A stretch of DNA of 63,227 nt, taken from assembly GCF_019599465.1 (NCBI RefSeq), contig NZ_RKLR01000018.1, forward strand, positions 1 to 63,227, given 5' to 3'. Each line of letters opens with the position of its first letter. The stretch's first letter is position 1. This document shows positions 1 through 63,227 of the stretch, one piece after another. This stretch comes from Haloarcula rubra (GTDB lineage: Archaea; Halobacteriota; Halobacteria; Halobacteriales; Haloarculaceae). The position numbers and the translations under genes are program-made. The notes beneath the pieces are model-generated. The model was not told the origin of the DNA. It did no database searches and saw only the letters and a list, made by a program, of their open reading frames with translations.

Positions 1-115
1 GCAACTGCAAAAGGCTCTTAGCAACCGTTTCTTTGACTCGCTCGACGAGCTAACAGCAGCGATCGACGCCGCTCTCGACAAACTCTCTGTTCCTAAAGTG
101 AGTAATTACTTCTAG
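1..115 (+). mobile_element. 3' end of an IS630-type transposase (partial)
   Basis: The open frame entering at base 2 codes 37 residues and then a TAG stop. Its pattern, a helical Leu/Ala/Asp-rich tail with NRFF, a second amphipathic helix and a terminal NYF, matches what I know of the C-terminus of haloarchaeal IS630-family DDE transposases. The catalytic domain lies left of the window. Whether the copy is intact cannot be judged. Its presence beside a repressor and replication genes fits an accessory element. I could not identify the terminal inverted repeat after the stop. Confidence 0.6.
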
Positions 116-146
116 TGTCTACTATAGAAACAGGGGACATTCGTAC

Positions 147-782
147 TCACTCATCGAAGGAAGGCTCCGATCTGTCTTTAGACGTGATCATGTTCCACGT
201 TCGATTCGCGTCCTTCACAGTCGCCTGAACCGGATCGTCGAGGAGTCGCCGACTACGGGCGGTGAGATCATAGATCTCTCCTTCAGACGTGACTGCGCGA
301 TCCAGAAGATCGAAAAAATACAGTTCGTATAGAATTCCCTGTGTCGCATAGAGGTTCGTCCCGAACCGATCTGCCGCTTCTTGCGGGGATATCCTACTGT
401 GGTTCTCCAGTTTCTGAAGCAGGTCATACGCCTGTTCGGTCACAACTACGATATCGTCCGGTGTAACCTCCTCGTCAGCTTCCGCCGATAACTCACGGGA
501 TAGTTCGACAGCCGACTCGACGAGCTCGCCAAACAGTTCGGATTGCCGCCGTTCGTATTTCTCCTGTTTCGAGAGGACAAACTCTCCTTTCTCCGTCGTG
601 ACGTGCATCCCGGAGTTCTCGGCCGGACCGGGTTGTTCGAGCATTCCCATCTCATTGAGCTTCGAGAGCTCTTTCGAGATGTAGTTCGGTGTCTTGTCCA
701 GCGCTGCGGCGATGTTCTTGCGCGTTTCGCGGTCCTCGCTACAGAGGTCGAGGATCCCCCAGTCGGTATCTGAAAGCTCCAT
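147..782 (-). CDS. Winged-helix repressor, PhiH1-repressor-like
   Basis: A 211-residue protein with an N-terminal winged helix (about residues 5-75): the helix-turn-helix around NIAAALDKTPNYISKELSKL is followed by a wing and the typical HVTTEKGEFVL strand. The rest is helical and may contain a second HTH-like segment (residues 130-190), so it could be a two-domain regulator. Proteins like this control lysogeny or copy number in haloviruses and plasmids such as phiH1. It is divergent from the replication genes, with a 20-bp palindrome in the shared intergenic region. The role as master repressor is inferred from position. Confidence 0.7.
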   Translation of the reverse strand: MELSDTDWGILDLCSEDRETRKNIAAALDKTPNYISKELSKLNEMGMLEQPGPAENSGMHVTTEKGEFVLSKQEKYERRQSELFGELVESAVELSRELSAEADEEVTPDDIVVVTEQAYDLLQKLENHSRISPQEAADRFGTNLYATQGILYELYFFDLLDRAVTSEGEIYDLTARSRRLLDDPVQATVKDANRTWNMITSKDRSEPSFDE

Positions 783-827
783 ATAGCAGTCTCCTATACC
801 CCTATTGTAATAGTTATTATGGACTGA

Positions 828-847
828 TGTAGAATACTAATTCTACA
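828..847. promoter_or_regulatory. Palindromic operator candidate of the element
   Basis: Perfect 8-bp inverted arms (TGTAGAAT and ATTCTACA) are separated by 4 bp. The palindrome sits just upstream of an AT-rich TATA-like stretch serving the leftward repressor (about 811-823), and 30-50 bp upstream of a TATA-like TTTATAAG (877-884) facing the replication genes. It is therefore placed to let one dimeric repressor control both directions. Binding is inferred. Confidence 0.5.
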
Positions 848-876
848 CCGAACCAGAATAGGTTTACTGTAAAACT

Positions 877-1078
877 TTATAAGTAGCGAAGCCATAGCGG
901 GGGGTAGACACGATCTGACGGGCCCAGAACGAAGGTGGCGTCGGGACGAAGTGAGCGTCCCGCGCCTTTGGGTCTCTCGTCGTGCAGCACGAGGTGAATA
1001 CAGTATGCGACCCAGCTCAACGTACGCGTTAAGGCTACTAAAAGAACCGGGAAGTCACCCAACTCACGGTGGTGATCG
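877..1078 (+). other. Promoter and long structured leader before replication genes
   Basis: A TATA-like TTTATAAG at 877-884 predicts transcription from about 906, leaving a leader of about 170 nt with no convincing reading frame. It contains a strong hairpin (stem arms 942-948 and 956-962 with outer pairs to 938 and 965) and a weaker one (976-980 with 989-993). A second TATA-like GTTAAGG near 1030 could give a short-leader transcript instead, in which case 906-1030 could be a separate small RNA. A good ribosome-binding site (GGTGGTGAT) precedes the next gene. Confidence 0.35.
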
Positions 1079-2527
1079 ATGAGCGAAAACGGCGACAACG
1101 CTTCTGATACTGCCGATCAGGAGCCTGACGCTGATGCCGACACCACCGATGACGAGGAGGTGACTCCCGACCAGCAACTTGCCGAGATCTGGACCAAGTA
1201 CGAGACTGAACTGCGGGACTTGGACGGCGGGCAGGGAACGCGGAAAGCAATCGAGATGATCGAAGAGATGTCGGCGATCCAGGCCGACGTCGAGGTGAAT
1301 GGTTCCGACAGCGGTGACCGGATCGAGTTGATCATCGAGGGGTACGTCAACCAGATCGCCGACCGAAAATCGTACCTCACTCGCACCTCGCTCAAGGAGA
1401 TCTGGGAGGAGGAGGTGAGCCGTGCGAAGTCCGCAGCGAGCGTGGACGACGAGCTCCCTACGCAGTTCTGTCCTCTCATCAGGGAAACGCTGGAAAGCGT
1501 CGAGAAGAAGGTCACGCGCGACAGCGACTCGTCCGAGGCCGAGTACACGCTCGCCTTCGACGACGGCCGAGACACGAACTTCTCCGTCCCGCGTGGCAGC
1601 CTGTTCAGCGAGAAGAAGTTCTGGGAGGCATACACCAGCGCCAGCGGGCAGTACCCGCTTCGACCTGACTTGGAGGATGCGGAGTGGGGCAACTTCATCG
1701 GGTCAGTCATCGAACCACTGGAGGAGACGACCTGGGAAGACGGCCCGCGAACCACCGCGTTCTACCAGCTAGAGAATCTCGTGGCGAGCTCGGTCGCGTA
1801 CGGCACCCTCTCGGACGCCGTCGAGCATGGAGGTGTGTACGTCGATGATGAGCCTCCGAATCACACGGAAGTCTGGGTACTGCGGGAGGACATCGCCCGA
1901 ATCCTGCAGACCCACGACATCTCGGACCGCGCGTTGCAGATCGAGATCTCCTCCCGAGACGCGCACGCCGCAGCCGCTCGGAACGATCCCGACGACGAGG
2001 ACAGCACTGGCGGCGGTGAGTCCGTCAGTTACTCAACGCACGTGAACGGGCTGTGGCAAACGTTCTGGCAGCTGGACGCCGACTCGTTCGACGAACCAGA
2101 CGCGTACGTCGAGGATCCAGACGACCGCCGAGACCGTGAAGACGCGGCCATCGACGCAGCGACTGGGACGAACACAACTGGCGACAGCAATGAGGCGTCC
2201 TCCGATAGTGTGGATGAGGACAGCAACGATGATGGTGAGTCGAATGACGACGACAACGATAACGAGGTAGACCACACTCCAGGTGAAGGCCACTCCTCCG
2301 AGGCACATGACGAAGATGAACGGCGTGACGACGCTGTCGGTAGGAGTGCTGATGATCAATCTGAGGATGTCGGTGACACTATTCGACCAACAGAAACAGG
2401 AGACGGCGAGTGTACCGACCGTATAGACGAAACAGACAACGATTCGAACGACGACTACGGTATTACTGGTCGGTACGGGCCGGGTAGTGACGAAGAGGAC
2501 GGAAACGGAGGTGAGTCAGATGCGTGA
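1079..2527 (+). CDS. Acidic protein of unknown function in replication module
   Basis: A 482-residue protein I do not recognise. Residues 1-300 look folded, with alternating helical and strand segments. Residues 300-482 are an extremely acidic Asp/Glu/Ser/Asn low-complexity tail, probably disordered. No Walker motif, cysteine pairs or membrane segment is visible. The last bases overlap the helicase gene by 8 bp, so the two are translationally coupled. By position it may be an origin-binding or helicase-loading partner, but that is inference only. The start follows a ribosome-binding site at the usual distance. Confidence 0.75.
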   Translation: MSENGDNASDTADQEPDADADTTDDEEVTPDQQLAEIWTKYETELRDLDGGQGTRKAIEMIEEMSAIQADVEVNGSDSGDRIELIIEGYVNQIADRKSYLTRTSLKEIWEEEVSRAKSAASVDDELPTQFCPLIRETLESVEKKVTRDSDSSEAEYTLAFDDGRDTNFSVPRGSLFSEKKFWEAYTSASGQYPLRPDLEDAEWGNFIGSVIEPLEETTWEDGPRTTAFYQLENLVASSVAYGTLSDAVEHGGVYVDDEPPNHTEVWVLREDIARILQTHDISDRALQIEISSRDAHAAAARNDPDDEDSTGGGESVSYSTHVNGLWQTFWQLDADSFDEPDAYVEDPDDRRDREDAAIDAATGTNTTGDSNEASSDSVDEDSNDDGESNDDDNDNEVDHTPGEGHSSEAHDEDERRDDAVGRSADDQSEDVGDTIRPTETGDGECTDRIDETDNDSNDDYGITGRYGPGSDEEDGNGGESDA

Positions 2528-4547
2528 GGGGGACTCGCTGCCCGAGTGGTGGAGTCGTGCTGTTGCAGCTCCGGGCGAAGTGCTGTCGATGCCCGACGGC
2601 TGGGAAGATATGGCGCTCCCGCTTGACCTCGTCCGCCGGCTCCCCGAAAAGTTGCGGAACGCGGTGATTCGGGAGGGCGACGTCCATCCACCGACCGACA
2701 GCGTGCGCCTCAATGGACCGCCGGGTACCGGGAAGACTACGCAGATTGCCCTCCGGTTGGCCGTCCTCATCGACGTCGAGGGCATCGACCCGGCGGAGAT
2801 GACCGTCGTGACGTATCGGGTCGATCTCGCGGACGCGGTGAAACGTAAACTCCGTGCGTGGGGCGTCGTTCCCGACGACGCCGAACTGGAGTTCTTCTGC
2901 ACGATGCACGCGGCAGCGAACAGAGCGACCGGGCTGTTACAGCGCGATCCGCGAGAGGCAGTTCGTGACGGGAACCTCGGAAACGCGATGGGCTACCGCG
3001 AGCGGGCGTTCTACTGCAAGAAGCAGGACATCCAGTTCTACCCGCCGAAGAACCGGCCGTGGGAAGACACGCGCGGCCAGTTGCTGCTCGGCCTGTTCGA
3101 CTACATGCGGAACAACCTACTGGACCCGACGGATGAGGCGGACGTCCGACAGTGTCCCTCTTACGACGACTTGCGAGAGAAGTGGCCTGGCGTCGATGTC
3201 CAGGCGGAGTGGGAGAAGTACCAGGACTTCAAGGCCCAGCGCGGCTGGCACGACTTCTGGGAACTCCTCGAAGCAGCGCTGGACGGCTCGTCGCTCCCGC
3301 CGACACGGGTCGTGGTCGTCGATGAGTACCACGACGCGACGCCCTTGATGGCAGCTGTCGCCGAAAAGTGGTTCGAGCACGCGGATACCGCCATTGCCGC
3401 CGGTGACCCGCTACAGGTGGTCAATCAGTACGCCGGCTCCCATCCCCGGTTCTTCACGGAGCGGTTGGACCACCTGCCGGAGATCCTGCTGGATAGAACC
3501 TACCGCGTCGGTGAGGAGCACTGGCAGTCGGCCACGCGGATGCTCCAGAAAGAATTCACGCCACCACCGGTCGAGCGCACCGGTCGGTCGGAGCTCCTGA
3601 CGTACAACGCGCCGCCGATCAAACCGCCGGAAGGCCGGACCAGTGACTGGACGACGCCGAGTGAATCCACGCCCGGGTCGCCAGCGTGGCTGTACAACGA
3701 GTTCATCGCCGACACGGAGCGGTCGATCCTGTACCTCGCCCGAACGCGACGATGGGCGCGGGGCGTGTCGGTGGCGCTGGATCGCGCCGGCATCATCCAC
3801 GACGGCCAGCGCGGTCCCGGCGGCTGGGGATGGGACGGCCATCGCCTCGACGTCTTCAATGCGCTGAAGAAACTGGAGCGGGTTCCGGCGACGTACGGCG
3901 ACGCACACCACGGCCGCGGACTCGACGAGTACGCCACCGACGCCGCCGACGCAATCAACCTCCGGTTCACAGCCGACGAGTTCGCTGAACTTCTCGATCA
4001 CGCCAACGCGCGGACGCTCACCCTGTCCCGTGACGACGCTGAGGACCTGGCTGCGGAACATCGCCGCGAGGAACGCGTGGCGACCATCCGTGACGTCGAG
4101 GAGATAGCGACGTCGGAGTTCTGGCAGGAGTACACCACTGGTGCTGCGAGCGTGAAGCGGCTCACCAAGGGCGACCTGACCGATCACGACCTGAAGGCAC
4201 TCCGTCGAGCACTCCCGCGGTACGACGACGTCGTCGAAGACACGCATCACGTTCGCGTCCTCACCATCCACGCGAGCAAGGGAGCTGAGGCCACGGACAT
4301 CTGCTGTTTCGATGGAATCACAGGGAAGATCGCACGCGAGATGGATCGGTCGGAGGAGACGCGCCAGAACGAAGCTCGAACGTGGTACGTCGGCCTGAGC
4401 AGAGCATCAGAGCGACTGCACCTAATGTACGACGCCTTCCCTGGATCCATCGATCATCTGCCGGGGAATCTCGCGCCGCAGGCGGCGGCGTCCGCTCGGC
4501 GGCAGGCGAGCGAAGCGATGACGGACGGGGGTGCTGACGACCGATGA
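2520..4547 (+). CDS. Superfamily 1 (UvrD/Rep-like) DNA helicase of the element
   Basis: A 675-residue SF1 helicase. Walker A GPPGTGKT lies at about residues 66-73, the Walker B-like VVVVDEYHDA at about 262-271 (DEYH instead of the common DExx of UvrD), motif III AAGDPLQVVNQY near 295, motif V LTIHASKGAEA near 581 and motif VI WYVGLSRASERL near 622. It should unwind DNA 3'-5' during element replication. I chose this ATG because GGAGGTGA sits 5 bases before it; an in-frame GTG 33 bases upstream lacks such a site. It overlaps the acidic gene upstream and the primase gene downstream (ATGA). Confidence 0.88.
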   Translation: MREGDSLPEWWSRAVAAPGEVLSMPDGWEDMALPLDLVRRLPEKLRNAVIREGDVHPPTDSVRLNGPPGTGKTTQIALRLAVLIDVEGIDPAEMTVVTYRVDLADAVKRKLRAWGVVPDDAELEFFCTMHAAANRATGLLQRDPREAVRDGNLGNAMGYRERAFYCKKQDIQFYPPKNRPWEDTRGQLLLGLFDYMRNNLLDPTDEADVRQCPSYDDLREKWPGVDVQAEWEKYQDFKAQRGWHDFWELLEAALDGSSLPPTRVVVVDEYHDATPLMAAVAEKWFEHADTAIAAGDPLQVVNQYAGSHPRFFTERLDHLPEILLDRTYRVGEEHWQSATRMLQKEFTPPPVERTGRSELLTYNAPPIKPPEGRTSDWTTPSESTPGSPAWLYNEFIADTERSILYLARTRRWARGVSVALDRAGIIHDGQRGPGGWGWDGHRLDVFNALKKLERVPATYGDAHHGRGLDEYATDAADAINLRFTADEFAELLDHANARTLTLSRDDAEDLAAEHRREERVATIRDVEEIATSEFWQEYTTGAASVKRLTKGDLTDHDLKALRRALPRYDDVVEDTHHVRVLTIHASKGAEATDICCFDGITGKIAREMDRSEETRQNEARTWYVGLSRASERLHLMYDAFPGSIDHLPGNLAPQAAASARRQASEAMTDGGADDR

Positions 4548-5926
4548 CAACGGAGAGGAGTGCGTCGACACGGCCTCCAGACACGTCGGCGGTCACGGGG
4601 AGTCCGGTACGCGTTGACGAGATGACTGACGAGCACGTCGTGTTGGAGCTACCTGACTCGGTGCACGACGCCGACCGTGTGATTCCACAGGACCTGATCG
4701 AGTTCGGGCAGACGGCCCGGAACTGGTTCTGCTGGGATCTGGAACAGAAGCAACCGCGTGCCCCGTTCAACGACGGCTATGCAGGGACAGTAAAGTGGGG
4801 TCGGGATTCGGTTTCGTGGGACAACCGAGTTGGTGGACGGTTCGGCGACGTGATGGAGGCGCTGAACGGAACGGTGAACGGCCACGTCGATCCGACGTGG
4901 TACTGGGGGATGACAGACAACGGAGAGGCTGTAGAGCCGCATCCATTATACCCGATGGTGATCGTGCCCCATGCAGACTTCCAGCCCGACGACGGACCTC
5001 TCATGCTCGTCGATCTGGACGACGTGATCGACGTTCAGGACGACGGGACGGGTGTGATGACCCGAGAGGTGTGGGATATCATTCAGTCACTCGGTGGATA
5101 CGCGGAGTTGTCACGGTCGATGACCGGTGCGCACGTCTTCGTGAAGGGAAGAATTCCCGGCGACGTCGATGGACGGGAAATAATGGAGGACCTGAACGAT
5201 GGTGGGCAAGTCGAGATTTACGGATACCCGGCCAACGGTCGAGTGATCGGAACGACGTGGCTACACATCGAGGACACACCACGGCATGCTGTTCCCGAGG
5301 CGCAGGACGTGATTGACGAGTTGGTTGATGAGTACGTCGATGACGAGGATCAGCTGAGCGATCAGGAGCAGGCTGATGCCGTGATAGAACGGTATACGTC
5401 CCAGATCCGGGGCGGCCAGAGTAGCAGTAGTCGGTCGAAGTACTACGATCTCGATCCAGTTCCGATAGCGAACACTGGACCGTTCCGGAAATATGGGAAG
5501 AACGGTCAGGGCCCGCATCCCGTCCACGGTGCGACAACGTCCCACGACAATCCCGGGCCGGACGACAAAGATAGCACGAACTTCGGTGTCGATAGTCAAA
5601 ATGGGTGGAAATGCTGGGCTCACGACGACGGTGGTGGTGCGCTCCAGTTGATTGCGGTCCTCGAAGGCATCAGGGATTGCGGGAGCGCGGCGGACGTGAT
5701 GCAGGATCCGGAGGATGCGCTTCGAGTTTGTTTGGCAGCGCGTGACGAGTACAGTTCTGACTTGGATGACGCAGCTCCGCCCACAGTGGCGTTGAAAGGT
5801 GTGTGTACGGTGCAGAATCTAGACTTTCCTGACGATGGGCCTCTTGATAGTGGTACGTATGAAATTGCGCGGGGACTATTCGATGCGATGAACTTCTCTT
5901 CCAGAGATGAAGAGGAAAGGTGGTAG
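4544..5926 (+). CDS. PrimPol-type DNA primase/polymerase
   Basis: A 460-residue archaeo-eukaryotic primase-family protein. Three motifs are visible: metal-binding LVDLDDV (about residue 155), RSMTGAHVFVKG (about 191-202, the S-x-G-x-H strand) and QVEIYGYPANGRVIGTT (about 222-238, the ExY...R nucleotide strand). The C-terminal part carries HPVHG and WKCWAHDDGGGAL (about 324-366). This resembles the zinc-ribbon-like segment of viral primases (Cys/His ligands, then GG-A-L). It probably initiates synthesis for an autonomous replicon together with the overlapping upstream helicase gene. No superfamily 3 helicase domain is fused, which fits the separate SF1 helicase. Confidence 0.85.
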   Translation: MTTERSASTRPPDTSAVTGSPVRVDEMTDEHVVLELPDSVHDADRVIPQDLIEFGQTARNWFCWDLEQKQPRAPFNDGYAGTVKWGRDSVSWDNRVGGRFGDVMEALNGTVNGHVDPTWYWGMTDNGEAVEPHPLYPMVIVPHADFQPDDGPLMLVDLDDVIDVQDDGTGVMTREVWDIIQSLGGYAELSRSMTGAHVFVKGRIPGDVDGREIMEDLNDGGQVEIYGYPANGRVIGTTWLHIEDTPRHAVPEAQDVIDELVDEYVDDEDQLSDQEQADAVIERYTSQIRGGQSSSSRSKYYDLDPVPIANTGPFRKYGKNGQGPHPVHGATTSHDNPGPDDKDSTNFGVDSQNGWKCWAHDDGGGALQLIAVLEGIRDCGSAADVMQDPEDALRVCLAARDEYSSDLDDAAPPTVALKGVCTVQNLDFPDDGPLDSGTYEIARGLFDAMNFSSRDEEERW

Positions 5927-6082
5927 CTATTCTTCTTCAGGAGGATTTGGCATGCTTACCCCTTCAACGCCTTCCATAGTTTCGTCATAGAACTCCAACT
6001 CGATGGTCAGATTATCCGTTTCCGGATTAACCACTGTTGCGAGAGATTTTGTCGGAGTCCCATTTGAGTCCGCAGTTGTCAT
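5927..6082 (-). CDS. Small protein (51 residues), unknown
   Basis: A 51-residue frame begins at an ATG preceded by GGTGAATAT, a fair ribosome-binding site, and ends at TAG one base from the primase stop, so the genes converge. The product is acidic (EE-rich end), proline- and threonine-containing, with a central strand-like segment (DNLTIELEFYD) and no transmembrane segment. Codon use resembles the neighbours in the element. It may be a small regulator or antitoxin-like protein, but nothing proves a function. Confidence 0.55.
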   Translation of the reverse strand: MTTADSNGTPTKSLATVVNPETDNLTIELEFYDETMEGVEGVSMPNPPEEE

Positions 6083-6276
6083 ATATTCACCAACTTAGAG
6101 TGAGTTGATAAGGCTTTTGAGGATATCTACTCAGACGAGACTCCGGAATAGATTCCCTGTTTGATGGGGTGCTCATAGGCGTCTACGGGAAGCCTCGGGG
6201 TAGACCCAGTAGTTCAATGTCCATTGATTGGGGTACTGATCAGACTGCGAGTCCTCAATCCGAATTCGTTACTTCA
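6083..6276. other. AT-richer intergenic stretch with short palindromes
   Basis: This gap lies between the small gene and the integrase stop. It holds TCAATG-TC-CATTGA (6214-6227) and an imperfect CAACT/AGTTG pair at 6092-6108 close to the small gene's start. A GGGGTA sequence flanks the first palindrome on both sides (6198 and 6230). It may contain the small gene's promoter or an integrase-binding site. No further gene is supported. Confidence 0.3.
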
Positions 6277-7332
6277 TCACCGCGGTCCACGCTCACGAAA
6301 CACCTTCCCGATCTGGTCCCAGTCAGTCGAGACGTACTTCATCGTCGTGTCCAGCTTCCGATGTCCGAGAACCTTGGCCAACATGTGGACGGGGATTCCA
6401 TCTCCGTTGGGATCAGCAGGGTGCGTCCCGTTCGCTGAGTGGGACGCCATTGAATGGCGAAGCGTGTGTGCGGTCACGAGCCACCTCGTGTTACCGTTCG
6501 CATCTTCGGTGATCGGCTCATTGACTCCAGCCTCCTTGGCCTGTTCTTTCACGATTCGGCTGATGTAGCTCGGCCGCATCTTCGGCTTTTGCTGGGTGAG
6601 AAAGAGGTAGTCGGAGTCGGCTGCCGGCGCGTACGACTGGCGCTGCTTCTCGACCCACTCGCGCATCAGGAAGTCCAGGTTCTCGTGGTAGTAGACGTAC
6701 CGGATGTAGTTCTCGTCGCCCGCGTTTGCCTTCGCCGACGTGATCCGGATCTCGCGTTTCCCGAAATCGATGTCTGCAAGTCGAATGTTGGCCAGTTCGA
6801 CTGACCGAACGCCAGTCTGATACAACAACCGCATCACCAGCTCGTTGCGGATGGCCGGCGATCCGGGATGCTCGAATATCTTCTGAACGTCCTCAGGGGG
6901 GATGGCCACGACGGCGTCGTCTGTGTCACCGCGCTGTTGGAGCACCTTGACCTTCTGTGAGGTTTGCGGGTCGATGTGATTGTAGTCGGTGTCGTCCAGT
7001 GAGACGTTCTCGGCCGGGTTGGTTTCGCAGTAGTCTCGGTTGTACGCCCAGATGTAGAACACGGAGACGGTAGACAGGAGGGAGGCGACCATAGTGTCCG
7101 CCTTGTGGAGGTTTTGGTCTACGAACTCCCGTACGTCGCTTTCCTCTGCAGTCTTGGGGTTCACACCCTGTTCCTGGCAGTGGACCATCCACTGGTGGAG
7201 GCAGGAGCGTCGGGTTTGTAGCGTTGCAGACTTCCCCTTCCCCTTGAGGAAGGCGCAGTACTTGTCGTGGAGTTCCTTGTGGACTCCCGTGAGGCCTTCC
7301 GTATCCTCGTCGGCGTCATTACTGCTCGACAT
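6277..7332 (-). CDS. Tyrosine recombinase / integrase
   Basis: A 351-residue site-specific recombinase. The N-terminal SAM-like domain (residues 15-130) precedes a catalytic domain with Arg (TGVRSVELA, about 176), Lys (SAKANAG, about 201), His-x-x-Arg (HTLRH, about 289-292), His (LGHRK, about 324) and the nucleophile Tyr (TTMKYVS, about 333). All catalytic residues are present, so it should be active. It overlaps the upstream RHH gene by 14 bases. An ATG 24 bases further upstream is possible, but the MSSSND start is more like haloarchaeal relatives. It should excise or integrate the element; its att site was not identified. Confidence 0.92.
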   Translation of the reverse strand: MSSSNDADEDTEGLTGVHKELHDKYCAFLKGKGKSATLQTRRSCLHQWMVHCQEQGVNPKTAEESDVREFVDQNLHKADTMVASLLSTVSVFYIWAYNRDYCETNPAENVSLDDTDYNHIDPQTSQKVKVLQQRGDTDDAVVAIPPEDVQKIFEHPGSPAIRNELVMRLLYQTGVRSVELANIRLADIDFGKREIRITSAKANAGDENYIRYVYYHENLDFLMREWVEKQRQSYAPAADSDYLFLTQQKPKMRPSYISRIVKEQAKEAGVNEPITEDANGNTRWLVTAHTLRHSMASHSANGTHPADPNGDGIPVHMLAKVLGHRKLDTTMKYVSTDWDQIGKVFRERGPR

Positions 7333-7888
7333 AGTACACGTTGTGCGGGGAGCCATCGACGATCACGGTCTTGCTCTTCACGCGACTCATCTGCTGTTCG
7401 AGGAGCGCGAGAGCTCGGGTGACGTCGTACTCCGACGCATCGACATCTTGTGCGAGCCGCCAAGGCTGTCCCTCCCAGGCACCCGACTCCGTCGGCGATT
7501 TCTCCGATAGATCCTCCGGGGAGTCCACCCTGGGAAGCTCGTCGTGGAGTGTACTCGCCAGGTCCATCAGCTCGGTGTCCTGCTGGGCGTCGGTGGCGAG
7601 GCTAATCCGTTCGATCCGCTGGTTCACGCCCCGCAGTTCTTCCTTCATTTCGGAGATCTCCGCTTCGACGCCGCTCAGATCGACGTCAACCGGCTCCGTA
7701 TCTTGGTTGGGAATGTCGGGATCGATCCCTTCTCGAAACCCGATTCGTATTAGTTCGTTCTCGACAGACTGGCGGATGAGTTGCGTCAGCGAATCGTACC
7801 TGCCCGTCTCCTCGACGGCGCGCTTCCAGTCCGACTTGAGTTCGGGATCGAGCGCGATGTTGATCTGGTCTCGTCCGTTCCGGGGCAT
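7319..7888 (-). CDS. Ribbon-helix-helix protein in operon with integrase
   Basis: A 189-residue protein. Residues 1-55 (NGRDQINIALDPELKSDWKRAV...TQLIRQSVENEL) fit a ribbon-helix-helix DNA-binding fold. A coiled coil follows (about 75-105, heptad-like EISEMKEELRGVNQRI), and then a C-terminal domain that may be a second HTH (EYDVTRALALLEQQM). Such genes commonly precede haloarchaeal integrases and may act as excision factor or autoregulator. A TATA-like TTTATA (7921-7926, antisense) predicts a start near 7898, so a leaderless GTG start at 7900 in the same frame is an alternative. Confidence 0.75.
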   Translation of the reverse strand: MPRNGRDQINIALDPELKSDWKRAVEETGRYDSLTQLIRQSVENELIRIGFREGIDPDIPNQDTEPVDVDLSGVEAEISEMKEELRGVNQRIERISLATDAQQDTELMDLASTLHDELPRVDSPEDLSEKSPTESGAWEGQPWRLAQDVDASEYDVTRALALLEQQMSRVKSKTVIVDGSPHNVYYVEQ

Positions 7889-7900
7889 GCGCTGACGCAC

Positions 7901-8230
7901 TCCGGCCGGCTACATAAGCGTTTATAGAACAAAGGTAGAACTTCCCATAACATGCGCCAGATGTTCGGCTGAGCCGCCGCGAATCTGACGACGACCGGGT
8001 CCGTTACGCCCGGTTCTTCGATACCGTATTCTTTCACAGCGAAGTACCCGACGAGCCGCATCTATCTCGGTCGTGTGCCTCGGCGTCGGCGAGAGAGACT
8101 GACAGTGATGGCTACCCGGAGCACGGACCGACCGGAGTGAGTCACTCGCCGGGGCGACGACCGACAGGTCTTCGTCGGCGAGGCGTCTACATCCCGGAAC
8201 CGAGGCAGTCGGGTCGGTGGAGACGGGACC
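7901..8230. other. Element/chromosome junction region
   Basis: The leftward integrase operon ends here and the rightward AddB-like operon begins. No tRNA is present. On the minus strand a frame starting at 8061 gives about 35 residues that look protein-like (MRLVGYFAVKEYG, then VVVRFAAAQPN) before the sequence becomes unconvincing near 7950. It could be the 5' remnant of a chromosomal gene cut by integration, whose other part would lie beyond the left end of the window. A short GC hairpin (CCGGG/CCCGG) occurs near 8010. Confidence 0.3.
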
Positions 8231-9046
8231 ATGCAACGCGACCACACACGTGACGAGATACTCCCCGCACAGGTGACACTCCACGTCGGGGCGGAACTGG
8301 AACTGCTCGACCGGGCGTGCCACGCCCCACGGTCGACCGAACTCGTCGTCGCGCCGGTCGAACTGCACCAGCGGAACGTCCAGCGACGGCTCCGCGAGGC
8401 GAGAGCGCCCAAAGACGCCTTCGAGTTCGACGACCCCGTCGGGCTGAGCCGCGACGTCCTCCGAGCGAGCGACGCGTCGACGGCAGCTATCGACCGCATC
8501 GACCGCCTGACGCTCGTTCGAGCGATACTCGACGAGTCGGCGTCTGCGTCGCCGACCGTCTCCCTGCCCGTCGGCACGCCGTCCGGAGACCCCCAGTACG
8601 TCGAGCAGATTCGGACAGATGTAGAGCGAGCGACCAACTTCCACCCCGAGCGCGTCGCGGCGTGGGACGACGCGGCCGGGGAACTGGACGCACCTATCGA
8701 CGCCGATACAGCGGCACTGCTGGAGACGGCACTCGACGTCGAGCGTGCCCTGAGAGCACGGACGGAGGAGGCCGTCTCAGAGACCGAACTCGTGCGTCGG
8801 GCGACGCGGGACCTCGCGGCGACGGACGGGGCGGCATGGGCGGCCGCCTACCCCGAGATACGACGGCTCTCGCTGGTGGGGCTGAGCAGCGTCTCCGCGG
8901 CGCTCGCGGACCTCCTCCACGCGCTGGTCGCGACGACGACGCTGGAGGTCCACGTCTACTTCCGGGAAGGGACCGGGGCGTACCTCGAAGGGCGGTTCCC
9001 GTCGCTGCTCGGTGTCGAGGACCCTGGTCTGGAGGTGTTCGAGTGA
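8231..9046 (+). CDS. AddB/RexB-like scaffold, N-terminal half
   Basis: A 271-residue protein matching the first half of an AddB-type inactive helicase. It has an LVVAPVELHQ strand, a helical insertion, and the late segment YPEIRRLSLVGLSSVSAALADLLHAL followed by EVHVYF. The last part is the typical 'leaf' strand-helix-strand where AddB evaluates its first helicase domain. No Walker A GxGKT is visible, so it is not an ATPase. It ends in GTGA, whose GTG starts the next frame. The next gene continues the AddB pattern, so the two may form one split subunit. The assignment is by motif order and context, not by search. Confidence 0.6.
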   Translation: MQRDHTRDEILPAQVTLHVGAELELLDRACHAPRSTELVVAPVELHQRNVQRRLREARAPKDAFEFDDPVGLSRDVLRASDASTAAIDRIDRLTLVRAILDESASASPTVSLPVGTPSGDPQYVEQIRTDVERATNFHPERVAAWDDAAGELDAPIDADTAALLETALDVERALRARTEEAVSETELVRRATRDLAATDGAAWAAAYPEIRRLSLVGLSSVSAALADLLHALVATTTLEVHVYFREGTGAYLEGRFPSLLGVEDPGLEVFE

Positions 9047-10284
9047 CGGGGACGGACCGGGCCGCGCTCGCGCGGCCGCTCGACGCCCCCGACGTACCCG
9101 TCGTAGAGATGGCATCCCGGACCCGGCGGGCAGAAGCGCGAAGCGTGATGGCACTCGTCGCGGCGCTCAGAGAGCGCGGTGTCCCGGTCCGTGACCTCGC
9201 CCTCGTCGTCCGCGACCTGGACACGTACGAGGAACCGCTGTTCAGGGCGGCGATGCAGTACGGCGTCACGCCAGTGTTCTGGACACAGCTTCGCGTGACG
9301 CGAACGCGGCCGTACGCGCTCGTCGAGTCGGTCTGTGACGCGCTCGCCGCCGAGCGGGTCGACCGGCGGACGCTGCTCCGGCCGCTGGAACACCGCTGGA
9401 CGCCGCCCGCGGGGGCAAGCGAGGAGTGGCCCGTCGAACCGGCGACCGTGCAGCGAGCGAGAGCGGCCCTGCCCGACGGCGCGCGGACCGTCACGGAGTG
9501 GGAAGCAGTGGTGACGGCGAGCGACGCCGACGAGCGAGTCGCGGCGTTCGTCCAGTGGCTCGACGAGGCCCCCGAACCGGACCCGGCGGCGGTCAGCTCC
9601 GTCCTCGGCAGGGTCGTCGAGGCGTACGCCGACCACGCGCTCCCCGAGACGAAGGCCGCCGACACGCCCGCACTGCTGGAGACGGAGACGGAGGCGCGTG
9701 CGGTCGTCCGGGTCCGGACCCTCGTCAAGCAACTCCGGGGGAAGTTCGCGGAGCGACTCGAGGACGGTACCGTCGACCGGTCGTGGGCCGACGTCGCCGA
9801 GTTGGCGTCGGTCGTCGCGACACAGCGGCCGGGACGCCGGGAACACTCGAACGCGCGTGCCGTGGACGTCCTCGAAGCCAACGACGTGTGGGCGCTCGAC
9901 GTGCCCTACGTCGTCGCCCTCGGCCTGACGGCCGACGAGTGGCCACGGGCGACCGAGTCGACGCTCCCGCCGGAGTTCCAGGAAGCGGTCCTCCGGGGGG
10001 CCGGCGAGACGTCGACACTCGCACCGAGTGCCGCGTGGACCGACGGCCGAGACAGGGACCACTTCGCGGACACGCTCCGCGCCGCCGCGACCGGCGTGGT
10101 CCTGACGCGACACACCGAGACAACCGGCGGTGAGACCGTCCACCCGTCGCCGTTCCTCGACCGTCTCGACACAGACGCCGTACCGACGGCCCAGATACAG
10201 CGGCTTCGGAGTTCCGAACGGACGCTGCCGGAGCGGATACGTGCGCTGCTCCCCGAGACGACGGAGGACGCGACGGATGAGTGA
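9043..10284 (+). CDS. AddB/RexB-like scaffold, C-terminal half
   Basis: A 413-residue protein starting at a GTG that overlaps the previous stop (GTGA). It begins with ARSVMALVAALRERGVPVRD and LALVVRDLDTYEEPLFRAAM. That is the strand pattern of helicase domain 2 of AddB/UvrD relatives ('E...V...L...G....D.AVV.R....Y'). It ends with ATGVVLTRHTETTGG and HPSPFLDRL, the AddB segment just before its nuclease domain. The PD-(D/E)XK nuclease and four-cysteine Fe-S cluster of bacterial AddB are absent. It probably forms a non-catalytic partner for the helicase-nuclease that follows, whose start overlaps by 8 bases. Confidence 0.62.
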   Translation: MTGTDRAALARPLDAPDVPVVEMASRTRRAEARSVMALVAALRERGVPVRDLALVVRDLDTYEEPLFRAAMQYGVTPVFWTQLRVTRTRPYALVESVCDALAAERVDRRTLLRPLEHRWTPPAGASEEWPVEPATVQRARAALPDGARTVTEWEAVVTASDADERVAAFVQWLDEAPEPDPAAVSSVLGRVVEAYADHALPETKAADTPALLETETEARAVVRVRTLVKQLRGKFAERLEDGTVDRSWADVAELASVVATQRPGRREHSNARAVDVLEANDVWALDVPYVVALGLTADEWPRATESTLPPEFQEAVLRGAGETSTLAPSAAWTDGRDRDHFADTLRAAATGVVLTRHTETTGGETVHPSPFLDRLDTDAVPTAQIQRLRSSERTLPERIRALLPETTEDATDE

Positions 10285-13200
10285 GGAAGCCGGTACCGAG
10301 ACGGACACGCCGATTCGTCTGCGGAACGCGCAGGCGGCGATTCGGGACGCGTACTTCGACCACGACTGCGGGCTGTTCACGCTCTCGTGTGTGCCCGGGG
10401 CCGGCAAGTCGACGGTCGCGTATCGCATCGCGCCGGAGGACATCCTTCGGCGCTACGTCGCCGGCGACCCGACCCCGGAACAGCACGTCGCCGTCGTCTC
10501 GTTCAACCGCGACGAGGCGGCCGACATCGTCCCGGCGCTCTGCGACCAACTCCGGACCATCGTCGAACACGACCTCTCGCCGGTCGCGTCCGAGGTGTCG
10601 CCCGCCGAGGTGGAGGTGCTGGTCCAGCGCATCCAGCGAGCGCCGTTCGTCGGAACCATCGACAGCCTCCTCCGGGGCGTGCTACGGGAGTTCGTCCACG
10701 ACCTCGGTTTCGACGGGATGCCGTCCGTGGGTAACGAGGCGCTGTTGCGGCGGGTCCACGCGGACTGCTACGACCTCCTCGCGTCCGACCCGGCACACGC
10801 GGCCCGACTCGACGCGCTCGACGCGGCGTACGAACCGGGCGAGTACGTCGACGGCGTCGCGGAGATGCTCGAACAGGCCATGACCTACTGCCGCGACCGA
10901 CGGCTCTCGACGGCCGCGTTCGGGCGGGAACTCGAGCGGACCCGGGCGTCGGTCTACGAGGGGCGACCCGACTCGTTCGAGGACGTCGTCGCGGCCGTCG
11001 AACGGGCCGTCGGCGACGACGCGGCCGGGGACGACGTGCGGGCGGCAGTCGACGGCGAGGACCGGGACCGACTCGTCGCCGCCGACCGGACCCTCTACGA
11101 CGAGTGGGGGGCCCGCATCGAGGACTTCCGTGCGCTCCTGTCGGCGTATCGGGCGGCGTATCGGGACCTGACCCGCGAGTACGGCGTCCTCTCGCACACC
11201 GACGTGGCCTTCCTCGTCACCGCGTACTTCGACGGGAGCCTCGACGACGAGTGGGCGGACGGCGTCGACGACGACCACAGACGGCGCGTGCGCCAGCGGT
11301 ACCGCGCCCGGTTGCGGAGCGTGATTATCGACGAGGCCCAGGACGTCTCCGAGATTCAACACGCGGCGCTGTCACACCTCGTGGACCCGGAGATGCGGGT
11401 CTTCGCCTGCGGCGACGTGTTGCAGTCTATCTACCGCTGGCGCCACGCCGACCCGACACTGTTCCAGTCGGCGACGACGGACGGCGAGTACCTCGGCGTC
11501 GACTGGACGACCCATCGCAACGAGACGGCGACGACGACGTATCGGTGCGTGCCCGACGTGGCCGAGGCAATCGAGTCCGTCGCCGCGCCGATGTTCGGCG
11601 ACCCGGCGCGGGGCGACGTCGGCGACGTAGAGACGGCGTTCCCGTCGCTCGACCCGGCACGGGACGGGACTGACGAGACAGCGGTCCACGTCGCCTCGTT
11701 CTCGAGCACCCACCGGCCGGGGTCGGCCGAGTGGGTCCACCCCGAGGACGGCGGCGGCGAGGCCGACGTGCTGGCGACCCTTCTCGCGAAAGGGCTCGCA
11801 GACGGCACGTTCACCGACGACGACGGCGAACCGCTGGAGGTCACCGTCCTGTTCCGCCGGCGGACGCGGATGCGCGACTACGAAGCCGCGTTCGAGGCCG
11901 CCGGACTGCAGGTTCGCAACGCCGGCGAGCCCCTGTTCGCCCACCCCGCGGTCGAGGCCGTCTTCGCCGTCTGCGAGTGGCTCGTCGACCCCGGGTCCCC
12001 GGAGCGGACGCGCGAACTCGTGACCGGTGGCGGCCTCGGTCTGGCCGCACTCGCCGACGTGTTCGAGACGCAGGGGTGGGACGTCGACGCGGTACTCGGG
12101 GCCGACGCCGAACGCTCGGCGGCACAGGAGCGGACGCTCACCGGACTGCGACGACTCCGTGACCGCCGCGACACCGTCGAGATGCGACCCGCGGCGACGT
12201 ACGTCGAAGACGTGGTCGAACGGCTCTCGCTCCGGTCCGACGCGAACGACTGTCTCCCCGACACCGACGACAGCCAGCGCGTCGCGGTCCTCGACGCGCT
12301 CGTGGAGACCGTCTCGGAGTGGGAGACGGACGAGCAGTACGGTCCGCAGGCCCTCGTCGACCTCGTGGCGCCGTTCCGAGCGACGCCGAGTGACGGGCCG
12401 ACACGGCCCAGTGCGTCGGGGTCGGCACACGACGTGACGTTCCGGACGATACACCGGGCGAAAGGTGACGAAGCCGACGTCGTCGCCGTGGCCGACCCCG
12501 GCTTCGACCTCTGGACGCAGGGGCCGGTCCACCAGCGGTTCCTCACGCAGGGGCCGGTCGCCGGCCTCGCGCCCCCGACCGATACCGACGTCCCGACAGA
12601 CGTCGACGTCCCGCCGTTCGTCGGGGGGCTGTACGCGCCCGACAGCGGCCTGACGCGGGACGTGGGCCTCCGCTGGGCGACCGCCCGGTGGGCCGACACG
12701 GTGACCGCTACGGCGGCGAGCGACGCGCTCGTCGGCCCGGACCGGTTGCAGCGAGTGGTCGCGAACGAACTGGCCGAGGCGTGGCGACTGCTGTACGTCG
12801 CGCTGACGCGTGCGCGGGACCACCTCGTCGTCCCGCTCCCGCGGTCGCTGCCGACCGACCGCACGCGCGACCGGTGGATAGAGACGCTCCGCGACGGGCT
12901 CTGCTTCGACGGTGGCACCGACTCGTACACGTTCCCGACACGGCGTGGCGAGCTAGCCGTCGGCGTCAACGACGTGGACGCGCTCGCGACCCGAGCGCGT
13001 GACTCGGGGCCGGCGCCGGTTGCCGACGTCGCCGTGACGCCGCCCCGCCGTGCTCGCCTCGAGTCGTGGGTGCCGCGGTTCCTCAACCCCAGCACGATGT
13101 ACCCGCTCACCGAGGACCCCGGCGCGCACGTTCTCGCCCACCTGCTCGGGGAGCCACTCCACACGACGGCGAACGAGGTGGCCGAGGACCTCCCGCTCCA

Positions 13201-13783
13201 CTTCGACGCACTGGGCCCCGAGGAGGTCGGGACGTGTCTGCACGACGCGGTGACGCGACTCGTCGCGAGCGACGTCCCCGAGAGCGACCTCCGGGCCATG
13301 GACAGCGCAGTCCGTGGCGTGTTCGACGACGTGGTCCGCGAGACGGCACCCGCCGTCGGCGACGCCGAACGGGCCGGTCTGTGGCGCTTCTTCGGCGACG
13401 TCGTGGCGGATCTCCTCGCGTCGAGCCTCTGGGAACGGCTCCAGCGCGCCGAGTGCGTCCGCGTGGAACACCCGGTCGACGGCCTCGTCGAAGTCGGCGA
13501 CGTCGAGGTAGAGGTACACGGCGAAGCCGACTTCGTCCTCGACATGCCCTCCGGCGAGCGGTACGTCACCGACGTGAAAATCGCGCTCGCGGCGCCGACT
13601 GCGGAGACGCGGCGGCGCTACGACCTGCAGGTGTCGGCGTACGCGTACCTCTTCGAACGGGAGACCGGGGCCGCGGAGTCGGTCCGGCCGACTATCGAGA
13701 CGCTCGGCATCGCGTCCGAGACGGTCACACCGTCGTGGCCCCCGGAAATCGTCGAGCGGCGCGTCGAGCGCCTGCTGGAGTGA
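10277..13783 (+). CDS. AddA-like UvrD/Rep helicase with C-terminal PD-(D/E)XK nuclease
   Basis: A 1168-residue helicase-nuclease. Motif I is CVPGAGKSTVAYR (about residue 36), motif II VIIDEAQDVSE (about 350), motif III ACGDVLQSIYRWR (about 377), motif IV VTVLFRRRTRM (about 520), motif V FRTIHRAKGDEADVV (about 722) and motif VI AWRLLYVALTRARDHL (about 835). The end carries a RecB-family nuclease: GTCLHDAV (about 985), HGEADFVLD, YVTDVKIA (DxK) and YDLQVSAYAYL (QxxxY). This is the AddA/RecB layout, used to process double-strand breaks by unwinding and cutting ends. The three overlapping genes are probably one transcript and one complex. Confidence 0.82.
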   Translation: MSEEAGTETDTPIRLRNAQAAIRDAYFDHDCGLFTLSCVPGAGKSTVAYRIAPEDILRRYVAGDPTPEQHVAVVSFNRDEAADIVPALCDQLRTIVEHDLSPVASEVSPAEVEVLVQRIQRAPFVGTIDSLLRGVLREFVHDLGFDGMPSVGNEALLRRVHADCYDLLASDPAHAARLDALDAAYEPGEYVDGVAEMLEQAMTYCRDRRLSTAAFGRELERTRASVYEGRPDSFEDVVAAVERAVGDDAAGDDVRAAVDGEDRDRLVAADRTLYDEWGARIEDFRALLSAYRAAYRDLTREYGVLSHTDVAFLVTAYFDGSLDDEWADGVDDDHRRRVRQRYRARLRSVIIDEAQDVSEIQHAALSHLVDPEMRVFACGDVLQSIYRWRHADPTLFQSATTDGEYLGVDWTTHRNETATTTYRCVPDVAEAIESVAAPMFGDPARGDVGDVETAFPSLDPARDGTDETAVHVASFSSTHRPGSAEWVHPEDGGGEADVLATLLAKGLADGTFTDDDGEPLEVTVLFRRRTRMRDYEAAFEAAGLQVRNAGEPLFAHPAVEAVFAVCEWLVDPGSPERTRELVTGGGLGLAALADVFETQGWDVDAVLGADAERSAAQERTLTGLRRLRDRRDTVEMRPAATYVEDVVERLSLRSDANDCLPDTDDSQRVAVLDALVETVSEWETDEQYGPQALVDLVAPFRATPSDGPTRPSASGSAHDVTFRTIHRAKGDEADVVAVADPGFDLWTQGPVHQRFLTQGPVAGLAPPTDTDVPTDVDVPPFVGGLYAPDSGLTRDVGLRWATARWADTVTATAASDALVGPDRLQRVVANELAEAWRLLYVALTRARDHLVVPLPRSLPTDRTRDRWIETLRDGLCFDGGTDSYTFPTRRGELAVGVNDVDALATRARDSGPAPVADVAVTPPRRARLESWVPRFLNPSTMYPLTEDPGAHVLAHLLGEPLHTTANEVAEDLPLHFDALGPEEVGTCLHDAVTRLVASDVPESDLRAMDSAVRGVFDDVVRETAPAVGDAERAGLWRFFGDVVADLLASSLWERLQRAECVRVEHPVDGLVEVGDVEVEVHGEADFVLDMPSGERYVTDVKIALAAPTAETRRRYDLQVSAYAYLFERETGAAESVRPTIETLGIASETVTPSWPPEIVERRVERLLE

Positions 13784-13824
13784 CCCGGGCCGCCGATGCA
13801 GACAGCCACGTCGGCTTCGACCGC

Positions 13825-14871
13825 TCAGGTCGAGGGCGTCGGCGTCTCGTTGGTCGGCGTGACCGTCCCGTTCCCGGTCGGACCGTCGTTCGTGCCGCCG
13901 CCGTCGCCGTCCGTCTCGGTCGCCCCCGGGAGGCGCTCGGGTGCATCCCCCGACACGAGGAACGAGAGGAGGTTCCCGACGAACACCTCGTTGTCGGCGT
14001 CGTACACCTCCGACCGTTCGAGCAGCGTGGTGTCGGCGACGAACACGAGGTTCTCCGTGCGGGCGACGGTGGGGTACTGGCCGGCGCGGCGGGAGTCGAG
14101 CGTCCGCGTCCCCGGGACGGACTGGTACACCACCTCGGCGTCGCTGGTTCGGCGGACGACGACGTAGCCGCCGGCGTCGAACGTGACCGTCTCGGCGCCC
14201 TCGGTCAGCGGGTCGTCGCCCCGCGGCGAACTGTAGATACTCTTGAAGTTGTTGTCGTTGGCCGAATCCTCGACGTTGAACAGCGGTTCCGCGCCGATGC
14301 GGACGCCGTAGGACTCGGTCAAGTTGTTCGCTCCGAAGGAGACGGTGGTGGCTCCTCCACCGAACAGGCCCGTCGAGACGCGCGACTGGGTCGGTTCGGC
14401 GAAGACGACCACGTGGCCGCCCTCGGCGGTGAAGTTGCGGATGACCGCCCGTTCGCCGGCGGAGAACCCCTCGGTCGGCTGGACGACCAGGAGGCCCGAC
14501 CGGCCCGCGAGCGTCTGGTTGTACTGCTGGTCGCTGTCGACGGCGTCGGAGAACGTCACCGTGTGGCCGGCCCGGAACGCGGCTTCGACGGCGGGTTCGA
14601 GGTCCGACTCCTCGAACTGGTTGCCGTGGTCGGCGTCGACGAGGATGCGAGCGTCCCCGCGCTCGACGGCGATGCGCCCCGTCTCGGGGTCGACCTCGGG
14701 GTTGACGCGGTCCGGTTGGAACTGGGCCGGGGACTGGCCTTCGATGCCAACGCCGTCGGGTGTCCCGACCGTCCCGCCGACGGCGAGACCGAGCAGCGCC
14801 GTCCCGCCGACGAGCAGGACGGCGACCACGATGTACGTCGCGACCAGCGTGACGACGCGGCCCTCAGTCAT
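13825..14871 (-). CDS. Membrane-anchored DUF4350-type protein
   Basis: A 348-residue protein with one N-terminal membrane helix (residues 6-32), then an external domain. It contains ILVDADHGNQF, GHTVTFSDAV, SGLLVVQPTEGFSAGERAVIRNFTAEGGHVVVFAEP, a glutamine-amidotransferase-like Rossmann pattern without an obvious Cys nucleophile. This is the DUF4350 layout. A Gly/Thr/Pro-rich tail ends the chain. The gene overlaps the upstream S49 peptidase gene by 8 bases, so they are coupled; the partner may act in membrane-protein quality control. Function is unknown. Confidence 0.65.
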   Translation of the reverse strand: MTEGRVVTLVATYIVVAVLLVGGTALLGLAVGGTVGTPDGVGIEGQSPAQFQPDRVNPEVDPETGRIAVERGDARILVDADHGNQFEESDLEPAVEAAFRAGHTVTFSDAVDSDQQYNQTLAGRSGLLVVQPTEGFSAGERAVIRNFTAEGGHVVVFAEPTQSRVSTGLFGGGATTVSFGANNLTESYGVRIGAEPLFNVEDSANDNNFKSIYSSPRGDDPLTEGAETVTFDAGGYVVVRRTSDAEVVYQSVPGTRTLDSRRAGQYPTVARTENLVFVADTTLLERSEVYDADNEVFVGNLLSFLVSGDAPERLPGATETDGDGGGTNDGPTGNGTVTPTNETPTPST

Positions 14872-15808
14872 AGACGTACACCTCCCCGTCGGAGGCGTTC
14901 CCCGCAGGGACGCCCCAGACGGCGTAGTACTCGACCGGGCGCTGGAACTCCTGCTCTCGGGTGTCGTCGGGCCGGTCGACGTACACCACGTCGCCCTCGA
15001 CCCGTTCGACGCTCCCGCCCAGGACGAACACCTGCACGGGGCGCTGCGTGTCGGCGTAGACGACGTCGTACTGGTCGCCCTCGATGTCCGGGGAGAGCGC
15101 GGCGGCGCGTTCGATGGCCGTCCCGACGTCGCCGATGCGGTCGGCGAACCCGTTCTGGACCGCGCGCGTGCCGAGGTACGTGCGGCCACTGGCCACCTCT
15201 GACCGACTCAGCGTGAGTTCGTCGCCGCGGTGGCGCAGCACCGTCCCGACGAACGCTCGCTGGAGCGTCTCGATGTCCTGCCGGAGGCTGTCGATGCTTA
15301 TCTGGGCCTTGTCGGGCCCGGAGCGGACGAACTGCTCTTGCTGTCGAGCGGTGTCTTCGATAGCGCTCCGGGGAGCCTGTACGATGACGCCGATGCTCCC
15401 GACGTTCGAACTCGGCTTGACGACTATCTCGTCGGCCGGCGAGATACCGAAGTAGCCGCCGGACGCGGCGGTCCCTTCGACGTAGGCGACCACCGGCATC
15501 TCGCTTGCGGTCCGGTTGACCGCCAGGTAGAACTCCTCGCTGGCGTCGACGGGACCGCCGGGGCTGTCGATGCGGAGGACGACCGCGGCGACGGAGTCGT
15601 TGCCCCGTATCTGTCTGAGTCGCTGCGTGACGGCGGCGACGTTGGCGTCGGTGGTCCCGCCGCGCAAGGTGACGACGGCGACGTGCTCTCGGTCACCGCC
15701 CGCGCTCGCAGTCACGTCCCAGACGACCGGACCCAGAACGACCGCTGTCACGACGGCGGCGGTGACGACGACCACGTACGCTGCCGTGGTAGCTGGTGAC
15801 AATTTCAT
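14864..15808 (-). CDS. S49 family signal-peptide-peptidase-like serine protease (SppA type)
   Basis: A 314-residue membrane protease. The N-terminal helix (about 6-30) anchors the chain outside. RIDSPGGPVDASEEFY (about 79-94) and VEGTAASGGYFG (Ser at about 116) are the oxyanion and nucleophile segments of the S49 fold. VRSGPDKAQ places the likely general-base Lys near 167, matching the SGxxK of short SppA. NVGSIGVI is also conserved. It should degrade signal peptides or misfolded membrane segments. A GTG start 12 bases upstream is also possible. The following DUF4350-type gene overlaps it. Confidence 0.85.
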   Translation of the reverse strand: MKLSPATTAAYVVVVTAAVVTAVVLGPVVWDVTASAGGDREHVAVVTLRGGTTDANVAAVTQRLRQIRGNDSVAAVVLRIDSPGGPVDASEEFYLAVNRTASEMPVVAYVEGTAASGGYFGISPADEIVVKPSSNVGSIGVIVQAPRSAIEDTARQQEQFVRSGPDKAQISIDSLRQDIETLQRAFVGTVLRHRGDELTLSRSEVASGRTYLGTRAVQNGFADRIGDVGTAIERAAALSPDIEGDQYDVVYADTQRPVQVFVLGGSVERVEGDVVYVDRPDDTREQEFQRPVEYYAVWGVPAGNASDGEVYVYD

Positions 15809-15868
15809 GTACGATGACACTATCTGGCGTAGGTGCCACCGGACGAATAGCTTTGGGGAGTGGCGAAA

Positions 15869-18454
15869 TCAGCGACGACGAGCGAGCAAGCCGGCCACGA
15901 GGAGTGCCACCAGCGTGACAGCCACGCCGAGTCCGGGGCCGGACCCACCGGTCGTCTGGCCGTCGGTCCGTCCCTCGGCGTCCGTCCCGGCGGCCGAGGA
16001 CGGCGTGGCGGAACCACCGGACGCCGGCGTGGACGCATCGCCGACGGTGACAGTCGCCGACGCGTCGCCGGCCCGGACCGTCTGGTCACCGGCCGACTCG
16101 AACCGACGGACGAACGTCGTCTCGGTCGTCTCGCCGGCCGCCAGCGTGACGGTCCGGTTCGTCGTCGTGCCCGCGCCGTCGAGTCGCACCGTCTCGGTCC
16201 CCTCCCGACGGCCTTCGTTGGCCACCGTGACGGTGACTTCGACCGGGTCACCGACGCCGGCCTCGGAGACGTTGGTCCGGACGTCCGTCACCGAGAGCGC
16301 CGGGACCGGCACGCCGACGGTGAGTTCGGCGGGCGCCGTGGTCGTGACGTTGTAGACGTGCCGGCCACCACTGGTCTCGACGAGCGTCGTGTTCAGAGCG
16401 GTCACCGCGCCCTCCTCGACTCGGTACGCCGTCACCGATTCGGGGTCGGCGTCGCCGAGCGTGGCCCCGGCGACGCTGAACGTCGCCGTCACCGTGGCGT
16501 CGGCGGCGGTGTCCGTCGCCAGCGTGCCGACCGGCCTGACGCCGACGACGACGCGCGTCGTGTTGTTCGGCCCGGCCACGCGGAGGATAGCGGGCGTCGC
16601 GCTCGGCGCGACGCTGAGTCGTTCGTAGGTCAGGCCGTCGTCCGCCGCCCGGGGCGTGACGCCGACGGGGGTGTCGTCGGTCGCGGCGACGCTGACGATG
16701 GCGCTCCGGCCGTCCGGTCGGTCGATGCCGACGGTCGGACCGCTCGGTTCCGGCGGCGCAGCGGAACCGCCGCCCCCGCCACCACCGCCGCCTCCACCAC
16801 CGCCCGCCTCACGCTCGTCGGCGTCTCGGTCCCCGCCGGAGTCGCTCCCGCCGTCGTCGCCGTCGCTCTGACCCGAGTCCCCACCGCTCGACCGTGGCTG
16901 CACCGTCACGGTCGTCGAGTCGGTATCGCTCCGGTCGGCCTCGTCGGTGACGGTGAACTCGAAGGTGAGTGTCGTCTCGTCGTCGACCGAGGGGGCGTCG
17001 AACGACGGCGACCGAGTCGAGGCGTCGTCGAGCGTCACGGACGGCCCGCCGACCTGTGTCCACGCGTACGACGCGTCGGCCGCGTCGTCGGCCGACCCGT
17101 CGAGTGTCACGGTACGGCCCTCGACGACCGACCGGTCTGCACCGGCCTCCGCGACGGGGGTCGGGGTTCCCTCGGCGGTGATAGTGACCCTGTCCGTGCT
17201 GGTCTGCCGGCCGTCACTGACGGTCAACTCGAAGGTGAGCGGCGTCGGGCCGTCGGTCTGTGGAACCTCGAACGCCGGCGTCGCGCTGTCGGCGTCGTCG
17301 AGTTCGACGCTCGGCCCCTCGACCTGCGTCCACTCGTAGTCGAGTTCGTCGCCGTCCGGGTCGGTCGACTCCGTCCCCGTCAGTTCGACCGTCGTGCCGG
17401 GGTCGCTGCGTCTGTCGGACCCGGCGACGGCCGTCGGCGCGGCGTTCGTATCCTCGACGGTCACCACGACGGTGTCGGTGACCGCCTCGGCGGTCCCGTC
17501 GCTGACGGCCATCTGGAAGGTCAGCCGTCGCGTGTCGTCCCCGGCCGGCGCTTCGAACTCCGGCGTGGCCGTCCGCTCGTCGGTCAGCGTGACGTTCGGC
17601 CCGTCGACCTGTCGCCACGCGAACGCGAGGTCGTCGCCGTCCGGGTCCGACGATCCGGTCCCGTTCAACTCGACGGTGGTCTCGGGCGCGACGGAGCGGT
17701 CGTCACCCGCTCTCGCCGTCGGCGGTCGGTTGGGCCGTTCGACGGTCACGGCGACGCGGTCCGTGTCCGTGGTCCCGTTCGTGTCGGCGACGGTCAACTC
17801 GAACGCGAGCGTCGCCGCGTCGGTCACGTCGGGGGCGGCGAACTCCGGCGTCGCCGTCCCGTTGTCGGCAAGCGTGACCGACGGGCCGCTCACCTGCGTC
17901 CACCGGTACGTGAGGTCGGCGTCGTCCGGCGCGGTCGACCCGCTCCCGTCCAGTTCGACGCTCGTCCCCGGTGTGACCGTCCGGTTCTCGCCCGCGTCGG
18001 CCGTCACCGCGACCGCCCCACTCACGTCGACATCGTCGACCGTCCGGTCGGTGACTCGTTCGCCGGTGTCCTGATAGATGCCAGACCCGGTCGCGGCGAC
18101 CTCGTAGCTCCCGCCGCCGGCCGTCTCCGGCACGCCGAGCGACAACTCGACCGTGTGTTCGTCCCCGTCCTGCCAGAGCCACGCGGTGCCGTAACTCGCG
18201 TCGCTGTCGCCGTCGTCCACCACCTCGACCGTCCAGTCCGCCGGCACGGTGACGTTGATGGCGGGCGCGTCGACGTCCTCTACTTCGACGGTCACGGTGA
18301 GTCCCACCGACCCGCCCGGGGCGACGCTGTCGGCCGCCAGCGACTGTTCGACCGTGACGGCGTCGTCCGGTGCCGCGACTGCCGTCGGGACGGCGACGAC
18401 GGCGACGAGTGCGAGAGCGACTGCGACGAGGCGGCGTCGTGACACGGTCATCAC
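15869..18454 (-). CDS. Secreted PKD-repeat surface protein with PGF-CTERM-like anchor
   Basis: An 861-residue cell-surface protein with a Sec signal (residues 1-28, ending AVAAP). A NEW3-like domain (30-145) is followed by four PKD/Ig-like repeats (about 150-520), each with the pattern TVELxGSGSTDPDGDxLxYxWTQVxGPSVTL. Then comes a Ser/Gly/Asp linker with a run of about 13-14 glycines (near 16745-16800), a CARDB-like domain (about 700-790), a Thr/Ser-rich stalk and a C-terminal GSGPGLGVAV plus hydrophobic helix plus RRR. That tail matches PGF-CTERM sorting by archaeosortase, with PGL in place of PGF. It is likely a glycosylated adhesin or envelope protein. The start may be the second Met. Confidence 0.85.
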   Translation of the reverse strand: MMTVSRRRLVAVALALVAVVAVPTAVAAPDDAVTVEQSLAADSVAPGGSVGLTVTVEVEDVDAPAINVTVPADWTVEVVDDGDSDASYGTAWLWQDGDEHTVELSLGVPETAGGGSYEVAATGSGIYQDTGERVTDRTVDDVDVSGAVAVTADAGENRTVTPGTSVELDGSGSTAPDDADLTYRWTQVSGPSVTLADNGTATPEFAAPDVTDAATLAFELTVADTNGTTDTDRVAVTVERPNRPPTARAGDDRSVAPETTVELNGTGSSDPDGDDLAFAWRQVDGPNVTLTDERTATPEFEAPAGDDTRRLTFQMAVSDGTAEAVTDTVVVTVEDTNAAPTAVAGSDRRSDPGTTVELTGTESTDPDGDELDYEWTQVEGPSVELDDADSATPAFEVPQTDGPTPLTFELTVSDGRQTSTDRVTITAEGTPTPVAEAGADRSVVEGRTVTLDGSADDAADASYAWTQVGGPSVTLDDASTRSPSFDAPSVDDETTLTFEFTVTDEADRSDTDSTTVTVQPRSSGGDSGQSDGDDGGSDSGGDRDADEREAGGGGGGGGGGGGGSAAPPEPSGPTVGIDRPDGRSAIVSVAATDDTPVGVTPRAADDGLTYERLSVAPSATPAILRVAGPNNTTRVVVGVRPVGTLATDTAADATVTATFSVAGATLGDADPESVTAYRVEEGAVTALNTTLVETSGGRHVYNVTTTAPAELTVGVPVPALSVTDVRTNVSEAGVGDPVEVTVTVANEGRREGTETVRLDGAGTTTNRTVTLAAGETTETTFVRRFESAGDQTVRAGDASATVTVGDASTPASGGSATPSSAAGTDAEGRTDGQTTGGSGPGLGVAVTLVALLVAGLLARRR

Positions 18455-18681
18455 GCCGCCCGGCCCCGTCGCAGTAGGTGGTCGCTCGTCGACACGGTGA
18501 GAGCGGGTGAACGCCGGGGCGGAGCCATCGGTGTCAGTAGGCCGGGCTTCACGCCGGTTTGTTATGGCCGCATTGTCCGGGTAAGGACCGCTTTCCCGTC
18601 TCCGTTGTACACACCTTGTAGCACGGGCCGCGAGACAAAGCTCGCTATAACAATAGCCGAATCGCCGTTAGTCGAGGGCGA

Positions 18682-20115
18682 ATGACCGATACCCCGCCGG
18701 TTTCGCGCCGAGCCGTACTGAAGCAGGGGGCCGTCGCCCTCGCGCTCGCCACCGGTGGTCGAACCCTGGGACGGGCGCGCGCCCAGCAGCGCCACCCGTT
18801 GCTCACGACGGATTTCGAGAGCACGGACCGCTACGCCGACCCGGACGACCGTCTCGACGACTTCGAGGACCTAGACCCGTGGAGCGAGGACGAGGGGTCG
18901 CTGAGCGCCGACACGAACGAAGTCTACCGCGGGTCCCAGTCCGCGCGGCTCTCGACGCCCGCGAACAGCGACGCGGATGGCCTCGCCATCAGCAGGGAGT
19001 TCGACGAGTTGGACCTCTCGGACCGCGACCTCTCTCTCGCGCTCCGTCTCGGGGACCCGGACACCGAGCAACTCGTCGTCGAGGTGGAAGACGAGGACGG
19101 CGACTACGTCGAGATGAACCGCCGGACCATCTCGCCGACGTACGGGTGGTTCCGCATCGACCTCGGGGTTACCGACGAGTCCGGCGACCCGGACCTCTCG
19201 TCGGTCGAAGAGATACGGATTCGTTTCAACCGGGACTCCGACGCCCCCATGCTCGTCTGGCTGGACGACCTCGGGACGACGCCGCGGGTCGACGGCGGCC
19301 GGGTCGTCCTCGCGTTCGACGACGGCGGTATCACGCAGTACACCCGTGCGCTCCCGATTCTGGAGTCGTACGGCTTCCCCGCCGTCACGTGTGTCAACAC
19401 CGGACGAGTCGACAGGGACGACTACCTCGGCGAGTCCGAGATGCGCGAGATGCGGGCCGCCGGCTGGGAGATCGGGAGCCACACCGTCGACCACCGGGAC
19501 CTCCCGGAACTCCCGAACGACGAAGCGAGGCGACAGGTCGCCGACGCCAAACAGTGGCTCCTCGACCGCGGATTCGAGGTCGGGTCGTCGATATTCACCT
19601 ACCCGTGGAGCGGCACCTCGCCGCGCATCCGCAACATCGTCAGCGACTACCACTATCTGGCGTTCACCGACGGCAGTATGCCACACGGCGCACGGTTGAC
19701 CGGGCCGCTCACCGTGGGCCGCGTGTTCGGCGAGAACCGCGACCGGGTCGAGACGACGCTGGACCTCGCCGAGAAGTACGGGCAGACGGTCGTCCTGGCC
19801 TACCATCAGGTCGGAGCGGGCGGCTGGATATCGGAGTCGGCCTTCCGGGAGACCATGAACGGCATCGCCGAACGCGGGCTGGACGTCATCAGACCCTCGA
19901 CGATGCTGACGGAGTTGCTCGACCCGCCGGTGACCGAAATCGAACCGCTGTCGGTCCCCCGCGTCGTCGCCCGCGACGGCGACATCGGACTCGCGGACGT
20001 CCAGCGGGCCGTCCACTGGAACGAACAGGACGCCTACGTCCCACGGACGAACGGCGAGAAGATGGACGACGAGACGCTGGCGGAGATACTCGAGATGTGG
20101 GAGAACGGCCGCTAG
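18682..20115 (+). CDS. Tat-exported polysaccharide deacetylase (NodB) family protein
   Basis: A 477-residue protein with a twin-arginine signal (SRRAVLKQGAVALALATGG). A jelly-roll-like region (about 40-200, ending in MLVWLDDLG) precedes a NodB homology domain from about residue 205: VVLAFDDGG holds the metal/catalytic Asp pair and EIGSHTVDH (about 262) the two metal histidines; FTYPWSG and VVLAYHQV follow. It probably deacetylates an exported polysaccharide. A TATA-like element (CTATAACA, near 18643) lies about 38 bases upstream of the ATG. It converges on the permease gene, sharing CTAG as stop on both strands. Confidence 0.85.
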   Translation: MTDTPPVSRRAVLKQGAVALALATGGRTLGRARAQQRHPLLTTDFESTDRYADPDDRLDDFEDLDPWSEDEGSLSADTNEVYRGSQSARLSTPANSDADGLAISREFDELDLSDRDLSLALRLGDPDTEQLVVEVEDEDGDYVEMNRRTISPTYGWFRIDLGVTDESGDPDLSSVEEIRIRFNRDSDAPMLVWLDDLGTTPRVDGGRVVLAFDDGGITQYTRALPILESYGFPAVTCVNTGRVDRDDYLGESEMREMRAAGWEIGSHTVDHRDLPELPNDEARRQVADAKQWLLDRGFEVGSSIFTYPWSGTSPRIRNIVSDYHYLAFTDGSMPHGARLTGPLTVGRVFGENRDRVETTLDLAEKYGQTVVLAYHQVGAGGWISESAFRETMNGIAERGLDVIRPSTMLTELLDPPVTEIEPLSVPRVVARDGDIGLADVQRAVHWNEQDAYVPRTNGEKMDDETLAEILEMWENGR

Positions 20116-22361
20116 AACAGGCGTTCGAGCAGGCCGCGCTCGCGGTGTTTCTCCGCCAGTAGCACCGAACAGTCCACGTCGTCGACGAGGTCCATGACCA
20201 GCGACCCGGAGACCAGTCGGCGGAGCAGTCCCTCCTCCGTCGCACCGACGAGCAACAGCGTCGCGTCCTCGGCGGCCGTCGCGATAGCGGATTCGACGTC
20301 GCCCTGTTCGACGCGTATCTGGGCGTCGTCGAGGCCGTGGTCGGCCGTCCACGTCCGGAGGAACGCCTCGGCGTCCTCCGGGTCGTCGTCGGTGACGTTG
20401 AGCACCGTCACGTCCGAGTCGTACTCCGCCTGGAGCATCTGTGCCACCGACGCCGAGAGGTCCGAGTCCGGCCCACCGGCGGTCGGGAGCAGGATGTGCG
20501 ACGGGTCGAACCCGCGGTCGCGCAGGACGAGGAAGTCACAGGGGACCGCCTCGGTGAGTTCGTCCATCGCGGACTCGGCGCGGCCGGGCGACCCGTGCGC
20601 GTCGGGCCCCCACCCCATCACGACGAGGTTCGCCGTGTGAGTCCGGGCCGCGTCGAAGATGGCCTCGAAGGACTTGTGGGAGATGATGGTGTGGGTCTCG
20701 ACGTCGACGCCGAACGTCTCGGCGTCCTCGCGGGCCCGGTTCAGGAGGTGTTCGGACGTCTCGTCTATCTCGTCGGCCCGTTCGGCGGCGCTCGCCAGCG
20801 CCGTCTGGTCGGGGACGGTGACGATGTGCGTGGCGACGACGGTGCCGCCGCGCTGTTTGGCCAGCGCGCTGGCAAGCGTGATGAGGTCCTTCTCGTGTTC
20901 GGGGTTGGCCAGCGGCACCATCACGCGGTACTGGCCGCCGTCCGGTTGGACGCCCGCGGCGGCGCTGACGGCCGCGTCGGGCAGTTCGTCGGAGCGGGAG
21001 AGGATGTGTTCCGAGAGAATGCCCTGTTTCTCGGTCCGCGTGCGGGCGTACAGGACGTACCACAGTATCGCCGCGCCGGCGATGCCGAAGGAGAGCAACA
21101 GCGCGTCCGACGCGACGAACGCCAGCAGCGCGAACGAGAGGACGCCGCCGACGATGGGGAGCAGTGGGAACAGCGGGACGATGAAGTCGGGCGCGTACTC
21201 CTCGGGGTTCACGTAGCGCATCACGATGAGCGCGCCGTTCAACAGGCCGTAGATGATGAGGTGCAGCCCCGAGGCGGCACCGGAGAGCAGCGTCAGGTCC
21301 CCGATGACGATGAACAGCAGGATGAGGCCGCCCGTGATGCCGATAGCGCGGTACGGCGTGCCAAAGCGGGGGTGAATCTCGTTGAGCGCCGGCGTGACGA
21401 TGCGGTCACGGCCCATCGCGAAGTTGATGCGCGAGGACGCGAGGATGGAGGCGTTGGCCGAGGAGGCGGTGGCGAGCAGACCACCGAACAGGAGCGCGCC
21501 GCCCATGGCGGCCCCCTGCAGGTACTGGCCTACCTCGACGACGGCGATGGGGGCCGTCTCGCCGGGCGCGAGGTTCTCGTAGAGCCCCGCGATGAACCCC
21601 TGCGGGACGGCCGCGCTCATGATGACCAGCACCAGCGCGTAGATGACTGTCACGAGGACGACGCTCCCGATGACCGCCCGCGGGAGGTTCTTCCCGGGGT
21701 CCTGTATCTCCTCGGCGACGCTCGTAATCTGGACGAAGCCCAGATAGGAGACGAAGATGAGCCCCGTCGTCTCAAGCGTCGTGACGACGCTCCGGGCCTC
21801 CGGGAGGTTCTCGGGGGCGGCCCGTAGCGTGCCGAGCAACGTGAACACGGCGAGGATGGCCACCAGCAGGATGACGATGGCGTTCTGCAGGCGACCCGTC
21901 TCCTTGGCGCCGACGTAGTTGATGAAGACGAACAGCGCCGCGCCGGCCAGCGCCACGAGTTTGACGGCGGATATCGACACCGGGCCGAATCCGACGGTGC
22001 CGGAGAGTCCGAAGATGCGAGCGATGTAGCGGCCGAACCCGACCATGTAGAACGCGCTCGCGAAGGCCAGTCCGAGCCAGTTGGCCCATCCGGCGACAGA
22101 GCCGAAGAGCGGCCCGAGCGCGTGGTTGACGTAGTAGTACGCCCCGCCGGAGCGTGGCATCGCCGTCCCGAGTTCGCTGGCAGACAGCGCCGTGAACATG
22201 GCGATGACGCCACCGAGGACGAACGCGACGGAGGCCATCGACCCGGCCTTGATGATGGCGTCGCCGGGGAGGACGAAGATACCCGCCCCTATCATCGTCC
22301 CGACGCCGATGGTCAGCGCGGCCAGTGGGCCGAGGTCCTTCGCGAGTTCCTCGTCGGTCAT
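20112..22361 (-). CDS. APC-family amino-acid permease fused to two UspA domains
   Basis: A 749-residue transporter. Residues 1-440 carry about 12 membrane helices with the APC signature near the start (LTIGVGTMIGAGIFVLPG) and SGGAYYYV, NYVGAKETG and ASSRINFAMGRDR. Two universal-stress-protein domains follow (about 465-600 and 610-749; each has VMVPLAN or ILLPTAGG and an LLVGA/VVMGWG nucleotide strand). This fusion is common in haloarchaeal amino-acid transporters and may sense ATP. The start follows the stand-alone UspA gene with a 4-base overlap, so both form an operon. Confidence 0.9.
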   Translation of the reverse strand: MTDEELAKDLGPLAALTIGVGTMIGAGIFVLPGDAIIKAGSMASVAFVLGGVIAMFTALSASELGTAMPRSGGAYYYVNHALGPLFGSVAGWANWLGLAFASAFYMVGFGRYIARIFGLSGTVGFGPVSISAVKLVALAGAALFVFINYVGAKETGRLQNAIVILLVAILAVFTLLGTLRAAPENLPEARSVVTTLETTGLIFVSYLGFVQITSVAEEIQDPGKNLPRAVIGSVVLVTVIYALVLVIMSAAVPQGFIAGLYENLAPGETAPIAVVEVGQYLQGAAMGGALLFGGLLATASSANASILASSRINFAMGRDRIVTPALNEIHPRFGTPYRAIGITGGLILLFIVIGDLTLLSGAASGLHLIIYGLLNGALIVMRYVNPEEYAPDFIVPLFPLLPIVGGVLSFALLAFVASDALLLSFGIAGAAILWYVLYARTRTEKQGILSEHILSRSDELPDAAVSAAAGVQPDGGQYRVMVPLANPEHEKDLITLASALAKQRGGTVVATHIVTVPDQTALASAAERADEIDETSEHLLNRAREDAETFGVDVETHTIISHKSFEAIFDAARTHTANLVVMGWGPDAHGSPGRAESAMDELTEAVPCDFLVLRDRGFDPSHILLPTAGGPDSDLSASVAQMLQAEYDSDVTVLNVTDDDPEDAEAFLRTWTADHGLDDAQIRVEQGDVESAIATAAEDATLLLVGATEEGLLRRLVSGSLVMDLVDDVDCSVLLAEKHRERGLLERLF

Positions 22362-22783
22362 GTCCCGCCCTCGCCGTCTTGGTCGGCCGGGAGGACGACG
22401 ACCGGCCGGTCGTTCTCCGTCACCATCCGAAGTGCGACGTCGCCCGTCGCTAACTGGACGAGTCGGTTCCCGCCCCGCGGCGTGACGACGACGGCGGAGG
22501 CGTCGACGTCCTCGGCGGCGTCGAATATCGTCTCGACGACGTCGGTGCCGTAGTAGATGTCCGTCTCGACGTCGCCGAGGACGGCCCGCGCCGCCTCGAA
22601 CATCTCCTCGGCCTCCAACTCGCGCTGTTCGACCCCTGCCTTGTCCGGCGCGCCGCCGGCCTTCTCGACGACGTGGACGAAGACGGCCTCGCCGTAGGAC
22701 TGCCGCGCGAGCGCGCGAGCGGACGCCTCCGCGTCGTCCTCGCTCGCGACGGGGACGACGACCCGGTCCAGCAGGTCAGCCAT
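22358..22783 (-). CDS. Universal stress protein UspA family
   Basis: A 141-residue UspA domain: the first strand RVVVPVASEDDAE, a helix with SARALARQ, VFVHVVEK and a C-terminal VVVTPRGGNRLVQLATGDVALRMV. The ATP-binding GxGGxG-type motif is degenerate (RGGNRL). It overlaps the permease gene and probably acts with its fused Usp domains as a regulator or partner. It is upstream in the operon, so it is translated first. Confidence 0.85.
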   Translation of the reverse strand: MADLLDRVVVPVASEDDAEASARALARQSYGEAVFVHVVEKAGGAPDKAGVEQRELEAEEMFEAARAVLGDVETDIYYGTDVVETIFDAAEDVDASAVVVTPRGGNRLVQLATGDVALRMVTENDRPVVVLPADQDGEGGT

Positions 22784-22924
22784 GGCACCGTCCCCCCGTA
22801 GCTCCCCCGTGCTGTCGGCGGTCTGACGACGTAACCGTGGCTGGCCAATGCATATCCCTTCCCAGTCGCGCAGAACCCTTAACCCTCACGTCTGTCCGGA
22901 GTCCGTGAGATGGAAATACACTTC

Positions 22925-22949
22925 ACCCGGCCCGCTGAACGGGCCGGGT
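22925..22949 (+). promoter_or_regulatory. 10-bp perfect hairpin in the trkA leader
   Basis: Arms 22925-22934 (ACCCGGCCCG) and 22940-22949 are exact complements around a 5-base loop (CTGAA). The hairpin lies between a TATA-like CCTTAACC (22877-22885, predicted transcription start near 22907) and the ribosome-binding site (22961-22965). It could mask or expose translation of trkA, or be a protein-binding site. An alternative leaderless ATG at 22910, in frame with trkA, would translate through it. Confidence 0.5.
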
Positions 22950-22972
22950 ATGCACGACGCGGAGGGTCGCAG

Positions 22973-24304
22973 ATGTACGTCGTAATCGTCGGCGCCGGTG
23001 AAGTCGGGTCGGCCATCGCCGAGAGTCTGGCCGACACGCACGAAGTGGCCGTCATCGACATCGACGGCGACCGGGTCGAGGAACTCGTCTACGACGTCGA
23101 CGTACTGGGCGTCGAGGGCGACGGCGCGGACCTCTCGACGCTGGAGGACGCCAACGTCGAACGGGCCGACATCCTCATCGCCAGCACCGACGACGACGAG
23201 ACGAACATCGTGACCTGCGGTACCGCGATGACGATGACGGACACGTTCACCATCTCACGGGTCAAGAGCGCGAAGTTCCTCCGGACGTGGGAGCAGTCCA
23301 CCCGGGCCTTCGGCGTCGACCACATGGTCGCGACGAACCTCCTGACGGCCGAAGCCATCACGCGGGTGGTCGGTCTGCCGGCCGCCCAGGACGTCGAGAC
23401 GTTCGCCGACGGCCTCGTCCAGATGGCCGAGTTCGAGATAGCCGAGACGAGCCCCGTCGCCGACCAGACGGTGCAGGAAGCCGACCGCTACGAGTCGCTC
23501 ACCTTCGCCGCCATCCTCCGCGACGACGACGTCGTCATCCCGCGCGGGGGGACGGTGCTGGAACCGGGCGACGACGTCATCGTCATCGGCAGTCAGGAGA
23601 GCGTCCACACCTTCGCTCACGAGATAGCGCCCGACGTCGACGGCGCGCGGAACGTCCTCGTCGTCGGCGGGAGCGACGTCGGCTACCACACCGCCCGGCT
23701 ACTGCAAGAGCGGGGTCTGAAACCCCGCCTCGTCGAGCAGGACCACGACCGCGCCCGCGAACTCGCCGAGGAACTCGACGGGACCACGGTCCTGGAGAGC
23801 GACGCGACCGACCGGGAGTTCCTCGAACGCGAACACGTCGCCGACGTCGACATCGTGGTCGCGGCGCTGGACAACGACGAGAAGAACCTGTTGGCGAGTC
23901 TGCTCGCGAAGCGCCTCGGAGCGAACCGGGCCGTGGCCGTCGTCGACTCCGGCGCGTACGTCCCGCTGTTCGAGGCCGTCGGCGTCGACGTGGCCGTCAA
24001 CCCGCGCGAGGCGACGGCCGAGGAGATAACGCGGTTCACCCGCGAGCACCAGGCCGAGAACGTCGCCATCATCGAGTCCGACCGCGCCGAAGTGCTGGAG
24101 ATAGAGGTCGGGCCCGAGAGCGTCCTCGCGGACCGTCCCATCCGGGACTCCGTCGGTGACCTCCCGGACGGCGTCGTCATCGGCGCCATCACGAGAGACG
24201 GCGGACTCGTCATCCCGCGTGGTGACACCGTCATCCAGCAGGGCGACCACGTCGTCCTGTTCGTCGCCGCCGAGTCGCTCGACGACGCCAGCGCCGTCCT
24301 CTGA
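22973..24304 (+). CDS. trkA: TrkA potassium-uptake regulatory subunit
   Basis: A 443-residue cytosolic gating subunit for TrkH. It has two tandem RCK units: N-terminal Rossmann MYVVIVGAGEVGSAIAESL with a following acidic strand end (VAVIDIDGD), a TrkA-C part (about 135-215), then a second Rossmann (RNVLVVGGSDVGYHTARLL, about 224) and TrkA-C (about 360-443). NAD(H)/ATP binding opens or closes the channel. I chose the ATG behind GGAGGG, 7 bases away, which is also the usual family start. An in-frame ATG at 22910 would add 21 residues. The trkH start follows 3 bases after the stop. Confidence 0.93.
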   Translation: MYVVIVGAGEVGSAIAESLADTHEVAVIDIDGDRVEELVYDVDVLGVEGDGADLSTLEDANVERADILIASTDDDETNIVTCGTAMTMTDTFTISRVKSAKFLRTWEQSTRAFGVDHMVATNLLTAEAITRVVGLPAAQDVETFADGLVQMAEFEIAETSPVADQTVQEADRYESLTFAAILRDDDVVIPRGGTVLEPGDDVIVIGSQESVHTFAHEIAPDVDGARNVLVVGGSDVGYHTARLLQERGLKPRLVEQDHDRARELAEELDGTTVLESDATDREFLEREHVADVDIVVAALDNDEKNLLASLLAKRLGANRAVAVVDSGAYVPLFEAVGVDVAVNPREATAEEITRFTREHQAENVAIIESDRAEVLEIEVGPESVLADRPIRDSVGDLPDGVVIGAITRDGGLVIPRGDTVIQQGDHVVLFVAAESLDDASAVL

Positions 24305-24306
24305 GC

Positions 24307-25878
24307 ATGGTCGGGTTGTCGGCGGACACGCCAACCGTCCGCGTAGAGTGGCGCGCGGCCGTCTCGCTGGTCGGTACCGTCGTGAAGTACCTCTCGGTGG
24401 CGATGCTCGCGCCGATGCTGCTGGCGCTGTACTACGGCGACGACGTGGGCGTCTTCGGCGTCACCATCGTCCTGACCGTCTTCGCCGGCATCGCGCTCGA
24501 ACGCCTCGATACCGACCCGGACCTCGGGGCACGGGAGGCGTTCCTGATGGTGTCGCTCACGTGGCTCGCGGTCACCGTCGTCGGGGCGGTGCCGTACGTG
24601 CTGGCGGGGATGGGCACCGAGTCGACGCTCGCCAATCCCGTCAACGCCCTCTTCGAGTCCATGTCCGGGTTCACGACGACGGGAGCGACCGTGATGGGAA
24701 GTATCGGGTTCGAGCGCCACTCCCACGCGCTGTTGCTGTGGCGGCAGTTGACCCAGTGGCTCGGCGGGATGGGCATCGTCGTCCTCGCCGTCGCCATCCT
24801 CCCGGAACTCTCCGTCGGGGGCGCACAGTTGATGGACGCCGAGGCGCCCGGCCCCGGCATCGAGAAACTCACGCCGCGCATCGCCGAGACGGCCCGTGCG
24901 CTGTGGCTCGCGTATCTGGGCTTCACCGCGTTGGAGTTCCTGCTGTTGTACGGGGCGCACCTCGCCGGGTTCGCGCCGAACATGGACCTGTACAACGCTA
25001 TCGCACACCCGCTGACGACGATGCCGACCGGCGGGTTCTCGCCGGCCGCCCGTTCCATCGAGGCGTTCTCGGCGGCGGTGCAGTGGATACTCGTCCCGTT
25101 CATGGTCGTCGCCGGCACCAACTTCGCGCTCATCTGGCGGGCCACACAGGGGAACCTCGGCGTGTTCCGCGAGGACAGCGAGTTCCGGTTCTACGCGGGC
25201 GTGATGGGCGCGCTGTCGGCCGTCGTCGCCGGCCTCCTGTTCGCTGGTCTCGGTCCCGGCCTGTCGTCGATTCCGGAACAGGTCCTCCCCATCGGCGGGA
25301 GCGTGGAACGGTCGGTCCGGCACGCGGTGTTCCAAATCGTCTCCATCGTCACGACGACGGGGTACGCCTCGATGGACTTCAACACGTGGAGCGACGTCAC
25401 GAAGTACCTCCTCCTGTTCGGGATGTTCGTCGGTGGGTCCGCCGGGTCCACGGGCGGTGCTATCAAGGTGGTCCGGTGGCTGGTCATCCTGAAGTCGCTC
25501 CGGCGGGAACTGTTCACGACGATTCATCCGGAGGCCGTCTCGCCGGTCAGACTCGGGGGACGCGTCCTCGACGAACGAGCACTCCGTGGCATCTACGCCT
25601 TCACACTGCTGTATCTGGTCGTCTTCTTCGTCAGCGTCGCCGTCGTCTTCGTCGACTGCGCCCGCGTCGGCTACTCGCTGTCCGCCCTCGAAGTGATGTC
25701 CGCCGTCGCCGCGACGCTCGGCAACGTCGGGCCCGGGTTCGGCGCCGTCGGACCGATGAACGGTTACACGGACTTCGCGTGGACGAGTAAGGTGTACATG
25801 ATTCTCCTGATGTGGGCCGGACGGCTAGAGATTCTGCCGGTGTTCGTCCTGTTGACGCGGGCCTACTGGCGTTCTTGA
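24307..25878 (+). CDS. trkH: TrkH potassium transporter (first copy)
   Basis: A 523-residue membrane protein of the SKT family. It contains about 8-10 helices and re-entrant pore loops with selectivity motifs: ESMSGFTTTGATVM (about 116-130), PTGGFSPAARS (about 238), TTTGYASMDF (about 352) and GNVGPGFGAVGP (about 476). It imports K+, essential for the salt-in strategy. It follows trkA directly, so it is the likely partner. Identical-type residues occur in a second copy a few hundred bases downstream, on the other strand. Confidence 0.93.
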   Translation: MVGLSADTPTVRVEWRAAVSLVGTVVKYLSVAMLAPMLLALYYGDDVGVFGVTIVLTVFAGIALERLDTDPDLGAREAFLMVSLTWLAVTVVGAVPYVLAGMGTESTLANPVNALFESMSGFTTTGATVMGSIGFERHSHALLLWRQLTQWLGGMGIVVLAVAILPELSVGGAQLMDAEAPGPGIEKLTPRIAETARALWLAYLGFTALEFLLLYGAHLAGFAPNMDLYNAIAHPLTTMPTGGFSPAARSIEAFSAAVQWILVPFMVVAGTNFALIWRATQGNLGVFREDSEFRFYAGVMGALSAVVAGLLFAGLGPGLSSIPEQVLPIGGSVERSVRHAVFQIVSIVTTTGYASMDFNTWSDVTKYLLLFGMFVGGSAGSTGGAIKVVRWLVILKSLRRELFTTIHPEAVSPVRLGGRVLDERALRGIYAFTLLYLVVFFVSVAVVFVDCARVGYSLSALEVMSAVAATLGNVGPGFGAVGPMNGYTDFAWTSKVYMILLMWAGRLEILPVFVLLTRAYWRS

Positions 25879-25923
25879 TTTTTGCGGCAACATTTATTAG
25901 GAGTGTCGATAAATTGTGACTTT

Positions 25924-26271
25924 ATGTTGGGGGCATCGTCGGTGTTCGAACTGTTAGCAGCGGACTACCGGCGGCAGATACTGCTCACCCTCTGTGATTC
26001 GGAGACGGTCGCGCTCCCCGAGGCGATTCTGACGCGCGGCACCAGTGCCGAGCGCCGGCCAGCGGTGGCCAGTGACGGAACGACGGCGATCGACTCGGCG
26101 GTCGCCATCGAACTGTACCACAACCACGTCCCGAAACTGGCGGCCGCTGGCGTCGTCGAGTGGGACCGCGACACCGGCGTCGTCTCTCGCGGCCCGGCGT
26201 TCGAGCAGATAGAGCCCGTCGTCTGTCTCCTCGCCGAGAACGAAGAGTGCGTCCCCGGCGACCTGTTCTGA
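25924..26271 (+). CDS. Small winged-helix protein (DUF7344-like) between trkH genes
   Basis: A 115-residue protein with a winged helix (about residues 5-95): FELLAADYRRQILLTLCDSE, LYHNHVPKLAAAGVVEWDRDTGVVSRG. The pattern fits the haloarchaeal DUF7344 family, here with an alanine-rich insertion. The ATG is about 26 bp after a TATA-like TTTATTA (25893-25899), suggesting a leaderless transcript; an earlier in-frame start is less likely. It is an obvious candidate regulator of one or both trkH genes. Confidence 0.7.
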   Translation: MLGASSVFELLAADYRRQILLTLCDSETVALPEAILTRGTSAERRPAVASDGTTAIDSAVAIELYHNHVPKLAAAGVVEWDRDTGVVSRGPAFEQIEPVVCLLAENEECVPGDLF

Positions 26272-26276
26272 GGGGG

Positions 26277-27812
26277 TCAGCGCCGCCAGAACGAGCGCGT
26301 GAACACGACCAGTACCGTTATTATCTCCAGTCGCCCGGCCCACATCAGGAGAATCATCACCACTTTCGTCGTGTCGGGCAACATCAGATACGACCCGAAC
26401 GGCCCCAGTCGGCCGAACGCCGGGCCGATGTTGCCGATAGCCGCCAGACTCGCACCGATGGCCTCCATCGGCGTGAGTGCGATACCGACGCGAGCGGCGT
26501 CGAGGACGATGAACACCGCCGCCACGCCGAACAACAGCAGGTACAGGAGCGTGAAGCCGACGACGCCCCGAATCGCCTCCTCGTCGACGACGACGTCGCC
26601 GAGTTTGACCGGCGAGACGGCGTCCGGATGGCTCGCGTGGAACAGTTCCCGCCGGAGCGTCTTCAGGACGATGAGCCACCGGACCACCTTGACACCGCCG
26701 CCCGTCGACCCGGCGGACCCGCCGACGAACATCACCAGTAGCAAGACGAGTTGGCCGTGGGCCTCCCACTGTGCGAAGTCGCTGGTGGCGTACCCGGTCG
26801 AGTTCATCAGCGACCCGACCTGAAACGCCGCCTGCCGCAGGGCGTTCTCCAGTGCACCCTCCGTGGTCCCACCGACGGCGAGCGTCGGGGCCGCACCCGA
26901 GAACAGGAGGCCGAACAGGACGGCGGTGAAGACGGCCGTCGCGCCCGCGTAGGCGCGGAACTCGGTGTCCTCGAAGACGGTGCCCACCTCGCCGTCGAAG
27001 AGGTACCAGAACAGCGCGAAGTTGGTGCCGGCGACGACCATGAACGGGATGACGACCCACTGCACCGCCGCCGAGAACGCGGCGATACTCTCGGCCTTCG
27101 TCGAGAACCCGCCGGTCGGCAGCGTCGAGAAGGCGTGGGCGATAGCGTTGTACAGGTCCATGTTCGGCGCGTAGCCGGTCAGGTGCAGGCCGTAGAGGAG
27201 GACGGCCAGCAACACCGTGAACGCGAAGTACGCCTGCCAGAGGATGCGTGCCGTCTCGCTGATGCGCGGCGTGAGTTTCTCCAGCGTCGGTCCGGGTGCC
27301 TCCTCGCTGATGAGTTGCGCACCGTTGACAGCCAGTTCGGGCAGGATGGCGACCATCAGGACGATGATACCCATCCCGCCGAGCCACTGGGTCACCTGCC
27401 GCCACATCATGACGGCGTGCGAGTGGGCGCCGACGCCGATTTCGCCCATCACGGTCGCACCGGTGGTCGAGAAGCCGGACATGGACTCGAAGAGAGCGTT
27501 CACCGGGTCCGCGAGCGTCGACTCGGTGCCCATCCCCGCCAGCACGTACGGCACCGCCCCGACGACGGTGACCGCGAGCCACGTGAGCGCGACGAACAGG
27601 AGCGCCTCCCGTTCGCGGAGTTCGGTCCCGGGGTCCAGTCGTTCGACGGCCAGTCCGAGCAGGACAGTGCCGACGATAGAGACGCCGAAGACGCCCGCGT
27701 CCTCGCCGTAGACGAGCGCGACGACGAGGGGGACGAGCATCGCCACCGAGAGGTACTTCACGACGGTGCCGGTGAGCGCGACGCTCTTGCGCCAGTCGAC
27801 GATGGTGTTCAT
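26277..27812 (-). CDS. trkH: TrkH potassium transporter (second copy)
   Basis: A 511-residue paralogue of the first TrkH, with the same pore pattern: ESMSGFSTTGATVM, PTGGFSTKAES, NSTGYATSDF and GNIGPAFGRLGP. It is probably another K+ uptake channel driven by a shared or different TrkA. It lies on the opposite strand to the first copy, with the winged-helix gene between. A GGAG site precedes the ATG. A short upstream reading frame ends by overlapping this start (see the entry at 27809-27931), so translation may be coupled. Confidence 0.93.
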   Translation of the reverse strand: MNTIVDWRKSVALTGTVVKYLSVAMLVPLVVALVYGEDAGVFGVSIVGTVLLGLAVERLDPGTELREREALLFVALTWLAVTVVGAVPYVLAGMGTESTLADPVNALFESMSGFSTTGATVMGEIGVGAHSHAVMMWRQVTQWLGGMGIIVLMVAILPELAVNGAQLISEEAPGPTLEKLTPRISETARILWQAYFAFTVLLAVLLYGLHLTGYAPNMDLYNAIAHAFSTLPTGGFSTKAESIAAFSAAVQWVVIPFMVVAGTNFALFWYLFDGEVGTVFEDTEFRAYAGATAVFTAVLFGLLFSGAAPTLAVGGTTEGALENALRQAAFQVGSLMNSTGYATSDFAQWEAHGQLVLLLVMFVGGSAGSTGGGVKVVRWLIVLKTLRRELFHASHPDAVSPVKLGDVVVDEEAIRGVVGFTLLYLLLFGVAAVFIVLDAARVGIALTPMEAIGASLAAIGNIGPAFGRLGPFGSYLMLPDTTKVVMILLMWAGRLEIITVLVVFTRSFWRR

Positions 27813-27931
27813 CTGTCGGCTCCAGTAGCGCCGACGCGCGAACGCTCTGTCCCTGTGTGACGCCGTCGCGCCGACCCCACACGTCGGCCCGACAGCGCCG
27901 CGACGCCCGTAACACCGGTCATCAGTCTCAT
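27809..27931 (-). CDS. Possible leaderless upstream reading frame (40 residues) of trkH2
   Basis: An ATG at 27931 lies 26 bp from the TATA-like element TTTTAATA (antisense, 27953-27960). The frame continues for 40 codons and its TGA overlaps the trkH ATG as ATGA. The product is Arg/Gly/Ser-rich, unlike the acidic proteome, so it may be regulatory rather than a functional protein. Leaderless start plus overlap is the reason to list it. Evidence is positional only. Confidence 0.35.
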   Translation of the reverse strand: MRLMTGVTGVAALSGRRVGSARRRHTGTERSRVGATGADR

Positions 27932-28053
27932 CGTGTGGTGACGAGGGGAGCCTATTAAAACCGCCAGAGTCGACAGTGGTCCGAGCCACGGTCGACCGCG
28001 GCGACCCCCACCACCGACACGCTAAACCGACGCGCACACGACATCTCGAACGG

Positions 28054-28722
28054 ATGCCCCGCGACGCCTTCGAGGACAGGCTCACTCGCCTCCGGGCCGA
28101 CGTGGCCGCGCTCGGCACCGACGTCGTCGGCCGACTCGACCGCGCCACGACGGCCTACGAGCGGCGTGACCCGGACGTGGGGCGGGCCGTGGCGACGACG
28201 GACGACGCCGTCAACGAGCGGTATCTCGCGCTCGAACGGGAGTGCATCGACCTGCTGGCGCTGTACCAACCGGTCGCCTCGGACCTCCGCGTGGTCGTCG
28301 CGTCGTTCAAGATACTCACCGACGTCGAACGGGTCGCCGACCTCGCGGCCAACCTCGGTGGGTACGTCGAGGCGATGGAGTCTGACACCATCCCGAACGT
28401 CCCCATCGCGGACATCGCCGACATGGCGCTGGCCCAACTCGACGGCGCGCTGACTGCCTACGAGGACGGTGACGCCGAGCGCTGTCGCGAGGTGGCGGCC
28501 GCCGACACCGACTTGGACCAGCGCTGTGGGGCCGCCGCCGACGACCTCGTCCGGACGCTCGCCCGTCACTCCCCGGCCGACGGGGACACCGAGGCGCTGC
28601 TGGCCGACACCAAGCGGTACCTCCTGGCGGTGCGAGACTTAGAGCGGGCCGGCGACCACGCCGTCAACGTCGCCGCCCGCACGCTGTACATGGTGGAGGG
28701 GAGTCACGAACTCGTCTACTGA
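28054..28722 (+). CDS. PhoU domain protein (first copy)
   Basis: A 222-residue all-helical protein of two PhoU three-helix bundles. The metal-binding signatures are visible: ERECIDLLALYQPVASDLRVVVASFKILTDVERVADLAANL in the first bundle and RDLERAGDHAVNVAAR in the second (E/D-x-x-x-D). A TATA-like GCTAAACC centred about 29 bp before this ATG supports a leaderless start; a GTG 78 bases upstream is in frame. The usual job is phosphate signalling, but no pst genes are here; the neighbours are potassium transporters. Confidence 0.85.
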   Translation: MPRDAFEDRLTRLRADVAALGTDVVGRLDRATTAYERRDPDVGRAVATTDDAVNERYLALERECIDLLALYQPVASDLRVVVASFKILTDVERVADLAANLGGYVEAMESDTIPNVPIADIADMALAQLDGALTAYEDGDAERCREVAAADTDLDQRCGAAADDLVRTLARHSPADGDTEALLADTKRYLLAVRDLERAGDHAVNVAARTLYMVEGSHELVY

Positions 28723-28746
28723 CCGCGTCGCCCGTCACGGCGATTA

Positions 28747-28768
28747 CCGGGAGCTACGTAGCTCTCGG
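28747..28768 (+). promoter_or_regulatory. 22-bp palindrome upstream of second phoU promoter
   Basis: Arms CCGGGAGCTAC and GTAGCTCTCGG meet without a spacer. They are complementary except one G/T pair, and the inner 14 bp are exact. The palindrome ends 5 bp before the TATA-like TGTATATT (28773-28780), covering the BRE position. It is thus an operator candidate for a repressor or activator of the second phoU gene. A terminator for the first phoU is the alternative. Confidence 0.5.
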
Positions 28769-28825
28769 GAGGTGTATATTGAGAGAAGGGAAAGGCTGAT
28801 ACGCCCGGCCGGGGGAGTCCCGACC

Positions 28826-29506
28826 ATGCCACGCGAATCGTATCAGGAGCTTCTCGAATCGCTCCGCGAGGACGTCCTCTACATGTCGGAAGTCGTCCTC
28901 GACCGGTTGCGACTGGGGCTGAGTGCCCTCGAACAGAAAGACGAAGAGATGGCCTGGCAGGTCATCGACGGCGACGACGAGGTCAACCAGCTCTATCTCG
29001 ACCTCGAACAGGACTGTATCGACCTGCTAGCCCTCCAGCAACCGGTCGCCTCGGACCTCCGGTTCATCGCCGCGTCGTTCAAGATTATCACCGACCTCGA
29101 ACGCATCGGTGACCTCGCGACCAACCTCGGCGAGTACTCGCTGGAGGCCGAACGCGACGTGTACCCGGAGGTCGACATTCAGGAGGTCGCAGAAGTCGTC
29201 ATCGAGATGGTCGAGAACGCGATGGACGCCTACGACCGCGAGGACTCCGACCTCTGTTACACCATCGCCGACACCGACGACGAGGTCGACGAGCGCTGTG
29301 AGACGGCCTCGGAGACGGTCGTCCGCGACCTCATCGAACGCGAGATAGACGCCGACTCGACTGACTCCGACATCGAGCAACTGATGGCCGACGTCTCGCG
29401 GTTGCTGCTGACGATTCGGGACATCGAGCGGGTCGGCGACCACGCCGTCAACATCGCCGCCCGCACCCTGTACATGGTCGAGAACGACGACGACCTCATC
29501 TACTGA
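28826..29506 (+). CDS. PhoU domain protein (second copy)
   Basis: A 226-residue two-bundle PhoU protein, paralogous to the gene before it (shared core LDLEQDCIDLLALQQPVASDLRFIAASFKIITDLERIGDLATNLGEY, and IRDIERVGDHAVNIAARTLYMVE at the end). Its own TATA-like element and palindrome suggest separate control. The start follows a short leader. It converges on the MscS gene with a 7-base overlap of their ends. Possible role: modulation of transport in response to phosphate or polyphosphate; not demonstrated here. Confidence 0.87.
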   Translation: MPRESYQELLESLREDVLYMSEVVLDRLRLGLSALEQKDEEMAWQVIDGDDEVNQLYLDLEQDCIDLLALQQPVASDLRFIAASFKIITDLERIGDLATNLGEYSLEAERDVYPEVDIQEVAEVVIEMVENAMDAYDREDSDLCYTIADTDDEVDERCETASETVVRDLIEREIDADSTDSDIEQLMADVSRLLLTIRDIERVGDHAVNIAARTLYMVENDDDLIY

Positions 29507-30708
29507 CTGCGCTCGAACTGCTCGGCGGTCGGTGTCGGGGACTCGGCTCCGTCGCCCTCGGCGACCTGCAACCCACCGGACTCCTCGCGACCGAGGAGTT
29601 CGCGCTGCGGGTACGGAATCTTGATGCCCGCCTCGTCTAGGGCCCGTTTCACCTCGCGGACGACGGCGGCCTTCGTCATCGCTCGTTTGGCGGCGCTCGG
29701 GTGGTCTATCCAGAACCGACACTCCAGCACGACGGCCGAGTCGCCGAACGACTTCGGGACGACCTGTGGCGTCGGGTTCGAGAGGACCCCAGAGACGTCG
29801 TCGAGAACGTCGCCGAGGACGGCCTCGGCCGCCTCGACGTCGGCGTCGTAGTCGACGCCCACGTCCACCGACAGGCGGAGGCGTTCGAGACTCGTCCGGT
29901 TGGTCACCGTCGCGTTCGAGACGACGTCGTTCGGGATGACTATCTCCTCGCCGGCAGCGTTGCGCATCCGCGTGTTGATTATCGTGATGTCCGTGACGAT
30001 GCCCTCGTCGCCGTCGATGGCCACCCAGTCGCCGATTTCGAACGGTCGGGCGAACATCAGCACGAACCCGGCGATGAGCGACCCGATGGTCGACCGGGCG
30101 GCCGTCCCGACGACGATGCCGAGGAAGCCAGCGCCGACGGCCAGACTCCCCAGCGGAACGCCCCAGACGGTCAGCGTGGCGAGGCCCGCCGCCAGCAACA
30201 CGGCTATCTGGAGGACCCGGAAGACGATGCCCTGCTGGTGCTGGTTCAGGGCGTCGGACTCCTCGGCGTACTGTTCGATGGCCGTCTCCAGGACGTCGAT
30301 ACCGGCCAGCGTGCCACCGACGAGCACGATGGTCGCGAGCCCCTGTGCCAGCGTCGGAATCAGCCCGGCCATCGTCGCCACCGCGACGGCCGCGAGGTCG
30401 ACGAACCCCCAGACGACCAGCACCGCGAGCACGGCACCCAACGCCACCGCGAACTGGAGGCTTCGCACCACCGCAGTGACGGGCAACTGCCAGTCGAACT
30501 CCGGTGGCTCGAACGGCACCCTGTCGCTCCCGAACACGAGGTACTTCACCGAGCGGTGGACGGCCACGACGACACGCGGCGCGAGGACGATAGCCGTCAC
30601 GAGCGCTGCGAGCAACAGCACGACTGTCGCCGCCACCCGAGCCTCCGTGGTGACGAACCCCTCCAGAAACGCCCTGAAATCGGCGACGTAGTTCACGACT
30701 ATCCGCAC
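29500..30708 (-). CDS. MscS-family mechanosensitive channel
   Basis: A 402-residue membrane protein with about five N-terminal helices (residues 25-215), then the MscS core. The pore helix is Gly/Ala-rich (GSLAVGAGFLGIVVGTAARSTIGSLIAGFVLMFARPF), followed by the beta domain EIGDWVAIDGDEGIVTDITIINTRMRNAAGEEIVIPNDVV and a cytoplasmic vestibule. It releases solutes upon hypo-osmotic shock. The start is GTG, behind a TATA-like TTTTAAC (about 30724-30731), probably near-leaderless. Its place beside the potassium cluster fits osmotic homeostasis. Confidence 0.87.
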   Translation of the reverse strand: MRIVVNYVADFRAFLEGFVTTEARVAATVVLLLAALVTAIVLAPRVVVAVHRSVKYLVFGSDRVPFEPPEFDWQLPVTAVVRSLQFAVALGAVLAVLVVWGFVDLAAVAVATMAGLIPTLAQGLATIVLVGGTLAGIDVLETAIEQYAEESDALNQHQQGIVFRVLQIAVLLAAGLATLTVWGVPLGSLAVGAGFLGIVVGTAARSTIGSLIAGFVLMFARPFEIGDWVAIDGDEGIVTDITIINTRMRNAAGEEIVIPNDVVSNATVTNRTSLERLRLSVDVGVDYDADVEAAEAVLGDVLDDVSGVLSNPTPQVVPKSFGDSAVVLECRFWIDHPSAAKRAMTKAAVVREVKRALDEAGIKIPYPQRELLGREESGGLQVAEGDGAESPTPTAEQFERSQ

Positions 30709-30796
30709 CAGCGTCCCTCTGGGTTAAAAATCCGTCCGTCACGGTATCAGTCGCTGAAAGCGGGTCGGCGACGAGCGTCTCGACGCTGGCGTCCGC

Positions 30797-31504
30797 TCAG
30801 CGCGGCGTCTCGACCGCGTCGTCGCCGACGAGGCCGTCGTCGGTGATGCTGAACTGGACGGTGTCGCCGGCGGGTTTCGCGCGGTGTTTCTCCAGCGTGG
30901 CACGGCGGTTGCCGCCCCGGAAGCGGTCCAGTCGGAGGATGGCGCCCGACCAGTGGTTCAGCGTGTGGCCGCCCAGCGCCGTCGACCGGTCGCTGTCGGG
31001 GTCGGTGAACACCTGATTCGTGAACATGACCGCGATGTCGTGTTTGCGGGCCAGCGAGAGGAGGTGCGTTATCTGTCTGGCCACGTCGCGGAGCGTCTCG
31101 CCGCCGTCCTCGTCGTCGCGCCGCAGTCGGTAGAAGCCCGTGGCGCTGTCCAGCACGACCAGTTCGATTTCGGCCGCGAACTCGGCGGCGTCCTGTACGG
31201 CCTCGGTCTGCTCGTCGTAGTCGTACACCTCCGAGACGATGAGGCGGCCGGCGAGGTCGTCGACCGTCTGGTTCGGCCCGGCGCGCCCGCGAGCGATCTG
31301 TTCCATCCGGTCGGGCGAGAGCCCCTCCGTGTCGATGTAGAGGGCGGCGTCGCCACCGGCGGCGACGTCGAGCGCCGCGGACAGCGCGAGGTTCGTCTTC
31401 CCGGCCGCCGGCGGCCCGTACACCTGCGTGACGGCGCCGCGCTCCAGTCCCCCTCCCAACAACTCGTCCAGCGGGTCACAGCCGGTCGAGACGTGGTCGC
31501 TCAC
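30797..31504 (-). CDS. radB: RadB recombinase paralogue
   Basis: A 235-residue RecA-fold protein lacking the RadA N-terminal domain, which is the RadB hallmark. It contains STGCDPLDELLGGGLERG, Walker A GPPAAGKTN (about 32), Walker B IELVVLDSATGFYRL (about 127), VMFTNQVFTD and GGHTLNHWSGAILRL. RadB assists RadA in homologous recombination. I start at GTG 31504 because a TATA-like GATAAAAA (31527-31534, antisense) is centred exactly 26 bp upstream, predicting a leaderless transcript; an earlier frame start would lie at the TATA box. Confidence 0.9.
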   Translation of the reverse strand: MSDHVSTGCDPLDELLGGGLERGAVTQVYGPPAAGKTNLALSAALDVAAGGDAALYIDTEGLSPDRMEQIARGRAGPNQTVDDLAGRLIVSEVYDYDEQTEAVQDAAEFAAEIELVVLDSATGFYRLRRDDEDGGETLRDVARQITHLLSLARKHDIAVMFTNQVFTDPDSDRSTALGGHTLNHWSGAILRLDRFRGGNRRATLEKHRAKPAGDTVQFSITDDGLVGDDAVETPR

Positions 31505-31747
31505 GGTGCAGTCTTCGACGCGTTCGGATAAAAACGCTCTCACCTGTGTGCAGTCGAGATATCGGTCCGACGCGCCCTCGGCGGCGTCGGGGTCGGGCCG
31601 GTCGCTGGTAGCGAAGGGCGATACGGCCGGCCCGTCGCAGACGCGACGAAAGCCGGCCCCTCGTCAGTGCGTCACGGTGCCACCCGTACCGGCCGGACAA
31701 CCCCACGACCCAGCACTCGTAAGTGGTTACCGACCCAAGTCCAGTGC

Positions 31748-32515
31748 GTGATAGTCGTCGCGACGGGTGACTTCGAGGTGTACCACGGCGTGGTCACGGA
31801 GCTACGGGACCGCGGCGTGACCTTCACCACCATCGAACCCGACGACGACTGGCCCGAGGAGACCGAGGTGGCAGTGGTCGCGGCGGGCGAGGACGTCGAG
31901 GTCCCGGAGGACGTCGACGTCGTCCACGCCGACCCGGACCGGCCCCGACGGGCCGTGGAGGCCGCCATCGAGACGCTCCGCGGCGAGACCGGCCGGACCG
32001 TCGTCGGCATCGACCCCGGCGACAGACCCGGTATCGCGGTCCTACACGGCGAGATGGTCGTCGCCACGTTCCAGGTGCCGGCCGCCGACGCCGCCGACGT
32101 CGTCGGCCGAGAGGTCGAGGACGCCGTCGACCCCCTCGTCCGCGTCGGCGACGGCGCACGACTGGTCGGGTCCCGCGTCATCGACGACATCGAGGACGTG
32201 CCGGTCGAACTGGTCGACGAGACGGGGACGACGCCGTATCTGGGCAGCGGCGCCCGCGGGATGGGGGACGTGCTCGCGGCGGTGAACATCGCTCGACTGG
32301 AGGGCGAGGAGATAGTCAGCCGCGATGTCGAACCGACGCCCGGCGAACTCCAGCGCATCAAGGACCGCTCGCGCGAGGCCAGCGACACCAACCGGGCCAT
32401 CGACGCCGAACTCGCCCGGCGAGTCGCGGACGGCGACCTCACCATCGAGGACGCGCTGGCGGAACACCGCGGCGAGGACACCGACCGCGACGGTCCGGAC
32501 CCGACCGAACGCTAG
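31748..32515 (+). CDS. Conserved haloarchaeal protein with RNase H/actin-like signature, unknown
   Basis: A 255-residue protein starting at GTG. Residues 1-70 form a small alternating domain (IVVATGDFEVYHGVVTELRDRG). Residues 75-190 contain TVVGIDPGDRPGIAVLHGEMV, a strand-turn-strand typical of RuvC/RNase H-fold proteins (ID-PG), then GDGARLVGSRVIDDI and STRONG GARGMGDVLAAVNIA. The end is helical and charged. It resembles Holliday-junction resolvase-like folds, but only one acidic residue is clear. It converges with larC, sharing the bases CTAG as both stops. Confidence 0.65.
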   Translation: MIVVATGDFEVYHGVVTELRDRGVTFTTIEPDDDWPEETEVAVVAAGEDVEVPEDVDVVHADPDRPRRAVEAAIETLRGETGRTVVGIDPGDRPGIAVLHGEMVVATFQVPAADAADVVGREVEDAVDPLVRVGDGARLVGSRVIDDIEDVPVELVDETGTTPYLGSGARGMGDVLAAVNIARLEGEEIVSRDVEPTPGELQRIKDRSREASDTNRAIDAELARRVADGDLTIEDALAEHRGEDTDRDGPDPTER

Positions 32516-33801
32516 TTTTCGTCCTGCTGGACCCGCTGTTCTGCCCGCCGGAGTACCTCGCGGACCGGCAGCCCCGTCGACTCGGCGACGGCCGCCGCGT
32601 CGTCGAACTCCGCGCTCACGTCGTAGACGTGGCCGTCGACGTCGCTCGCGACCTTCACCGCCACCGCGTACTCCTCGCCGTCGACGGTCACCGTCGCCGT
32701 CTCGAAGGTCCGGTCGGCGACCCAGCGGTGGCCGGCGCCGTGTTCTCGCACGCCCAGTGTCCCCGTCTCCTCGGCGAGTCGGCGGGCGACCCGGTCGGCG
32801 TCCTCGGGCTTGCAGACGACCTTCACGAGGTGACCGGGTCGGGACTTCTTCATCGTCGCCGGCAGGACCGAAACGTCCCGCGCGCCCACGTCCCCGAGCG
32901 AGCGCTGGAGGTCGCCGAGCAGTTCCGGCGGCGCGTCGTCGAGGTTCGTCTCGAGGACGGTGATGTCGTCTCGACGGAGGCGACTCTCGCCCTGCCCGAC
33001 CATCGCTCGGAGGACGTTCGGGCGGTCCTCGAAGGTCCACCCGCCGGCCCCGTACCCAGAGCTATCGACGGTCAGCGTCGGCAGTCGGTCGACGCCCTCG
33101 GCGACGTGAGCGAGGATAGCCGCGCCCGTCGGGGTGAGGAGTTCGGCGTCGAGGGGGCCGCCCTGGAGCGACCAGTCGGCCCGTTCGGCTATCTCGACGA
33201 CGGCCGGCGTCGGCACCGGGTAGGTCCCGTGGCTCATCTCGACGGTGCCGCCGCCGGTCGCCAGCGGCGTCGTCACCACGCGGTCGACGCCGAGGTCGTC
33301 CAGCAGGAGCGCCGCGCCCACGACGTCCGCGATGGCGTCGTCGGCCCCGACCTCGTGGAAGTGCGTGTCGTCGAGGTCGGTGCCGTGGACCGACGCCTCG
33401 GCCGCGCCGAGAACCTCGAAGGTGGCGAGCGCGTCGGCCTCGACGGCGTCTGGCAGGTCCATCGCCTCGACGATGTCGACCACCTCGGCGTAGCTTCGAG
33501 TGGGGCCGTGGCCTTCGGCGTGCGTGTGGTCGTCGTGGTCGTGGCTGTGGTCGTGTGAGTGGCCCGCGTCGTGGTCGTGGCTGTGGCCGTCGTCCTCGTC
33601 GGCGTCGTCCGCGTCGGTCAAAAGGACCTCGACGCGCGTGGCACCGATGCCGTTGCGGTCGACCGTCGAGACGGCGTACTCGACGTCGAGTGCGGCTTCG
33701 ACGGGGGCGAGGACGGTCCGGTCGGCACCGGCGGCGAGGAGCGCACCGAGAAGCATGTCGCCGGCGGCGCCCATCCGACCGTCGAAGGCGAGTGTTCGCA
33801 T
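32512..33801 (-). CDS. larC: LarC nickel-pincer cofactor biosynthesis protein
   Basis: A 429-residue LarC family protein: AFDGRMGAAGDMLLGALLAAG at the start, THFHEVGADDAIADVVGAA (about 145), TTPLATGGGTVEMSHGTYPVPTPA (about 185), LTPTGAAIL and ETNLDDAPPELLG, MKKSRPGHLVKVV. A His/Asp-rich loop (about residues 68-100, HSHDHDAGHSHDHSHDH) should bind nickel. LarC inserts nickel into the pincer nucleotide for lactate racemase-type enzymes. No larB, larE or larA is visible nearby, so partners must be elsewhere or the substrate differs. Full-length, with initiator ATG and no frame disruption. Confidence 0.9.
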   Translation of the reverse strand: MRTLAFDGRMGAAGDMLLGALLAAGADRTVLAPVEAALDVEYAVSTVDRNGIGATRVEVLLTDADDADEDDGHSHDHDAGHSHDHSHDHDDHTHAEGHGPTRSYAEVVDIVEAMDLPDAVEADALATFEVLGAAEASVHGTDLDDTHFHEVGADDAIADVVGAALLLDDLGVDRVVTTPLATGGGTVEMSHGTYPVPTPAVVEIAERADWSLQGGPLDAELLTPTGAAILAHVAEGVDRLPTLTVDSSGYGAGGWTFEDRPNVLRAMVGQGESRLRRDDITVLETNLDDAPPELLGDLQRSLGDVGARDVSVLPATMKKSRPGHLVKVVCKPEDADRVARRLAEETGTLGVREHGAGHRWVADRTFETATVTVDGEEYAVAVKVASDVDGHVYDVSAEFDDAAAVAESTGLPVREVLRRAEQRVQQDEN

Positions 33802-33847
33802 GGTCGGACCCTCGCACCCGCCGGAGAAAAGGCCTGCTACAGCGGCC

Positions 33848-34264
33848 TCAGGAGCGCCGGACGATGTGGACGTCGTAGGCGTCCTCTTCCGCCAGTTCGG
33901 CGATGGGGACCACGACGTCCTCCGTGTCCGCGCTCCCGAGGAAGACGACGCTCGCGTCTACGTCCCGGGCGACCTGTCGGACCGTCTCGGAGAGTTCGTT
34001 CGCCGAGTACGCGCTCACGTCCTCGTAGTTGAGTTCGGCGTCGTCGGTCGATTCCTCTATCTTCCGCCGGAGGTCCGAGGCGGCCGTCTCGGCGGCGAAG
34101 TCCTCGTGGGGGTCGACCCGGCGGCGGCGCTGGGCGTAGTCCGACCCCGTCGGGACGAGACTGACGGCGACGACGTCGACGTCCATCGCGGCGGCGTAGG
34201 TCACCGCACGGTCGAGTGCGGCCTCTGCGAGCGACGACCCGTCGAAGGGGACGAGAAATACCAT
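33848..34264 (-). CDS. Universal stress protein UspA family
   Basis: A 138-residue single UspA domain: MVFLVPFDGSSLAEAALDRAV, DVVAVSLVP, a central helical stretch and VVFLGSADTEDVVVPIAELAEEDAYDVHIVR. The GSG/GXXG phosphate loop is weak (GSADTEDVVVPIAE). A TATA-like CTTATCAAA (34286-34294, antisense) is centred 26 bp from the ATG, so the mRNA is probably leaderless. Function is general stress or nucleotide binding; no partner is evident. Confidence 0.85.
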   Translation of the reverse strand: MVFLVPFDGSSLAEAALDRAVTYAAAMDVDVVAVSLVPTGSDYAQRRRRVDPHEDFAAETAASDLRRKIEESTDDAELNYEDVSAYSANELSETVRQVARDVDASVVFLGSADTEDVVVPIAELAEEDAYDVHIVRRS

Positions 34265-34433
34265 ACCGGCGCTATCGCGCCCAGCCTTATCAAACGCGGC
34301 GGTGGCGGCAGTCGGTGTAGCGTATCGACCGGCGACCGAGCGGCGAGCGGACGGGCGGACCGGGACGAGGGTCGGGCCGAACGCGTCGAGAACGCGGCGC
34401 CGTCGGGCGTCGGCTGACGCGTGGTAGCAGTTC

Positions 34434-34524
34434 ACATATAAACCCGTCGCTGTCGCGTCCTGCCCGCCGGTAGCATAAAGCATATCTCTCGTGCTACCCG
34501 AGTTCTCCCTAGCTCGACTCTACT
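34434..34524 (+). promoter_or_regulatory. cdc48 promoter region with TATA-flanking inverted repeat
   Basis: Two TATA-like elements occur: CATATAAAC at 34435-34443 and GCATAAAG at 34473-34480. The second lies inside an inverted repeat: arms GGTAGCA (34469-34475) and TGCTACC (34492-34498), 16 bp apart. A dimeric regulator could thus bracket the start site (about 34503). The gene begins at 34525, so leaders of about 22 or 63 nt are expected. Confidence 0.45.
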
Positions 34525-36750
34525 ATGAACGAAGTGCAACTGGAAGTGGCGAAGGCGTACCCGAACGACTCGGGACGCGGCATCGCCCGCCTCGACCCCG
34601 ACACGTTGCTGCATCTCAAACTCTCGCCCGGAGACATCATCGAAATCGAGGGGAGCGACACGACGGCCGCGAAGGTGTGGCGTGCCGACCGGCAGGACTG
34701 GAACACCGACACGGTGCGTATCGACGGCTTCACGCGGCAGAACGCCGACGTGGGCATCGGCGAGCGGGTGACCATCCGCAAGGCCGAGGCCGAGAAGGCC
34801 GACAAACTGGTGCTCGCACCGCCGGAGGAGGCGTCGGTGCAGTTCGGCTCCGACGCCGCCGGCATGGTCAAGCGCCAGATTCTGAAGCGGCCGGTCGTCG
34901 AGCGCGACATCGTCCCGGTGATGTCCTCGACGAACCACCCGTTCATGCGCTCGCCCGGACAGGCCATCCCGCTCATCGCCGTCGAGACGGAACCCGAGGG
35001 CGTCTGTCTCATCACCGAGGACACCGAGGTCGAACTCCGCGAGGAACCCATCTCGGGCTTCGAGAAGACCGGCGGCGGCATCACCTACGAGGACATCGGC
35101 GGTCTCCAGAACGAGATTCAGCGGGTCCGCGAGATGGTGGAACTGCCGATGAAACACCCCCAGATATTCAAGAAACTCGGCATCGAGCCGCCACAGGGGG
35201 TCCTGCTCCACGGCCCGCCGGGCACGGGCAAGACCCTGCTCGCGAAGGCCGTCGCCAACGAGACCTCCGCCAGTTTCTTCTCTATCGCCGGGCCGGAGAT
35301 AATCTCGAAGTACTACGGGGAGTCCGAACAGCAACTCCGGGAGATATTCGAGGACGCCAGCGAGGAAGCGCCCGCCATCATCTTCATCGACGAACTGGAC
35401 TCCATCGCGCCCAAACGCGAGGACGTCACCGGCGAGGTCGAGCGCCGGGTCGTCGCCCAGTTGCTGACGATGATGGACGGCCTCGAATCGCGGGGCCAGG
35501 TCATCGTCATCGCCGCGACCAACCGCGTCGACTCGGTCGACCCCGCGCTTCGCCGCCCGGGCCGCTTCGACCGCGAGATAGAGATCGGCGTCCCCGACGA
35601 GGTGGGCCGGGAGGAGATACTCCAGATACACACCCGCGGGATGCCCCTCTCGGACGACGTCAACCTCGCGAAGATGGCGACCGACACCCACGGCTTCGTC
35701 GGCGCCGACATCGAGAGTCTCACGAAGGAGGCCGCGATGAAGGCACTGCGGCGGTACCTCCCCGAAATCGACCTGGACGAGGAGGACATCCCGCCGAGCC
35801 TCATCGACCGCATGATAATCAAGCGCGAGGACTTCAAGGGGGCGCTCAACGAGGTCAGCCCCAGCGCGATGCGGGAAGTGCTCGTCGAGTTGCCGAAGGT
35901 GTCGTGGGACAGCGTCGGCGGCCTCGACAGCGCCAAAGAGCAGGTCCAGGAGGCCGTCGAGTGGCCGATGAACTCGCCCGAGAAGTTCGAGCGCATGGGC
36001 GTCACGCCACCCTCGGGCGTCCTGCTGTACGGCCCGCCGGGGACCGGGAAGACGCTGATGGCGAAGGCCGTCGCCAACGAGACGGACGCCAACTTCATCT
36101 CGGTGCGTGGCCCGCAGCTGCTCAGCAAGTGGGTCGGCGAGAGCGAGAAGGCCATCCGCCAGACGTTCCGGAAGGCCCGACAGGTGGCTCCGACGGTCAT
36201 CTTCTTCGACGAACTCGACTCGCTCGCGCCGGGCCGGGGTGGCGACATGGGCTCGAACGTCTCCGAACGCGTCGTCAACCAGCTGCTGACCGAACTCGAC
36301 GGGCTGGAGGAGATGGAGGACGTGATGGTCATCGGCGCGACCAACCGCCCGGACATGATAGACCCGGCGCTCATCCGCTCGGGCCGGTTCGACCGCCTCG
36401 TCATGATCGGCGAACCCGACGTCGAGGGCCGCGAGCAGATACTGAAGATTCACACCGACGACACGCCGCTGGCACCCGACGTCAGCCTGCGTGAACTCGC
36501 CGAGCGCTCCGACGGGTTCGTCGGCTCCGACCTCGAGTCCATCGCCCGCGAGGCCGCTATCGAGGCCCTGCGCGAGGCCGACGACGCCGAGGAAGTGGAG
36601 ATGCGGCACTTCCGGCAGGCCATGGACAGCGTCCGACCGACGATTACGGACGACATCCGCGAGTACTACGAGCAGATGCAAGAGGAGTTCAAGGGCGGGT
36701 CCAGCCCGCAGCGACAGGCCGGCAGCGGCGGTCGCATCGGCTTCCAGTAG
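34525..36750 (+). CDS. cdc48: Cdc48/VCP-like AAA+ ATPase (VAT)
   Basis: A 741-residue protein with an N-domain (1-190; double-psi barrel [24 protein letters not shown]) and two AAA modules. D1: [20 protein letters not shown] (about 228) and [14 protein letters not shown] (about 288), arginine fingers [12 protein letters not shown]2: [20 protein letters not shown] (about 500) and [15 protein letters not shown] (about 563), [11 protein letters not shown]. This unfoldase feeds substrates to the proteasome and remodels complexes. Length and motifs are complete. The ATG is the family start. Confidence 0.95.
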
Positions 36751-37114
36751 CGCGCACCGCCTTTTCACCGCTGGCGAGTCACGGCAGTTGACTGGCGACG
36801 TCCGTCACACCGCGAGCGGCTTCGCTGTCTCACCGACGGACCGGAGGGGTTATACGCCACAGTGTGCGAGGTGGACGTAGGCGGCACGGTCGGACAGCAA
36901 CCTTTCGACCCGCCGTGGTTTCCACCGCGGGCCACGCTGTCCGTCCTACCCCGTCTCTCTAACATCGACGAGCGACGGCGTTCGCCGGGTGTGGGCCGTA
37001 GACGAGTCCTTCTGAGCCGCTGGACCCAGCGGAACGGGCCGAGAAATTACGCCGACCGACGGCGACCGGTCGACGGCGTGACCGGACGAGAAAGAGCGTA
37101 CCGTGGTGACGCCG
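36751..37114. other. Intergenic region between cdc48 and the CBS gene, with nested hairpin
   Basis: This 364-base gap between converging genes has no good reading frame. It contains a TATA-like GTTATACG (36849-36856, predicting RNA from about 36875) and a nested fold. An outer 8-bp stem (36891-36898 with 36936-36943) encloses a hairpin of arms 36909-36918 and 36922-36931 with one mismatch, around a TTT loop. This resembles a small RNA gene; an archaeal H/ACA guide is possible because of the asymmetric internal loop (10 and 4 nt) but is unproven. No other feature is seen. Confidence 0.4.
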
Positions 37115-38257
37115 CTACAGTTCGCCCAGTTTCCGGAGGAGTTGACCGCGGTACTCCTCGTCGGCCTGCACGCCCTTCAGTTCGAGGACGTTCCGCTCTA
37201 GCTTATCGAGCGCGACGTTGAACGCCGTCGAGGCGCCGTACCCCTCGCCGGAACCGGCGGCCTGCCCCTTGTTGGTCCGGAGGCGAATCTGGCACTGGAT
37301 GAGCGGCGTGCCGCGGAGTTTTTCCTTGTGTTCGTGGAACCGGACGTGGGCGTGCTGGACCTGCATCGCCTGGTACTTGTCGGCGACGTCGCCGATGTCG
37401 GCCCGGATGTCCTCGCGACTGATGGTGTCCAGCAGTGAGATGTTGGTAATCTGGACGTCCATGTGGTCCTCCTCGGTGTAGGTCAGTGCCCGGAGGACGT
37501 CCGTCTTGGTGAGGATGCCGACGACGTGGCTGTCGTCGTCGTCCGCGGTCACCGCCAGTCCGGCGAAGTCGTTCTCCAGCATCCGCTCGACGGCGTCGCG
37601 CACCGAGTCGCCGAGGTTGGCCGTCTCGACGGGGCTGTTCATCACGTCGTAGACCGGCAGGTCGAGGACCCGTTCGATTTCGCCCGAGCGGTCGCCCCGC
37701 GTGGCCTTGTTCATGTCCCTGACGACGACGTCGACGATGTCGTGTCGGGTGACCATCCCCGTGAGAGACTCGGTGTCGTCTAGCACCGGCAGTCGGGAGA
37801 TGCCGTGCTTCCGGAGGAGGTTGACTACCTGCCCGACGTTGGTGTCCTCCCGGATGGTGATGACGTCCTCGGTGTATATCTGGTCGATAGTCAGCGCATC
37901 CAGGTTCTCGAGGACCGCTTCGAGGATGTCGTCCTCGGTGACGATGCCCCAGAGGTCGTCCCCCTGGAACACCGGGGCAATCTTCGTCCCGCCCTCGACC
38001 AGGACGCGCGCGACCTCGCGCACGTCGTCGGTTCGCTCGACTTTCGGCGCCGAGCGAGTCATCGCCCCCGCCTTCGCGTCGTCCTCGACGTGGGACTGGA
38101 CCAACTGCTTCTGCGTGATGACGCCAGCGTACGCACCGTCCTCGGTGACGATGATGCCCTTCGGGTTCTCCCGTTCGAAGATGGAACGGACCTTCCCGAG
38201 GCGCTTGTTGGCGTCGACCTCGACGAACTCTCTGGTGGCGATGTCAGCAATGTCCAT
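37115..38257 (-). CDS. Four-CBS-domain protein with HPF/RaiA-like C-terminus
   Basis: A 380-residue protein. Four CBS motifs are visible in residues 1-275, each of form VMT/ADI...V...AGVIT..D or LPVLDDTESLTGMVTRHDIV. The C-terminal 95 residues (VQITNISLLDTISREDIRADIGDVADKYQAMQ...) follow the beta-alpha-beta pattern of ribosome hibernation factors (HPF/sigma-54 modulation family). The combination suggests an adenine-nucleotide-sensing ribosome silencer. An inverted repeat lies between TATA-like box and start (see 38262-38288). The hibernation role is inferred from the fold pattern. Confidence 0.8.
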   Translation of the reverse strand: MDIADIATREFVEVDANKRLGKVRSIFERENPKGIIVTEDGAYAGVITQKQLVQSHVEDDAKAGAMTRSAPKVERTDDVREVARVLVEGGTKIAPVFQGDDLWGIVTEDDILEAVLENLDALTIDQIYTEDVITIREDTNVGQVVNLLRKHGISRLPVLDDTESLTGMVTRHDIVDVVVRDMNKATRGDRSGEIERVLDLPVYDVMNSPVETANLGDSVRDAVERMLENDFAGLAVTADDDDSHVVGILTKTDVLRALTYTEEDHMDVQITNISLLDTISREDIRADIGDVADKYQAMQVQHAHVRFHEHKEKLRGTPLIQCQIRLRTNKGQAAGSGEGYGASTAFNVALDKLERNVLELKGVQADEEYRGQLLRKLGEL

Positions 38258-38261
38258 CGTG

Positions 38262-38288
38262 CTTCACGTCCGCAGATTCTACGTGAAG
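38262..38288 (-). promoter_or_regulatory. 8-bp inverted repeat over the CBS gene transcription start
   Basis: Arms CTTCACGT (38262-38269) and ACGTGAAG (38281-38288) are exact and 11 bp apart. The TATA-like TTATCAA (38291-38297, antisense) predicts transcription from about 38268, so the repeat covers the space from box to start. A repressor bound here would block initiation; in RNA it would not fully form. Operator status is inferred. Confidence 0.5.
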
Positions 38289-38364
38289 GGTTATCAAGGT
38301 TGGTTTACTTCCCGAGTCGCGAGAGGTGGGCCAAACTTTAGGAACCCCGGGCCGTCTGTCAGAT

Positions 38365-38673
38365 ATGCTTCCCGACATCGGTGTGTTTGGCCCCTACACG
38401 TATCTGGTGACGGAGGTGGTCTGGGGGACCGTCGCGCTGGTGTTGCTGTGGCGGGCCGACGCCCTCCGTCTCGCCGGCCGGACCATCGTCGTGCTCTACC
38501 CGGTCGCGTACGTCTGGGACTGGTACACCCTCGAAGTGGGCGTGTTCGCCATCCGACTTCGGACCGGCGTCGACCTGCTTGGCATCCCTATCGAGGAACA
38601 CATCTTCATGGTCGTCGTCCCGGCACTCGTGTTGGGTATCCACGAGAACCTCCGTCGCCGCGACGAGTCCTGA
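38365..38673 (+). CDS. Single-domain lycopene-cyclase-like membrane protein
   Basis: A 102-residue protein with three membrane helices. The sequence PYTYLVTEVVWG, YPVAYVWDWYTLEVGVFAIR, GIPIEEHIFMVVVPALV is the lycopene cyclase (CrtYcd/heterodimeric LCYB) repeat; the EExxF-type acidic patch (IEEHIF) is conserved. A complete heterodimeric cyclase needs two such domains, so a second subunit gene may exist elsewhere, or this one may have another role. The TATA-like TTTA at 38337-38340 lies about 26 bp before the ATG (leaderless). Confidence 0.8.
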   Translation: MLPDIGVFGPYTYLVTEVVWGTVALVLLWRADALRLAGRTIVVLYPVAYVWDWYTLEVGVFAIRLRTGVDLLGIPIEEHIFMVVVPALVLGIHENLRRRDES

Positions 38674-38780
38674 GGTCGTATCACACACCGTAGATGTGGA
38701 CTTCCGGTCGTTAGCCTATCCACGAGACGAGTCAACGCTGGTAACTATCGAGATTCGGGCCCGACGACGTCGTGCGGTTA

Positions 38781-38796
38781 TTAGGAGTATATATTC
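38781..38796 (+). promoter_or_regulatory. Imperfect palindrome upstream of HTH gene
   Basis: GGAG and CTCC arms flank an AT-rich centre (tatatatt); only one base pair of the 16-bp palindrome mismatches. It lies about 46 bp upstream of a second TATA-like CGTATATG (38827-38834), from which a 10-nt leader to the HTH gene start would result. It could be an operator for autoregulation, or itself the TATA box of a longer transcript. Confidence 0.35.
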
Positions 38797-38863
38797 TCCC
38801 GAGACGTGCATACACTTCCCACAGAACGTATATGTGGCTTCGACTTCATGATTTCACACAGAC

Positions 38864-39355
38864 ATGAGTCAGGACACGCCGACGCCCCGAATCGAACTGT
38901 ACGTCCGGTCGCTGCTCCCGGACGGGGCCCACGAGCGACAGGAAGCCGTCATCGACCACCTCGACCGACTCGACCGTGAGGACGAAATCGCCGGGTACAA
39001 CGTCGTCGTCTGGGGGAAGCAGATAGCTCCCGAGTCGGCCGCCGCCAACACCGAAGAGGGGAAGTACATCCTCAACCGCGTCGCCGAGTTCCGACAGTGG
39101 GCGCTCTCGAGCAACGTCTCGCTGGAGTCGTTCTACCAGACCAGCGAGGTCGAGTCGGAGGTCACCGACGGCGCGTACGACGCGATGGTCCTCCCGGTCA
39201 TGGGACTGGCCGAGTACCACGACGGCGAACTCGCACACGTCGCGCCCTGCACGGACGGCGACGTCGTCCACACGATTATGGACCGGGTCGAGCGCCTCGA
39301 GAACGGTGCACCACCGGCGCTCGAACAGACCGCCGCCGACGTGAGTATCGTCTGA
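38864..39355 (+). CDS. Haloarchaeal HTH-domain regulator
   Basis: A 163-residue protein. It resembles a family of haloarchaeal HTH-domain proteins with the opening RIELYVRSLLPDGAHERQEAVIDHLDRL and the following strand YNVVVWGKQ; a helical middle (ILNRVAEFRQWALSSNVSLESFY) carries the putative DNA-reading helix. Then come MVLPVMGLAEYHDGELAHVAPC and a C-terminal helix. Function is probably transcriptional. The next gene converges on it with 2 bases between the stops. The operator above may be its own. Confidence 0.65.
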   Translation: MSQDTPTPRIELYVRSLLPDGAHERQEAVIDHLDRLDREDEIAGYNVVVWGKQIAPESAAANTEEGKYILNRVAEFRQWALSSNVSLESFYQTSEVESEVTDGAYDAMVLPVMGLAEYHDGELAHVAPCTDGDVVHTIMDRVERLENGAPPALEQTAADVSIV

Positions 39356-39357
39356 CC

Positions 39358-39714
39358 TTACGCCTCCGTTCTGAGCGTCTCGACGTACGGCCCGACGGCC
39401 TCGGCGTCGGCCAGTTCGTCCAGTACCACGTCGGCGTCCACCGCCAGCACGTAGGCGGGTCGACCTTTGCCCGTCGCGGACGTCGTCTGGTCTTTCTCCA
39501 GTAGCCCGTCGTCGGCCAGCGACCGCAGCGCCGAGATGACTTCCTGCCGCTCGACGCCGCCGAAGGGGTCCCGGCTCAGGTCGTCGAGGTGAGCCTTCGC
39601 CGCCTGCGTCACGTCGTAGGAGTGCGCCGGCGTCTCGTCCGCCAGCGACAGTTCCACGACTGACAGGAGCACGAACTGTTCGAACGACCGCGTCGACCGG
39701 AGAGTCTCCTCCAT
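39358..39714 (-). CDS. Winged-helix protein, Cdc6-C-terminal/PadR-like
   Basis: A 118-residue protein: SFEQFVLLSVVELSLADETPAHSYDVTQAAKAHLDDLS, then the reading helix and wing VERQEVISALRSLADDGLLEKDQTTSATGKGRPAYVLAVDADVVLDEL. This is a winged-helix fold resembling the C-terminal domain of Orc1/Cdc6 or PadR regulators. It carries no ATPase. It lies 416 bases upstream of, and divergent from, the trp operon, with the tRNA-Val gene in between, so it could regulate it; that is only positional. Confidence 0.6.
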   Translation of the reverse strand: MEETLRSTRSFEQFVLLSVVELSLADETPAHSYDVTQAAKAHLDDLSRDPFGGVERQEVISALRSLADDGLLEKDQTTSATGKGRPAYVLAVDADVVLDELADAEAVGPYVETLRTEA

Positions 39715-39877
39715 ATATGTCGCTACGCTGGCTCGTCTAAGAAACTACTGGAACGTTCCCGTGCGTGGGATATCGGGGGGTTGCCTCACGGTTCTACGTG
39801 GGCGAGGCTATCCACGTCGCGTCGGTCGACGAGCGCCGGAACGCGTTGCTCGGCGGTGAGCGTCGCGAGAACGGAGA

Positions 39878-39952
39878 TGGGTTCGGGCGGATTTGAACCG
39901 CCGGCCTCCTCCATGTCAAGGAGGTGTCATAACCGACCTAGACCACGAACCC
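39878..39952 (-). tRNA. tRNA-Val (anticodon GAC)
   Basis: A 75-nt cloverleaf on the minus strand: the acceptor GGGTTCG pairs with CGAACCC, discriminator A73. The anticodon stem CCTCC/GGAGG holds loop TTGACAT, anticodon GAC (valine, reading GUC). T-arm GGCGG-TTCAAAT-CCGCC is intact. There is no intron and no encoded CCA. An AT-rich TATA-like stretch (about 39986-39996 antisense) may be the promoter. Confidence 0.93.
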
Positions 39953-40082
39953 TCGCTGCCTCGTACACTTCCCTGTTGCCGGGGGGTATAATTGAAGGTT
40001 TCGAATTCCGGACCCGAACGTCGTCTGTTGATTGTGCCCACACGTCTCCGAGACGGTGGTCGGCCCGATAGCCTTAAGTCAG

Positions 40083-40098
40083 TGTACGGATTTGTACA
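40083..40098 (+). promoter_or_regulatory. TGTAC-N6-GTACA operator upstream of trp operon
   Basis: The palindromic arms are 40083-40087 and 40094-40098, and the right arm reads TGTACA. It lies just downstream of a TATA-like CTTAAGT (40073-40079) and 33 bp before the trpD start, covering the expected transcription start. In Methanothermobacter the repressor TrpY binds TGTACA boxes, so a similar tryptophan-responsive regulator is possible. The regulator here is not identified. Confidence 0.55.
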
Positions 40099-40130
40099 TC
40101 ACAACACGAAATAGCTCATTGGTGAATGTC

Positions 40131-41126
40131 ATGCAGGAGTACATCGAACGCGTCACAGACGGCGAGGACTTGACACAGGACGAGGCACGCGAGGTCGCGA
40201 CGCTCGTCTTCGAGGAAGCGACGGAGGCCCAAATCGGCGCGCTGTTGACCGCGCTCCGGGCGAAAGGCGAGACGGAGAGCGAGATTGCCGGGTTCGCAGA
40301 GGGGATGCGTGACGCCGCCCGGACCATCGAACCGGACCGCGAGGGACTGGTCGACACCTGCGGGACCGGCGGCGACGACTACGACACCATCAACGTCTCC
40401 ACGACGAGCGCCATCGTCGCGGCGGGTGCGGGCGTCCCAATCGCGAAACACGGGAACTACTCGGTGTCGTCGTCCTCGGGTAGCGCGGACGTGCTGGAAG
40501 TGGCCGGCGTCGACGTCGACGCCGAACCGCCGGCCGTCGAGGAACGCATCGAACGCGACGGCATCGGCTTCATGCTCGCCCCCGTCTTCCACCCCGCGAT
40601 GAAGGCCGTCATCGGGCCGCGAAAGGAACTCGGGATGCGAACCGTCTTCAACATCCTCGGACCGCTGACGAACCCCGCCGACGCCGACGCGCAGGTGCTG
40701 GGCGTCTACGACCCGGACCTCGTTCCGGTCATGGCCGAGGCGCTGGCCCGACTCGACGTCGAGCGAGCGCTCGTCGTCCACGGGAGTGGGATGGACGAAA
40801 TCGCCATCCACGGCGAGACGACCGTCGCCGAGGTGACCGGCGACTCCATCTCGGAGTACAGCATCACACCCGAAGACATCGGACTGGAGACCCACGACAT
40901 CGAGGCCGTCGCCGGCGGGTCTCCCGAGGAGAACGCCGAGGACCTGCGCGGCATCGTCTCCGGCGAGGTCACCGGCGCGAAACGCGACATCATCCTCGCG
41001 AACGCCGGCGCGGCCATCTACGTCGCCGGCGTCGCCGAGACGCACACGGAGGGCGTCGAACTCGCCCGAGAGGCCATCGACTCGGGCGCGGCCGCCGAGA
41101 AGCTAGAGGACCTCGTCGGCGCATGA
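40131..41126 (+). CDS. trpD: Anthranilate phosphoribosyltransferase
   Basis: A 331-residue enzyme that transfers phosphoribose from PRPP to anthranilate. Visible motifs: DTCGTGGDDYDTINVSTTSAIVAAGAGVPIAKHGNYSVSSSSGSADVLE (about 78-126; GTGGD phosphate loop, NVST, KHGN), HPAMKAVIGPRKELGMRTVFNILGPLTNP (about 163). The ATG I chose follows GGTGA. It is the first gene of trpDFEG, with ATGA overlap to trpF. Residues are complete; function is secure by family. Confidence 0.95.
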   Translation: MQEYIERVTDGEDLTQDEAREVATLVFEEATEAQIGALLTALRAKGETESEIAGFAEGMRDAARTIEPDREGLVDTCGTGGDDYDTINVSTTSAIVAAGAGVPIAKHGNYSVSSSSGSADVLEVAGVDVDAEPPAVEERIERDGIGFMLAPVFHPAMKAVIGPRKELGMRTVFNILGPLTNPADADAQVLGVYDPDLVPVMAEALARLDVERALVVHGSGMDEIAIHGETTVAEVTGDSISEYSITPEDIGLETHDIEAVAGGSPEENAEDLRGIVSGEVTGAKRDIILANAGAAIYVAGVAETHTEGVELAREAIDSGAAAEKLEDLVGA

Positions 41127-41770
41127 CGCGAGTCAAGATGTGTGGCGTAACCACCCCCGAGGACCGCGACGCCGTCGTCGCGGCGGGGGCCGACGCCGTC
41201 GGCGTCATCCACGGCGTCCCCGTGGACACGCCCCGAGAGGTCGACGAGGACACCGCCGCGGCCCTCGTCGACGGGGTCCCACCGCTGGTGACCAGCGTCC
41301 TCGTGACGATGCCGACGACGGTGCAGGAGGCCGTCGTCCGCGTCGACGAAGTCGACCCCGACGCCGTACAGGTCCACGACGGCCTCACGCCGCCGGAACT
41401 GGGCGCGCTCTCTCGGCGCGTCACACAGCAGATTATCGCGGTCGTGGACGCCGAGGCCGACGCCCTCGCCGACTACGCCGCCCACGCCGACGCCCTCCTC
41501 GTGGACTCCGTCGACGACGAAGGTGCGGGCGGCACCGGCGAGACCCACGACTGGGAGCGGACCCGCGAACTGGTCGATAGCGTCGACTTGCCGGTGATTC
41601 TCGCGGGCGGCCTCACGCCCGCGAACGTCGCCGAGGCCGTCGAGACGGTGCGGCCGTTCGCCGTCGACACGGCGAGCGGCGTGGAGTCGAGCGGCGGCGT
41701 GAAAGACCACGACGCCGTCGAGCGGTTCGTCGCGGCCGTGGCAAGCGCCGACGCGGAGGTGTCGGCGTGA
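41123..41770 (+). CDS. trpF: Phosphoribosylanthranilate isomerase
   Basis: A 215-residue TIM barrel. The first strand TRVKMCGVTTPED holds the catalytic cysteine equivalent, GADAVGVIHGVPVDTPREV follows, VQVHDGLTP sits in the middle, and LAGGLTPANVAEAVETVRPFAVDTASGVESSGGVKDHD carries the general-acid aspartate and phosphate loop. It performs the Amadori rearrangement in tryptophan synthesis. Coupled to trpD (ATGA) and trpE (GTGA) by 4-base overlaps. Confidence 0.95.
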   Translation: MTRVKMCGVTTPEDRDAVVAAGADAVGVIHGVPVDTPREVDEDTAAALVDGVPPLVTSVLVTMPTTVQEAVVRVDEVDPDAVQVHDGLTPPELGALSRRVTQQIIAVVDAEADALADYAAHADALLVDSVDDEGAGGTGETHDWERTRELVDSVDLPVILAGGLTPANVAEAVETVRPFAVDTASGVESSGGVKDHDAVERFVAAVASADAEVSA

Positions 41771-43398
41771 CCCTCGATATCTCTCGCGAGGCGTTCGTCG
41801 AGTACGCCGAGGCCGACCGGCCGGTGGTCGTCCGGGCCGCGGCCGAACTCGACGTCGACGTCGAACCGCTGGCGGCGTACGCGGCCCTGTCGGGTCGCAC
41901 CAGCGACGTCGAGTCGAGCGACTACACATTCCTCTTAGAGAGCGCCGAGAAAGTCGCCTCCAGCGACCCCGACGGCGCGTTCGCCCCGGAGACCGACGAC
42001 CGACACGCCCGCTTCTCCTTCGTCGGCTACGACCCGCGAGCGGTCGTGACGGTGACCGGCGAGGAGAGCGACGTCGAGGTGTTCGACGACCGCTACGCCG
42101 ACCTCGTGACCACCGACGGCGGCGACGTGGTCGACGACCTGCGGGCGGCGATGCCGGACGTGGAACTGCGCGGGTTCCCCGAGATGGACCGCCAGCACCT
42201 CGAAGGTGGCCTCGTGGGCTTCCTCTCCTACGATGCCGTCTACGACCTGTGGCTGGACGAGGTCGGACTGGACCGGCCGGACTCGCGGTTCCCGGACGCC
42301 CAGTTCGTCCTGACGACGGCGACGCTCCGGTTCGACCACGTCGAGGAGAGCGTCGAACTGGTGTTCACCCCCGCTGTGCGCGTGGGCGAGGACGCCGGCG
42401 CGCGATACGACGAACTCGTCGCCGAGGCCGAGCGTGTCGAAGCGGCGCTCTCGGGGGCCGACGACCTCTCGACCGGCGGGTTCACCCGCGAGGCCGAGGT
42501 GGCCGGTCCGCAGGACGAGTACGAAGACGCCGTCGAACGCGCGAAAGAGTACGTCCTCTCGGGCGACATCTATCAGGGCGTCATCTCCCGGACTCGCGAA
42601 CTGTACGGCGACGTCGACCCACTCGGTCTGTACGAGGCGCTCCGCGAGGTCAACCCCTCGCCGTACATGTACCTGCTCGGGTACGACGACCTGAGCATCG
42701 TCGGCGCGAGTCCCGAGACGCTGGTCTCGGTGGCCGGCGACCGCGTCGTCTCGAACCCCATCGCGGGCACCTGCTCGCGGGGGAACTCGCCCGTCGAGGA
42801 CCGGCGACTGGCCGGCGAGATGCTCGCCGACGGGAAGGAACGGGCCGAACACACGATGCTCGTCGACCTCGCGCGAAACGACGTCCGGCGGGTCGCCGAG
42901 GCCGGGTCGGTGCGGGTAGAGGAGTTCATGAACGTCCTGAAGTACAGCCACGTCCAGCACATCGAGTCGACGGTCACGGGGACGCTGGCCGAGGACTGCG
43001 ACGCCTTCGACGCCGCGCGAGCGACGTTCCCCGCGGGCACGCTCTCGGGCGCGCCGAAGATTCGCGCCATGGAGATAATCGACGAACTCGAACGCTCACC
43101 TCGGGGCCCGTACGGCGGCGGCGTCGGCTACTTCGACTGGGACGGCGACACCGACTTCGCCATCGTCATCCGGTCGGCCACTATCGAAGACGGCGTCTCG
43201 CTCCCGGACGCCGCGCCGGACGCCGACGAGCGCTACGACCGCGTGACGGTACAGGCCGGCGCCGGCATCGTCGCCGACTCCGACCCGGAGAGCGAGTACG
43301 TCGAGACCGAACAGAAGATGGACGGCGTGCTGGCGGCCGTAGAGCGCATCGAGACGCCCACCGGTGCCGTCGTCGGCGACGCGGAGGGAGACAGATGA
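41767..43398 (+). CDS. trpE: Anthranilate synthase component I
   Basis: A 543-residue chorismate-binding subunit starting at GTG inside GTGA of the trpF stop. The N-terminal regulatory region contains LLES (first part of the tryptophan-binding pocket), the core has NPSPYMYLLG, SNPIAGTCSRGNSPVEDRRLAGEMLADGKERAEHTMLVDLARNDVRRVA (about 335-380) and FPAGTLSGAPKIRAMEIIDELE with GPYGGGVGYFDWDG. It makes anthranilate with the trpG amidotransferase. Feedback inhibition by tryptophan is expected from the LLES site. Confidence 0.95.
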   Translation: MTLDISREAFVEYAEADRPVVVRAAAELDVDVEPLAAYAALSGRTSDVESSDYTFLLESAEKVASSDPDGAFAPETDDRHARFSFVGYDPRAVVTVTGEESDVEVFDDRYADLVTTDGGDVVDDLRAAMPDVELRGFPEMDRQHLEGGLVGFLSYDAVYDLWLDEVGLDRPDSRFPDAQFVLTTATLRFDHVEESVELVFTPAVRVGEDAGARYDELVAEAERVEAALSGADDLSTGGFTREAEVAGPQDEYEDAVERAKEYVLSGDIYQGVISRTRELYGDVDPLGLYEALREVNPSPYMYLLGYDDLSIVGASPETLVSVAGDRVVSNPIAGTCSRGNSPVEDRRLAGEMLADGKERAEHTMLVDLARNDVRRVAEAGSVRVEEFMNVLKYSHVQHIESTVTGTLAEDCDAFDAARATFPAGTLSGAPKIRAMEIIDELERSPRGPYGGGVGYFDWDGDTDFAIVIRSATIEDGVSLPDAAPDADERYDRVTVQAGAGIVADSDPESEYVETEQKMDGVLAAVERIETPTGAVVGDAEGDR

Positions 43399-44015
43399 GC
43401 GCACGGGAACCGGCCACGGACGACGCGCTCTCCGACCTGCGGGTGCTGTTCGTCGACAACTTCGACTCCTTCACCTACAACCTCGTCGAGTACGTCTCCG
43501 AACACGCCGAGACGGAGGTCGTCCGCAACACGGCCACACTGGAGGAAGTGCGAGCGTTCGACCCCGACGCCATCGTCCTCTCGCCGGGGCCGGGACACCC
43601 GAAGAACGACCGGGACGTCGGCGTGACGATGGACGTCCTCCGGGAACTGAGTCCCGAGATTCCGACGCTGGGCGTCTGTCTCGGCCTCGAAGCGGCGGTG
43701 TACGCCTACGGTGGCACCGTCGGCCGCGCCCCCGAACCGATTCACGGGAAGGCGTTCCCCATCGACCACGACGGGGAGGGCGTCTTCCGCGGCTTAGAAC
43801 AGGGGTTCCAAGGTGGCCGCTATCACTCGCTGGTCGCCGACGAGGTGCCCGACGCGTTCGACGTGACGGCCACGACGACGACGGAGGACGGAACCGAACT
43901 CGTGATGGGCGTCCGTCACCGCGAGTACCCTATCGAAGCGGTGCAGTTCCACCCCGAGTCAGTGCTGACCGCGGTGGGCCACGACGTCATCCGGAACTTC
44001 CTCGACGGCGTCTAG
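43395..44015 (+). CDS. trpG: Anthranilate synthase component II (glutamine amidotransferase)
   Basis: A 206-residue class I glutaminase: FVDNFDSFTYNLVEYV, LSPGPGHP, nucleophile in TLGVCLGLEAA (about 91), RYHSL and QFHPESVLT with catalytic His-Glu. The usual GVCLGHQ is GVCLGLE here. The start overlaps trpE (ATGA). It supplies ammonia to trpE. Its end shares CTAG as dual stop with the convergent small membrane gene. The deviation beyond Cys may be a lineage feature. Confidence 0.93.
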   Translation: MSAREPATDDALSDLRVLFVDNFDSFTYNLVEYVSEHAETEVVRNTATLEEVRAFDPDAIVLSPGPGHPKNDRDVGVTMDVLRELSPEIPTLGVCLGLEAAVYAYGGTVGRAPEPIHGKAFPIDHDGEGVFRGLEQGFQGGRYHSLVADEVPDAFDVTATTTTEDGTELVMGVRHREYPIEAVQFHPESVLTAVGHDVIRNFLDGV

Positions 44016-44203
44016 AACGCGACGTTGAAGCCGAGGATGCCCAGTACCCACAGCACCGTCACGGCGACGATAGCGAGGATGACCAGTCGCCACGCGACTT
44101 TCATCACGAACCGTCCCACGAGCAACACGAGTGCGATGAGGACCAGTCCGACGAGCAACGACGGCGGCGACCCGAGCGGCCCTAGCTGCAACAGCGAGAG
44201 CAT
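44012..44203 (-). CDS. Small membrane protein (63 residues), unknown
   Basis: A 63-residue protein with a short N-terminal segment, then two membrane helices (LLVGLVLIALVLLVGRFVMKV and RLVILAIVAVTVLWVLGILGF). No known domain is recognised. A TATA-like AGTATATG (44228-44235, antisense) lies about 26-28 bp from the ATG, supporting a leaderless gene, despite an in-frame earlier Met. It converges on trpG with a 4-base overlap. Confidence 0.6.
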   Translation of the reverse strand: MLSLLQLGPLGSPPSLLVGLVLIALVLLVGRFVMKVAWRLVILAIVAVTVLWVLGILGFNVAF

Positions 44204-44698
44204 ACGGGAGGGAACGCGAGACGGACACATATACTTCGTGGCTAGTTGGTAACTGGCCCGCACCGCAAGACGGCACCGTTGTTACCCGAGAATCGCCAGA
44301 CTGCGTAGCGTCTGACGCACAATATTCCCCGAAAATATAGGCGGAAAGAAATTCGAATCTCCACCCGAAACCCCCGCCGATTTCTACTGGATTTCGGGTC
44401 GCAGTCCTGCGGTTGGTGGTGGGAACATTTTACTTTCACTGCGGTCTACTCACCATTAAGGAGTGACCGACGTTGCTAGTGGTCGTACACGGCCGCGCCG
44501 TGCGCGTCGTCGGAACGGACCGACAACCACCGTAGTACCGACTCTCTGATAGCTACGGAATCTGATAGAAGTTGGAGAAAGCAAGGGTTATACGCCATCC
44601 ATGAATACGTATTCGCCGCCAGAAATGACAGGAACTCGGTCAGCAGTCGAGAGGGGTATCGACCGGCAGACGGACGCTGTCGGGGGGAGGTCCGACGT
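44204..44698. other. Leader region upstream of nrdJ
   Basis: The right part holds a TATA-like TTATA (44588-44592) and, from ATG 44601 or 44625, an upstream reading frame that ends in TGA overlapping the nrdJ start (see next entry). An ATATT/AATAT inverted repeat lies near 44321-44338. A cobalamin riboswitch was looked for, because nrdJ needs B12, but no B12-box-like pattern was found. No further gene is supported in 44240-44580. Confidence 0.3.
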
Positions 44699-44702
44699 AT
44701 GA
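44625..44702 (+). CDS. Possible upstream reading frame (25 residues) overlapping nrdJ
   Basis: From ATG 44625 a 25-codon frame runs to a TGA inside the ATGA of the nrdJ start; ATG 44601 in the same frame gives 33 codons. A TATA-like box at 44588-44592 predicts transcription near 44615, favouring the shorter frame with a 9-nt leader. GGAGG at 44686-44690 lies inside it and can serve nrdJ, so translation of one may control the other. Positional evidence only. Confidence 0.3.
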   Translation: MTGTRSAVERGIDRQTDAVGGRSDV

Positions 44703-47700
44703 GCGACGCAGAGCTCTCCGCCGACGAACTCACGCTGCCTATCAAGCGTACCGACGGGGATACCATCGAGGAGCGACTGACGGGCAACGCCTACAACAAC
44801 ATTCTGCCTGCTCGCTATCTGCGGAAAGACGCGAACGGCGACCTCGTCGAGGACCCGGAAGACCTCTTCGAACGGGTCGCGAAGAACATCGCGCTCGCCG
44901 AGGCCGTCTTCGAGGCCGAGAAGCGCGACGTCGAGGTCACGGTCACGCCCGACCAACTCAAGCCCGACCACCCGCGCCGCGACGAACTCGCCGCCGAGGT
45001 GTTCGGCAAGGGGACTACCGCCGACGACGACGCCGAGACGACGCTCTCGGTGTACAACGTCAACAAGTTCGCCTACGAGACGGTCGTCCCGGAACTCCCC
45101 GAGGACGTGCGCGAGCACGTCGAGGAGACGGCCGGCGCGTTCCGAGAGCAGATGGAACAGCTCTCCTTCATGCCGAACTCGCCGACGCTGATGAACGCCG
45201 GCGACGAACTGCAGCAGCTCTCGGCCTGTTTCGTCGACTCGCCGGCCGACGACATCGACGACATCCACCAGACCGCCAAGGAGGCGGCACAGGTGTTCCA
45301 GTCCGGCGGTGGCATGGGCTACGCGTTCTGGAAGCTCCGCCCGTACGGCGACCCCGTCGGCTCCACCGGCGGCATCGCCTCCGGGCCCATCACGTTCATG
45401 CGGACCTACGACCAGATGTGCGAGACCATCGCACAGGGCGGGGCCCGCCGCGGTGCCCAGATGGGCGTCATGCGCGTCTCCCACCCCGACGTCATCCAGT
45501 TCATCCACGCCAAGAACAAGGACGTCTCGCTGGCCGAGACGCTCCGCCTGAACGACCCCGACGACTTCACGCACAACTCTTTCGCCGAGGCACTGGAGGA
45601 GGCCCGCGAACTCATCGACGAGGACGGCAAAGTCCCGAAACACCTCCGGAACGCCGTCGAGGGCCACCTCTCGAACTTCAACATCTCCGTCGGCATCACC
45701 GACGACTTCATGGACGCCCTCCAGAACGGCGAGGAGTTCACCTTCACCAACCCGCGCACCGAGGAACCCCACGTCGCCACCGCCGAGACCAAGGAACTGT
45801 ACGAGATGTTCGACCTCGGCGAGTACGTCGAGGTCGGCGAGGAACTGTCCATCCCCGCCGAGAAGCTCTGGGAACGCATCGTCGAGGGCGCCCACGAGAA
45901 CGGCGAACCGGGCGTCATCTACCTCGAACGCGTCAACAAGCAGCACTCCTTCGACGTCGAGGAGCACCCCGAGCACCAGATTCTCGCGACCAACCCCTGT
46001 GGCGAACAGCCACTGGAGGAGTACGAGGCCTGTAACCTCGGGCACATCAACCTCTCGACGCTGGCGGACTTCGACGCGCCGGACTACCGCATCTGGGCCG
46101 AGGAACACGCCGACGAGTACGACACACAGGAGGCCGCCATCTCGGCGTTCTTAGACGAGGCGCTGGACGTGGACGAACTCGACCAGCGCATCGAACTCGG
46201 CACCCGCTTCCTCGAGAACGTCGTCACGATGTCGGACTTCCCGGTCGAGAAGATAGAGCAGAAGGTCCGAGAGATGCGCAAGATCGGCCTGGGCATCATG
46301 GGACTGGCCCAGCTGTACATCCAGCTCGGCGTCGAGTACGGCTCCCCCGAGGCGAACGAGATCGCCCGCCAGGTGATGCGCCACATCAACCACGGCTCGA
46401 AGCAGGCCAGCCGCGAACTCGCAGAGGACCGCGGCACCTTCGAGGAGTGGGACAACTCGAAGTACGCGAACCCCACGGAGTACCGCGAGTGGTTCGAGAA
46501 GCAGACCGGCGAGGACGCCGACGACTGGGCCGACGGCTTCCCCATCCGCAACCACAACACGACGACCATCGCGCCCACCGGCACCACCTCGATGATAGGC
46601 AACACCACCGGCGGGTGTGAGCCCATCTACAACGTCGCCTACTACAAGAACGTCTCCGACGACGTGCAGGGCGACGAGATGCTCGTCGAGTTCGACGACT
46701 ACTTCCTCCGCGCGCTGGAGGACAACGACATCGACGTCGAGGCCGTCAAGCAGGAGGCCCAGGAGCAGATGGCCAACAACGAGTTCGACGGCGTCGACGG
46801 GCTGACGACGGTGCCCGACGCCATCGGCGAACTGTTCGTCACGACCGGCGACCTCTCCGCACAGGACCACGCCGGCGTGCAGGTCGCCTGTCAGGAGGGC
46901 GTCGACTCCGCCATCTCGAAGACGGTGAACGCCCCGAACGACTCCACCGTCGAGGACGCCGCCGAAGTGTTCGAGTACATCTACGAACACGGCGGCAAGG
47001 GCGTCACCTACTACCGCGACGGCACCCGCTCGAAGCAGGTGCTGACCACCCGTGCCCAGAACACCGAATTCTCGGACATGGACACCGAGGAACTGGTCGC
47101 CCAGCTCGAGGAGATGTTCGGCGGCATCGAGGGCTTCCTCGAGGACGAGGCTGTCCAGGCCGCCTTAGACGAGTCCGTCGAGGGGATGCTCTCTGTCGCG
47201 GACGGCGAGCAGTCCGACTTCGCCCGCAAGCGCTCGCGGCCGGACGTGCTCCACGGCGTCACCCAGCGCATCGACACCGGCTACGGGAAACTGTACGTCA
47301 ACATCAACGAGGACCCCGAGGCCGAGCGCCCCTTCGAGCTGTTCGCCAACATCGGCAACAGCGGTGGCTTCACCGCCTCCTTCACCGAGGCGCTGGCGAA
47401 GACCATCTCGACGGCGCTGCGGTCGGGCGTCGACCCAGAGGAGATAGCCGACGAACTGCAGGGCATCCGTTCGCCGAAGGTCGCCTGGGACAAGGGCGAG
47501 CAGATTCAGTCGATCCCGGACGCCATCGGCACGGCCCTGCGCCGCTACCTCGACGGCGACGTCGACAAGGCCTACCCCCAGCAGGTCACGCTGGAGGAGA
47601 CGGCCGAGGACGAGGAGAAAGAGCGTGACGCCGCCACCCAGACGGACGGCGGTCCGGCGGCCCAGCCCAGCGGAACCCAGACCGTCGACGGTCCGAACGC

Positions 47701-47839
47701 CGACGCCGGCACGGCCGGCGACCAGCAGGAACTCATCGACGCCGGCGAGAGCCCCGAGTGTCCCGACTGTGGGTCGCTCTCGCTGTACTACTCGGAGGGC
47801 TGCAAGACCTGCGAGTCCTGTGGCTGGTCCGAGTGCTGA
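44699..47839 (+). CDS. nrdJ: Adenosylcobalamin-dependent ribonucleotide reductase (class II)
   Basis: A 1046-residue enzyme reducing ribonucleotides to deoxyribonucleotides, oxygen-independent. The active-site half contains MNAGDELQQLSACFVDSPADD (Cys about 176), ATNPCGEQPLEEYEACNLG (about 431, NPCGE) and APTGTTSMIGNTTGGCEP (about 625). The C-terminus ends in a zinc ribbon (CPDCG...CKTCESCGWSEC, about 1020-1046) after an acidic, low-complexity linker. Length fits the long NrdJ type. A Shine-Dalgarno GGAGG precedes the ATG. Regulation may involve the overlapping short upstream frame. Confidence 0.95.
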   Translation: MSDAELSADELTLPIKRTDGDTIEERLTGNAYNNILPARYLRKDANGDLVEDPEDLFERVAKNIALAEAVFEAEKRDVEVTVTPDQLKPDHPRRDELAAEVFGKGTTADDDAETTLSVYNVNKFAYETVVPELPEDVREHVEETAGAFREQMEQLSFMPNSPTLMNAGDELQQLSACFVDSPADDIDDIHQTAKEAAQVFQSGGGMGYAFWKLRPYGDPVGSTGGIASGPITFMRTYDQMCETIAQGGARRGAQMGVMRVSHPDVIQFIHAKNKDVSLAETLRLNDPDDFTHNSFAEALEEARELIDEDGKVPKHLRNAVEGHLSNFNISVGITDDFMDALQNGEEFTFTNPRTEEPHVATAETKELYEMFDLGEYVEVGEELSIPAEKLWERIVEGAHENGEPGVIYLERVNKQHSFDVEEHPEHQILATNPCGEQPLEEYEACNLGHINLSTLADFDAPDYRIWAEEHADEYDTQEAAISAFLDEALDVDELDQRIELGTRFLENVVTMSDFPVEKIEQKVREMRKIGLGIMGLAQLYIQLGVEYGSPEANEIARQVMRHINHGSKQASRELAEDRGTFEEWDNSKYANPTEYREWFEKQTGEDADDWADGFPIRNHNTTTIAPTGTTSMIGNTTGGCEPIYNVAYYKNVSDDVQGDEMLVEFDDYFLRALEDNDIDVEAVKQEAQEQMANNEFDGVDGLTTVPDAIGELFVTTGDLSAQDHAGVQVACQEGVDSAISKTVNAPNDSTVEDAAEVFEYIYEHGGKGVTYYRDGTRSKQVLTTRAQNTEFSDMDTEELVAQLEEMFGGIEGFLEDEAVQAALDESVEGMLSVADGEQSDFARKRSRPDVLHGVTQRIDTGYGKLYVNINEDPEAERPFELFANIGNSGGFTASFTEALAKTISTALRSGVDPEEIADELQGIRSPKVAWDKGEQIQSIPDAIGTALRRYLDGDVDKAYPQQVTLEETAEDEEKERDAATQTDGGPAAQPSGTQTVDGPNADAGTAGDQQELIDAGESPECPDCGSLSLYYSEGCKTCESCGWSEC

Positions 47840-47904
47840 GGTAGCGACGGCCAGACGGAGCGTGTGACACCGGAGCCCGTTTTTCATCCGCCCGACGCGG
47901 TTCG

Positions 47905-48195
47905 TTATCGGAACTCGACCACGTCGTAGACGCCGGTCACGCCAGTCTCCTCGACGCTCGCGGTCACGTCGTCGCCCTCTTCGGCGGCCGTGTCGGCGAC
48001 GAGTGTCACCGGTTCGATGGGCGTCCGCCGGAAGAAGGCGACGACCCGTTCGAGCCACGACGGGCGGCCGCCCTTCCGACAGACGAGGACGTATCGGGAG
48101 TCGGCCAACGAGCGCAGGTCGGGGTCTAACTCGTAGTCGTCGAGGTCCTCGGGCGGGACGACGTGGACGACCTCGCCCGTAATCGTCTCGGTCAT
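47905..48195 (-). CDS. Small haloarchaeal protein (96 residues), unknown
   Basis: A 96-residue acidic protein: MTETITGEVVHVVPPEDLDDYELDPDLRSLADSRYVLVCRKGG, then a helix-like WLERVVAFFRRTP and strands TLVADTAAEEGDDVTASVEE, GVYDVVEF. No motif is recognised. It is 40 bases upstream of, and in line with, the molybdoenzyme gene, so co-transcription is possible. Nothing else can be said. Confidence 0.6.
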   Translation of the reverse strand: MTETITGEVVHVVPPEDLDDYELDPDLRSLADSRYVLVCRKGGRPSWLERVVAFFRRTPIEPVTLVADTAAEEGDDVTASVEETGVTGVYDVVEFR

Positions 48196-48234
48196 ACCGG
48201 AGAGACGGTACCCTGACGGATGTGTGTTGTCCGT

Positions 48235-49755
48235 TCAGGCGAACTCGCGACTGACCCACCCCGAGGGACCACTCGGAACGGGGTCCGTCTCCTCGGCGGT
48301 CTGGACGTCGCCCGCGTCGTCGACCATCCGCACGACGGCGGTGTGGCCGCCGGCGGGTGGGTCGTAGGTAAACTCCCACTGGCGCCACGCGTCCTCGGCG
48401 GCCCCGTCGCCGTCGACGGCCGGGAGCGGGTCCGAGAGGGTCGCGTCGGCCCACGTCTCGCCGCCGTCGGTGGAGACTTCGACGCGGGCGACGCCGCGCA
48501 GGCCGCCGTAGGCGTGGCCCGCCAGTCGGCGGCGGCCGTCGGCCACCAGTTCGGCGTGGTGGAGTTTGGCGACGGGTTTGACCGGGCCGGTACCCTGCCA
48601 CCCGCGTTTCTCCCAGTAGCCTTCGGCCTCGCGTTCGAGGACCTCGATTTCGGTCAGCCACTTGACGTTGACCTCGCCCCAGTGGCCCGGGACGAGCGCC
48701 CGGACCGGGTAGCCGTGCCCGCGTGGGAGGACGTTGCCGTTCATCCCGTACACGAGGAGGCCGCCGCGGAGCGCCTCGATGGGGAACTCCTCGTAGTAGT
48801 CGTCGGTGGCCCGGAGCATCACACACTCACACCCGCTCTGGACGCCCGCCTCGTCGAGCAACTGGTCGACGGGGACGCCGGTCCACAGCGCCGTGTCCAT
48901 CTTCTTGCCGTTGAGGGAATCGCCGACACAGCGGAGCGTCGAGAAGCGATTCTCGGCGTCCATTCCCTGCAACTCGTCGTAGTCCAGCGTGACCTCCTGT
49001 TCGACGGCGCCCGTCACCGAGAGCGACCAGTCGCCGGCGTCGACCTGCGGGTCGATAGAGTTGATGTCCACCTCGAAGAACGTCTCGCTGACCAGCGAGT
49101 CGAGGCCGTCGACGTCCAGCGAGGCGTCGCTCGCGGCGTCGAGTTTCGTCTGTGCGTCCTCTAGGTCGGCCCCCGCGGCGGTGATAGGTGGGGCGTCGGC
49201 CGCCGTCGTGGTGGGCGACCGCTGCCCGCCGAGTCGGTAGCCGAGGACGCCCGCACCGAGCGCGACGCCGACAGTCGAGAGCGCTCGCCGACGTTTCGAG
49301 GAGATGGGCGTGGCGTCGGCCCCGAACGCGTCGAGCGCCTGTGCGAGGGCGACGACGCCGGCCGCCGGGAGCGCCGCGCCCGCCGAGAGGACGAGTTCGC
49401 CCGTGAGGGCGACGGCGACGGCCCACGTGACGACGGCCGTCCCGACGCTCGGGAGGAGGCGGTTGTTGGCCGCCTCGCCGGCGAGGATGGCCGCCCGGGC
49501 CGCCAACGCGACGAACAGGCCCGCGACGGCGATGGCCGCGAGCAGGTTCAGTCGCTGGCCGAGGCTCCCCAGCGTCGTGATGGCGAACGAGACTATCGCA
49601 CCGGGCATGGTCCGTGCGAGTGCCCGCTCTATCGGGGAGGCGAGAAAGGCCGGCGCGGCCCCCGTCAGGGCGTACGAGCCAGCGAGGCCGGCCACCCCGG
49701 CGGCGACGCTGACCAGCACCCGTCCACCCCTCGTGTCGAGAACGTCGTCGGTCAT
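48235..49755 (-). CDS. Membrane-anchored sulfite-oxidase-family molybdoenzyme
   Basis: A 506-residue protein. Residues 1-160 hold about five membrane helices; a short Ser/Arg-rich loop and another hydrophobic stretch (170-190) precede the molybdopterin domain from about 225 (WSLSVTGAVEQEVTLDYDELQGM). STLRCVGDSLNGKKMDTALWTGVPV (about 275) carries the Mo-ligand cysteine, GHWGEVNVKWLTEIEV the cofactor-binding helix, and a Mo-co dimerization domain (about 405-506, RGVARVEVSTDGGETW) follows. Substrate (sulfite, sulfoxide or other) is unknown. The extra membrane part is unlike soluble sulfite oxidase. Confidence 0.87.
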   Translation of the reverse strand: MTDDVLDTRGGRVLVSVAAGVAGLAGSYALTGAAPAFLASPIERALARTMPGAIVSFAITTLGSLGQRLNLLAAIAVAGLFVALAARAAILAGEAANNRLLPSVGTAVVTWAVAVALTGELVLSAGAALPAAGVVALAQALDAFGADATPISSKRRRALSTVGVALGAGVLGYRLGGQRSPTTTAADAPPITAAGADLEDAQTKLDAASDASLDVDGLDSLVSETFFEVDINSIDPQVDAGDWSLSVTGAVEQEVTLDYDELQGMDAENRFSTLRCVGDSLNGKKMDTALWTGVPVDQLLDEAGVQSGCECVMLRATDDYYEEFPIEALRGGLLVYGMNGNVLPRGHGYPVRALVPGHWGEVNVKWLTEIEVLEREAEGYWEKRGWQGTGPVKPVAKLHHAELVADGRRRLAGHAYGGLRGVARVEVSTDGGETWADATLSDPLPAVDGDGAAEDAWRQWEFTYDPPAGGHTAVVRMVDDAGDVQTAEETDPVPSGPSGWVSREFA

Positions 49756-49841
49756 ACTCGCTCGGAGGCACTACCCGACAAAAGGCGTTGTTCCAATTTC
49801 GACCCCAAAGAGCGAAGCGTCGGGAGTCCGTCCCATCGCGT

Positions 49842-49964
49842 ATGAGCGACGAGTCAGGCGGCCGTCCCTGTCCGATGTGCGACCGTGCGATGTACCATCG
49901 GCACTGTAAGTACGTCTGTCCACAGCACGGCGTCGTCTACGACTGCGCTGACACGTTCTACTGA
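49842..49964 (+). CDS. Small zinc-finger protein (40 residues)
   Basis: A 40-residue protein with four Cys in CPMCD (two), HCKYVCPQH and a final DCADTFY: Cys10, Cys13, Cys22, Cys26, with His21 and His29 nearby. This fits the very small CPxC zinc-finger proteins common in Haloferax and relatives (I recall the HVO_2523 family; not verified). It may bind nucleic acid or protein. It lies 47 bases upstream of the histidine kinase gene. Confidence 0.65.
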   Translation: MSDESGGRPCPMCDRAMYHRHCKYVCPQHGVVYDCADTFY

Positions 49965-50010
49965 TAGACTGCTGGCGGCTTTATTACGATGGAACCGCAG
50001 ACGTAGTACA

Positions 50011-52977
50011 ATGAGTAGCGATGGCGAAATTCGCGTGCTCCACGTCGACGACGAACCGGAGTTCGGGGATGTCGCCGCGATGCATCTGGAACGGGTAGAC
50101 GGGAACGTCGACGTCGCCACCGAACAGGACGCCTGTGACGCGCTCGACCGGCTCCGGTCGGAACCGTTCGACTGCGTGGTGAGCGACCACGACATGCCGG
50201 ACATGGACGGACTGGAGCTTCTGAAGGCGGTCCGCGAGGAGTTCCCCGAGTTGCCGTTCATCCTCTTCACCGGGAAGGGCAACGAGGAGATAGCGAGCGA
50301 CGCCATCTCGGCCGGCGTGACCGAGTACCTCCAGAAGGACGTCGGCACGGACCAGTACACCGTGCTGGCCAACCGAATCAGACGCGCCGTGGGGGAGACC
50401 CGCGCGAAGGCGGCGCTCGAAGAGTCGGAGCGACAGCTCTCGACGCTCATCTCGAACCTCCCGGGGATGGTCTATCGTGCACGGAACGAACCCGGGTGGC
50501 CCATGGAGTTCGTCAGCGACGGCGCCGAGGAACTGGTCGGCTACGAGTCGGCGACCATCGAGTCCGGCGAGGTGTCGTGGGGTGACCTCATCGTGGACGC
50601 GGAGACGGACCGCCTCTGGGAGCAGGTCCAGACCTGTCTCGCCGCGGACGAACCGTTCGAAGTCACCTACCGGGTCGAGACGGCCGACGGCGAGACGCGA
50701 TGGCTCTGGGAGCGCGGCCGGGTCGTCGACACCGACGACGAGGGCGTCGAACTACTCGAAGGGTTCGTCACGGACATCACCGCCCGCAAGCAGCGCGAGC
50801 GCGAACTGGAACAGGAGCGACAGTTCACCGAGACGCTCGTCGACGCTATCGACGACGTGTTCTACCTCGTCGGCCCCGAAGGGGAACTGCTCCGGTGGAA
50901 CGACACCGTCCTCGACGTGACCGGGTACACGAACGCAGAGCTCGCCTCGATGAACGCGTTCGACCTGTTCCCCGAGGCGTACCACGACGTGCTGGTGGAA
51001 CGGCTCGAAGAGACCGTCGCGGAGGGGCAGTCGACGCTCGAACTGCCCGTGGAGACGAAAGGCGGCGAGTTGCTTCTCCACGAGTTGCGCGGGTCGCTCA
51101 TCGAGGACCCCCACGGTGACGTCCTCGGTATCGCCGGAATCGCACGCGACATCACCGAGCGCAAGGCCCGCGAACGCAAACTCGAACGGTACGAGACCCT
51201 CGTCGAGAACGTCGGTGACCCGATGTTCGTCCTCGACGAGCGAGGACACATCCAGATGGCGAACCGCATCATGGCGGAGTACCTCGGCGCCGACCGGGAC
51301 GAGATAGTGGGCACGCCGGCCAGCGAGTACATCGCCGCCGAAGACCACGAGGAGGGGCTCCGGGACATACGGGACCTCCTGTCGGACCCGGACCGGACGT
51401 GGGCCAGTCACGAGATGACGGTCACCACCACCGACGGGGAGACGCGGCAGGCCGAGAACAAGGTCGCCGTCCTCACCGACTCGGACGGGGAGTTCACGGG
51501 GTCGGTCGGCGTCGTCCGCGACATCACCGAGCGCAAGGCCCGCGAACGCAAACTCGAACAGTACGAGACTCTCGTCGAGAACGTCGGCGACGCGATGTAC
51601 GTCCTCGACAGCGACGGGACGATACGGATGGCCAACGACGCCATGGCGGACCACCTCGGCTACGATCGCGAGGAAATCGTCGGCGCCGAACCGACACAGT
51701 TCATGCTACCGGAAGACGTGCAGACGGCGACCGAAATCATCGAGCGACTGTACGCGGACCCGGACCGGACGTGGGCGACGTTCGAGATGTGCACCGTCGA
51801 CGCCGACGGCAACCGGACGGTCAACGAGAACAAGGTCGCACCGCTGGTGAGCGACGAAGGGGAGTTCGTCGGGTCCGTCGGCGTCATCCGCGACGTCACG
51901 GAGCGAATCGAGCGTGAGCGGGAACTCGAACGCTACGAGACTATCGTCGAGGCCGTCGACGACCCGGTCTACACGCTCGACGACGAGGGCGTGTTCACGT
52001 TCGTCAACGAGGCCATCGAACCGATGACCGGATACAGCCCCGACGACCTCGTCGGCCAGCACATCGGCGTCATCATGACCGACGAGGGACTGGACCGCGG
52101 CGAGCAGGTCGTGCAGGACCTGCTGACCGACGAGGAGGCCGACAGCGCCACGCTGGAGATGGACGTCGTGACGCGGGACGGAGCGACGATTCCGTCGGAG
52201 AACAACATGGCGCTACTGCCGGCCCCCGACGGCGAGTTCGCGGGGACGGCCGGCGTCGTCCGCGATATCGCAGAGCGGAAGGAGCGCGAAGAGCGCCTCG
52301 CCGAGTTCGCGTCCGTCGTCAGCCACGACCTCAGGAACCCGCTCAACGTCGTACAGGGGCGCATCGCGCTGGCCGAGGAGACCGGCGACATCGACCATCT
52401 CGGCGACGCGGCGGGGGCGGCCGACCGGATGGAGCGCCTCATCGAGGACCTGCTCTCGCTGGCCAGACAGGGCCAGACCGTCGGCAGCACGGAGCGCGTC
52501 GACGTCGGGACCGCCGCCGAGCAGGCGTGGGCCAACGTCGATACCGACGGCGCGGCGCTGGAGTGTCCCGACACGACGACGGTGGAAGCAGACCCCGCCC
52601 GGCTTCGCGAACTGCTGGAGAACCTCTTTCGGAACAGTATCGAACACAGCGACGCGAGCGGTCGGTCCGAGGACGCTGCCGACCGGACCACCGGGGGCGG
52701 CGAGTCGGCGACGACAGCCGTGACCGTGACCGTCGACACGATGACAGAGGGGGCGTCGACCACCGGGTTCGTCGTCGCCGACGACGGCCCCGGAATCCCG
52801 GCGTCGAAACGCGAGCAGATTTTCGAACGCGGCTACACGACCAGCGAGAGCGGGACCGGGTTCGGCCTCGCTATCGTCGAGGACATCGCCACCGCACACG
52901 GGTGGACGGTCGACGCGACCGAGAGCGAGGCCGGCGGGGCACGCTTCGAGTTCAGGACGACTCCGGCCGACCGCTGA
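50011..52977 (+). CDS. Multi-PAS hybrid-type histidine kinase with N-terminal receiver
   Basis: A 988-residue signalling protein. An N-terminal receiver (1-125; acidic DDEPE and phosphorylatable Asp in CVVSDHDMPDMDG, about 56) is followed by five PAS domains (about 145-270, 275-395, 400-520, 520-640, 645-760; each ends in a DITERK-like junction). Then comes a HisKA dimer (SVVSHDLRNPLNV, His about 771) and a HATPase (LRELLENLFRNSIEH, DDGPGIP, GTGFGLAIVEDI). Ligands are not determinable. A TATA-like CTTTATTA (49979-49986) predicts a leaderless ATG. Its stop overlaps the next gene by 26 bases. Confidence 0.93.
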   Translation: MSSDGEIRVLHVDDEPEFGDVAAMHLERVDGNVDVATEQDACDALDRLRSEPFDCVVSDHDMPDMDGLELLKAVREEFPELPFILFTGKGNEEIASDAISAGVTEYLQKDVGTDQYTVLANRIRRAVGETRAKAALEESERQLSTLISNLPGMVYRARNEPGWPMEFVSDGAEELVGYESATIESGEVSWGDLIVDAETDRLWEQVQTCLAADEPFEVTYRVETADGETRWLWERGRVVDTDDEGVELLEGFVTDITARKQRERELEQERQFTETLVDAIDDVFYLVGPEGELLRWNDTVLDVTGYTNAELASMNAFDLFPEAYHDVLVERLEETVAEGQSTLELPVETKGGELLLHELRGSLIEDPHGDVLGIAGIARDITERKARERKLERYETLVENVGDPMFVLDERGHIQMANRIMAEYLGADRDEIVGTPASEYIAAEDHEEGLRDIRDLLSDPDRTWASHEMTVTTTDGETRQAENKVAVLTDSDGEFTGSVGVVRDITERKARERKLEQYETLVENVGDAMYVLDSDGTIRMANDAMADHLGYDREEIVGAEPTQFMLPEDVQTATEIIERLYADPDRTWATFEMCTVDADGNRTVNENKVAPLVSDEGEFVGSVGVIRDVTERIERERELERYETIVEAVDDPVYTLDDEGVFTFVNEAIEPMTGYSPDDLVGQHIGVIMTDEGLDRGEQVVQDLLTDEEADSATLEMDVVTRDGATIPSENNMALLPAPDGEFAGTAGVVRDIAERKEREERLAEFASVVSHDLRNPLNVVQGRIALAEETGDIDHLGDAAGAADRMERLIEDLLSLARQGQTVGSTERVDVGTAAEQAWANVDTDGAALECPDTTTVEADPARLRELLENLFRNSIEHSDASGRSEDAADRTTGGGESATTAVTVTVDTMTEGASTTGFVVADDGPGIPASKREQIFERGYTTSESGTGFGLAIVEDIATAHGWTVDATESEAGGARFEFRTTPADR

Positions 52978-53614
52978 AGTGCCGGTAGGTCGGGCCGGCG
53001 AGCACCAGCACCGCCATGGCTCCGAACAGGGCGAGGAGGTGGGGCAGGGCCTCGATAGACAGGCCGGTCAGCGTGAGCGAGCGCATCGACGCGCCGGCTA
53101 TCACCTCGACCGCGACCCACGGAATCTCGCCGAGGAACGTGCCGACGACGAACGCCCGGGTCGAGACGTCGGCGAAGCCAGCGCCGTAGGACACCGGGTC
53201 CGCCGGGACCGGTGAGAGACGGGCGGCGAGGACCCCCCGCGTCTCGCCGGTCACCGACATGATTCGCTGGCCGGACTCGCCCAGCCACCCGAACATCCCG
53301 CCCTGTTCGCCCGCCTTCTGTGCGAAGCGATAGGGGATGAGGCAGGTGACGAGCGCACCCATCAGCGCGACTGGGAACCCCCACTCGACGCCGAGGACGA
53401 ACCCGACGAACGCCGACAGCGGCATCGTCGGCCACGCGAACAGCGGCCGGACGAGGTAGAGGAAGACGATGAGGCCCGCCAGATACACGGGGTGGTCCGC
53501 CAGATGCATCGCTGCCTCGATGATGCGGGCCGGCGAGAGAACCAGTGCGGCCACGGCGACGACGGCGACGAGTGCGGCCGACCCCATCACCTGCCGCTTC
53601 ACCAGACGGTCCAT
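52952..53614 (-). CDS. TVP38/TMEM64 (VTT-domain) membrane protein
   Basis: A 220-residue membrane protein with about five or six helices. The VTT core is visible: RPLFAWPTMPLSAFVGFVLGVEWG, then GALVTCLIPYRFA, LSPVPADPVSYGAGFADVSTRAFVVGTFLGEIPWVAV (SPVP...G). Related proteins move lipids or act in membrane homeostasis. It converges on the kinase gene with an unusual 26-base overlap of coding ends. Confidence 0.85.
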   Translation of the reverse strand: MDRLVKRQVMGSAALVAVVAVAALVLSPARIIEAAMHLADHPVYLAGLIVFLYLVRPLFAWPTMPLSAFVGFVLGVEWGFPVALMGALVTCLIPYRFAQKAGEQGGMFGWLGESGQRIMSVTGETRGVLAARLSPVPADPVSYGAGFADVSTRAFVVGTFLGEIPWVAVEVIAGASMRSLTLTGLSIEALPHLLALFGAMAVLVLAGPTYRHFSGRPESS

Positions 53615-53688
53615 CTACCCGAGACAGGGACAGCGAGCGGCAAACCTCTTGTGGTAAGCGTTAATCCGGTGGCGGACGAGGTGCCGGC

Positions 53689-54057
53689 GTGGACGACGCC
53701 GACAGCGACCCCGTCGAACTCGGGGTGGAACTGCTCGCCCACCTCGAACACGAGGAACTCTCGGTAGCCGAGGCCATGGACCGCATCGAGACGGTGACGA
53801 CCAACCCCGGCGTCCAGCGCGAGATTCTCGACACCGCGGCGATGCGCGGCGTCATCGACCGCGAGGAGGGCCTCGTTCGCCCGCGCTCGCGGGGCACCTT
53901 CGTCAGTTTCGAGGGCGACGTGGTGGTCCGTGAGGGGGAGTTCTCCTGTGAGCGCTGTGGCGCGAGCATCTCGACGGGCCACTTCGTGCAGTTCGACGGC
54001 GGCGAGTTGGGACCGTTCGGGTCGACGTGTATCAGGAAAGTGTTGGGGCGGGAGTAG
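53689..54057 (+). CDS. Small haloarchaeal protein with Cys pairs (DUF5830-like)
   Basis: A 122-residue protein starting at GTG, 26 bp after a TATA-like GTTAATC (about 53660-53666), which fits leaderless initiation. It has a helical first half (GVELLAHLEHEELSVAEAMDRIE, MRGVIDREEGLVRP) and then a mini zinc-ribbon (FSCERCGASISTGHFV, later GSTCIRKV). I recall such sequences under DUF5830. Function is unknown. Confidence 0.6.
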   Translation: MDDADSDPVELGVELLAHLEHEELSVAEAMDRIETVTTNPGVQREILDTAAMRGVIDREEGLVRPRSRGTFVSFEGDVVVREGEFSCERCGASISTGHFVQFDGGELGPFGSTCIRKVLGRE

Positions 54058-54191
54058 CGAGGGAGTCGGTCCTCGGAGACGAGCGGGGAGCGAAGCGACC
54101 GCGAGCAACGAGTCTGTCGGGCGCGCGAGAACCCGAGCAAACGAAGGACGCGCCGAAGCACGGCGGCTCTCGCGAGGGGTGAGAGTGCCCC
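54058..54191. terminator. GC-rich hairpin region between convergent genes
   Basis: Between two convergent genes lies a stretch of overlapping GC hairpins: GCGG/CCGC around 54088-54107 and GGCGCG/CGCGCC near 54119-54153. It probably only separates the transcripts. No gene or T-rich terminator is visible. Confidence 0.3.
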
Positions 54192-55172
54192 TCAGCGGCC
54201 CTGTCGGAGCTCTTTGATGAGCGTCTTGATGGTCTGTTCCTGCCGTTCGATGCGTTCGTTCTGGCGTTCGACGGCGGCCGTGAGTTCGGCAATCTGCTGT
54301 TCGAGGGCCTCGATGTCGCCACCACGGTCCGACGCCGCGGCCTGCTGGACCGGCGACTCGGTCGTCTGCTCGGCGTCGGCCGTCGACGACTGTTGCTGTG
54401 TCGCGGCCGCGGCGGACTGGGTGGGTCGCTGCTCGGATCGGTCCTCCTCGGAGCTCTCGTCGTCGTCGCCGACGAGTGGGTCGATACCGGATTCGAGGCC
54501 GAGGCCGCCGCCGGCGTCGCTCCCGCCCTCCGGTTCGGTGCCGACCTTCGCGTTCAGGTCGGCCAGCGAGGACACGTCGTGGAAGGCGAAGAGCGCCTCC
54601 TGCAGGGTCTTGCGGACTTTCGGAGCCTGCTGGGCCGGGGCCTTGATACGTTCGGGCCGGTCGTTCACGCCGAGGACGATGGCCGTGGCGACGCTCCCCT
54701 CCTCGAAGTCGAGGCCGGTGACGTCCTCGAAGGCGTAGGCCTCGTAGTCGGCGTCCCACGTGACGTTGCCCAGATGTTTCAGCAGTTGGGTGTCGGTGAC
54801 GACCAGCGTGAGTTCACTGAACCGGAAGACGCCGGTGACGCTCTCGTCGGCGTCGATACCGTTCGAGACGCGGAGTGTGCCCTCCAGCAAGCGTTCGAGG
54901 ACGGTCCCCGCGCGGTCGTTCGGGACGCCGAAGTCACGCTTCTCGTCGGTGTAGTACAGCGTGAACTTGGTCTTGCGCCGGCCTTCGGATATCGTCAGTC
55001 GCTCGAAGTCGTGGGGGTGTGCGGCGACCTTCTCGTCGCTGAGTAACCCCTCGCCGCGGTAGACGAGCGTCCGGGTCGGCGTGAAACACACTGCGTCCTC
55101 GTCACCGAGGTTGACGCCGGCCTGGATCTCCTCGTCCCCGAGTTCCTGCCGGACGAGGTCGGGAATCTCCAT
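54192..55172 (-). CDS. Haloarchaeal protein with PH-like domains and coiled coil, unknown
   Basis: A 326-residue protein. Residues 10-90 (VCFTPTRTLVYRGEGLL...RKTKFTLYYTDEKRDFGVP) and 110-200 (SELTLVVTDTQLLKHLG...GLDFEEGSVATAIVLGVNDR) look like two PH-like/short beta domains. A Gln/Ser/Asp linker (205-285) leads to a C-terminal coiled coil (about 288-326, QIAELTAAVERQNERIERQEQ). Possibly a scaffold. A TATA-like TTTAAG precedes the start. Confidence 0.65.
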   Translation of the reverse strand: MEIPDLVRQELGDEEIQAGVNLGDEDAVCFTPTRTLVYRGEGLLSDEKVAAHPHDFERLTISEGRRKTKFTLYYTDEKRDFGVPNDRAGTVLERLLEGTLRVSNGIDADESVTGVFRFSELTLVVTDTQLLKHLGNVTWDADYEAYAFEDVTGLDFEEGSVATAIVLGVNDRPERIKAPAQQAPKVRKTLQEALFAFHDVSSLADLNAKVGTEPEGGSDAGGGLGLESGIDPLVGDDDESSEEDRSEQRPTQSAAAATQQQSSTADAEQTTESPVQQAAASDRGGDIEALEQQIAELTAAVERQNERIERQEQTIKTLIKELRQGR

Positions 55173-55306
55173 GCAGGGTGCATACTAGCGTGATGGCTTA
55201 AATCCGTGGGTCCCCCGAGGTGCCGGCCGCCATGGGAGAGCCCCACAGCCCGGGGGCAGATGAGAACCTTCAAGACGGCAAGCGGCCAACGACCGAGTGC
55301 ACCCGC

Positions 55307-55450
55307 GCCCGGGTGGCTTAGCTGGACATAGCGCCGCACTCATAGGGTCTTACGACTCATGCGGTACCAACCGGCATGACCCGAGGGGTGCTCGTCACAC
55401 CCCGGACCTGGGTTATGCGGAGATCGAGGGTTCGGAGCCCTCCCCGGGCA
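55307..55450 (+). tRNA. Elongator tRNA-Met (anticodon CAT) with 70-nt intron
   Basis: Acceptor GCCCGGG pairs with CCCGGGC, discriminator A73. The anticodon stem CCGCA/TGCGG encloses CTCAT-A, anticodon CAT, interrupted after position 37 by an intron (55345-55414). The T-arm GAGGG-TTCGGAG-CCCTC is intact. Mature length is 74 nt. This is the well-known site of the intron in haloarchaeal elongator tRNA-Met, removed by the tRNA endonuclease from a bulge-helix-bulge. No CCA is encoded. Confidence 0.93.
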
Positions 55451-55647
55451 TACTTTATCCGTCGCTCGCGTCGGCGAGCGACCGCTCTCAGTCTGCGAAG
55501 TGGTGGGCGGAGAGCCCGTAGGTCCTGCGCGAACGCCAGTGAGCGCAGGGCAGGCGAGAGTTTGCTCTCGCCGTGGTTCGGCCCCTCCCCGGGCATTCTC
55601 CAACTACCGCGACCGTCTGTGAGCGGGAGCGCCGTGAGACGGCGTCC
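55451..55647. repeat. Partial copy of tRNA-Met 3' end behind three hairpins
   Basis: Downstream of tRNA-Met, bases 55575-55596 repeat the tRNA 3' end (GGTTCGG then CCCTCCCCGGGCAT, one base shorter in between), a direct repeat about 145 bp away. Between the copies lie three perfect hairpins: 55461-55469/55474-55482, 55524-55530/55543-55549 and 55553-55560/55565-55572. Direct repeats of a tRNA end are typical of integration sites, so this may be a scar or remnant of a small element. Alternatively it is a degenerate duplication. Confidence 0.5.
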
Positions 55648-56028
55648 CTAGAGGTCCGTCGCGACGCTGACGTGCATCCCGACGAACCGCCAGTCGCCGT
55701 CGCGGTGTTCGAGCGTCCCGCTCCAGCGAGTGTAGTACTCGTGGTGGGCGTCGCCCTCGTCCCACGACAGCGCCACGACGTCGCTGAACCACGCCACGCT
55801 GTCGCGCTGTGTGACCCGGAGGTCGTGGCTCTCGACGGTCCAGTCGGACGTCGACGCCGTCTGGTCGCGGAGGCCTTCCTGAATCGCGTCGGACCCGACG
55901 AGGCGCTCGGAGATGCCGAACTTCACGATGGGGTCGTCGGCCGGCCGGTCGTCGGCGAAGAAGGTGTCCAACGGCGCGCCGTGGCGTAGCGAGTCGTAGT
56001 AGTCGTGGATCGTCGCTCGGGCGTCCAT
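55648..56028 (-). CDS. NTF2/SnoaL-like protein
   Basis: A 126-residue protein with the cone-shaped fold of the SnoaL/DUF4440 group: IHDYYDSLRHGAPLDTFFADD, PIVKFGISERLVGSDAI, WTVESHDLRVTQRDSVAWFSDVVALS, YTRWSGTLEHRDGDWRFVGMHVS. These bind small ligands or act as ketosteroid-isomerase-like enzymes. The ATG is the first Met of the domain. Divergent from the dehydrogenase gene. Substrate unknown. Confidence 0.8.
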   Translation of the reverse strand: MDARATIHDYYDSLRHGAPLDTFFADDRPADDPIVKFGISERLVGSDAIQEGLRDQTASTSDWTVESHDLRVTQRDSVAWFSDVVALSWDEGDAHHEYYTRWSGTLEHRDGDWRFVGMHVSVATDL

Positions 56029-56102
56029 GTGGGGGACTTGCGCTCGACGGCCCTTATCCCTGCGGGGCGAACGGTTTTCCACGGGTGGGCCGAACGGCGG
56101 GT

Positions 56103-57143
56103 ATGCGCGCAGCCATCTTTCGCGGTCCCGGCGAGATAACCGTCGAAGAGGTCCCGAAGCCCGAAGTCGAGTCGCCGACGGACGCCGTCGTTCGCGTGAC
56201 GCACACGGCGGTCTGTGGCTCCGACCTGTGGTTCTACCGCGGCGAGAGCGACCGTGAGGAGGGGTCCCGCGTGGGTCACGAACCCATGGGTATCGTGGAG
56301 ACGATCGGCGAGGACGTGCGCTCGGTCGAACCCGGCGACCGGGTGTTCGCACCCTTCCTCCAGAGTTGTGGCCGGTGTGAGTTCTGTCGGAAGGGGCTCC
56401 ACACGTCCTGCGTGAACGGCGACCGGTGGAACGACGAGAACGGCGGCGGGCAGGGTGAGTACGTCCGCGCGACGGAGGCCGACGGCACCCTCGTCCGGGT
56501 GCCGGACCGGCACGCCGACGACGAGGACACGCTGGAAGCGTTGCTTCCGCTGACCGACGTGATGGGGACCGGCCACCACGCGGCCGTGAGCGCGGGCGTC
56601 GACGAGGGGGATACCTGCATCGTCGTCGGCGACGGCGCGGTCGGTCTCTGTGGCGTCCTCGCCGCGCGTCGACTCGGTGCCGAGCGAATCGTCGCGATGG
56701 GGCACCACGAGGACCGACTGGAACTGGCCCGGGCGTTCGGCGCCACCGAGACAATCAGCGCCCGCGGTGAGGAAGCCGTCGAACAGGCCCGAGAGACGAC
56801 CTACGGCGGTGCGACCCACGTCATGGAGTGCGTGGGCGCCGCGTCGGCGATGGAGACGGCCATCGACGTCTGTCGGCCGGGCGGGACCGTCGGCTACGTC
56901 GGCGTCCCACACGGCGTGAACGAGGACGGCCTCGACCTCTTCGGGATGTTCGGCGACAACATCACCCTCAGCGGCGGCGTCGCGCCGGTCCGGGCCTACG
57001 CCGAGGACCTGATGGCCGACGTGTTACAGGGGACGCTCGACCCGTCGCCCATCTTCACGAAGACGGTCGACTTAGACGGTGTGCCGGAGGGGTACCGGGC
57101 GATGGACGAACGTGACGCCATCAAGGTGCTCGTCAAGCCGTAG
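56103..57143 (+). CDS. Zinc-dependent alcohol dehydrogenase family protein
   Basis: A 346-residue MDR enzyme. Catalytic zinc ligands are Cys38 (TAVCGSD) and His59-Glu60 (GHEPMG); the structural zinc has Cys89, Cys92, Cys95 and Cys103 (CGRCEFCRKGLHTSC). The NAD(P) fold follows: IVVGDGAVGLCGVLAARRLGAERIVAMGHH (about 172). The oxidised substrate is unknown. An in-frame Met six residues upstream exists, but MRAAIF is the family start. It precedes the FAD oxidoreductase gene. Confidence 0.88.
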   Translation: MRAAIFRGPGEITVEEVPKPEVESPTDAVVRVTHTAVCGSDLWFYRGESDREEGSRVGHEPMGIVETIGEDVRSVEPGDRVFAPFLQSCGRCEFCRKGLHTSCVNGDRWNDENGGGQGEYVRATEADGTLVRVPDRHADDEDTLEALLPLTDVMGTGHHAAVSAGVDEGDTCIVVGDGAVGLCGVLAARRLGAERIVAMGHHEDRLELARAFGATETISARGEEAVEQARETTYGGATHVMECVGAASAMETAIDVCRPGGTVGYVGVPHGVNEDGLDLFGMFGDNITLSGGVAPVRAYAEDLMADVLQGTLDPSPIFTKTVDLDGVPEGYRAMDERDAIKVLVKP

Positions 57144-57179
57144 GGGGCGCCGGGCGGCCGAGCCGAGCGATAGCCCCAT

Positions 57180-58430
57180 ATGTCTACAGACCAACATCTA
57201 GTGATGACACGTTCCACGACAGTGCTCGTCGTCGGCGGTGGCGCCACCGGCGTCGGTGTGGCCCGCGACCTCGCGTTGCGGGGCGTCGACGTGACGCTGG
57301 CCGAACGGGGCGGCCTCGCGAGTGGCACCTCGGGTCGCTCCCACGGGCTCTTACACAGCGGTGCGCGCTACGCGGAGGCCGACGAGACGGGCGCCGAGGA
57401 GTGTATCGAGGAGAACCGGATTCTCAGAGACATCGCGGGCGAGTGTATCCGCGACACCGGCGGCCTGTTCGTGCAGTTGGCCGAGGACGACCCGGACTAC
57501 TTCGAGGCGAAACGCGACGCCTGCGAGGCCATCGGTATCGAGACGGAGGAACTCGACCCGGACGCCGCCCGCGAACGGGTCCCGGACCTGACCGACGACG
57601 TCGAACGCGCGATGTGGGTGCCAGACGCCGTCATCTACCCCTCGCGCCTCGTGGCCGCGAACGCGGCCGACGCCGAGGCCAACGGCGCGACGATTCACCC
57701 GCACGGCCCCCTCGAATCGCTGACCGTCACCGACGGACGGGTGACGGCCGCGACGCTCGGCGGCGACGCCGACGAGACGGTCGAACCCGACTACGTCGTC
57801 AACGCGGCCGGGGCGTGGGCGGGACAGGTCGCGGCGAAGGCCGGCCTCGACGTCGAGATGGCGCCGGCGCGCGGCGTGATGGTCTCCGTGGAGTACGACT
57901 CGCTCGACCCGGTGTTGAACCGATGTCGCGACCCGGACGACGGCGACATCGTCGTCCCGCACGAGAGCGAGGCGGTGCTCGGCACGACGAGCGTCCCCGT
58001 CTCGGACCCCGACGACTACGAGCGGGCCGACTGGGAGGTCGAACGGTCCGTCGAGGAGTGTGCGGCGATGCTACCGCCGGTCGCCGACGCCGCGGAGGTC
58101 AGAACGTGGTGGGGTGTCAGACCGCTGTACGCCCCCGACGAGGGCGAGGGCGACCGGAGAGGCATCTCGCGCGGGTTCTTCAGGTTGGACCACGCCGAGG
58201 ACGGCGTCGAGAACGTCGTCAGCGTCGTCGGCGGGAAGTTGACGACCTACCGGCAGATGGCCGAGAGCACGACCGACCTCGTCTGCGAGCGACTGGACGT
58301 CGACGCCGACTGCGAGACGGCGACGAGACGACTGCCCGGGGCCGACGACGCCGACAGACTCGACTCCTTCGTCGCGAGATACGACGGGCAGGGGCCGACC
58401 GACGAAGACGTGGTCTCCAGCCACCGGTAG
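57180..58430 (+). CDS. GlpA-like FAD oxidoreductase without the C-terminal Fe-S domain
   Basis: A 416-residue FAD protein. The dinucleotide fold TTVLVVGGGATGVGVARDLALRGVDVTLAERGGLASGTSGRSHGLLHSGARY is that of glycerol-3-phosphate dehydrogenase GlpA; NAAGAWAG and GGKLTTYR (about 350-359) also fit. The usual BFD-like Fe-S domain of anaerobic GlpA (about 570 residues) is missing, and glpB, glpC and glpK are not nearby. It may oxidise another hydroxyacid. The Met at residue 9 is a possible alternative start. Confidence 0.75.
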   Translation: MSTDQHLVMTRSTTVLVVGGGATGVGVARDLALRGVDVTLAERGGLASGTSGRSHGLLHSGARYAEADETGAEECIEENRILRDIAGECIRDTGGLFVQLAEDDPDYFEAKRDACEAIGIETEELDPDAARERVPDLTDDVERAMWVPDAVIYPSRLVAANAADAEANGATIHPHGPLESLTVTDGRVTAATLGGDADETVEPDYVVNAAGAWAGQVAAKAGLDVEMAPARGVMVSVEYDSLDPVLNRCRDPDDGDIVVPHESEAVLGTTSVPVSDPDDYERADWEVERSVEECAAMLPPVADAAEVRTWWGVRPLYAPDEGEGDRRGISRGFFRLDHAEDGVENVVSVVGGKLTTYRQMAESTTDLVCERLDVDADCETATRRLPGADDADRLDSFVARYDGQGPTDEDVVSSHR

Positions 58431-58437
58431 CAGCCGC

Positions 58438-59025
58438 TCAGCCGCCGAACTCGCGGAACGCGGCTTCGAAGTCGTCGAACTCGGCGACGGTCTGGTCCGC
58501 TTGCCGGCGGAGTTCCGCCACGCGCTCTGAGACCTCGTGGTACTCCTCGTGGGCGTCGAGTTCGGCGGGGTTCTTCTCGGATTCCAGCGTCGCCTTCTTC
58601 GAGGCCACGGCGAAGTACTGCTTGAGGTGGTCGTCGTAGGAGTCGCGGACGAGCATCTCGCCGACGGTGTCGACGAGGTCGTCGCGGCTGACGGGTTTCG
58701 TCAGGTAGTCGTCGAACGGCATCTCGACGATGTCGAAGTCCGGGTCGACGGCGGTGACCATCACGACGCGACAGTCGATACCCCGGTCGTCGATAGCGTC
58801 GAGGACGTCGTCGCCCGACATCCCCGGCATCTGCCGGTCCAGGAAGACCACGTCGACGCTCGCGTCGAGTCTCTCCAGTGCGGTTTCGCCGTCGTGGGCA
58901 CTCAGAACGTCGTGGTCTCGCTGCAACCACGTCGTGTACAGTTCGGCCACGTCGTGTTCGTCGTCGACCACGAGCACCGTCGCCGTCTCCGATTGTGTCG
59001 TCACGTGCACACTTTCTCTCTCCAT
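58438..59025 (-). CDS. Response regulator with HalX domain
   Basis: A 195-residue protein: receiver (about 10-125; VLVVDDEHDVAEL, VVFLDRQMPGMSGDDVL phospho-Asp, VTAVDPDFD, YLTKPVS) plus a C-terminal helical HalX domain (about 130-195, YDDHLKQYFAVASKKATLESEKNPAEL). HalX is a haloarchaeal output or dimer domain lacking a known DNA-binding motif. The Met used here is the most natural; an upstream in-frame ATG exists. No kinase lies adjacent. Confidence 0.87.
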   Translation of the reverse strand: MERESVHVTTQSETATVLVVDDEHDVAELYTTWLQRDHDVLSAHDGETALERLDASVDVVFLDRQMPGMSGDDVLDAIDDRGIDCRVVMVTAVDPDFDIVEMPFDDYLTKPVSRDDLVDTVGEMLVRDSYDDHLKQYFAVASKKATLESEKNPAELDAHEEYHEVSERVAELRRQADQTVAEFDDFEAAFREFGG

Positions 59026-59175
59026 CGTCGTGTCCCGCCCGTCTGTTCTGGTGTCGTTCTTGCCGGATAGCTGTAATAAATCCACCTCTCGGATTATCAG
59101 TGGTGATTCTGAAACGGGGGTGTCCGGGGCGACCCACCCCAGAGCAGTTTACGCCGGCCGACCTATCGGCACCCG

Positions 59176-59613
59176 ATGGTCACTGTCACGGGCCCGTGGT
59201 CCACGGACGAACTCACCGACTTCCTCGAAACGACGGCGGTGCCGATTCGACTGGGCTGTCGACGGCCGAAGGGCGACCCGTGGATGCTGTCGCTGTGGTA
59301 TCGCTACGAGGACGGCGCGATACAGTGTGCGACCGCCGCCGACGCCGACGTCGTCCGCTATCTGGAGTACGACGACGTCGTCAGTTTCGAGGTGTCGACC
59401 AACGACCCGCCCTACCGTGGCGTCAGAGGCAACGGGACCGCGTCGGTCGCGCCGGACGAAGAGAAGGAGACGCTCCGGGCCCTCATCGACCGGTACCTCG
59501 ACGGGACCGACTCGCCGCTGGCCGAGCGACTGCTCTCCCCAGACCGTCGCGAGGTGACCATCACGATTGCGCCGGACCGGTTGCACTCGTGGGACTACAG
59601 CGGCCGGATGTGA
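59176..59613 (+). CDS. Pyridoxamine-5'-phosphate-oxidase-family flavoprotein
   Basis: A 145-residue split-barrel protein: TDFLETTAVPIRLGCRRPKGDPWMLSLWYRYEDGAIQCATAADADVVRYL, VSFEVSTNDPPYRGVRGNGTASV. This matches the FMN-binding PNPOx-like group; the family includes enzymes and heme/F420 binders. Specificity is not readable. No partner gene is obvious. Confidence 0.85.
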   Translation: MVTVTGPWSTDELTDFLETTAVPIRLGCRRPKGDPWMLSLWYRYEDGAIQCATAADADVVRYLEYDDVVSFEVSTNDPPYRGVRGNGTASVAPDEEKETLRALIDRYLDGTDSPLAERLLSPDRREVTITIAPDRLHSWDYSGRM

Positions 59614-59657
59614 GGCGATGCGTCGGGGCTTTGTGGCTGGCCGTCGTACACCCGTCG

Positions 59658-60074
59658 ATGGCACCCGACCCGTCGGTCGTTCGCTCGCTGGCCGTCAGCG
59701 CAGAGGACCTCGTCGCGGCACTGGAGGCGAACACACGAGACGGTCCGGAGACGGTGCTCCGGGCCACGCCGCCGTACAGCGGGCGGATGCGGGCCCGTCT
59801 CCACGTGGTACAGGCGGACGGAGGCGACGACGAGACGCTCCACGTCGCCCCGGAGCGACTGGTGGCCGACACGGCACCCCCCTATCCGACGCCCGACGAC
59901 ACCGCCGACGAGCTCCGCGCCGGCGAGGAGACGACATACTCCGTCGAGCGCCATCGGACGTATCACGAACGGCGCGTCGACGAGTGGCGAGCGGAGATAC
60001 TCGACCACGTCGTCGAGACGGTGACGGTGGCGGCCGTGGACCACGAACTTACCGGCTCTCTATTGGGCCCGTGA
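59658..60074 (+). CDS. Haloarchaeal hypothetical protein (138 residues)
   Basis: A 138-residue charged protein: VRSLAVSAEDLVAALEANTRDGPETVLRATPPYSGRMRARLHVV, then ADTAPPYPTPDDTADELRAG, RTYHERRVDEWRAEILDHV. I do not recognise the family. It is 44 bases from the preceding flavoprotein gene on the same strand, so it could share its transcript. The ATG was chosen as the first Met of the conserved-looking part. Confidence 0.6.
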   Translation: MAPDPSVVRSLAVSAEDLVAALEANTRDGPETVLRATPPYSGRMRARLHVVQADGGDDETLHVAPERLVADTAPPYPTPDDTADELRAGEETTYSVERHRTYHERRVDEWRAEILDHVVETVTVAAVDHELTGSLLGP

Positions 60075-60277
60075 AAAACGGCGTCGTACGTACCGGTCCG
60101 TAGTGCTATGGAATCGTTATCTACGGAGTGAGAGCGGTTTCTAAAAGGTCTCCGTGTCTCTAATCGAGTCGTGAAACGTCGGGTCGTCTCGGAGCCTGGC
60201 GTGAAACGAGACGAAATAGGTCGAACGCTCTCGCAGTTATAAGCCGGTCTCCGTGCTACGAGGAGGCAAGTCACCCC

Positions 60278-60520
60278 ATGTCGAGTTCGTCAGCACACGA
60301 ACTGTTCGCCCGCCTCGACGAAACGGTCCCGAACGTTCCCCAGACCCTCCTGGAGTCCCTCCGTGGCATCGCCTTCTGGACAGCCATCGCCCTCCCGTTC
60401 CTCTACCTCCCGTTACTCGCGTCGGGTCTCGAAACCCCGGCCGTCAGGACGGCCTTCGCCGCACTGGTCGCTTGCAACGCTGTCGCGTTGCTCCTCGGTC
60501 ACTCGTACGCCCGCGAGTGA
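60278..60520 (+). CDS. Small two-helix membrane protein (80 residues)
   Basis: An 80-residue protein with a 25-residue polar start, then helices IAFWTAIALPFLYLPLLAS and AFAALVACNAVALLLGHSY. Ribosome-binding GAGGAGG lies 12 bases before the ATG, and a TATA-like GTTATAAG near 60236. Unknown role. Confidence 0.6.
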   Translation: MSSSSAHELFARLDETVPNVPQTLLESLRGIAFWTAIALPFLYLPLLASGLETPAVRTAFAALVACNAVALLLGHSYARE

Positions 60521-60615
60521 GCGACGGCGGGAGTGGCCTCTCTCGGCCCCATCGCGGCGTTTCACTCGGTGAGTCGGGACCACATATTTATAATCCCAGT
60601 CGTCTAAGAGGTGAT

Positions 60616-61278
60616 ATGGCCGCTTACGGCCGGCCGACCCTACGAGATTTGTTCGACGAGTCACCGACGCCGCACATCGCGCACCCCCCTCGTAGCCACC
60701 ATCGGGATTTCTACATCGCCACAGACGGGTCCTACCGACAGCACGGCATCGACCCCGTCGCGGGCGATGGTCGCCCGACGGAACGAGGTGGCCTCGGCGT
60801 CGTCGTCGAGACGTTGGACGGCGAGCGAGTCGTTCGCCTCTCGGTGCCGGACAACGCGCCGGACAACAACGTCGCCGAGTATCGGGCGCTCCACCTCGGG
60901 CTGGACGTCCTCGCGACACGGGCCCCGGCGGACGCCCGCATCGGCCTGCTCATCGACCACGACCAGCTCGCCGAGAACGTCAACGCCGAGGTACTGGCGA
61001 CACACGGATCGGCCTACGACCCGCCCCACAGCGTCTCGGTGCCGCCGGCGACGGGGCTCCACTGGCGGGGGATTCAGGCCCGCGTCAACAGTTTCGGCGA
61101 GGTTCGGGCGGCCCGCATCTCGAGCGACCGGAACCCGGCCCACCCGCTCGCCAACGCGCCGGACCAGTACGCGCACGTCAACGGCGAGCCGGACCGCTGT
61201 GTCCTCCCGCAGACCACGTCGACGGACGAACGCGTGCCGCCGCCCTCCCGGTCCGAGCGCGGCGGCGCTTCGGACTGA
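60616..61278 (+). CDS. RNase H-fold protein (RNase HI-like)
   Basis: A 220-residue protein. The RNase H core is readable: FYIATDGSYRQ (first Asp), RGGLGVVVETLDG, NNVAEYRALHLGLDVL (Glu), IGLLIDHDQLAENVN (second Asp), and a final ISSDRNPAHPLAN (His/Asp candidates). The first 40 residues are an extension. It should cleave RNA in RNA-DNA hybrids if active. A TATA-like TATTTATAAT (60584-60593) is centred about 26 bp before the ATG; GAGGTGAT also precedes it. Confidence 0.75.
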   Translation: MAAYGRPTLRDLFDESPTPHIAHPPRSHHRDFYIATDGSYRQHGIDPVAGDGRPTERGGLGVVVETLDGERVVRLSVPDNAPDNNVAEYRALHLGLDVLATRAPADARIGLLIDHDQLAENVNAEVLATHGSAYDPPHSVSVPPATGLHWRGIQARVNSFGEVRAARISSDRNPAHPLANAPDQYAHVNGEPDRCVLPQTTSTDERVPPPSRSERGGASD

Positions 61279-61365
61279 ATCGTCGCGAGGCACCACCCAC
61301 ACGCCCGGGACCGTGAGCCGACGACGACGGACTCTTCGTACGCTTATACGACACCTAATCGACCG

Positions 61366-62265
61366 TCACGCATCGCCTTCGAGCGACCGCCAGCGCCACG
61401 ACGGCGTCCAGTCGAACAGCCGTTCCGCCTTCGAGGTGTCGACCAGTGCGGTGTGGTCGGAGAGGTCCGCCCGAACTTCGGCGTCGGGGAACAGGTCGGC
61501 GACTACCGCCTCCGTCGGCGTCGCGGCACTCGTGTCGGGGGCCGACACCCACACGCGTTCGTGGCCGTCGAACGTCGCCTCGACGGTGCGCCGGACGAGG
61601 TCAACCACGTCCGAGACGTGCGCGTAGGTGAACAGGGTGTTGCGCTGTGTGTGGAGTGCGTCGGCCGCCCGGAGGCCGTCGAGCGTTCGGTCGGCCTCGA
61701 CGAACGCCTCGCGGGCCATCTCGTCGTCGACCACCCACGGGAACCGCAGGGAGGTGACGGTCCGCGGGCGGTCGTCGGCCCGTCGCGCGAACCCGTCTGC
61801 GATAGTCTCCAGCGTCTGCTTGCCCACCCCGTAGGACGTCGACGGGGTGAGTCGGTGGGACTCGTCGACCGGGAGGTAGTCGACGGTGATTGGGTCAGGT
61901 TCGAAGCCGCCACCGATGGCGCTGAAACTCGACGCGAGCGTCACCGTCTCGACACCGAGTTCGCCGGCGGCCTCTAACACGTGGTAGGTGGACATGGCGT
62001 TGCTCTCGAACGTGCGGTACCCCGGCGTTCGCTCGGGCGTCGGGAGCATCCCGAGGTGGACGACGGCGTCGGCGTCGCTCTTCGCGAGCGACCCGTACAC
62101 CTCGCCGGCCTCCAGCAAGTCCGTCGTCAGATACGCGTCCGAGTGTGACTCGTCGGGTTTCCCGCGAGAGAGGTTGACGGTGCGATACCCCTCCGAACCG
62201 AGGTGTTCGAGGACGGCTTCGCCGACCCGACCGTTGCCGCCGGTGACCGCGACTGTCTCGGGCAT
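61366..62265 (-). CDS. NAD(P)-dependent epimerase/dehydratase (extended SDR)
   Basis: A 299-residue SDR: VAVTGGNGRVGEAVLEHL (GxxGxxG), VVHLGMLPTP, FESNAMSTYHVLEAA, VTLASSFSAIGGG, YGVGKQTLET (YxxxK catalytic), SLRFPWVV. It is a sugar-nucleotide epimerase/dehydratase-like or related reductase; substrate unknown. Complete catalytic triad Ser-Tyr-Lys. A palindromic GTATAA-G-TTATAC (62353-62365) lies about 90 bp upstream and may include its promoter. Confidence 0.87.
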   Translation of the reverse strand: MPETVAVTGGNGRVGEAVLEHLGSEGYRTVNLSRGKPDESHSDAYLTTDLLEAGEVYGSLAKSDADAVVHLGMLPTPERTPGYRTFESNAMSTYHVLEAAGELGVETVTLASSFSAIGGGFEPDPITVDYLPVDESHRLTPSTSYGVGKQTLETIADGFARRADDRPRTVTSLRFPWVVDDEMAREAFVEADRTLDGLRAADALHTQRNTLFTYAHVSDVVDLVRRTVEATFDGHERVWVSAPDTSAATPTEAVVADLFPDAEVRADLSDHTALVDTSKAERLFDWTPSWRWRSLEGDA

Positions 62266-62465
62266 ACGTCGTCAGTGAGAGGCCGGAGGGAAAACCTCCG
62301 TGACGAGTGTCCGTCTGCATATCATCGTGACAGGTCGCGAGGGTTTAGCACCGTATAAGTTATACAGACGTTCGTACGTGACTTCGAGAACGTTCCCCCA
62401 ACGTCACACAGCTCAAACTTTAACTTGGAGTGGCTGTATAATACCGACTGGGAGGTGACAGAGAG
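62266..62465. promoter_or_regulatory. Divergent promoter region with GTATAA-G-TTATAC palindrome
   Basis: A perfect 13-bp palindrome at 62353-62365 could work as TATA box in both directions or as an operator. A second TATA-like TGTATAATA (62430-62438) predicts a short leader for the rightward small membrane gene, whose ATG follows GGAGGTGA at 62451-62458. No gene is seen in between. Confidence 0.4.
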
Positions 62466-62708
62466 ATGAGTACCAGTAGCAGCAGGACTCACGGTTCAGA
62501 CGGACAGTACGCGGACCGAACGACACCGATTCCGTCGGTCTCTCGGTACGACTTCGTACTCGCACTCATCCCCACGGCGTTCCTGCTGACGGTCGTCGTC
62601 GCCGGACTGGCCGACGTGGCGGTTCCGAAAGCGCTCGCCGCCGGGTCGGTGGTGGCGCTGACGGCCGTCGTCGACGCCCTCTTTCTCAACCCACCGACAG
62701 GTGGGTGA
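62466..62708 (+). CDS. Small membrane protein (80 residues), unknown
   Basis: An 80-residue protein with a polar, Ser-rich N-terminus (about 30 residues) and two membrane helices (VLALIPTAFLLTVVVAGLA and ALAAGSVVALTAVVDALFL). Its own promoter and ribosome-binding site are visible. Function unknown; similar small two-helix proteins occur in many haloarchaea. Confidence 0.6.
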   Translation: MSTSSSRTHGSDGQYADRTTPIPSVSRYDFVLALIPTAFLLTVVVAGLADVAVPKALAAGSVVALTAVVDALFLNPPTGG

Positions 62709-62789
62709 CCACGGAACCACCCTACGTCGCGGTCCGTAGCGGAGCGACTGGCGCCGCGACACAGTGACCGGTGAAGCGATGAGCGTCGC

Positions 62790-62840
62790 GTCGCCGTGCT
62801 ACTCCTGTTGGGCGTCCACCACGGCGACGCCAGCGAGATT
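62790..62840 (-). pseudogene. Decayed duplicate of the malic enzyme 3' end
   Basis: A 51-base stretch matches bases 62926-62976 with three mismatches. Its minus-strand frame still reads NLAGVAVVDAQQE and TAG, identical to the last codons of the gene to the right. No upstream coding part is retained. It looks like a scar from a tandem duplication or recombination. The two copies flank a hairpin region. Confidence 0.6.
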
Positions 62841-62845
62841 ACCGA

Positions 62846-62906
62846 CCACCTTTTTCGTCGTCGGGTGTGCTCACTCCGTTCGCACACCACGCCTCGAAAA
62901 ACGTGG
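62846..62906 (-). terminator. Nested hairpin downstream of malic enzyme
   Basis: Outer arms 62846-62857 and 62895-62906 pair over 12 bases with one mismatch and include T5/A5 runs. They enclose a 7-bp hairpin (62864-62870 with 62882-62888) whose loop reads CGAACGGAGTGAG on the minus strand. The location, about 30 bases after the malic enzyme stop, suits transcription termination; the poly-T of the archaeal signal is present only as T5. Confidence 0.45.
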
Positions 62907-62934
62907 GCGAAAAAGCGGCGACTCCGTCGCCGTG

Positions 62935-63227
62935 CTACTCCTGTTGAGCGTCCACCACGGCCACGCCAGCGAGGTTGACGATGTCCTTGACCTCGTCGCC
63001 GCGCTGGATGACGTGGACTGGTTTGTCCATGCCGACGAGCATCGGGCCTATGGCTTCGGCGCCGCCGAGTCGCTGGAGGAGTTTGTAACCGATGTTCCCG
63101 GCTTCGAGGTTCGGGAAGACGAGGACGTTCGCAGGGTCCTCGAGTTCGGAGAACTCGTAGGTGGTGTTGAGGATGTCCTCGACGACGGCCGTGTCGGCCT
63201 GCATCTCCCCGTCGACCGGGAAGTCCA
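62935..63227 (-). CDS. maeB: NADP-dependent malic enzyme, C-terminal part (partial)
   Basis: The frame enters from the right edge of the window and codes 96 residues, ending in ...DAQQE. It holds DFPVDGEMQADTAV, VLVFPNLEAGNIGYKLLQRLGGAEAIGPMLVGMDKPVHVIQRGDEVKDIVNLAGVAVVDAQ: this is the phosphate-acetyltransferase-like domain that follows the malic enzyme in MaeB. A stand-alone phosphate acetyltransferase has the same domain, but haloarchaea mainly have the fusion. The start is outside the window. Confidence 0.82.
   Translation of the reverse strand, partial: DFPVDGEMQADTAVVEDILNTTYEFSELEDPANVLVFPNLEAGNIGYKLLQRLGGAEAIGPMLVGMDKPVHVIQRGDEVKDIVNLAGVAVVDAQQE

Follow-up and report, generated by a model that had tools for sequence, protein, structure and literature searches.

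Here, we describe a three-gene operon from the haloarchaeon Haloarcula rubra that very probably (we would put it at about 82%) encodes a DNA-end-processing enzyme of the AddAB/RecBC kind with one nuclease and three polypeptides, a reading that draws on sequence comparison and structure models. The operon lies in a window of 63,227 nucleotides, the whole stretch of DNA that was analysed, and its three genes, here called A, B and C, follow one another on the + strand, each overlapping the next, B and C by 8 nt. Its features are as follows.

8231 to 9046, + strand: gene A, 271 aa; predicted N-terminal half (1A/1B) of a degenerate AddB/RecC-type helicase-like scaffold, with no Walker A
9031 to 9037, + strand: Shine-Dalgarno-like GGAGGTG, 5 nt upstream of the start codon of B
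9043 to 9046, + strand: GTGA stop/start overlap of A and B (A stop TGA, B start GTG), 4 nt, -1 frame
9043 to 10284, + strand: gene B, GTG start, 413 aa; predicted C-terminal half (2A/2B) of an AddB-type scaffold
10277 to 13783, + strand: gene C, ATG start, 1168 aa; predicted AddA/RecB-type SF1 helicase with a C-terminal PD-(D/E)XK nuclease
10388 to 10414, + strand: Walker A of gene C, CVPGAGKST; GxGK invariant in 56 of 56 aligned loci
11324 to 11350, + strand: helicase motif II of gene C, IIDEAQDVS, from the gene C alignment
13229 to 13648, + strand: nuclease core of gene C, comprising H (GTCLH), D (GEAD), DVK and QxxxY

These coordinates and gene boundaries had been given correctly by an earlier sequence-only reading, whose GTGA overlap in the -1 frame is present in the window and whose AddB-then-AddA order recurs, as A-B-C, in the 27 other split loci that we examined.

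Gene C carries the predicted catalytic equipment of the operon. It matches the Pfam families UvrD-helicase (2e-16), UvrD_C and PDDEXK_1 (5.5e-10), and its best NCBIfam model is addA_Gpos, the Gram-positive AddA (5e-20), although its 71 bits fall far under the 708-bit curated cut-off of that top-scoring model (TIGR02785). By sequence, the closest solved chain is B. subtilis AddA (3u44_A). All SF1 motifs I to VI and the C-terminal RecB-type PD-(D/E)XK are present and conserved; the nuclease residues H, D, K, Q and Y are invariant across split and fused loci, and helicase and nuclease residues alike are kept across the split, one-frame and full-length degenerate types of locus described below. 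Conserved catalytic residues occur within the operon in gene C only, as the sequence-only reading had proposed in calling this a single-nuclease system, and to judge from its motifs nothing else in the operon looks capable of cutting DNA.

Genes A and B matched no family in Pfam, NCBIfam or PADLOC. They lack the motifs that had been reported absent from them: there is no Walker A, no PD-(D/E)XK (no Pfam match at E<=1) and only one cysteine in each protein. Gene A aligns with residues 1 to ~265 of relatives in which the scaffold is a single piece. For one such relative, L025 (700 aa, ~37% identical to the window in the B part), the structure model (pLDDT 87, pTM 0.85) consists of two confident halves separated by a disordered, low-confidence linker at residues 267-282, and it is in this linker that the split site of the other loci falls, in agreement with the earlier proposal that the cut lies between the helicase-like halves. 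The top solved match to the L025 model is B. subtilis AddB (Z 21.6), with ~605-610 residues aligned to AddB 2-718 of 1166; the five AddB entries take the top ranks (Z 20.7-21.6), and UvrD (Z 19.4) and RecC (Z 16.3) come lower down. The AF2 model of the window's own gene B (pLDDT 85.5) gives a similar picture, its best five Foldseek matches all being AddB and its alignment to AddB 292-716 reaching a VIA Z of 17.8, while for gene B alone UvrD-type helicases tie with AddB in Z (within ~1.5). The structural comparison with AddB that had been suggested as a check was thus run on window gene B and on a one-piece relative, and AddB came first by fold.

At the sequence level, the profile of a full-length, nuclease-degenerate haloarchaeal AddB matches window gene B at 5e-22. 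The one-piece truncated family matches this full-length degenerate form at 99.9% (E 2.7e-33) and canonical haloarchaeal AddB at 93.6% (E 2e-7). B. subtilis AddB is in turn matched by the canonical haloarchaeal profile (2e-5), by the full-length degenerate family profile (1e-9, with RecC second at 0.005) and by a mixed profile including full-length relatives (1.9e-6), so that AddB comes out on top among solved structures when full-length haloarchaeal relatives are part of the profile. With split B proteins only, the profile found no AddB among PDB sequences, nor did A2, our first mixed-fragment profile; the sequence link from A and B to AddB therefore runs via the full-length relatives. Taken with the fold matches, these profiles make the identity of A and B as two halves of an AddB-type scaffold, already proposed from the sequence-only reading, well supported. 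The helicase-like 1A/1B/2A/2B architecture of AddB is seen in the one-piece relative and in window B. Three other features of AddB are missing: the C-terminal PD-(D/E)XK nuclease, gene B ending at ~AddB residue 717, where the nuclease region would begin; the four-Cys Fe-S cluster, whose cysteine pattern canonical haloarchaeal AddB does have; and a single polypeptide, A and B being in different frames. What A and B lack is the nuclease and Fe-S region, the remainder of AddB's 1,166 residues. UvrD/PcrA structures, too, reach high scores (Z 19), and A and B might instead be read as an inactive UvrD-like protein in an accessory or regulatory role, and not as a scaffold of the AddB/RecC type. We consider this improbable, since AddB ranks first for the one-piece model with ~600 residues aligned as against 380-545, the gene order and linkage are those of AddB-AddA, and the full-length relatives carry the AddB cysteine pattern.

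The division of the scaffold into two genes is not peculiar to the window. In a search for relatives, 9 of 60 genomes had the module, among them the window's own, which has a second copy on contig C14. Of this first set, the window and four further loci have A and B in different frames, and five others have them as one frame of ~670-700 aa; with 40 further loci from a class-wide search, the inspected set grew to 28 split and 22 one-frame haloarchaeal loci, which answers the question, raised with the original reading, of whether relatives encode one frame or two. An ATGA or GTGA overlap joins A to B in 27 of the 28 split loci, the exception being L022 with a 1-nt gap, and L022 is likewise the only split locus in which the frames are not offset by -1. 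Ahead of B, 18 of 28 split loci have a Shine-Dalgarno match of at least 5 nt, compared with 4.5% of same-frame windows in A. Between the window and L020, dN/dS is ~0.29 for A and for B and 0.26 for C; together with the codon-position differences, these values of about 0.3 indicate that all three genes are constrained as proteins. In a gene C tree, a quick tree with long branches from which the canonical form was left out, 27 split loci form one clade with support 100, while the remaining split locus, L097, groups with the one-frame L075. From this placement, the scaffold was probably split twice.

Two explanations that would make the split apparent rather than real can be weighed against these data. 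That it reflects an error in sequencing, or a one-piece gene that a frameshift recently turned into a pseudogene, draws on the single frame of the sister lineages, but the chance of this is negligible: the split is present in 28 examined loci with the same type of overlap in 27 of them, 27 of these loci form a single clade with support 100, A and B are each under purifying selection, and a Shine-Dalgarno site stands upstream of B. Sequencing error as the cause is ruled out by the 28 loci that have the split beside 22 relatives with one frame. A programmed -1 frameshift, by which A and B would be fused and the scaffold would partly remain one polypeptide, is suggested by the -1 offset in all split loci save L022 and by the window's frame B being open far upstream of the A stop. 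It is nonetheless very unlikely judging from the junction sequences, which show no common slippery heptamer and have a Shine-Dalgarno site and a start codon exactly at B; moreover, frame B opens just 12 nt (L021) and 4 nt (L022) upstream of the A stop, leaving almost no room for a -1 slip. On these comparisons, the split is an old and long-conserved design.

Haloarchaea hold several forms of the scaffold. Canonical full-length AddB is present in 86 of 391 Halobacteria genomes; four examples match PDDEXK_1 at 1e-27 to 1e-32 and have a DYK motif and four cysteines, and in the two of them whose following gene was scanned (L107 and L110) that gene is AddA-like. A full-length degenerate form, found in 11 of 391 genomes, keeps the AddB-type cysteines while its DxK is absent (seven examples aligned). 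The class-wide search matched the module in 73 of 391 genomes, which leaves ~62 with truncated forms once the 11 that, by our reading of the table, match only via full-length relatives or fragments are subtracted. One qualification of the sequence-only reading is that AddB-type genes are not rare in haloarchaea, given the 86 genomes with canonical AddB. These forms suggest a series from an active nuclease to a dead one (RecC-like), to a lost nuclease, to a split scaffold. We infer this order from anatomy, the canonical form not being part of the gene C tree.

How might such an enzyme work? By analogy with RecBCD, the likely machine has C as motor and nuclease on a scaffold of A and B. Gene C would take the AddA/RecB role, with a 3'-5' SF1 helicase and one predicted active PD-(D/E)XK nuclease. 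A and B would be made as separate proteins, with coupled termination-reinitiation taking place at the 4-nt overlap and its Shine-Dalgarno site, and would reassemble on C as a heterodimeric scaffold, which would steer the 3' strand and might also scan sequence. In this lineage, AddB probably had its C-terminal nuclease/Fe-S domain inactivated before the domain was lost, and what was left of the scaffold would later have been split at the inter-domain linker. We further infer that A, B and C form one complex, that this complex unwinds and cuts duplex ends, with the gene C nuclease acting on both strands or on the 3' strand alone, and that its task lies in repair or in plasmid maintenance and defence. 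The AddB of B. subtilis has two Chi-binding residues, F68 and F210, and the latch partner E129 in its N-terminal half, and the latch residue R629 in its C-terminal half (PMC4824097); as gene B maps to AddB 292-716, the corresponding positions would here sit on separate proteins. This allows the more speculative idea, tentative at best and drawn by analogy, of a three-subunit RecBC-like enzyme with the AddB 1A/1B and 2A/2B scaffold halves separate, in which any sequence-triggered switch could operate via subunit movement or exchange and not via an intra-chain hinge.

Among known systems, AddAB (RexAB; B. subtilis AddAB, PDB 3u44/4cej) shares with the operon the B-then-A order of overlapping genes, an A-type subunit combining an SF1 helicase with PD-(D/E)XK, and a B-type subunit with a 1A/1B/2A/2B helicase-like scaffold; it differs in that the scaffold here has neither the C-terminal nuclease nor the four-Cys Fe-S cluster nor a Walker A, and is divided between two genes. 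AdnAB, which is among the fold matches, also has two UvrD-like subunits. Each AdnAB subunit, however, carries a nuclease domain, whereas here the nuclease is in gene C alone. RecBCD resembles the operon in having one active nuclease, located in the motor subunit (as predicted here), and a catalytically dead scaffold. The nuclease-like domain of RecC is inactivated (PMC1185551); in contrast to RecC, in which this domain is merely dead, the helicase-like scaffold here lacks it altogether, and it is nearer to AddB than to RecC by both fold and sequence. No RecD-type gene was found in the operon or among the listed neighbours, only A, B and C being constant across loci. The UvrD-Cas4 fusions of archaea and bacteria likewise join a UvrD-type helicase to a pfam12705-type nuclease, but the excerpt of the source that covers them (PMC5704561) describes no AddB-type partner, which gene C does adjoin in the examined loci. 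With HerA-NurA and Mre11-Rad50, the operon presumably shares the task of archaeal DNA-end resection, although the proteins are unrelated.

Sixteen plasmid records, spread over more than ten named genera of haloarchaea, carry relatives, which are annotated as hypothetical proteins and "UvrD-helicase". Flanking genes differ between loci, with integrases, DUF7344 proteins, AAA ATPases and a few Cdc6/Orc genes recurring; the window has a tyrosine recombinase immediately upstream of the operon, on the opposite strand (6277-7356). Relatives were found neither in phage records nor in IMG/VR, so this is not a common viral gene, and a phylum-wide sample gave no matches outside the window's own order. 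It is conceivable, if somewhat doubtful, that the module is an AddAB-like nuclease by which plasmids and islands defend themselves, degrading linear DNA that invades, and that it contributes little to repair in the host. Its patchy occurrence (73 of 391 genomes), the many plasmid copies, the integrase genes close by, the two copies in the window's genome and the ties of UvrD-Cas4-type fusions to defence, as given in the same excerpt (PMC5704561), would fit this. Against it, several copies lie on contigs of 2-3.7 Mb, probably main chromosomes, and no fixed defence partner was found, only few of 91 near neighbours matching any PADLOC family. The three-gene enzyme of the AddAB/RecBC kind is most likely an accessory module, often plasmid-borne. 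As the same genome also has a NurA-family gene at another place, the module probably supplements the archaeal end-processing machinery. A Rad50 zinc-hook model was silent in this genome and equally so in the Haloferax volcanii control.

Archaeal addAB genes are reportedly mentioned in the abstract of Cromie's 2009 phylogeny of AddAB and RecBCD in J Bacteriol, which is also said to note AddB classes without Walker A or without Fe-S; if so, AddAB in archaea would itself be already known. RecBCD has been proposed to descend via an AddAB-like stage in which the scaffold nuclease was inactivated (PMC1185551). Haloarchaea appear to hold that step, as a full-length scaffold with its cysteines retained and its catalytic DxK gone, and also appear to hold two further ones, in which the nuclease domain is lost and the scaffold split. 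Such natural variants make it possible to test what purpose a second nuclease, an Fe-S cluster and a continuous scaffold serve. If our reading is true, a single archaeal class would display, in living organisms, a series that runs from AddAB with two nucleases to a split scaffold with none, and an AddAB-type enzyme would be added to the end-processing tools of organisms hitherto studied mostly for Mre11-Rad50.

Just upstream of the A-B-C module, in which genes A and B encode the two halves of an AddB-type scaffold and C an AddA-type helicase-nuclease, the window carries a tyrosine recombinase. This possibly marks an integrated element; the window's sole tRNA lies at 39878-39952.

6277-7356, minus strand: tyrosine recombinase (Phage_integrase, 1.5e-23)

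At four other split haloarchaeal loci, an HNH-type gene and a small gene (about 175 aa) directly precede A on its own strand. These HNH-type genes share 82-89% identity with the L077 copy, and the small gene is also present in L021 and L078-L080. A search of the window for this pair found none.

L076:9639-10938, L077:4999-6301, L081:5520-6768 and L082:5713-6985, same strand as A: HNH-type gene plus small gene

The Haloarcula rubra genome holds a second split module, 42-51% identical to that of the window. Outside the main split clade, locus L097 is the sister of one-frame L075 in the tree of gene C and its junction is likewise a GTGA overlap; its split probably arose independently of that clade. 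Two further copies of the scaffold found in the class-wide search, in genomes G120 and G332, are apparently decayed or fragmented, with stops or in pieces.

L028 (contig C14, 31.8 kb), 7899-13568: second split A-B-C module
L097:7607-9711: split scaffold
G120:C2:99488-99835 and G332:C4:275154-277558: scaffold copies

Haloarcula rubra also encodes a Dna2-like protein (G000:C31; L006:8429-11257), with an N-terminal, Cys-containing RecB-type nuclease region and a C-terminal SF1-type helicase. In our control genome, Haloferax volcanii, the Pfam NurA model finds matches; a review describes this species as lacking NurA (PMC7776575). A divergent NurA-family protein may have been overlooked, or else the model may be broad.

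Canonical two-nuclease AddB-type proteins with the four-Cys pattern are common in haloarchaea (86/391 Halobacteria genomes; for example L105, L107, L108 and L110). Seven loci encode a full-length AddB-like scaffold that retains the AddB-type Cys though the nuclease DxK is lost.

L101:7149-10748 and L102:7670-11089, also L099, L100, L103, L104 and L106: full-length scaffold, DxK lost

Beside the AddB-type Cys, their alignment reveals an extra conserved group (C988, C1005, C1008 and C1014, L102 numbering), incomplete in L103, L104 and L106. Such scaffolds thereby resemble RecC in their dead nuclease domain, which possibly has two metal sites.
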